IMG/VR virus record: IMGVR_UViG_3300030105_000555
Location: 1 to 23,574 of that record
Direction: 5' to 3' (one strand)
Source of the DNA: a virus
DNA length: 23,574 bases
In this document: in pieces, positions 1 to 23,574 of the stretch
How positions within the stretch are numbered: the first letter of the stretch is position 1
How the letters are laid out: each line of letters begins with the position of its first letter
Notes under the pieces: model-generated
Database searches by the model: none
The model's input: only the letters and a program-made list of their open reading frames with translations
Told to the model about the DNA's origin: nothing
Made by a program: the position numbers and the translations under genes

Positions 1-6
1 CCTCCT
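1..6 (-). promoter_or_regulatory. Shine-Dalgarno of the next gene beyond the left edge
   Basis: On the minus strand these bases read AGGAGG, a full consensus ribosome-binding site. It lies directly after the stop codon of the 148-aa membrane protein gene, so the late operon very probably continues with another gene whose start is just outside the window. Confidence 0.55.
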
Positions 7-10
7 TTGT

Positions 11-457
11 TTAAAACTTGATAAATCCGAGGTGCCAAAGGTAAGCACCTCCTGAGGCTAAACAGATGAAGATGAAGCCAAGTATAAGAAGCCCGCTCAA
101 TATAGTCTCGCGGAGTTCTTCCGCTTTAATTAGTGCAAGCCGTTGGTCTTCTTTCCGTTCCATTCGTATTTCGCGGCGAATGCTTTGAAGCTGCTTGTAG
201 GCGCTTAGGCCTCTGGAGTTCGTGATTAGCTCACGTAGCTGCTCCTCGGCGTCCGCAGCCTTTTGTTTTTCGAGAAATGTGTTTAACGCTTCTTCGTTTG
301 CGCTGGCAAAGATGGACGCCTTCTTCTTCTGATGTTTTTGATTTGCGCCATCAACTGCATCGAAAAAAGCAGTGATTTCTTTGGTCATTGAGTAAAGTTG
401 TTTGCCAGCGGTCAAGCCAACTTTCATCATTGCCAATGCGGATAGAGGGTCAACCAT
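11..457 (-). CDS. Late membrane protein with C-terminal transmembrane segment
   Basis: This is a 148-aa protein of unknown function. Residues 1-30 are mildly amphipathic, residues about 40-115 are rich in Lys, Glu, Gln and Ala and look helical or coiled-coil, and residues about 119-140 form one strong hydrophobic segment followed by a short tail. That topology suggests a C-terminally anchored inner-membrane protein. The start is supported by AAAGGG about 8 nt upstream of ATG. It follows a second small membrane protein at the end of the structural operon, where phages often place holin or spanin genes, so a lysis role is possible. No lysis motif, lipobox or enzyme signature is visible, so this rests on position only. 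Confidence 0.7.
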   Translation of the reverse strand: MVDPLSALAMMKVGLTAGKQLYSMTKEITAFFDAVDGANQKHQKKKASIFASANEEALNTFLEKQKAADAEEQLRELITNSRGLSAYKQLQSIRREIRMERKEDQRLALIKAEELRETILSGLLILGFIFICLASGGAYLWHLGFIKF

Positions 458-469
458 ATGAAGCCCTTT

Positions 470-733
470 CTACTTTTCTGCCATCCGTTCCACTGATTTA
501 CGAATGTGCTCGATATTAACGTCTATGCGTGCAAGGCTAACCGCCTGCGTTTGGACCATTGCCTCGACCTTGGACATTCGCATTGTGATGCCGCTGATAG
601 CGCGCGAGTTACTCTCAATGTCGGACATCATCATAGATACAGTCCAGACTATGGCACCAGCTTGTGCGATTAGCCCGAGAACCAACGTAGCGGGGACACT
701 TTTGCTTATGTGCCAGCCACTCGTGTCATTCAT
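470..733 (-). CDS. Small membrane protein, holin candidate
   Basis: This 87-aa protein has a single hydrophobic segment at residues about 13-36, followed by a helical region with regularly spaced hydrophobic residues that could form a coiled coil, and a charged C terminus (ERMAEK). One membrane span plus a coiled coil resembles small phage holins and related late membrane proteins, but no family-specific motif can be named. Its ATG overlaps the end of the upstream gene by 8 nt (ATGAATGA), which implies translational coupling. Together with the next gene it makes a two-gene membrane cassette after the tail genes. Holin function is inferred from size, topology and position. Confidence 0.7.
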   Translation of the reverse strand: MNDTSGWHISKSVPATLVLGLIAQAGAIVWTVSMMMSDIESNSRAISGITMRMSKVEAMVQTQAVSLARIDVNIEHIRKSVERMAEK

Positions 734-1073
734 TCAAAAGTGTTGCCAAGTCCAGCGCAATAAGTTCGTCAGGCGTACTGGCTGCATTAATTCGGCTATC
801 TGCTGTTATGTTGCGCAAAACAGTTTTGGAAGCAGCAACAGCATCCGCACCTGAGCCAGCTTCCAGAGCCTTCATGTAGCTCACATCCAGCGCAGCTAGA
901 CGAGGCGCACGTTCATTACGTAGGTTTTCCTTATGGATAACTTTAGCTACAGTCATGTTTACTTCGACTACATTACTACTGTAGGACCATGCACCACGGA
1001 AGGTACGGTCGGTTGGAACTGTAAGAGAAGCCGCATCACGGACATCTTCGTTGATATCTAAATAAGTGGTCAT
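726..1073 (-). CDS. Small tail-region protein with DRTFRGAW motif, possible tail-fibre chaperone
   Basis: This 115-aa protein sits just after the tail-fibre genes. Near its N terminus is PTDRTFRGAW, closely matching PSDRSFRNAW at the end of the preceding protein. Its middle has the pattern NLRNERAPRLAALDVSYMKA, Arg-rich with a Leu-Asp spacing like that of small phage tail-fibre assembly proteins. The C terminus is acidic and leucine-rich. The start overlaps the upstream stop through ATGA and uses a GAGATGG ribosome-binding site embedded in the upstream reading frame. A chaperone or assembly role is inferred from resemblance and position; no enzyme motif is present. Confidence 0.72.
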   Translation of the reverse strand: MTTYLDINEDVRDAASLTVPTDRTFRGAWSYSSNVVEVNMTVAKVIHKENLRNERAPRLAALDVSYMKALEAGSGADAVAASKTVLRNITADSRINAASTPDELIALDLATLLNE

Positions 1074-1501
1074 GCTGCCATCTCCATTTCTTGATTAATC
1101 TTCCAAGCGTTTCTGAATGATCTGTCGCTTGGGATTAGGTTGACAGGTACGATCTTCATTATGCACCTGTTGCCTTTGTAGTCGCGCCATACTTCTGGGC
1201 CTATGTCTTTCATGACGAGGTACTCAATGGCTTCCTCTTCGGTCATAGGGCCAAGGGGTTCAGAATATGGGTGTTCCTTTGGTTGGCCATCAGCCACGTT
1301 ACGATCACGTTGATATGTGTCGATATGTGGTAGAACGCCACCAGCTAGTGCAGCAGCCATCCAGTTAGGATCAGGGCAGAGCACAGAAGCTGGTGCTTCT
1401 GGTTCAGCAGGGTTCTCGAACAAAACACGGTACTTAGACTGCACAGGTTCAAGCCTAGACTTAGCTTCTGCTAGCCGGTCCCAAAGATGTCCATGTGTCA
1501 T
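1070..1501 (-). CDS. Tail-region protein with C-terminal DRSFRNAW motif
   Basis: This is a 143-aa protein of unknown function encoded between the small tail protein and the 115-aa gene. It is rich in Pro, Glu and Trp. Its central part contains GPMTEEEAIEYLVMKDIGPE, which looks like a small acidic helical segment, and it ends with PSDRSFRNAW followed by a short tail. The same motif occurs near the start of the next protein, so the two may share a binding surface or derive from a duplicated module. The start overlaps the upstream gene by 4 nt (ATGA), with GGAG nearby. It may help assemble the tail fibres, judged only from context. Confidence 0.7.
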   Translation of the reverse strand: MTHGHLWDRLAEAKSRLEPVQSKYRVLFENPAEPEAPASVLCPDPNWMAAALAGGVLPHIDTYQRDRNVADGQPKEHPYSEPLGPMTEEEAIEYLVMKDIGPEVWRDYKGNRCIMKIVPVNLIPSDRSFRNAWKINQEMEMAA

Positions 1502-1866
1502 GCTAAGTCTCCGAACATTATTATAGAGACAAAATGCATATCAAGATTGGCACCACTAAAGCTTTTTGAAATTGCTTTGAAGGCCCCAACGTCAGGAAGA
1601 GTGTTGTGAGCAAAGATGACGTTTGGGGCAGCAGTAGAGTTACTTCCTCCGGTTTGCCCAATAACATAGTTTACGTTATCCATATTGTTGGCCCAATTGC
1701 AGGAATAATTGCCTGTCTGGTGGTCCGTTACAGAAGACATATTAAGCGAATCGTTTATAGCGGGTGATACGTTGTTCAGGCTACAGAAACCCGCAGAAAC
1801 TCCCGCCACCTCACGGCTATTAGTTTCGCCTGTCGCTTTGATATTTGTTACGGTTATACTGCTCAT
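1498..1866 (-). CDS. Small Ser/Asn-rich tail-associated protein
   Basis: This 122-aa protein is rich in Ser, Asn, Thr and Val, with a low-charge composition typical of beta-structured virion proteins. It directly follows the S74-type tail fibre and precedes the two DRxFRxAW proteins. The start ATG lies 1 nt after the upstream stop and has GGAG about 8 nt upstream; its own stop overlaps the next ATG. It may be a minor fibre-tip or adhesin-associated protein. No domain is recognised, so the functional call comes from composition and position. Confidence 0.68.
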   Translation of the reverse strand: MSSITVTNIKATGETNSREVAGVSAGFCSLNNVSPAINDSLNMSSVTDHQTGNYSCNWANNMDNVNYVIGQTGGSNSTAAPNVIFAHNTLPDVGAFKAISKSFSGANLDMHFVSIIMFGDLA

Positions 1867-1867
1867 G

Positions 1868-2917
1868 CTAAGACTCCAGTGCCGTGATACGGGCCTCTAA
1901 TTCGAGTATTGTTTTTACAAGCAATGGTACTAGTTTTGCCTGATCAATGCTTTGCATCTTTGCCGCAACATGCTCTGCTGCCCATGTGCTATCGGCAGGG
2001 TAGATAGCTGCTACTTCATTTTCATCTTCATCTGTTGTAGCTAACTTTCCAGCAGTGTAATCTGATTGCTCAATATCTTCTGCAAGAACAGTGTTGCTTG
2101 ATGAAAGTACAACTTTAGTTAATGTTTCAGTCCCGTTGTGTGTGCCTGTGGCACATTCTGGTACAACTGCTTGTGCTTCGTGAGCCAAAAAGCCATCAAC
2201 AGTAGTGTCAGCATCAGCAATGAAGTTAAATCGTGCTGGCTTGAGCTGCTTGAGGCGAGTGGTTGCATCCCAATCGTAGTCTACGTTTTCTTTAAGTCGG
2301 TAGTCTGATGATGTTCCGTAGGCTGTTGCGGAGCCGTTAACTGTAATATCTCCAACAGCTTGGCCTGCTTTATGAAACTTAACAATCTGACCATTACTGC
2401 CATTCCTGTTCAAATTCATACAGTTGGCACTGGCCCTGCTCAGATTTAGCACTTTTGTAGCCAAATATTGAAAGCCGTCTTGGCCGAACGAACTGCTATT
2501 TGTGCCCATTAACAAATTGCCGCTGGCGGTAATTCTTAATTCAACTGCACCACCCACTGCCCCAATCGTCATTGTGTCAGTATTGTGATGATAATTTATG
2601 TAACCTCTGTATCTTTGGTCTCCTGATGTTCCGTCGGCGAATGCAAACATGCCCTGCTTGCTGGTTTCAGAAACAATCGTTACTCCACTCTGAACAGAGC
2701 TTCCCGTGTCTACGACTAGTCGGTTTGCGTAATAAGAAGCAGCCGAACTCGTGCCAATTCCAACCGCGCTACCGTTGTCCGAAATGCTTGGAGTAGCTGG
2801 ACCTAATGTCACGTCGGCATCAGGCAGCGTAATTGTTCGACTTGTATTGCTATTTGGAGAGGCTAACGTAAATGTACCAGAGCCACTGGCATTTGGGGAA
2901 AGAGCTATTTTACTCAT
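1868..2917 (-). CDS. Tail fibre with C-terminal S74 intramolecular chaperone
   Basis: This 349-aa tail fibre or spike protein has a Ser/Thr/Asn-rich body (residues 1-195) and a C-terminal intramolecular chaperone of the endosialidase type (Peptidase_S74). The signature SSDYRLKENV lies at residues 203-212. In characterised members a Ser and a Lys five residues later form the self-cleaving dyad; here these would be Ser204 and Lys209, predicting release of a fragment of about 146 residues after trimer folding. The end (ILELEARITALES) has the heptad pattern typical of these chaperones. The N terminus (SPNASGSGTFTLASPN) is of a kind common in marine phage fibres. AAAGG precedes the ATG. Fibre identity is strong; the receptor is unknown. 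Confidence 0.9.
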   Translation of the reverse strand: MSKIALSPNASGSGTFTLASPNSNTSRTITLPDADVTLGPATPSISDNGSAVGIGTSSAASYYANRLVVDTGSSVQSGVTIVSETSKQGMFAFADGTSGDQRYRGYINYHHNTDTMTIGAVGGAVELRITASGNLLMGTNSSSFGQDGFQYLATKVLNLSRASANCMNLNRNGSNGQIVKFHKAGQAVGDITVNGSATAYGTSSDYRLKENVDYDWDATTRLKQLKPARFNFIADADTTVDGFLAHEAQAVVPECATGTHNGTETLTKVVLSSSNTVLAEDIEQSDYTAGKLATTDEDENEVAAIYPADSTWAAEHVAAKMQSIDQAKLVPLLVKTILELEARITALES

Positions 2918-2959
2918 TTATTCTGGCCTTTGTGCTAATCGTTCCGCTCAATACAATAC

Positions 2960-4207
2960 TCATAGAACTACCCACCTTCCGCCGTTTTCGACTGTCACTG
3001 TTACGTTGTTATTTATTGTGATTGGGCCAGTCGTCATCGCATTTTTTGCTGATACGATAGTGTAACTAGACGCTACAGCCTGATCGTTTTCATAGAACAG
3101 GCCATTGGTTGCGCCGCCTATTACCGCGGCCCAAGTCAATCCTCCAGCGTTCCCGCTTTGGGCCGACAAAAAGTAACCATTTGTTGGTGAGTTGCTAACC
3201 TTTAAATTAGCTTCATCTACGACACCCGCAGCGATTGCAGTCGCGCCATCTGCTGAAGAAGTGACCTCGCCACTGTGGTTTGGGTGGGTGTAGTTGTTCG
3301 CGCTAGAAGCAATTGCATTGAGCTTCGTGTGGTCTGCATTAGTAAAATCGTTAGTGGTCAAACCACCATCGCCGACAGATGCTAGGTCTGAAGTTTTAGC
3401 AAGGCTGACCCAAGCATTTGCATGTGCGTAGTACGCAAGGCCAGTTGCGTGGACGTGAGCAAACATTCCGTGGTAAGTTGACGCCGAGGGTAGATCACTA
3501 ACACCCGCGTACATGTTGCCAAACAGAACTTTGTTGCCGTTCATGTTGAGGTCTGATGCAACAATTGCGCTGACTGCGTTTGCGTTTGTGAAGTTGTTTG
3601 CGTTAGTCGCAATGTTGTCCAACTTCGTTCCATCCACTGAAACATTACGACCATCGAAAGTTGAATTTGTCGTGACAGCGCCAGAAAGCGCACCACCCGC
3701 TTTGGCGAACGCATTGGCTGCAAGCGTCCCTTGCGCCGCGGTTGCGAAAGCTGATGAGGCTGAAGTCGCCGCGCTTCCAAGACCGAGGTTCGTTCTTGCG
3801 GTCCCAGCGTTAACCAGATCAGACAGGTTGTTAGACTTTAGCATGTCCCCGCTGCCAGAGCCATCTTGGCCAGCCGCACCCGTAGGCCCTCGGGGGCCAG
3901 CAACAGTTGAGTTAGCTCCTGTAGCACCTACATTTCCGCGGGGTACAGTCAGAACACCCGTACCGCTGTTGTACGCTACAGTTGAGCCAGCCGCGCCCGT
4001 AGCAGTGGTAAGCGTAGTTATTGCATTCTTGTGACCCAAGGCTGTACTTGCCGATGATGCAGAGCTAGTCGCAGAAGTAGCAGCAGCGGCTGCGCTAGTG
4101 GCTGCGGCTGCTTTTGAGGCGGCGGCTGCATCGACTGATGATTGGATAGCATTGCTCTCAGTCGGAGTGACGCCAGTGCCTGCATAGAAACTTGTCTTGT
4201 TGACCAT
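2960..4207 (-). CDS. Long Ala-rich, collagen-like tail fibre protein
   Basis: This is a 415-aa fibrous virion protein. Residues about 27-57 are an almost pure Ala/Ser/Thr helix (AAAASKAAAATSAAAAA type), typical of the N-terminal rods of phage side-tail fibres. Residues about 90-120 hold collagen-like Gly-x-x triplets (GATGANSTVAGPRGPTGAAG). The middle contains the fibre motif NNLSDLVNAGTARTNLGLG and repeats of the form TKLDNIATNANNFTNA and TKLNAIASSANNYTHP. The C terminus (ITINNNVTVTVENGGRW) is a beta-rich tip often seen in marine phage fibres. The start has GGAGAAC about 8 nt upstream. It probably joins the tail to the S74-tipped adhesin encoded next. Confidence 0.87.
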   Translation of the reverse strand: MVNKTSFYAGTGVTPTESNAIQSSVDAAAASKAAAATSAAAAATSATSSASSASTALGHKNAITTLTTATGAAGSTVAYNSGTGVLTVPRGNVGATGANSTVAGPRGPTGAAGQDGSGSGDMLKSNNLSDLVNAGTARTNLGLGSAATSASSAFATAAQGTLAANAFAKAGGALSGAVTTNSTFDGRNVSVDGTKLDNIATNANNFTNANAVSAIVASDLNMNGNKVLFGNMYAGVSDLPSASTYHGMFAHVHATGLAYYAHANAWVSLAKTSDLASVGDGGLTTNDFTNADHTKLNAIASSANNYTHPNHSGEVTSSADGATAIAAGVVDEANLKVSNSPTNGYFLSAQSGNAGGLTWAAVIGGATNGLFYENDQAVASSYTIVSAKNAMTTGPITINNNVTVTVENGGRWVVL

Positions 4208-4217
4208 CTAAGTTCTC

Positions 4218-4832
4218 CTAGTCTTCATATAAAGCTGTAGGCCGCATGACCTGAGTTCCGCCAGACTGTTCCGCAGTATCGGCTTGATCTTGTAGCTCTC
4301 TCAGGAACATACCTGATTTGACCTCAAAGAGTTCAGAACGGTCATCTAGAAAATAGTCAGAGGAGTAACCAAGAGCCGTATATATTATGGCGTCAGAAGC
4401 TGAGTTAGTTAGTGAGTTATTGTCACTGTCGTTTACAAGTGCTGGAAACTCAGCATAGTAGTTCAGCTTAATAGAGCCACTTATTGGCTTTGGGTGCAGT
4501 AGGAACGTACCTTGTTCGCGTGTGAAAAACCGAGGGGAGCCTAATTGCCCTGTCTTCTGCGCTGCCACCATCTCGTGCATAGGAATGCGTACAAGCCCTT
4601 CGCCGTCATAGTAAATGTCAATAGTTTCTAGGAGATCACTGGGCAAGTTGAGTGACGCAAGTCCTCCAGAAGAGTCTACAGCATAGGCCTGCTGTTTCTC
4701 CATGGATGGGATGCGTAGCGTCCTCAGTATGCGCCCTAACGCTTGGGAAATGAAGGTGTCAGCCAAGGCGTTTGGGCAGTCGCTACGGTTTAGGAGGGCT
4801 ATAAAGTGGGCTCGGAGTTCACCTTTGTTCAT
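4218..4832 (-). CDS. Head-tail adaptor / tail accessory protein
   Basis: This 204-aa protein has the size and look of the adaptor proteins that extend the portal in short-tailed phages (P22 gp4 and phiE125 gp8-type family). Its N-terminal helical part (residues 1-50) includes ADTFISQALGRILRTLRIPS, matching the helical start where these proteins bind the portal. A beta-rich middle (residues 55-135) has YYDGEGLVRIP and GTFLLHPKPISGSIKLNYYA, followed by C-terminal helices with YTALGYSSDYFLDDRSELF. The gene starts 1 nt after the 47-aa basic protein and precedes the tail fibres. The virion role is well supported by fold-type pattern and position; the exact attachment site is inferred. Confidence 0.8.
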   Translation of the reverse strand: MNKGELRAHFIALLNRSDCPNALADTFISQALGRILRTLRIPSMEKQQAYAVDSSGGLASLNLPSDLLETIDIYYDGEGLVRIPMHEMVAAQKTGQLGSPRFFTREQGTFLLHPKPISGSIKLNYYAEFPALVNDSDNNSLTNSASDAIIYTALGYSSDYFLDDRSELFEVKSGMFLRELQDQADTAEQSGGTQVMRPTALYED

Positions 4833-4976
4833 CTAGGTAGTCCTTTTTTTAGGCTTAGGTTTGGCTGTGAGAGCAGCCTTTTTAAAAGCCGTATCAGTAG
4901 GCGCACCCTTGGCACCTTTAGACCGCATAGTTTTGCCACTAGCTCTCTTTTTATGAATGTTACTATATAAGCCCAT
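4833..4976 (-). CDS. 47-aa basic 'MGLYSNIH' head protein
   Basis: This short gene encodes 47 residues beginning MGLYSNIHKKRASGKTMRSK and ending in a Lys/Pro-rich tail. The pattern MGLY-N-I-H-KR, followed by KMR-x-x-GxKGAPT-x-x-AF, recurs in the same place in many marine podoviruses, from recall of the family. It is strongly basic and has no catalytic motif, so it may bind DNA or the capsid inner surface. It starts 1 nt after the 98-aa gene's stop and ends 1 nt before the adaptor gene, an operonic fit that supports expression. Function is unknown. Confidence 0.8.
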   Translation of the reverse strand: MGLYSNIHKKRASGKTMRSKGAKGAPTDTAFKKAALTAKPKPKKRTT

Positions 4977-4977
4977 G

Positions 4978-5274
4978 TTAAATCCTTTTGTCAGTCGCCA
5001 TAAATGCACCTAAGTCCTCAGACTGTAGCTTCTTAACGATCTGGGGGCCTGTGGCCTGCCACATATCGAAGCCTTCGCGCATCCACCTTTCAACTACGAC
5101 AGTCGGGATAGATGCAACTCTATGGTACTCTCCAATCCGCTGCTTGGTACTTTCGTTCCGTGCGTCTTTGAGGTCATCCAAGAATGCTTGGGTAATGTTC
5201 TGTGTATGCTTCCTAGTCACGCCACCAGTTTCCCAAATGAAATCTGTGTCTGACTGTTGTAATTCTGTAGTCAT
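4978..5274 (-). CDS. Conserved small protein after the major capsid gene
   Basis: This 98-aa protein lies between the major capsid gene and the 47-aa basic protein. It is mostly helical by pattern and contains EYHRVASIPTVVVERWMREG followed by FDMW, a Trp/Arg-rich segment conserved in proteins found after SU10-type capsid genes (recalled, not searched). The start is set by AAAGGAAG 7 nt upstream of ATG. It is the first gene after a hairpin with a T-run, so it may lie behind an attenuating terminator. It could be a head-completion or decoration factor, but nothing in the sequence proves that. Confidence 0.75.
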   Translation of the reverse strand: MTTELQQSDTDFIWETGGVTRKHTQNITQAFLDDLKDARNESTKQRIGEYHRVASIPTVVVERWMREGFDMWQATGPQIVKKLQSEDLGAFMATDKRI

Positions 5275-5275
5275 G

Positions 5276-5293
5276 GTTTGCTTCCTTTAGAAT
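5276..5293 (-). repeat. Leader repeat with ribosome-binding site, copy 1
   Basis: On the minus strand this reads ATTCTAAAGGAAGCAAAC just before the start of the 98-aa gene. An almost identical copy (one A shorter) lies before the gene starting at 12237. Both copies follow a GC-rich hairpin containing GGGGCC. The AAGGAAG core is a good Shine-Dalgarno sequence; the identity of the flanks is unusual for unrelated genes. Confidence 0.55.
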
Positions 5294-5294
5294 C

Positions 5295-5358
5295 AAAAAG
5301 GCCCCCCCAAATCCAACACAACAAGGAGAGCAAAACCTGTGCGGGACTTGGGAGGGCC
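5295..5358 (-). terminator. Hairpin plus T-run after the major capsid gene
   Basis: On the minus strand GGCCCTCCCAA (5358-5348) pairs over 11 positions, with one G-U, with TTGGGGGGGCC (5310-5300), followed directly by TTTTT (5299-5295). The loop is long, 37 nt. This is the form of an intrinsic terminator or attenuator and lies about 40 nt past the capsid stop codon. Such a site could keep capsid mRNA more abundant than downstream tail mRNA. The long loop lowers certainty. Confidence 0.6.
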
Positions 5359-5399
5359 AGAGCTAAAAGCCAGTTAATACCTGAGCCTTTAGTTTGGAG

Positions 5400-6560
5400 T
5401 TATGACAGACCTGAAATCTTGATCGAGTCGCCAAAGTTCATGTGCTTTACTGACATCTCGCCGACAATTTGGTGCTTATCGCTATCACCAGATTTTGCTA
5501 ACAGTGTGCGAGTAAATGGACGCAAGGATGTCAACTTAAACATACTTGGGTCAATCAGTAGAGCGTGCGTTGTTTTAAGCTGCCTGTTAAGGACAACTCG
5601 ATATTCGCCATAGGGGGACACATATAGGTCAATAGCATTGACCAATGTCTTACCCTGAGCAATCTCACGGTTTCTTCCCGATGCTGCACTAAAGCCAGCG
5701 ACGATTTGGGCGTCAGCGGGTTTTATCATCAGAGTGTCAACTTCGCTACCATTGTTATAAGCAGTTTGACCCGCTACTAACAACTTTGCCTCTGAAAGGG
5801 CATCCGTAGAATTGCTTCCTGCATCTAAATTTGTGCTGACCTGATTGATAACAGATTGCATCTTACGAGCGGTAGATGCGTTACCAGCAACGGCTGCTTG
5901 GTCTAAGCCGACAAGAGCGTGCTCATAGTCGCGCTTAATTTCCTTGAGGGCTTTCGCCATCTGGTCTTTGTATTCGATAGGTTACGTTACTCACCTACCC
6001 GTTCTCTTACGAACTGCTTATGCTTTCGACACAAGAATAGACTATATCATGTCAGCGGTTTGCTGACCCATGCGCTTCCACCCACTTGGGTGTACTCCCC
6101 GAAGGGATAGTCGTTGCACGTTCCTCACAAAAGTAAGGCTTCGCTCAGGATTACCATGGCTTTTTAGCTTTAGGCTTCCCCTGAATTCACACGGTTTATA
6201 CTACGCTGCCAGCTTTAGGAAATCACTGTAAGTGGTTGTTAACGCAGTTTCTTTTGCTCTACCATGGGTCTTGATAGCGTCACTTGTTTCTGACACTTGA
6301 AAACCCTTAACGAGTATCTGGCAAGTACCAGTACGCTCTGTTGCATCGCCCAAGGTTGCGAAGGCTGCGTCAGCCCCCTCGACAGCGGCATTAACCGCAA
6401 TTGCTGCCAAGCTGTCTTCAAGCCAAGAGTATGTACGTGCTGTAACCTTTTCGGTTTTGAGCATAGCTTGCATAGGAGTCGAAAAAGGACTGATGTTAGA
6501 TATGATATCTGACACGTCCTCAGCTTTTCCCACCTGTGAGTATGTAGTATAAATTGCCAT
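5400..6560 (-). CDS. Major capsid protein, SU10-like, split by a group I intron
   Basis: This gene encodes the shell protein of the head. Exon 1 is 6560..6242 (106 codons plus 1 nt) and exon 2 is 5965..5400. Joining them gives one 294-aa product. Exon 1 holds the N-terminal arm (MAIYTTYSQVGKAEDVSDII, then SPFSTPMQAML) and the strand KGFQVSETSDAIKTHGRAKE. Exon 2 starts inside codon 107 and gives YQMAKALKEIKRDYEHALVG, the long spine helix, then the rest of an HK97-type fold to residue 294. The spliced junction GRAKETA-YQMAKALKE matches the GR-x5-YQ pattern recalled for SU10-like capsid proteins. Unspliced mRNA would stop at a TAG in the intron after 119 residues, and the apparent ATG of the downstream fragment (5960) is Met109, internal to exon 2. 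AAAGGA precedes the start. It follows the scaffold gene. Confidence 0.9.
5966..6241 (-). ncRNA. Group I self-splicing intron, 276 nt, no endonuclease
   Basis: The intron interrupts codon 107 of the capsid gene. P1: exon ACUGCGU (6248-6242) pairs with internal guide GCGUAGU (6206-6200) over 7 positions, with the required U-G pair at the 5' splice site. P10: CUGG (6212-6209) pairs with exon 2 CCAG (5964-5961). P3: CCAUG (6159-6155) with CAUGG (6072-6068). P7: GACUAU (6112-6107) with AUAGUC (6045-6040). P8: GUCAGC/GCUGAC (6067-6051). The P3/P4 strand AAUCCUGAGCGAAGCC and the R and S elements (CAACGACUAUC, AUGAUAUAGUCU) resemble known group I cores of phages and cyanobacterial tRNA introns. The last intron base is G5966. 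No open frame long enough for a homing endonuclease is present. Confidence 0.92.
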
Positions 6561-6606
6561 TTGGCATTCCTTTCAAGGATTTATGATGTAAACTTAAAGT
6601 TTTGGA

Positions 6607-7659
6607 TCAGTCTGCCCAACGCGCCATCAACGCTTCAGCGATGTCATCTGTGCTGCCACCATCACGAGGATTATCTATGAGCTTTTGGTGGGCAGCATTA
6701 CGCTTACCCGCTCTAATCTGCGACTTACTTGGTGGGGATTTCTTGGCACTTAAAACCTTGGTCTTACCGCTCTTACTTTTCGTAACTTTGGCCTTGGCTT
6801 TCTTGCTTTCGGCTGTCTGTTTCGATTGGTCATAGAGTCGAGCTTTGTTTATCAGCATTATCACTTCTGGTGATGTGTACTGATCCACTTGCTCTTTTGG
6901 CAGTCCGACTTTTACAGCGTAGGTTCTGATCTCCGTGTAGAGTTCATTGCCCCAATCTGGCAGGCTATCTTCCAAGACCTTTACGCAATCTGCGGCGGCT
7001 TGTTTGTTAGCTTGCTGTTGTTGTACTTGCATGTCGGCAACCATCTGACCGCTCTCTTCCTTTAGGAAGCGAAGGTCGTCTTCGGCTTGGCGTGCATCTT
7101 GTCGTAACTGAGCAAAAGTCTCGTTGTCCATCTGTTGGGACGCTACGAGCATATCTAAATCAGCGTAGGGCTTATACCTAAGTTCTGCACGTTCCATTAG
7201 TTTCTGATAACTTGCCTGCGTCTTTGCCAGATTTTCATCTGTGACTTTACGTTGCGAGGCTAGATCCTGAGACTTTTTTGTTAGGGCGCTTTCTTGTCCG
7301 TATAACCGCTTTAAGTCCTTCACCGATACCTTTTTGGTCTCACCGTTGACCACAATATCAACAACATTATCTTCGGAAACGACTTTAGGGTCATCGTCTT
7401 CCTCAGTGTCATCATCTGTGTCTTCGGCATCGTCCTCATCAGGGTCTTCTAGGTCCTCTTCGCTGTCATCATCGACATCTGCGTCCTCAAGTTCATCCTC
7501 TTCGACCTCTGTCTCGTCTTGGTCTTCGGATGTTGCATCTTCGTCCTCGATTTCATTGGATAGGTCTTCACCGTCCGCCCATCGTCCTAAGATTGCGTCC
7601 GCTGCTTCATCTCTGTCGAGATTTTGCGGCTCAGAGTTAGTATCTTGCACGTTATTCAT
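6607..7659 (-). CDS. Scaffolding protein
   Basis: This protein of about 350 aa acts as the internal scaffold for procapsid assembly and sits directly upstream of the capsid gene, the usual place. It has a short N-terminal helix with DEAADAILGRWAD, then about 70 residues dominated by Asp and Glu, a long charged helical or coiled-coil middle (SALTKKSQDLASQRKVTDEN, later Gln-rich), and a strongly basic Lys-rich stretch before the C terminus, which ends DDIAEALMARWAD. Acidic head, coiled coil and basic tail is the classic scaffold layout. The start at 7659 is preferred because AGAGGA lies 11 nt upstream and the upstream gene stops 4 nt before it; an earlier in-frame ATG at 7692 would overlap that gene and has no ribosome-binding site. 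Confidence 0.85.
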   Translation of the reverse strand: MNNVQDTNSEPQNLDRDEAADAILGRWADGEDLSNEIEDEDATSEDQDETEVEEDELEDADVDDDSEEDLEDPDEDDAEDTDDDTEEDDDPKVVSEDNVVDIVVNGETKKVSVKDLKRLYGQESALTKKSQDLASQRKVTDENLAKTQASYQKLMERAELRYKPYADLDMLVASQQMDNETFAQLRQDARQAEDDLRFLKEESGQMVADMQVQQQQANKQAAADCVKVLEDSLPDWGNELYTEIRTYAVKVGLPKEQVDQYTSPEVIMLINKARLYDQSKQTAESKKAKAKVTKSKSGKTKVLSAKKSPPSKSQIRAGKRNAAHQKLIDNPRDGGSTDDIAEALMARWAD

Positions 7660-7663
7660 GGTG

Positions 7664-7936
7664 CTACTGGTCCTCTTGGCTTGTGTCGCCATTCTGTTGT
7701 TCTACGATGCTGTCACGCACGAGAACTCGTTGCTTTAAAGTGTTCACCACGTCTACGATTGCGCGATAGTGGCTATAGACTAGCTCTCTGCCATCTATAT
7801 CTTCTGGCTCTGTATTCACGAAACTTTGGAATGCAGATTCAACAGTCTCATCAATGACCGAAGTGAAGGCGGGGGTCTGTAGTAGACCCTCCGCTTCATC
7901 TCCAGCCACAACAAGTTGCTCTTCTTGTGTAGGCAT
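7664..7936 (-). CDS. Small acidic head protein between portal and scaffold
   Basis: This 90-aa acidic protein starts MPTQEEQLVVAGDEAEGLLQ. The start at 7936 is chosen because TAGGAAACCT places AGGA about 6 nt before ATG and just after the portal stop; an upstream in-frame ATG at 8041 would lie inside the portal gene. Its central pattern FVNTEPEDIDGRELVYSHYR followed by AIVDVVNTLKQRV looks helical and recurs in small proteins encoded between portal and scaffold in related phages (recalled). It has no recognised domain. A role in head assembly is likely from position only. Confidence 0.75.
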   Translation of the reverse strand: MPTQEEQLVVAGDEAEGLLQTPAFTSVIDETVESAFQSFVNTEPEDIDGRELVYSHYRAIVDVVNTLKQRVLVRDSIVEQQNGDTSQEDQ

Positions 7937-7952
7937 AGGTTTCCTAAGGTGG

Positions 7953-9986
7953 TTAGCCGTTTGGACTTGCAATAGCCCGAACATCATCAGCACTCTTGGC
8001 AATCTCGAGTTCTTCGAGGTTGACGTATTCTTTGTGCTCATGCTGGGTTTCTTGTAGGTCCATCTTGTCGGACTTGAGTGCGAAGTCTTGCTGGACTTTC
8101 ATCTGTGCAAGCTCATGCTTCATTTGGCCCATCTGGGCATTGAACTGGGCTTTCATTTCAGAAACAGCAGTTTGTCTCTCTTGAATTTCCAGTTGTTTCT
8201 GCGCCATCTGCATCTGCATCTCTTGTGCTGGATCAGGTGGCGGCGGCGGTATCTGTGCGGGGTCTGTTAGGAAGTCCGCAATGTTCTTGATACCTGACTT
8301 CTCAAAGATTGCTCCTAGCATCTTGTACTTGTTTTCGGGTGAGTACATCTGCCCAAGAGATGGGTCTGTTGAGAGTAGCGTGTGGAAGGCAAGGTACTTC
8401 TGCACCATTGTCTCCTGATCTCCGTAACCTAAGTTGAACTCCACTTGTACATCACGCTTGTCTGCCCATTTTGCGGGATTAACATTAACGTAACGGCCTG
8501 CAAGCTCTACGATCTTCTCCTCACTCTCGTTCTCTACGACCAATTGGTAAACGATAGAGAATAAGGGCTTTAGAAAGTTGTTCGCAAAGTTTCGCGCAAT
8601 GATCTTTTGTCGCTGTTGGCTCATAGTGGCCAACTGCTCTACCATAGCTGCGGAGTTTTGTTTGCTTATAGCATCCTTATTAAGGCCTTGGCTTAGGCGG
8701 GAGACACCAGAAGTGTCCTCCTTATCCTCATCCAGCATCTGTATTGTCTGAAACACATAAGGGTTCAGCGATGCTTGAGGCATGGGGTTGATAGCGTCAG
8801 GGCGTGTCACGTTGACAATGCCGCCAACCCTATTGTCGATCAGTTCTCTAGGGTTAGTCAAAGCGCCCTTCACTACTGTGTAGCGGGGGTTATTTGTAAC
8901 CATAGCGTGGTCAAGTATAGACCGCGTAAGAACAGTTCGCGCATTTTGAATACCGAGTAACTTTTCACCAAAGTTATTACCGTGAAAAGCATGAGGCACT
9001 GGTAGAGGGACAAAGGCAACAAATGGACGCCTCTGCACTAGCTCTTTCTCAAGAAGTACATTGGAACATTTGACCACACGGTACAGGTCAGCTTTGCCTG
9101 TGCCTTCAACGTCTAGCTCAATGTATGCTTCGATCACTGTTACCTGACGGGTCTGACGTTGGTAGCCTTTAACACTGTTGAACTGGTCGGAACCTAAGTC
9201 ATCGAAACGCGCCAGTATCTCAGGGTCGCCATCGAAGTCATTATCCTCATTGTCAGCAATACTAGACACATCGTCTTCATCATAGCCCATCTCCAGGAGG
9301 TCACTGATGGTCTTCTTGGTGCGATGGGCACAAAAGGTCACAGATTCTAAAGATTTGGCTTGAGGTTCAATCAAGAACTCTTCGGGAGCCACAGCCTCAA
9401 CGCGAACCTGTGAGGTGTCACGAGTAACCCGTAGCTCACCTGTGAACATTCCCATTTCGTCTTGCTCTAGCTCTTCAATCTCTACGTTCTCATCCGCAAG
9501 AAGGGCGTCTAGTTCTTCTTCTGTAAGTCCCTCAATGTACTCAAGGCTGCTTTCAGACTGCACATCCCAGAAGACCTTACAGATACCAGCACGAGCAATT
9601 AAACCATCGTGGATGACAGTCTGCATCACTTCAAACAAGTTGTTCTGGCGGTGAAGCACATAGTCAGTGTACTCAGTACAGACCTCAGCCGTAGCAACAT
9701 CTTCTACGTTCTGTGGAGCAAAGCGCATTGTCTTGTTGCCAGTGCTGAAGGTTTCCAGCAATGCCGCCTTCATGCTCTCCACTGCATCATATACATCTTG
9801 GCTGACGTACTTACTGTTGCCATCATGCGCTGGGCGAGGGAGTGCAGCGGAATAATACTGCATAACCTTTCGCCGTTCTGAGGATATTTCAGAGTCATAA
9901 TAGCCGATTGAACGCCGTATGTTAGTGTCAACTATTGATACGATTTGATCGTCATCAAGGCTTGTGTATTCTTCTTTTGATTTCAT
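7953..9986 (-). CDS. Portal protein
   Basis: This 677-aa protein forms the dodecameric portal through which DNA is packaged and ejected. Length and order (TerL directly upstream, scaffold and capsid downstream) match P22/T7-like portals. The N terminus has SIGYYDSEISSERRKVMQYY, then a conserved stem and wing region. The centre contains FVPLPVPHAFHGNNFGEKLL followed by GIQNARTVLTRSILDHAMV, the typical portal crown and stem helix region. The C terminus is a long Gln/Met-rich coiled coil (residues about 585-660) like the barrel of P22-type portals. It starts 2 nt after the TerL stop, indicating coupling. Confidence 0.92.
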   Translation of the reverse strand: MKSKEEYTSLDDDQIVSIVDTNIRRSIGYYDSEISSERRKVMQYYSAALPRPAHDGNSKYVSQDVYDAVESMKAALLETFSTGNKTMRFAPQNVEDVATAEVCTEYTDYVLHRQNNLFEVMQTVIHDGLIARAGICKVFWDVQSESSLEYIEGLTEEELDALLADENVEIEELEQDEMGMFTGELRVTRDTSQVRVEAVAPEEFLIEPQAKSLESVTFCAHRTKKTISDLLEMGYDEDDVSSIADNEDNDFDGDPEILARFDDLGSDQFNSVKGYQRQTRQVTVIEAYIELDVEGTGKADLYRVVKCSNVLLEKELVQRRPFVAFVPLPVPHAFHGNNFGEKLLGIQNARTVLTRSILDHAMVTNNPRYTVVKGALTNPRELIDNRVGGIVNVTRPDAINPMPQASLNPYVFQTIQMLDEDKEDTSGVSRLSQGLNKDAISKQNSAAMVEQLATMSQQRQKIIARNFANNFLKPLFSIVYQLVVENESEEKIVELAGRYVNVNPAKWADKRDVQVEFNLGYGDQETMVQKYLAFHTLLSTDPSLGQMYSPENKYKMLGAIFEKSGIKNIADFLTDPAQIPPPPPDPAQEMQMQMAQKQLEIQERQTAVSEMKAQFNAQMGQMKHELAQMKVQQDFALKSDKMDLQETQHEHKEYVNLEELEIAKSADDVRAIASPNG

Positions 9987-9988
9987 GT

Positions 9989-11569
9989 CTAAACCATCTC
10001 AATGTAATAGTCATCGACTGCTTCAACAGGCTCCCAAGCACCCTCATGGATGTGGTTGGCTAACGCCAAGCTCATTACGCAGTCATCGAAACATCCAGCT
10101 TCTGCCTCCATTCCGCCACTCTGTGTGACGATATATGTAAGCATTTCGCGGATAGTGACCTTATCGTTAAGTTCGATTGCACCCTCTCGAACAGAGGCCC
10201 TAAGTTCATCAATAATCAGGGGTTTAGTCTTGGAGGTAGTAGTGAAGCCCAACTTTAGGGTTTCTTTCTCAGTCAACTTGTCTACCTGCACCTCTGTGTA
10301 GAAATGCGGGTAAGCTAAGTCCTTTCCAAGACGGGTACACGTTAAGATACCGTGGCTGTTGTTCTCCACGATGATGAAGGCGAGGTTGAAGAACTCACCC
10401 AGCTTGTAGAGAACTGTTGCAAAGTAATCGGGATGCACTTGGGCACGATAAGTCGCGACCTGTCGTTTCTTACTGTCTAATACCTGAGCTACGCTGTAGT
10501 CGCCGCCTCTGACCCCCATCGCAACGTCAGCACCAATTGTGTACTGTTCGCCTGCATCTAGGGTCTTAAATAGGGTCAACTCGCCGCGCATATTCTCAAG
10601 CCATTCGTCACCTTCAAGAGCTAGACGCTTCTTAGGGTCTTCGGCATTTGCAATGCTCTCTTGTAGGTTCTCTGGGTTGAACACAGGCCTTCCAGTCGTC
10701 AGGAAGGATTCAGATGGTGTTGCAGGGTATTCTTGTTTGAATAAATCTATGCCGTTTTGTGCAATCTTACGCCTGCGGAACATGAGCTGCTCGAGGTCTA
10801 AGTCGTGCTTTTTGGCAATAGCCTCTTCCTCTGGTGTTATTTCAAAGTTTTCTGGTACTGGCTCACGGTATTCACTGTCTAAAAACCAAGGGATAAACAC
10901 AGGTACATAGCCATTTGTACCCTCAATGGCACCTTTCCAGAGGTCATAAAAGATACCAGAGACACCGTTTGCCGTACTCTCTACGAATATCGCAGTGTTT
11001 GGCTTGTTAGGCACCGCCTGTGTCATACCATTCCAGTTTTCGAGGGCCGTGGACTTTTGCCAAAAGGCAAGCTCACTGGCGTGAACGTGGGTTAGTGTCT
11101 CCCCTCGCCCAAGGCTCTCACCGCCAGCCGTAGCGACAACATATGAACTGTCTAAGACATCAAATGTTAGCTCTCGGCGGGATGAATACTTTGTGTGGGG
11201 CTTTAGTAGCTCTGGACAGTTCTCGTGGTATCTCTTGGTCATATCGAACAAGGCACGGGTACTGTCAGAATGGTGGGTCACAACAAGAGCCTTACAGGCT
11301 TTTCGCTGAGACACATTGAAGTACAGGTAGCCACCCACATGTGTGGAGAGCCCCTGCTGTCGAGCTTTTAGAATGATGATGCGTACTTTGCCCTCACTAG
11401 CCATCTGCTTGTCTACAGCTTCCTGTAAGAGTATCTGGGCTGGCTTTAGGTTTAGTGGGCGGATGTCTCCATCCTTAGTCCTGATCTTGAGGGCTGACTT
11501 ACTGTAGAAGCCAAAGTCTTCGTATAGTTTACGTCTGACTTCTTTAAGTTTCTGGTCCATCTTCGTCAT
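9989..11569 (-). CDS. terL: Terminase large subunit
   Basis: This 526-aa packaging motor has an N-terminal ATPase and a C-terminal nuclease. The Walker A-like motif is KARQQGLST at residues 68-76, the Walker B region is LTHVHASELAFW with the acidic Glu166, and the coupling motif is FVESTANG at 195-202. The nuclease (RNase H-like) domain shows IGADVAMG with Asp348, GGDYSV with Asp357, VENN with Glu402 and a final CFDDCVMSLA with Asp495/496. All expected acidic residues are present, so the enzyme looks intact. The start overlaps TerS by 26 nt. An alternative start is the Met at codon 4. Confidence 0.96.
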   Translation of the reverse strand: MTKMDQKLKEVRRKLYEDFGFYSKSALKIRTKDGDIRPLNLKPAQILLQEAVDKQMASEGKVRIIILKARQQGLSTHVGGYLYFNVSQRKACKALVVTHHSDSTRALFDMTKRYHENCPELLKPHTKYSSRRELTFDVLDSSYVVATAGGESLGRGETLTHVHASELAFWQKSTALENWNGMTQAVPNKPNTAIFVESTANGVSGIFYDLWKGAIEGTNGYVPVFIPWFLDSEYREPVPENFEITPEEEAIAKKHDLDLEQLMFRRRKIAQNGIDLFKQEYPATPSESFLTTGRPVFNPENLQESIANAEDPKKRLALEGDEWLENMRGELTLFKTLDAGEQYTIGADVAMGVRGGDYSVAQVLDSKKRQVATYRAQVHPDYFATVLYKLGEFFNLAFIIVENNSHGILTCTRLGKDLAYPHFYTEVQVDKLTEKETLKLGFTTTSKTKPLIIDELRASVREGAIELNDKVTIREMLTYIVTQSGGMEAEAGCFDDCVMSLALANHIHEGAWEPVEAVDDYYIEMV

Positions 11570-12050
11570 TTTGCTCTTCTTCGGGGTCAGCCACTAAGAG
11601 CGACTCCAAGAATGCTTCGGCTTTGCCAATGGTCACTTCGCTCTTTGCAGCGGGTTTCGTCTTAGTAAAATCTAAAACCATCCGTGCCGCAGTCAGTCGA
11701 TCCCTGCTTTGGGACGGCTCTCGCATAATCTGTACTGCTGTCTTCAATGCCTCAATGGCATAGATGTCATCAATGTTGTTGTCTTCGGCCATAATCTTAA
11801 CGATCCTCTCAGCGTCTAGTTTTGCCTTTGTTCGTATTGGAGCTATCGTATCCTTCGTGTAGCCGTCAGGTGTTCCTGATGGACGACCCGCGTTTACTCG
11901 CTTTTTTGTTGACCACTGCTTTCGTAGGGCTCTTCCCTCCTCGGTCTGCATCAGCTTGGAGAAGTAGTTGTCCTTGCCCTTCCGCGCCCGTGCTGGGTGC
12001 GTCAGGTCCGCCTTTGGTGCTTTCTTCCGTGGCTCGTGTGGTTTTCCCAT
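11544..12050 (-). CDS. terS: Terminase small subunit
   Basis: This 168-aa protein probably recognises phage DNA and regulates TerL. It is basic at the N terminus (KPHEPRKKAPKA) and contains AGRPSGTPDGYTKDTIAPIR, the GRPxG pattern common in small terminases and in DNA-binding helix-turn-helix linkers, followed by helices suited to oligomerisation (IYAIEALKTAVQIM). The C terminus is acidic (DPEEEQNDEDGPET), a common place for contact with TerL. AGGGG 6 nt upstream supports the start. The first 185 nt overlap another reading frame that starts at 12237. Identity rests on motifs and on direct linkage to TerL. Confidence 0.82.
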   Translation of the reverse strand: MGKPHEPRKKAPKADLTHPARARKGKDNYFSKLMQTEEGRALRKQWSTKKRVNAGRPSGTPDGYTKDTIAPIRTKAKLDAERIVKIMAEDNNIDDIYAIEALKTAVQIMREPSQSRDRLTAARMVLDFTKTKPAAKSEVTIGKAEAFLESLLVADPEEEQNDEDGPET

Positions 12051-12237
12051 GAGTTACCCCTAGTTTTAATTCAGTGATTGCTAGTGTGTCTGGACATGCC
12101 TGACAGAACAAAGACGGAGGAAGGGCTTTAAGCATCTCTGCAAGTATCTTATCTTGCTCACTCTTTGTTAGAGAGGATGATTTTAAGAACTCTATGGCCT
12201 GTAAGATAGGCACAAAGTCGAAGGGTGTTTTGTTCAC
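11866..12237 (-). CDS. Unknown 123-aa protein overlapping TerS
   Basis: This frame begins with GTG, preceded by AAGGAAG, and encodes 123 aa. The first 62 residues lie outside TerS and look like a real helical protein (SLTKSEQDKILAEMLKALPP and a CQAC pair). The last 61 residues overlap the TerS start in a different frame and are low in complexity (GGPDAPSTGAEGQGQ), as expected from a reading frame shadowed by another gene. It may be a small packaging-related protein translated just before TerS. The upstream part is likely expressed; whether the overlapping tail is functional is uncertain. Confidence 0.6.
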   Translation of the reverse strand: MNKTPFDFVPILQAIEFLKSSSLTKSEQDKILAEMLKALPPSLFCQACPDTLAITELKLGVTHGKTTRATEESTKGGPDAPSTGAEGQGQLLLQADADRGGKSPTKAVVNKKASKRGSSIRNT

Positions 12238-12254
12238 GTTTGCTTCCTTAGAAT
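12238..12254 (-). repeat. Leader repeat with ribosome-binding site, copy 2
   Basis: The minus strand reads ATTCTAAGGAAGCAAAC just before the GTG start at 12237. It differs from the copy at 5276-5293 by a single missing A. Both follow GC-rich hairpins containing GGGGCC. Confidence 0.55.
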
Positions 12255-12261
12255 TGACTGA

Positions 12262-12277
12262 GGCCCCACTAGGGGCC
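12262..12277 (-). terminator. GC-rich hairpin between ejection protein and packaging genes
   Basis: On the minus strand GGCCCC, a TAGT loop and GGGGCC form a tight 6-bp hairpin in the 61-nt gap between two genes. There is no T-run, so it is unlikely to be a strong intrinsic terminator. It could be an RNA-processing or stability element separating the ejection genes from the packaging genes. Confidence 0.4.
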
Positions 12278-12298
12278 CCATGTTTGACTTAGGTTGGC

Positions 12299-14614
12299 TC
12301 ACTTCTTAGCCTTCTTTCCTTTAGCCTTTGCTGACTTTCGCTGTTCAGTTACCCTCTGTATATAGGGTCTAAGGTAAGTTGTTGCGAGTTGTGGGGCCTG
12401 TAAGCCTTCCAAAGCAGTGTCGAGTATGCCTTGCATCTTTGCCATGGGGTCAGAACCTAAGTTATAACCTAAGTCAGTTAATGCCTTGGTTAAGACAGCA
12501 CGATCACTTGGCAAAATGGACTTATCAGCGTTCATCGCAGCTTGTAATTCTTTACGAAACTCAATGTTGCCCTGCTTACCACTTTCTTGGTTTGGAGGTA
12601 GCTGTGTAGGCTGGGCAGTACCCTTCTTTGGCCCTTTAGGGGGTACAAAACTGTCCCAAGCTCCGTTGACTAAAGCAGCAACCTCAGTAAGTGGCCGTCC
12701 TTCGATGCCCATACGGCCTGTCGCTAAGAACATTCTGTATTGCTCTATTGAGGAAAGAGTTTCTGGGCTGTTTTTATTGTCTTGTTCAGCTTTGGATAGT
12801 ATCTCTTCTATCTTAGCGTCCATTTTTCTTGGAGTTAGCTTCTGTCTACCACGACTGTCCTCAATCGCATTATATATAACGCCTCTTGGATCAGCCTTAG
12901 TGTTTGCATCGCCTTTGTTTGGCGGTAGGCCTGCCTTATAAATTCTAACAGCCGTTGCCGCAGAAGCCTCATCAGCTTTGTCTTTCCTAGAAGCCGCCGC
13001 CGCCTTTAGCTTGTCCTTTTCAGCAAGTTTCTTGGCAACCTCAGCTTCTTTACGCGCCTTAGCCATGCCAACTATTGAAGTACCGCCAATTGGCCCTAAG
13101 CCTTCGTTCTTGCGGTTCTTCTTTACAAAGCGCGCAACTTTAGAACGGCGTCCAGTTACAGCATCAATAGCGCGGCCACCAGCTAATATAGGAAGCTGTG
13201 CAGTCAGTGAGGAGCCGCCAGTTATTACAGCGGCACCAGCGCCTAAGTTGCCAGCAATCATACCAGCGGGGTTAAAAGACCTACCAAAAGTAGGAAGAGG
13301 GTTAAACTGGTCAGTAAACTGAGAGACACCGCCTTTAAGTCCAGAAGAGTATAACTCAGTGACAACATTAGACTTGCGGTATGATTGGGCTAACTGCTGA
13401 CCTTCTTTAGTAGAGCCAAAGTTATCCTTAATAAACTGGATGTTTTCTTTGGTTACTAAAGTGGATACTTTGTTGTTGGCCTGACGTAATGCCTCGTTAA
13501 ACTGAGATGTAATCTCCTGTGGTGCGTCCTTAAGGATATTAGCCCTAAGTTCTTTAACCGCCGTGTCTATGTCCACACGGATTTTACCACGAGCGGAGTT
13601 TAAAGCATCGTTTGCACCCTTTGATCCAGTATTGGGCGACACATTCTTGAGGTTATAGCCTTCTGTGTCAGCAATCTCAGTCAACATACGTGACACATCA
13701 CCAGCGGCTTGATCCACTTCTGGGTCTAGGTCTTCACTTTTGCGAAGTACAAGATCACCAGTCTTATTTACCGTTGTAATTGCTGTGGATACGGCTTTGG
13801 AAAGAGCACCGCCAGTAATTGCAGCATCACCAATACGATTGACAACCTCTTCGGGTACATACTCGCCGCCTTGGACAGTAGTGTTACCAATTACTAGGCC
13901 CTCTTGTACGCCTTCCTGTACAGTCTCACGTATAACTCTTAAAGAAGCACCGCCGCCCTTGATTGGGGTAAGCTCGACAAGACCAGAAGCAATAGCTGCC
14001 CATAAATCAGACGCAGTTGCAGTTGGGTCTAGGTCTTTCATCTCTTTTTCGCCGCGCATCTGCCCTAAGGCATTAACAATACCATAAGCAGTACCACCTA
14101 AGGCCAATGCTGTACCTATGATGGGTGCAGAACCTAAAGCAAGCGGTACGCCTAAAGAAGCGGCTACACCGCCAGCGACTTGGGGTGCAGCTTCAGCAGC
14201 GCCATAGAGAAGGGAGTTACCAGCGTTGGCATACTCGCCTTTCTTTAGGTTACTAATGATACCATCAGCACCCGCTGGGCGCTCATAGTTGGAAGCGGCA
14301 ATCTGAGCTTCGTTGCGCTCGGCCATTTCGCGACCAGAAGTTTGTAAATAGTCACCAACTCCTTCAGAACCTAATTTAGAGGCTCTTTCGCCACCAGATT
14401 GGATGCCTTTGCCCCAATCAGCACCAGATTGGTCAACACCGTAGCCTAATGCACCCATAAGGGACGTATCAGCCTCTGATACAGGTGTTTCTGGAGCTTC
14501 ATCAGTTGATGACATCTGCTGGCGTATAGCGTTAGCTAAAGCCTTAGCACCTTCGGTGTCCCCAGCAGCATCCGCTGCGGCAAGCGCACGGCTCAGACGT
14601 TCTATGTCAGCCAT
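12299..14614 (-). CDS. Large internal virion (DNA ejection) protein
   Basis: This 771-aa protein is probably carried in the virion and ejected with the DNA. Residues about 143-183 form a Gly/Ala-rich hydrophobic region (VAASLGVPLALGSAPIIGTA) that could insert in membranes, followed by a segment containing IRETVQEGVQEGLV, a pattern common in inner core proteins of marine podoviruses. The rest is helical and charged, and the C terminus is strongly basic (KSAKAKGKKAKK), suited to DNA contact. It is the last of three consecutive Ala/Gly-rich virion genes. GAGAGGAAG supports the start. No peptidase or lysozyme motif was seen, so it may act in channel formation only. Confidence 0.75.
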   Translation of the reverse strand: MADIERLSRALAAADAAGDTEGAKALANAIRQQMSSTDEAPETPVSEADTSLMGALGYGVDQSGADWGKGIQSGGERASKLGSEGVGDYLQTSGREMAERNEAQIAASNYERPAGADGIISNLKKGEYANAGNSLLYGAAEAAPQVAGGVAASLGVPLALGSAPIIGTALALGGTAYGIVNALGQMRGEKEMKDLDPTATASDLWAAIASGLVELTPIKGGGASLRVIRETVQEGVQEGLVIGNTTVQGGEYVPEEVVNRIGDAAITGGALSKAVSTAITTVNKTGDLVLRKSEDLDPEVDQAAGDVSRMLTEIADTEGYNLKNVSPNTGSKGANDALNSARGKIRVDIDTAVKELRANILKDAPQEITSQFNEALRQANNKVSTLVTKENIQFIKDNFGSTKEGQQLAQSYRKSNVVTELYSSGLKGGVSQFTDQFNPLPTFGRSFNPAGMIAGNLGAGAAVITGGSSLTAQLPILAGGRAIDAVTGRRSKVARFVKKNRKNEGLGPIGGTSIVGMAKARKEAEVAKKLAEKDKLKAAAASRKDKADEASAATAVRIYKAGLPPNKGDANTKADPRGVIYNAIEDSRGRQKLTPRKMDAKIEEILSKAEQDNKNSPETLSSIEQYRMFLATGRMGIEGRPLTEVAALVNGAWDSFVPPKGPKKGTAQPTQLPPNQESGKQGNIEFRKELQAAMNADKSILPSDRAVLTKALTDLGYNLGSDPMAKMQGILDTALEGLQAPQLATTYLRPYIQRVTEQRKSAKAKGKKAKK

Positions 14615-14628
14615 GGCTAACTTCCTCT

Positions 14629-16455
14629 CTAGTTGGTAGGAGCATATTTGTTTAATAAGTACTCAGTAGTGTTATTACTTCCGTTGGATGCGGCTGGTGC
14701 GCCTGCGCCACCATTCACTATGTCGTTGTAGACTTCCTTGACCTGAGCCAAGTTAGTAAGGAACTGTTCTTTAGATTGTGCTTGATTTAAGTTTGCTAAA
14801 GATGACTTTAGTAAGTCTAATTCTATGTTAGAAACTTGTCCTAAAGCACCGCCAGTTGGTGATGCATCACGCATAGCTTGCAGCCTGTCAAAGCCAACAG
14901 CGGCTTCAATGGTTTTAATGTTTGCCATAACGTCATTAGCTGCTGAAGATGGTATGTTCTTCATAAGATTACCGAAGATACCAGTAGTATTATCCCACGG
15001 TACCCACGATTGCTCACTTGCAACAAGGTTTTCAGTACGCTCAATAGCACTTAAAGCAGCTTTACCATACATAAGTGACTGAGCACTGGGCATTCCCTTT
15101 GCACCCTTTGCAGCCGCCGCTGCATTTTTAGCATTAATTGCGTTCTGCCTTGCGTTTGCAATACGACTTGCCTCATTAGCCTGAGCCTCTGCAATACCAG
15201 TAGCGCGATTGGCGTCCTGAGTTTGGCCATAGCTTTGACCAATAGCACCCATGGATGCTCCAAAGCTTTTATCAGCACCTCCCATTCCAGCAAGGCCTGC
15301 ACGTAGCAAAGTCTCGCCCATGCCTATCTTGGCGTAAGGCATGTTAGAGCCACGAGCATTGCCTGTAGGCCGTGTTGGCCTAGTGCCCGAAGAGCCACTT
15401 CCACGTACACCATTGGAGCTACCAAGGTCAGTATTTAGTATTGGCGGTGGCGCTGCGGGAGCGGTATTACGGTCAGCTAGTATGCCATTATCTTCTTCGG
15501 TTGGGAGGTCTTCAAGTACAGGACCAACTGGTGGAGCATACGGATCAGCAGCACCTAGAAGAGCAGATGGGTTAGGAGTCAAACCGTTACGGATTTCGGA
15601 GTTTTCTAGTGCAGGCGGTGGCACTTCGTCATAGCCACCAGACATCTCAGCGTCAGCCATCATGGAGCCATCAGCCATCTGGTGGAAGCCTTCTGGCGGC
15701 TCATCGTTAGGGTTTGGAGTGTAGTCTTCCTCAAAGGTGTCTAGGCCATGCGGTAAATCTATGAATGGCTTCAAACTGGTTGCTGTCGCGTTTTCTACGT
15801 TTGGGTTATAGTTATCTTGAGCAAGCATAGCTTGGCTTAAGGCTGCATCTGCACTTAATGATGCTTGTAAGTTTTCGCCAGTCTCTCCTGCCTGTAGGTC
15901 TTCCTGCGCTTTAGCTGCCAGCCTCTCAGCCGTCAGAATAGGCTCAGAAACATTGATTCTACCATATTCGTCTCTGGCAAGTGCCTGTATATCTCTTTCA
16001 AGGACTGAGTTGCTAAAAAGCTGTCGAGATGCGTTTGTATATGGCCTTGTCTCACCAGTTTTAGGGTTGAACAATACAGAATGGTCAGAGCCAGTTGGCA
16101 TTTTCAAGACTGTAAAACCTTCAGGTACTTCTGGTTCGCCTGCCCCAGTGCCTGTAAGCGTAAGAGGGGTTTCTAGTGCTGCGGGTGGTAGCCCTTTCAC
16201 AGAACTCTGCAACACGTTTGGATCGAGCACCCCTGCGTTGGTAATGTCATTATCGTTTAACGCAAGAGGTCTGCTTGGCTGGAATGTACGTTGCTGTAAT
16301 GCTGGGGGTATTTCTAAGGAGCGAACTATACCACCGCTTGCTCTCTCATCTAGGCCAATCTTAATTTTCTGCATGTAGGCTCTGGGTGTAAGCCCCTCAG
16401 CTTTTGCGCGTGCCATGATGGTTGGGTCAGTAAGTATTGAATTTGGAATTTCCAT
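14629..16455 (-). CDS. Internal virion / ejection protein B-like
   Basis: This is a 608-aa protein with a Pro/Glu-rich, low-complexity first half and a helical Ala-rich second half. The C-terminal region contains GFDRLQAMRDASPTGGALGQ, then VSNIELDLLKSSLANLNQAQ. This is a strongly recurring signature of phage internal virion or ejection proteins (from recall). A preceding Gly/Ala stretch (GETLLRAGLAGMGGADKSFG) may be membrane-active. The start overlaps the upstream stop by one base (TAATG), with GAGGA 7 nt before it, so the two are translationally coupled. It probably forms part of the trans-envelope ejection conduit with its two neighbours. Confidence 0.78.
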   Translation of the reverse strand: MEIPNSILTDPTIMARAKAEGLTPRAYMQKIKIGLDERASGGIVRSLEIPPALQQRTFQPSRPLALNDNDITNAGVLDPNVLQSSVKGLPPAALETPLTLTGTGAGEPEVPEGFTVLKMPTGSDHSVLFNPKTGETRPYTNASRQLFSNSVLERDIQALARDEYGRINVSEPILTAERLAAKAQEDLQAGETGENLQASLSADAALSQAMLAQDNYNPNVENATATSLKPFIDLPHGLDTFEEDYTPNPNDEPPEGFHQMADGSMMADAEMSGGYDEVPPPALENSEIRNGLTPNPSALLGAADPYAPPVGPVLEDLPTEEDNGILADRNTAPAAPPPILNTDLGSSNGVRGSGSSGTRPTRPTGNARGSNMPYAKIGMGETLLRAGLAGMGGADKSFGASMGAIGQSYGQTQDANRATGIAEAQANEASRIANARQNAINAKNAAAAAKGAKGMPSAQSLMYGKAALSAIERTENLVASEQSWVPWDNTTGIFGNLMKNIPSSAANDVMANIKTIEAAVGFDRLQAMRDASPTGGALGQVSNIELDLLKSSLANLNQAQSKEQFLTNLAQVKEVYNDIVNGGAGAPAASNGSNNTTEYLLNKYAPTN

Positions 16456-17495
16456 TAAAAAGTCCTCGAAAAGGGACGACTTGAAGTCTTTGGAGCATAC
16501 GGACTAGTCTCTTTTTGCGGCATATACTTTTTAGCAAACCCAAAGCCTGCCATCCCTCCGCTCATTGCACCACCAAGTGGGCTTGCGGTAACTGCGTTAG
16601 CTTTTTTGCTATCAGGAGCCTGACCTAAAATTCCAGATTGGTAGAGGGTGCGCTGGTCCATCTCAAAATCGCGGTTGCCTTCAAAGCGTCTACGCGCATC
16701 CTCAAGTTCATTTTGGCTGTAACCTTGCAACGTATTGCCTGCGTTCATGCCAAAGTTGGCACCCTCGCCTACAGTATTTAGGCCCATGTTGTATGCACTA
16801 GAAATGCCATCGTTAGCAGTGCCTGCTGAACTAAGAGCATTGCCTTGATCTGAAAACTGCTGTGCCTGCTGTGCGAGGCTACGGTCAACCAAGCGGTCTT
16901 GGATACCCACCGCAACATCTGCACGGCGGTCATCATAAGCTCGGTTGGCCACTGCTGTTGCTACGCCTGCTCTGCTGGAGTTTGTGTTTCCTGTGTTAGA
17001 TGCGTCGAGATTAATGCCCGTCAGAGTGTTTTCATTTAGATTACGCATGTCATCACGCATCGCAGAATTTACCAAGGCATCAGAGTTGTTGGCTGCATAG
17101 GAGTTTGCTGTAGATAGACGGTCATTCTGGGCGTCGGTAGACATGCCTTGGAACTGGTTATATAGGCCTTGGCTGTTATTACCAAAGTTGGCATTGCTAG
17201 CCAGCATGTTACTGCCATTTCCTATCATACCACCACTAAGGTTTCCCATGATGTTGGCCGTGCCTGTCTGGAAAGCATTAGGTCCAGCGTAACTGCCACC
17301 TTGGTATGCACCAGTGTTTAACACATTATCTAAAGCACCCGAGGCACCAAGAAGGTTAGCGTCCACGTAGGGCTCGTACTGCCTAAATCCGGCCTGTGCT
17401 TCCCTAGCGGCGCGCTCTTGGGCTCGTGCGGTTTGACCTGCACCTACAGCGCCGATTGCTGCGCCGCCTATTGTTGCTGCTGCCATCCAACTCAT
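16455..17495 (-). CDS. Internal virion / ejection protein A-like
   Basis: This 346-aa protein opens with a Gly/Ala-rich hydrophobic helix (MSWMAAATIGGAAIGAVGAG) and continues with an Ala/Asn/Gln-rich helical body. The composition and the short N-terminal glycine-zipper segment match the smallest ejection proteins of P22-like and marine podoviruses. The C terminus has a second Gly-rich patch (GGAMSGGMAGFGFAKKYM). AGGA 7 nt upstream fits the ATG. It is the first of three adjacent ejection genes and is coupled to the second through TAATG. Ejection function is inferred from family-like features, not from a catalytic motif. Confidence 0.75.
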   Translation of the reverse strand: MSWMAAATIGGAAIGAVGAGQTARAQERAAREAQAGFRQYEPYVDANLLGASGALDNVLNTGAYQGGSYAGPNAFQTGTANIMGNLSGGMIGNGSNMLASNANFGNNSQGLYNQFQGMSTDAQNDRLSTANSYAANNSDALVNSAMRDDMRNLNENTLTGINLDASNTGNTNSSRAGVATAVANRAYDDRRADVAVGIQDRLVDRSLAQQAQQFSDQGNALSSAGTANDGISSAYNMGLNTVGEGANFGMNAGNTLQGYSQNELEDARRRFEGNRDFEMDQRTLYQSGILGQAPDSKKANAVTASPLGGAMSGGMAGFGFAKKYMPQKETSPYAPKTSSRPFSRTF

Positions 17496-17504
17496 GGTTT
17501 CGTC

Positions 17505-18020
17505 CTACTCTATTGTTTTTATATCTTTGGAGGTGCTAAGGAATTTCTTAAAGTCCACAAGGTCTGGCTCTTCTAGCCCCATAGCCTCATAGCTTGGGCT
17601 AATGACCTCTTCCTCAACTTTTGAGAGGTTGGCCTCTTCAGTCTCTTTTGTCAGGTGGACATTTACAATAGTAATGTCTTCCTCAATGTAAGCGACACGT
17701 TTTATGCCTGCGGGGACTACAAAGGACATAGGCCCTGTCAACCGCTGCGTACCGCCGTCCTCCGTGGTCACAACCATCGTTCCCTTCATAAGAAACGTAA
17801 GGTGTGGCTTCTTGTGTATCTTACCAATGACCACCATACCTTTAGGCATAAAGGCCTCACGGGCGTATGTAGAACACCCATAGGTATCATCTGTAGGTGT
17901 AAAAAAGTGGCGTATGGTTGCCTTGTCGAGATCATCAGAAATCTCTCCTGTAGACATACCGTGCGCCATCAGTGCTTCTAGTGACATAATACCAGTGCGT
18001 ACTTGTAGATCGTTCTTCAT
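17505..18020 (-). CDS. Cupin-fold protein in the tail operon
   Basis: This 171-aa protein has a cupin-like beta barrel in its centre: KGMVVIGKIHKKPHLTFLMK followed by GTMVVTTEDGG and PMSFVVPAGIKRVAYIEEDI. The classic cupin metal site (HxH...E...H) is incomplete; only His in KPHL and later VNVH are visible, so an enzymatic role is doubtful. Start 18020 is chosen because ATGA overlaps the upstream stop; an in-frame start four codons earlier lies in the upstream gene. Small cupins are known among phage virion genes. It could be a structural head-tail or tail plug protein, or a sugar-binding component; this is not resolved. Confidence 0.75.
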   Translation of the reverse strand: MKNDLQVRTGIMSLEALMAHGMSTGEISDDLDKATIRHFFTPTDDTYGCSTYAREAFMPKGMVVIGKIHKKPHLTFLMKGTMVVTTEDGGTQRLTGPMSFVVPAGIKRVAYIEEDITIVNVHLTKETEEANLSKVEEEVISPSYEAMGLEEPDLVDFKKFLSTSKDIKTIE

Positions 18021-18298
18021 ACCGCCACCCAAGCCGAGCCGTTGTAAACAACAAGCCCACTAAAGTTATTACTTAAAGGGTTCCAAGGTGACACAGCATA
18101 CCGAACCATGCCTTTGCGTACTGCTGACGGTTCTCGGTCTGCCACTTGGATGCTGGCGTCTGCAAGAGATCGGGTGGATGACTCTATTTCCCTAAGTTCA
18201 TCCTGAAGGTAGCGCCCCATGGCGTCAGGGTCCAAGTTGGGGATCTGACGCCTCACATAGCGAGACACCAGTAAGTTTAGCTTATCTGATAATGACAT
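18017..18298 (-). CDS. Small conserved neck or tail protein
   Basis: This 93-aa protein has a helical N terminus (LSDKLNLLVSRYVRRQIPNL) with DPDAMGRYLQDELREIESST, then a short beta C terminus (GMVRYAVSPWNPLSNNFSGL and YNGSAWVAV). The DP-x-x-YL-x-EL-x-x-IE and Y-x-x-xW-x-V patterns recur in small proteins next to tail stabilisers in related phages (recalled). It lies between the gp10-like tail gene and the cupin gene, sharing ATGA with the latter. It probably assists tail assembly; no domain is formally recognised. Confidence 0.72.
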   Translation of the reverse strand: MSLSDKLNLLVSRYVRRQIPNLDPDAMGRYLQDELREIESSTRSLADASIQVADREPSAVRKGMVRYAVSPWNPLSNNFSGLVVYNGSAWVAV

Positions 18299-18305
18299 CT
18301 AATGA

Positions 18306-19910
18306 TTACCTTCGACCAGTAACTACTACCTCTACGTCCATGCCTGAGAAGGCAAAGTCCTTGGTTGTGTCACTTGATAGTTTGTATGAAAGATAACGCC
18401 CCGACATACGGGTATCCACCTTGTAATCCACGAGTGAGTTAAAGGAGACATTAAGACCATAGTTGGGAGTGGCGTTGGGTGTATTGGCCGCACCAAAAGT
18501 AAAGCTAAAGGAGCCGTCAGTGTTTGTGGTAGAAATCTGCGGAAACACTTTGGATATTACTTTGTAGCCTGCTAATGGTATTCCAAGGTCGTCCAAGTCT
18601 AGGCCAACGCGCTCCAACAGGAACGGGTTAGTTACAGTAGTGTCTACAGCTTGCGAAAGGGAGCCACGGTCCACTAGGTCTACACCATAGAGTTTAGCCG
18701 CTGATATACCCCCGCCAACCTTTGAGACTAGCAGTGGGTGCTGGGCAAATGGGCTCTCTTGGTCATGGTAAGAGCCGCCTACGTTAGCATAGGTCTGAGT
18801 AGCATCTGCATACGAAAACACAGAGTTGATGTTAGCTGTAGAACCAGAGATTACATTCGGTAAGTCTTGGAATGTCCAGTTGTCCTCTTTGTAGTTAAAG
18901 ACAGCGGCTCGGTTACAGGCGTTACCATCTGTATGCAAAGCCATATCATCACCAGAATGGTAGCAGAAGTATACTTCCTCTAGGTCAGCGTTGTGCTGCA
19001 CAAAGCAGACTTCGGGCTTAGAGTTGTCCAGTCCACTGAAGATGTAGTCACGAACACGCCCGTCACAGATAGACTGACGGGAGTTTCCATCAGTTACATA
19101 GATGTCATCCCTATCAAAAACGTAATGCCGACCTTCTACTTCCGCTATGCAGTTCTGACTTATGACACCAGCGTCATCAAATAGCTTACGGAAGTTAAAG
19201 ATGAACGTACCGCCCACAAACTCCATGCCCCATACTTGGTCCTGAGAATACACAAGGAAGTTAGGGCCAAGGGTGGCACCGTCTACTATGGGTGTCTTCA
19301 TCTGTACTAAGTCGTTAAATCCAGCACTATTGGTTAAGTCAGTCTCATCCCAAGTCGAGGGTACACTGTTAGCCACCACTGTATCACTAAAGCGGACGCG
19401 GTTTGGAAAGGATACGTTGTTAGCTTCTACAGTGCCTAGAGCCAACAGAAAGTCACCAAAGGAACGTAAGACTGTAGTCTTGTATCCTGATGGCCAGTTA
19501 GCCAGTGCGCTAAAGCTAGTGGCGCTGGGCGCTCTAGCTACTGGCGTTGTATCAGGCCTATTGATGTACTCAACGTCAGCTAAGGTTGTCGCTGTGACAT
19601 TCTTAATGCTTGCACTGAGTGACGAATTGAAACGCTGCGTAAAGGAACCGTTAGAAAACTCATAGATGTCAAAGGTGTTGTCCACCACTAACACGGTGTC
19701 GTAGCCAGTGAGAGCGGTTATACCGTGGGTAAACGCAGGTACAAAAGATATAGTCCCAGAGACAGCCCGATATACGGGTCCCCTAGTGGCTTTACCTTCT
19801 GTGAAGCGTACGTTCTTGGCTCTGGTGAACGCATTGATCGGTAGGTTGAATGGGTCAACATCAGTTATGACACCAACCGACCCTAAGCCTCGTATTGGTA
19901 GATTGGGCAT
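18306..19910 (-). CDS. Tail protein, P22 gp10-like stabilisation factor
   Basis: This 534-aa beta-rich protein opens with MPNLPIRGLGSVGVITDVDP followed by FNLPINAFTRAKNVRFTEGK, a start typical of head-tail stabilisation factors (P22 gp10-type) in short-tailed phages. The middle holds several repeats with aromatic and Gly turns (DQVWGMEF, RDDIYVTDGNSRQ, CDGRVRDYIFSG) that fit a beta-propeller. It would clamp the adaptor ring and attach fibres or the needle. AAGGAAG 7 nt upstream supports the start. The gene is second in the operon, after the collar-domain protein. Confidence 0.78.
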   Translation of the reverse strand: MPNLPIRGLGSVGVITDVDPFNLPINAFTRAKNVRFTEGKATRGPVYRAVSGTISFVPAFTHGITALTGYDTVLVVDNTFDIYEFSNGSFTQRFNSSLSASIKNVTATTLADVEYINRPDTTPVARAPSATSFSALANWPSGYKTTVLRSFGDFLLALGTVEANNVSFPNRVRFSDTVVANSVPSTWDETDLTNSAGFNDLVQMKTPIVDGATLGPNFLVYSQDQVWGMEFVGGTFIFNFRKLFDDAGVISQNCIAEVEGRHYVFDRDDIYVTDGNSRQSICDGRVRDYIFSGLDNSKPEVCFVQHNADLEEVYFCYHSGDDMALHTDGNACNRAAVFNYKEDNWTFQDLPNVISGSTANINSVFSYADATQTYANVGGSYHDQESPFAQHPLLVSKVGGGISAAKLYGVDLVDRGSLSQAVDTTVTNPFLLERVGLDLDDLGIPLAGYKVISKVFPQISTTNTDGSFSFTFGAANTPNATPNYGLNVSFNSLVDYKVDTRMSGRYLSYKLSSDTTKDFAFSGMDVEVVVTGRR

Positions 19911-19922
19911 AGACTGACTTCC

Positions 19923-20702
19923 TTATGTCTTCATGATGTAGCAAAGCGCGTAGTATGGAGGTAGGTTAGCATTAGTGGCAGAATCACCCACAGTAGCGTT
20001 AGCAACAGATATTCCAGTGGTGGCGCTTGAGGATTGACCAATGTCAGCATTGCCGCCACCAGCGCGAAGTGTGTAAGCAAAGTCAGAAGCACCAGTTGTT
20101 TCGGCGGCGACTGCGCTGGTAGACCCCACGTTCACGGCACCGGAGACATTTACTTCGCCACTCTTGAATAGCTTATGACTGTGGCCATTATCGGTGACTG
20201 TTGCTGCGTGAGTGTGGCTGACATTGGTAGCATTTGCGGAACCACCAGAGGCGCCCACTGCATAAGTGCTGCCTGCCCCTACTAGGAAACGGTTGCGTAG
20301 GTCTGGGGTGCTGTTGCTACCGTTACATAGGGCATAGCCAGTGGGGATAGCGTTAGCTGCACCAGACCACAACACGATGACACCAGTGGGCACTGAGGCC
20401 AAGCTGCTGATCTGGGTCTGTATTGCACTAGTAACTCCATCCAGATAGTCAAACTCGGCTGGCGTGACCCCTGTGGCATTGAGGGCCTTAGCATAGTTAA
20501 GGTCTGCTACATTGCCTGTGTATCCGTCAAGTGCGTTTAGCTCTGTGTGCGTGCTAGAGACTGCGGCGGTGACGCTAGGAAAGGTATTCTTTAAGGTAGT
20601 CTTAATTAGACGTATGTGGTCGTCAGCTTGCGCTAGACCATCAGTTGACGCTGGGTTAGCAACAACAAGGTCATCTATGTGTGTGCCAGTTTCTAGGCCC
20701 AT
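19923..20702 (-). CDS. Collar-domain tail protein
   Basis: This 259-aa protein carries a phage tail collar domain: VPTGVIVLWSGAANAIPTGY, ALCNGSNSTPDLRNRFLVGA and an N-S-H-T-H-like Asn/His patch (NVSHTHAATVTDNGHSHKLF). The N-terminal part has the rod-like repeats TELNALDGYTGNVADLNYAK and TPAEFDYLDGVTSAIQTQIS, in which the 'LDG' units match tail-fibre stalk repeats of marine phages. It ends LPPYYALCYIMKT, the usual end of collar proteins. AAGGAAACCCAAG precedes ATG. It is the first gene of the late operon and probably part of a receptor-binding appendage. Confidence 0.88.
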   Translation of the reverse strand: MGLETGTHIDDLVVANPASTDGLAQADDHIRLIKTTLKNTFPSVTAAVSSTHTELNALDGYTGNVADLNYAKALNATGVTPAEFDYLDGVTSAIQTQISSLASVPTGVIVLWSGAANAIPTGYALCNGSNSTPDLRNRFLVGAGSTYAVGASGGSANATNVSHTHAATVTDNGHSHKLFKSGEVNVSGAVNVGSTSAVAAETTGASDFAYTLRAGGGNADIGQSSSATTGISVANATVGDSATNANLPPYYALCYIMKT

Positions 20703-20753
20703 CTTGGGTTTCCTTTTCGGTTTTCTAAAGAGGGCTCCTCGTTACGAAGGCCG

Positions 20754-20771
20754 ACAACAACAACAACAACA
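20754..20771. repeat. CAA trinucleotide repeat
   Basis: A run of about six CAA units (GTT on the minus strand) lies in the untranslated leader upstream of the collar-protein gene. It is too short to be coding and would be an unstructured RNA stretch. Its length could vary by replication slippage. Confidence 0.7.
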
Positions 20772-20953
20772 AGACCTTTAGCCCTGCTTTTTGAATTGGT
20801 TTGATTACTTGGGGTACTGGGGGGTCAAAATCGTCTAGGGAACCTAAGCAAATTGATTGATCTCGCGTAACACACTGTAATCACTACGCTATCTGCAAGG
20901 GGGATGTATCATCCCTCGCCAGATGCACACGGATGCAATAGAATACGGGTGCT

Positions 20954-20983
20954 ATTAGACATTAGTCTTGCGAAATTTGTCAG
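20954..20983 (-). promoter_or_regulatory. Candidate sigma70 promoter for the late operon
   Basis: On the minus strand CTGACA (20983-20978, 5 of 6 to the -35 consensus) is followed after 18 nt by TCTAAT (20959-20954, 5 of 6 to the -10 consensus). Transcription would start near 20947 and read into the collar-protein gene through a leader of about 245 nt. It is a pattern match without experimental support. Confidence 0.45.
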
Positions 20984-21036
20984 GAGGGTGCCGTCGGCTT
21001 TTCGTCAGGGATGGGGAACTAATGACCTAAGCGTAC

Positions 21037-21062
21037 CTGGGTAAAATTTACCCTGGGTAAAA
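21037..21062. promoter_or_regulatory. Alternating half-site operator array
   Basis: Three 7-nt half sites alternate in orientation with one base between them: GGGTAAA (21039-21045), A, TTTACCC (21047-21053), T, GGGTAAA (21055-21061). This forms two overlapping perfect palindromes with a period of 8. A partial fourth half site (TACC) lies to the left. Such a compact array is typical of cooperative binding of a dimeric regulator. It lies about 55 nt upstream of the candidate late promoter and just past the DUF1127 stop. Confidence 0.6.
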
Positions 21063-21080
21063 ACACACGAACCAACAGTA

Positions 21081-21305
21081 TCAAATAGTCCTATCGCACC
21101 ATGGACACTTGTGGTGTGCCATCCTCTGTATGTCTGCTCGACCACCAACGATGCCTATATCCTTTAGCTCTCGATTGCTATGGCGCCGTAAGGCGTCAGC
21201 CGCCTCATTAGCGCGACGGTGGAAGCGGTAAGCCTCTACACGACCCAACACCCACAGCTTGCACCCTTGCATCCTTGTGTTGGCGGCTCTTAGTACTCTT
21301 AGCAT
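21081..21305 (-). CDS. DUF1127-type small protein
   Basis: This 74-aa basic protein contains YRFHRRANEAADALRRHSNR followed by ELKDIGIVGGRADIQRM. The segment L-x-x-x-S-(N/D)RELKDIGI-x-R-x-DI is the hallmark of DUF1127, a family of small proteins common in Alphaproteobacteria. Known members include RNA-associated proteins that affect small-RNA processing. This copy has an N-terminal extension and a C-terminal CPWC-x-R tail that could bind metal, which is not usual for the family. It is the only minus-strand gene upstream of the late control region. The start (ATG 21305) is not firmly set; Met12 (21272) is possible. A host-regulating role is inferred. Confidence 0.75.
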   Translation of the reverse strand: MLRVLRAANTRMQGCKLWVLGRVEAYRFHRRANEAADALRRHSNRELKDIGIVGGRADIQRMAHHKCPWCDRTI

Positions 21306-21349
21306 CTTTGGTCATCTTTCTTTATTAACACGATTGGTGAATCAGTTAG

Positions 21350-21405
21350 TGGGCTTGGGAACTAATAGTCTAATAGTCTATCAGTCTATTGCTCTACCAA
21401 GCCCA
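21350..21405. repeat. Inverted repeat enclosing the octamer array
   Basis: TGGGCTTGG (21350-21358) is perfectly complementary to CCAAGCCCA (21397-21405), a 9-bp stem with a 38-nt loop that holds the four octamers. The right arm also pairs with a later TGGGCTT (21432-21438), so two exclusive folds are possible. Confidence 0.6.
21363..21394. repeat. Four tandem octamers
   Basis: TAATAGTC, TAATAGTC, TATCAGTC and TATTGCTC follow one another without spacers; the first two are identical and the others drift. A strict 8-nt period outside a gene suggests a protein-binding array or slippage. Confidence 0.65.
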
Positions 21406-21745
21406 GCCCACTGCTTCACCACCGTAGAGTATGGGCTTCTGCCTCAGTGCTCTTCAGGGGGGAGTGGGCGTCCTTTGTGTTGGTCTCAAAGCCTCGTGGC
21501 GGGGCGGCTATGTGCCCCTCTTTATAAAGGGACAGAATGCAAACTTTATGCTTGTGCGGGATCTCAACGGATGCTATCCCTCCGTCATCGAAGGCGAGCT
21601 AGTGTCTCACAATCGTGGGCGACAGGCCGCAAGGTGTGGCAGGGGACTGTAACTCCCTCCAGCACCTCAGCGGCCCAAGTACCACCCCACCGTGTGGGAT
21701 TGTTGCACAAAGCTAGCCTTCTTCAACCTTTGAAGGAGCTAACGA

Positions 21746-22012
21746 ATGACTAATCTAACCATTTCCAATATCACAGACAACTGTGGAACAGAGTTCAAGC
21801 AGTGCGAACTGCGCAGTGTCAAAGAGGGCACAGAGTTCCGCCGTAAGCTGAACGCAAAATCCTCGTTTACCCGCGAACATTACAACCGCAAGAATGCCTA
21901 CGGAACACAAGGCCCAGCATGCTTCACGTGTGTTGATGCAGATGAGCCATGGGGTGGCCGTGAGGTCTACCTCAAGCCTTCAACCATAGTTTTCGTGGAG
22001 GCAAACCAATGA
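21746..22012 (+). CDS. Unknown 88-aa protein, first gene of plus-strand operon
   Basis: This 88-aa protein has a Cys/Lys/Arg-rich body (NCGTEFKQCELRSVKEGTEF) and the segment GPACFTCVDADEPWGGREVY followed by a hydrophobic beta end (STIVFVEANQ). Four Cys residues in CxxxxxxxC and CxxC arrangements could bind a metal. AAGGAG 7 nt upstream is a strong ribosome-binding site. It overlaps the next gene by ATGA. It is probably an early or middle gene, but function is unknown. Confidence 0.78.
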   Translation: MTNLTISNITDNCGTEFKQCELRSVKEGTEFRRKLNAKSSFTREHYNRKNAYGTQGPACFTCVDADEPWGGREVYLKPSTIVFVEANQ

Positions 22013-22392
22013 GCAGCCCAACCATAAAATCTAACACACAGCTTAACTCACTAGCAATCAGCATTGCTGACGACATCATTGATGACGCACGCCTCTACGG
22101 CGGCGCAGAGTGGGTAGACACACTTAACCGCAACCACGTTGAGCGGGTCCATGAGGCCGTTGATGGCTCTGAGTACATCATCTATTACCACCACGCCAAA
22201 GCCATCTGTTGTAACTGTGATGTCTCACAGGGTGAAGATGTGGCAGACCCAATGGACCAAGACGGTGAGTTCATTGGCTTTGACCGCTTGGCAGCGCAGA
22301 TTGCTTACTATGAGCTAATTTCCCGCGTCATGCAGGTGATGAATTTGGGCCGTCACCACCTGTCCTGTGAAGATGGCGAGGTGGCAGCATGA
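22009..22392 (+). CDS. Unknown 127-aa protein with His/Cys cluster
   Basis: This 127-aa acidic protein has SLAISIADDIIDDARLYGGA near its N terminus and a central cluster YHHAKAICCNCDVSQGED in which two His and three Cys could form a metal site. The C-terminal part (FDRLAAQIAYYELISRVMQV) is helical. It starts within the stop of the preceding gene (ATGA) and ends with the EVAA tail shared with other junctions of this operon. No family is recognised. Confidence 0.78.
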   Translation: MSSPTIKSNTQLNSLAISIADDIIDDARLYGGAEWVDTLNRNHVERVHEAVDGSEYIIYYHHAKAICCNCDVSQGEDVADPMDQDGEFIGFDRLAAQIAYYELISRVMQVMNLGRHHLSCEDGEVAA

Positions 22393-22580
22393 ACTATGAC
22401 CTGATTAAGCAAGCCGCCCGTTTGCACCGTTTAGCTGACCTCTCAACATACGGCGAAGACTGCACCCGCTACCTTGCCCAGATGGACAGGGTGACGGCCC
22501 AATATGCACTGGCTGTCGGTGTTAGCCTTAAGAACGCCCACGACACGTTGAGTAGTTATATTGCTGAGGTGGCATCATGA
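22389..22580 (+). CDS. Unknown 63-aa protein
   Basis: This 63-aa helical protein (MNYDLIKQAARLHRLADLST, ending SSYIAEVAS) is translated from an ATGA overlap. Its ribosome-binding site GAGGTGG lies inside the end of the upstream gene. Real coding is supported by this tight arrangement on both sides. Function is unknown. Confidence 0.72.
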   Translation: MNYDLIKQAARLHRLADLSTYGEDCTRYLAQMDRVTAQYALAVGVSLKNAHDTLSSYIAEVAS

Positions 22581-23272
22581 AGGTTCTTATTGGTTGTGAG
22601 ACATCAGGCACTGTGCGTAATGCCTTTGCAGCACTTGGACACGATGCGTGGTCATGTGACGTTCTACCCGCAGACACTCCTAGCAATCACCATATCCAAG
22701 GTGACATTAGGGACGTTATGCAGGATGACTGGGACCTGATGTGTGTCATGCATCCGCCCTGCACCCGCTTGACCAACAGTGGCGTCAGGTGGCTGCACAA
22801 GGCCCCACCGAATAAAACCCTTGATCAGATGTGGTCTGAATTGGACGCTGGTTGCGCCCTGTTCTCTGACGTTTGGAATGTCGAGCACATCCCTTTTGTG
22901 GCTGTGGAGAACCCAGTAATGCACAAGCACGCAAAAGAGAGGATCAGGAACTACGAGCCTTTTGCACAGTCTGTACAGCCGTGGCACTTTGCTGATGCCG
23001 AAGACGATGCGGACAACGTAAAAAAGCGCACTTGCTTGTGGCTTCGTGGTCTGCCGAAGCTAGAGCGCACTGGATCTCTTGATGGGTCAACGGCTCGTGA
23101 CGAATGCCACAAGGCACCACCCAGCGCCGACCGCTGGAAGATACGCAGCAAGTTTTATGCTGGTGTTGCTAACGCTATGGCGCAGCAGTGGACAGCGGCG
23201 GTTGAGTACGAGATGGCGCAAGTCGCTAGCAGTTTCTCAAATGTTGGCACAAGCTTTGAGGTGGCAGCATGA
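22577..23272 (+). CDS. DNA cytosine methyltransferase-like protein
   Basis: This 231-aa protein shows C5-cytosine methylase motifs: an N-terminal SAM-binding start VLIGCETSGTVRNAFAALGH (motif I), Asp in SCDVLPAD (motif II), MHPPCTRLTNSG with the catalytic Cys62 in PPCT (motif IV) and VENPVMHKHA with Glu111 (motif VI, ENP instead of the usual ENV). The end RSKFYAGVANAMAQQW matches the last motif. At 231 aa it is short, with little room for a target recognition domain. It probably modifies phage DNA to evade host restriction, or acts as an unusual base-modifying relative. It lies in the ATGA-linked operon. Confidence 0.8.
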   Translation: MKVLIGCETSGTVRNAFAALGHDAWSCDVLPADTPSNHHIQGDIRDVMQDDWDLMCVMHPPCTRLTNSGVRWLHKAPPNKTLDQMWSELDAGCALFSDVWNVEHIPFVAVENPVMHKHAKERIRNYEPFAQSVQPWHFADAEDDADNVKKRTCLWLRGLPKLERTGSLDGSTARDECHKAPPSADRWKIRSKFYAGVANAMAQQWTAAVEYEMAQVASSFSNVGTSFEVAA

Positions 23273-23352
23273 GACACACCATCGAAATCATTGGTGAACT
23301 GGTGGCCGTTGTGGCCATCTTCACTGTGCCGCTGCTCGTACTCTTTCTATGA
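23269..23352 (+). CDS. 27-aa single-span membrane peptide
   Basis: This small frame encodes 27 residues, MRHTIEIIGELVAVVAIFTV plus PLLVLFL, nearly all of them a single membrane span after a short polar head. The start overlaps the methylase stop through ATGA, with GAGGTGG as ribosome-binding site, and its own stop overlaps the next start (ATGA). The tight packing argues it is translated. A function in the membrane is likely; nothing more can be said. Confidence 0.6.
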   Translation: MRHTIEIIGELVAVVAIFTVPLLVLFL

Positions 23353-23501
23353 GCACCTCACAGATGGCGGAGCAGCTTTCTTACTGCTTCCGCCGCATGG
23401 CTTGGGCCGCAACTCCAGAGGCCGACGATTACTGGTGGCGCGAAGTACAGTCGCTCGGTAGGCTAACGATAACAACTGAAAACAAAGGAATGAACACATG
23501 A
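23349..23501 (+). CDS. Unknown 50-aa protein
   Basis: This 50-aa protein begins MSTSQMAEQLSYCFRRMAWA and contains DDYWWREVQSLGRL, rich in aromatic and charged residues. It starts within the stop of the 27-aa peptide gene and its own stop overlaps the next ATG, so it fits the ATGA chain. No domain is recognised. Confidence 0.65.
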   Translation: MSTSQMAEQLSYCFRRMAWAATPEADDYWWREVQSLGRLTITTENKGMNT

Positions 23502-23574
23502 ACAACTTTGCATACTTTGTGACCAAGTGGAAAGCTGGCGAAGCGCCTGCTTGGGACTACCCTGTCACCTCCTA
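23498..23574 (+). CDS. Partial gene cut by right edge
   Basis: The frame starts MNNFAYFVTKWKAGEAPAWD and runs off the window after 25 codons. It is preceded by AAAGGA 8 nt upstream and overlaps the previous stop through ATGA. Its product cannot be identified from this part. Confidence 0.65.
   Translation, partial: MNNFAYFVTKWKAGEAPAWDYPVTS

Follow-up and report, generated by a model that had tools for sequence, protein, structure and literature searches.

DUF1127 proteins (PF06568) make up a family of nearly 25,000 entries in UniProt, of which no structure has been solved and whose mode of action is disputed, RNA binding and protein binding having both been put forward (PMC12501420). On the one side there is CcaF1 of Rhodobacter sphaeroides, an RNA-binding protein that acts together with RNase E (PMC10253847). 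On the other, the DUF1127 proteins of Agrobacterium act by contact with the sensor kinase PhoR, which also interacts with YjiS of E. coli, and CcaF1 complements the corresponding defect (PMC12501420); for YjiS of Salmonella, in turn, there is no evidence for RNA binding (PMC11707872). In alphaproteobacteria, DUF1127 genes often precede CcsR-like sRNAs, an arrangement represented by the CIN1 locus (PMC10253847). Phage members of the family are not treated in the literature that we searched and, among the deposited phage proteins examined, the name DUF1127 is carried by only one, in CRP-603.

The stretch of DNA analysed here (the window, 23,574 nt) belongs to a 38,457-bp IMG/VR phage record, and its source is a marine bacterial virus. 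A minus-strand ORF in it encodes a protein of 74 residues, MLRVLRAANTRMQGCKLWVLGRVEAYRFHRRANEAADALRRHSNRELKDIGIVGGRADIQRMAHHKCPWCDRTI (conceptual translation), in which the two features pointed out in the sequence-only reading, namely a RELKDIGI core and a CPWC-x-R tail, are both present. The tail reads AHHKCPWC-x-R, that is, the motif starts upstream of CPWC (A63-H64-x2-C67-x2-C70), and it is accompanied by H42 in the core (Table 1). With a net charge of +9, 17.6% Arg and a pI of about 11 (computed from the sequence), the protein is small, basic and arginine-rich, as expected of DUF1127 and as seen in CcaF1, the small proteins of Agrobacterium tumefaciens and Salmonella YjiS, with which it also shares a helical character and the (S/T)(D/N)xELxDIGxxRxDI core. 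In contrast to these cellular relatives, the HxxCxxC tail and His42 belong to the tailed phage family: in eight DUF1127 ORFs from alphaproteobacterial plasmids, position 42 is Leu or Met and there is no CxxC (in two of them, L191 and L193, the residue was taken from the sequence by eye, the first match of the script lying outside the core).

Table 1. Positions of the tailed DUF1127 gene, its main sequence elements and its surroundings in the window.
Feature	Position	Strand	Basis or remark
Tailed DUF1127 gene	21305 down to 21081	minus	ATG start, 74 aa; ORF map
DUF1127 core, residues 23-59	21129..21239	minus	PF06568 21.2-21.4 bits; hhalign vs canonical phage DUF1127 98.4%
His29 codon	21219..21221	minus	invariant across the tailed family (alignment)
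His42 codon, proposed metal ligand	21180..21182	minus	Leu/Met/Phe in each tail-less DUF1127 compared
Tail motif H64-x2-C67-x2-C70 (HHKCPWC), proposed remaining metal ligands	21096..21116	minus	invariant in 24/24 distinct members
Conserved non-coding stretch, tailed gene to tail-collar gene	20703..21080	minus	378 nt; invariant (GTT)5GT run
Tail collar/fibre gene, next downstream, start of virion genes	19923..20702	minus	phrog_5795, phrog_1800
Divergent intergenic region, tailed gene / plus-strand early genes	21306..21745	.	ORF map

Membership of DUF1127, which had been proposed from the core motif, is borne out when the family is considered as a whole. The window protein itself scores 21.2 bits against the Pfam model (E 2.4e-4), slightly short of the gathering cut-off of 23.3; 21 of the 24 members of the tailed family match the model, and two that were checked singly, L020 (24.3 bits) and L025 (24.7 bits), exceed the cut-off. 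Profile-profile comparison with canonical, tail-less phage DUF1127 (hhalign) gave 98.4% with an E-value of 7.8e-15, and the tailed and canonical profiles recover each other's members in whole phage records (E 1e-4 to 1e-11). The homology of the tailed family to DUF1127 is therefore secure. No solved structure was found by sequence search with the window protein, Foldseek against the PDB and viral models, as well as VIA-align, returned no meaningful match, and PADLOC and NCBIfam gave weak, scattered matches only. By its sequence, then, tailed phage DUF1127 is a variant subfamily of a known family, defined here by the HxxCxxC tail together with His42, both of which are found in the window protein.

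A survey of phage genomes retrieved the tailed form from 52 IMG/VR contigs and, by tblastn, from six roseophages of the Autographiviridae (CRP-361, CRP-227, CRP-114, CRP-171, CRP-113 and CRP-125), all with the AHxxCxxC motif; the canonical form occurs in phages as well. The roseophage genes, late genes that follow DNA maturase B, belong to the same tailed family as that of the window, with a core identity of 49-62%, but occupy the right end of the genome behind TerL, whereas the window copy is the first gene of a divergent virion operon. They are deposited as hypothetical proteins or without annotation, the latter being the case of OR420755.1 (CRP-113, near 38237-38380) and OR420743.1 (CRP-125, near 36737-36871). 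Eleven residues are invariant in 24 distinct sequences (H29, L39, H42, L47, D49, G51, R56, A63, H64, C67 and C70), and the tailed gene is under strong purifying selection, the median dN/dS being 0.07 (124 pairs with dS of 0.1-1.5, which are not independent of each other); the gene is kept with intact frames in related phages. Neither of the two outcomes that would have spoken against the sequence-only reading, a missing DUF1127 match and an absent or disrupted gene in related phages, was observed. A second contig has an identical copy of the window gene and a third one a 97% copy. The gene is real. The idea of a chance ORF, or of a host gene decaying without function, could draw on the Pfam score slightly below the cut-off and on the missing annotation in some deposited genomes, but it is refuted by the invariant residues of the family alignment, maintained across four genomic positions, and by the dN/dS value, and no broken copies were seen, which leaves it with a negligible probability. 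Outside phages, two family patterns were run against 84,980 bacterial and archaeal species genomes and revealed no true tailed copy, the subgroup LRMHSTKTLKDIG ('STKTLKD' together with 'AAAHHKC') falling outside those patterns; the lone match, L022 from a Bacteroidetes MAG, lacks the DUF1127 core and was discarded as due to chance. The case for a phage-specific branch is therefore strong but not complete: it has been seen so far in phages only.

What distinguishes this branch is concentrated in four residues. Among 124 distinct phage ORFs, all 46 tailed ones combine His at position 42 with HxxCxxC and the 78 tail-less ones have Leu (71), Met (5) or Phe (2) there, with no exception, a split partly shaped by the search, in which His42 and the tail partly served as patterns. 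A test less affected by this bias agrees: contigs chosen by the tail DNA pattern only have His42 in every DUF1127-like ORF and, conversely, the tail is found in all those chosen by core patterns only. The position of H64 is occupied by Trp in many tail-less phage proteins, so that a core contact may have been converted into a metal site. The appearance of two His and two Cys together suggests a single candidate His2Cys2 site, formed by H42, H64, C67 and C70, that would staple the C-terminus to the core. The four invariant His/Cys candidate ligands expected of a zinc protein are present throughout the 24 sequences, and zinc binding is fairly likely; the earlier suggestion that the tail might bind metal agrees well with the invariance of H64, C67 and C70 plus H42. 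AlphaFold2, whose evidence here consists of secondary structure and pLDDT, places helices at residues 2-40, 44-49 and 56-63 of the window protein and gives the tail block (61-70) a pLDDT of 90; in a 58-aa homologue (mean pLDDT 93), C-P-W-C opens a fourth helix. The tail is thus confidently folded in the models. Since CPWC is like CxxC redox motifs and some of these phages encode a glutaredoxin, the cysteine pair might instead act as a redox switch or form a disulfide; nevertheless, the two histidines, H64 and H42, match both cysteines in invariance and are gained or lost with them, and the predicted structure consists of helices only, lacking the strands that a thioredoxin fold would have, which makes a redox role quite improbable.

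The canonical, tail-less form is common in marine phages, with at least 380 contigs matched (IMG/VR loci L088-L167). It is represented by phrog_26566 (SIO1, Celeribacter phage P12053L, Lentibacter phage ICBM1, CRP-118, CRP-403, CRP-603 and CRP-235), which has a homologous core and, like the tailed family, occurs as one copy per phage in marine alphaproteobacterial phages, but lacks the Cys tail and has Leu, Met or Phe at position 42. The location differs too, as the canonical gene of cobaviruses and CRP-118/403 lies between MazG and ribonucleotide reductase, whereas the tailed gene is found among terminase and virion genes; in P12053L, ICBM1, CRP-118 and CRP-403, the gene in that place is named 'hypothetical protein'. 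Exactly one DUF1127 gene was found in each of 30 phage records (13 tailed, 17 canonical), never both together, although the records, some of them fragments, were picked for having DUF1127 and the informative part is the lack of a second copy. A tblastn search of plasmids and phages with a synthetic DUF1127 consensus returned nothing, the query probably having been masked as low complexity.

The phage of the window is a mosaic, in which a T7-like RNA polymerase, an integrase and replication genes on the plus strand face a divergent, non-T7 structural module on the minus strand. The closest relatives of the polymerase are about 29% identical, and the large terminase is nearest to that of roseophage CRP-7 (38%). 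The tailed gene opens the minus-strand virion operon, at the junction from which this operon and the plus-strand early genes diverge, so its initial description as being next to the late control region was fair, and late expression is quite likely from this operon position; no convincing repeated phage RNA-polymerase promoter motif was found in the junction. Elsewhere in the window, a group I intron (RF00028, 58.8 bits; 6017-6283, minus strand) splits the major capsid gene into exon ORFs at 6201-6560 and 5400-5960. The intron itself has no evident endonuclease ORF; short matches to it occur in other phages, one of them, from an Erwinia phage, adjoining an HNH homing endonuclease.

Across phages, the tailed gene appears in four arrangements: between TerS and TerL (L021, L023, L025, L029-L031 and L068, with a small ORF, a putative holin as read from its sequence, separating it from TerL in L023 and L025); right after TerL at the right end (the CRP phages, e.g., CRP-361 and CRP-171, L009-L013, L015-L020, L024 and L060); right before TerS (L014); and heading a divergent virion operon (the window, L007 and most of L032-L072). 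Mostly it sits beside the terminase genes; in the group of the window, where it heads the virion operon, TerS lies about 9 kb away. The window protein is 77% identical to L039/L020 and 71% to both L021 and L023, all from the TerS-TerL or after-TerL groups, but 60% or less to those of its own structural neighbours, except for the near-copy L059. The tree joins it with the same proteins (L039/L020, L021 and L023), on few columns and with a support just under the strict limit. This closer kinship to groups of other arrangements points to the exchange of the tailed gene between phage lineages.

In the group of the window, the gene is followed by about 330-400 nt of non-coding DNA in which sequence blocks and the (GTT)5GT run are kept in all members. 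Given the CIN1-type sRNAs behind alphaproteobacterial DUF1127 genes, this stretch was tested as RNA. Neither a CcsR-like nor any other Rfam RNA was matched in 20650-21780, the CCUCC motif is not conserved (CCTCC is missing from most downstream regions), and the consensus fold is weak (-9.4 kcal/mol), with almost no covariation (term of -0.26). A CIN1-like sRNA locus, in which CcsR-like sRNAs would follow the gene, was consequently rejected: the sequence is conserved, yet there is no Rfam match and no convincing RNA structure. Taken together, these results make it likelier, and indeed probable, that the stretch is either regulatory DNA or the leader of the virion operon mRNA.

As to function, the best explanation overall, which we hold tentatively and slightly short of an even chance, is RNA binding late in infection by a protein with a zinc-stapled C-terminus. 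The product would be a basic DUF1127 protein, expressed late and built of three helices, from the phage-specific subfamily, in which H42, in the turn between helices 1 and 2, and H64, C67 and C70, after helix 3, would form the His2Cys2 zinc site that staples the C-terminus to the core. Its arginine-rich helical face would bind RNA in the manner of CcaF1, and the protein would act late in infection, replacing the DUF1127 proteins of the host or adding to their effect, to alter how stable host or phage transcripts are or how RNase E processes them. A role in RNA processing is a reasonable guess by analogy with CcaF1, and RNA as the target is itself tentative, somewhat less probable than not. This explanation has against it the literature in favour of protein binding (PMC12501420) and the Salmonella YjiS without RNA binding (PMC11707872), as well as the absence of a CIN1-like sRNA array behind the gene and the terminase-adjacent position in most phages, which fits packaging equally.

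Two other functions have to be weighed against it. The protein could contact a host regulator such as PhoR and so raise the phosphate supply for phage DNA synthesis, in line with the PhoR contacts of the Agrobacterium proteins and E. coli YjiS and the complementation by CcaF1 (PMC12501420), with the PhoH, ribonucleotide reductase and MazG encoded by related phages, and with the place of canonical phage DUF1127 between the latter two; the tailed gene, however, lies among late packaging and virion genes, away from those of nucleotide metabolism, and we consider a protein partner of this kind rather unlikely. Small late genes of T7-type phages often lie near the terminase without having a packaging role. 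That weakens the remaining alternative, an accessory of packaging or of the terminase that would bind DNA or the small terminase subunit, which is suggested by the position of the tailed gene between TerS and TerL, directly after TerL or directly before TerS, and by CRP-603 and CRP-2, whose canonical copies lie two genes upstream of TerS. Moreover, the group of the window carries the gene at a distance from TerS, and the canonical DUF1127 of annotated cobaviruses is in the MazG-RNR cluster, which renders a packaging function less probable still.

RNA binding by a zinc-stapled protein thus being favoured, a broader and bolder reading, unlikely in its entirety, is that phages have rebuilt a small regulator of their hosts, adding to the DUF1127 fold a His2Cys2 zinc clamp to give a phage-specific form that hops between lineages and replaces the canonical one, one for one, so as to seize control, late in infection, of RNA turnover in the host or of a regulator that depends on DUF1127. 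The tailed proteins are compact and possibly zinc-stabilised, which makes them suited to structural work and to the search for partners. The existence of a tailed subfamily in which the core never lacks its putative metal site, beside a canonical form present in hundreds of contigs, indicates that a 40-kb phage gains from carrying a DUF1127 function.
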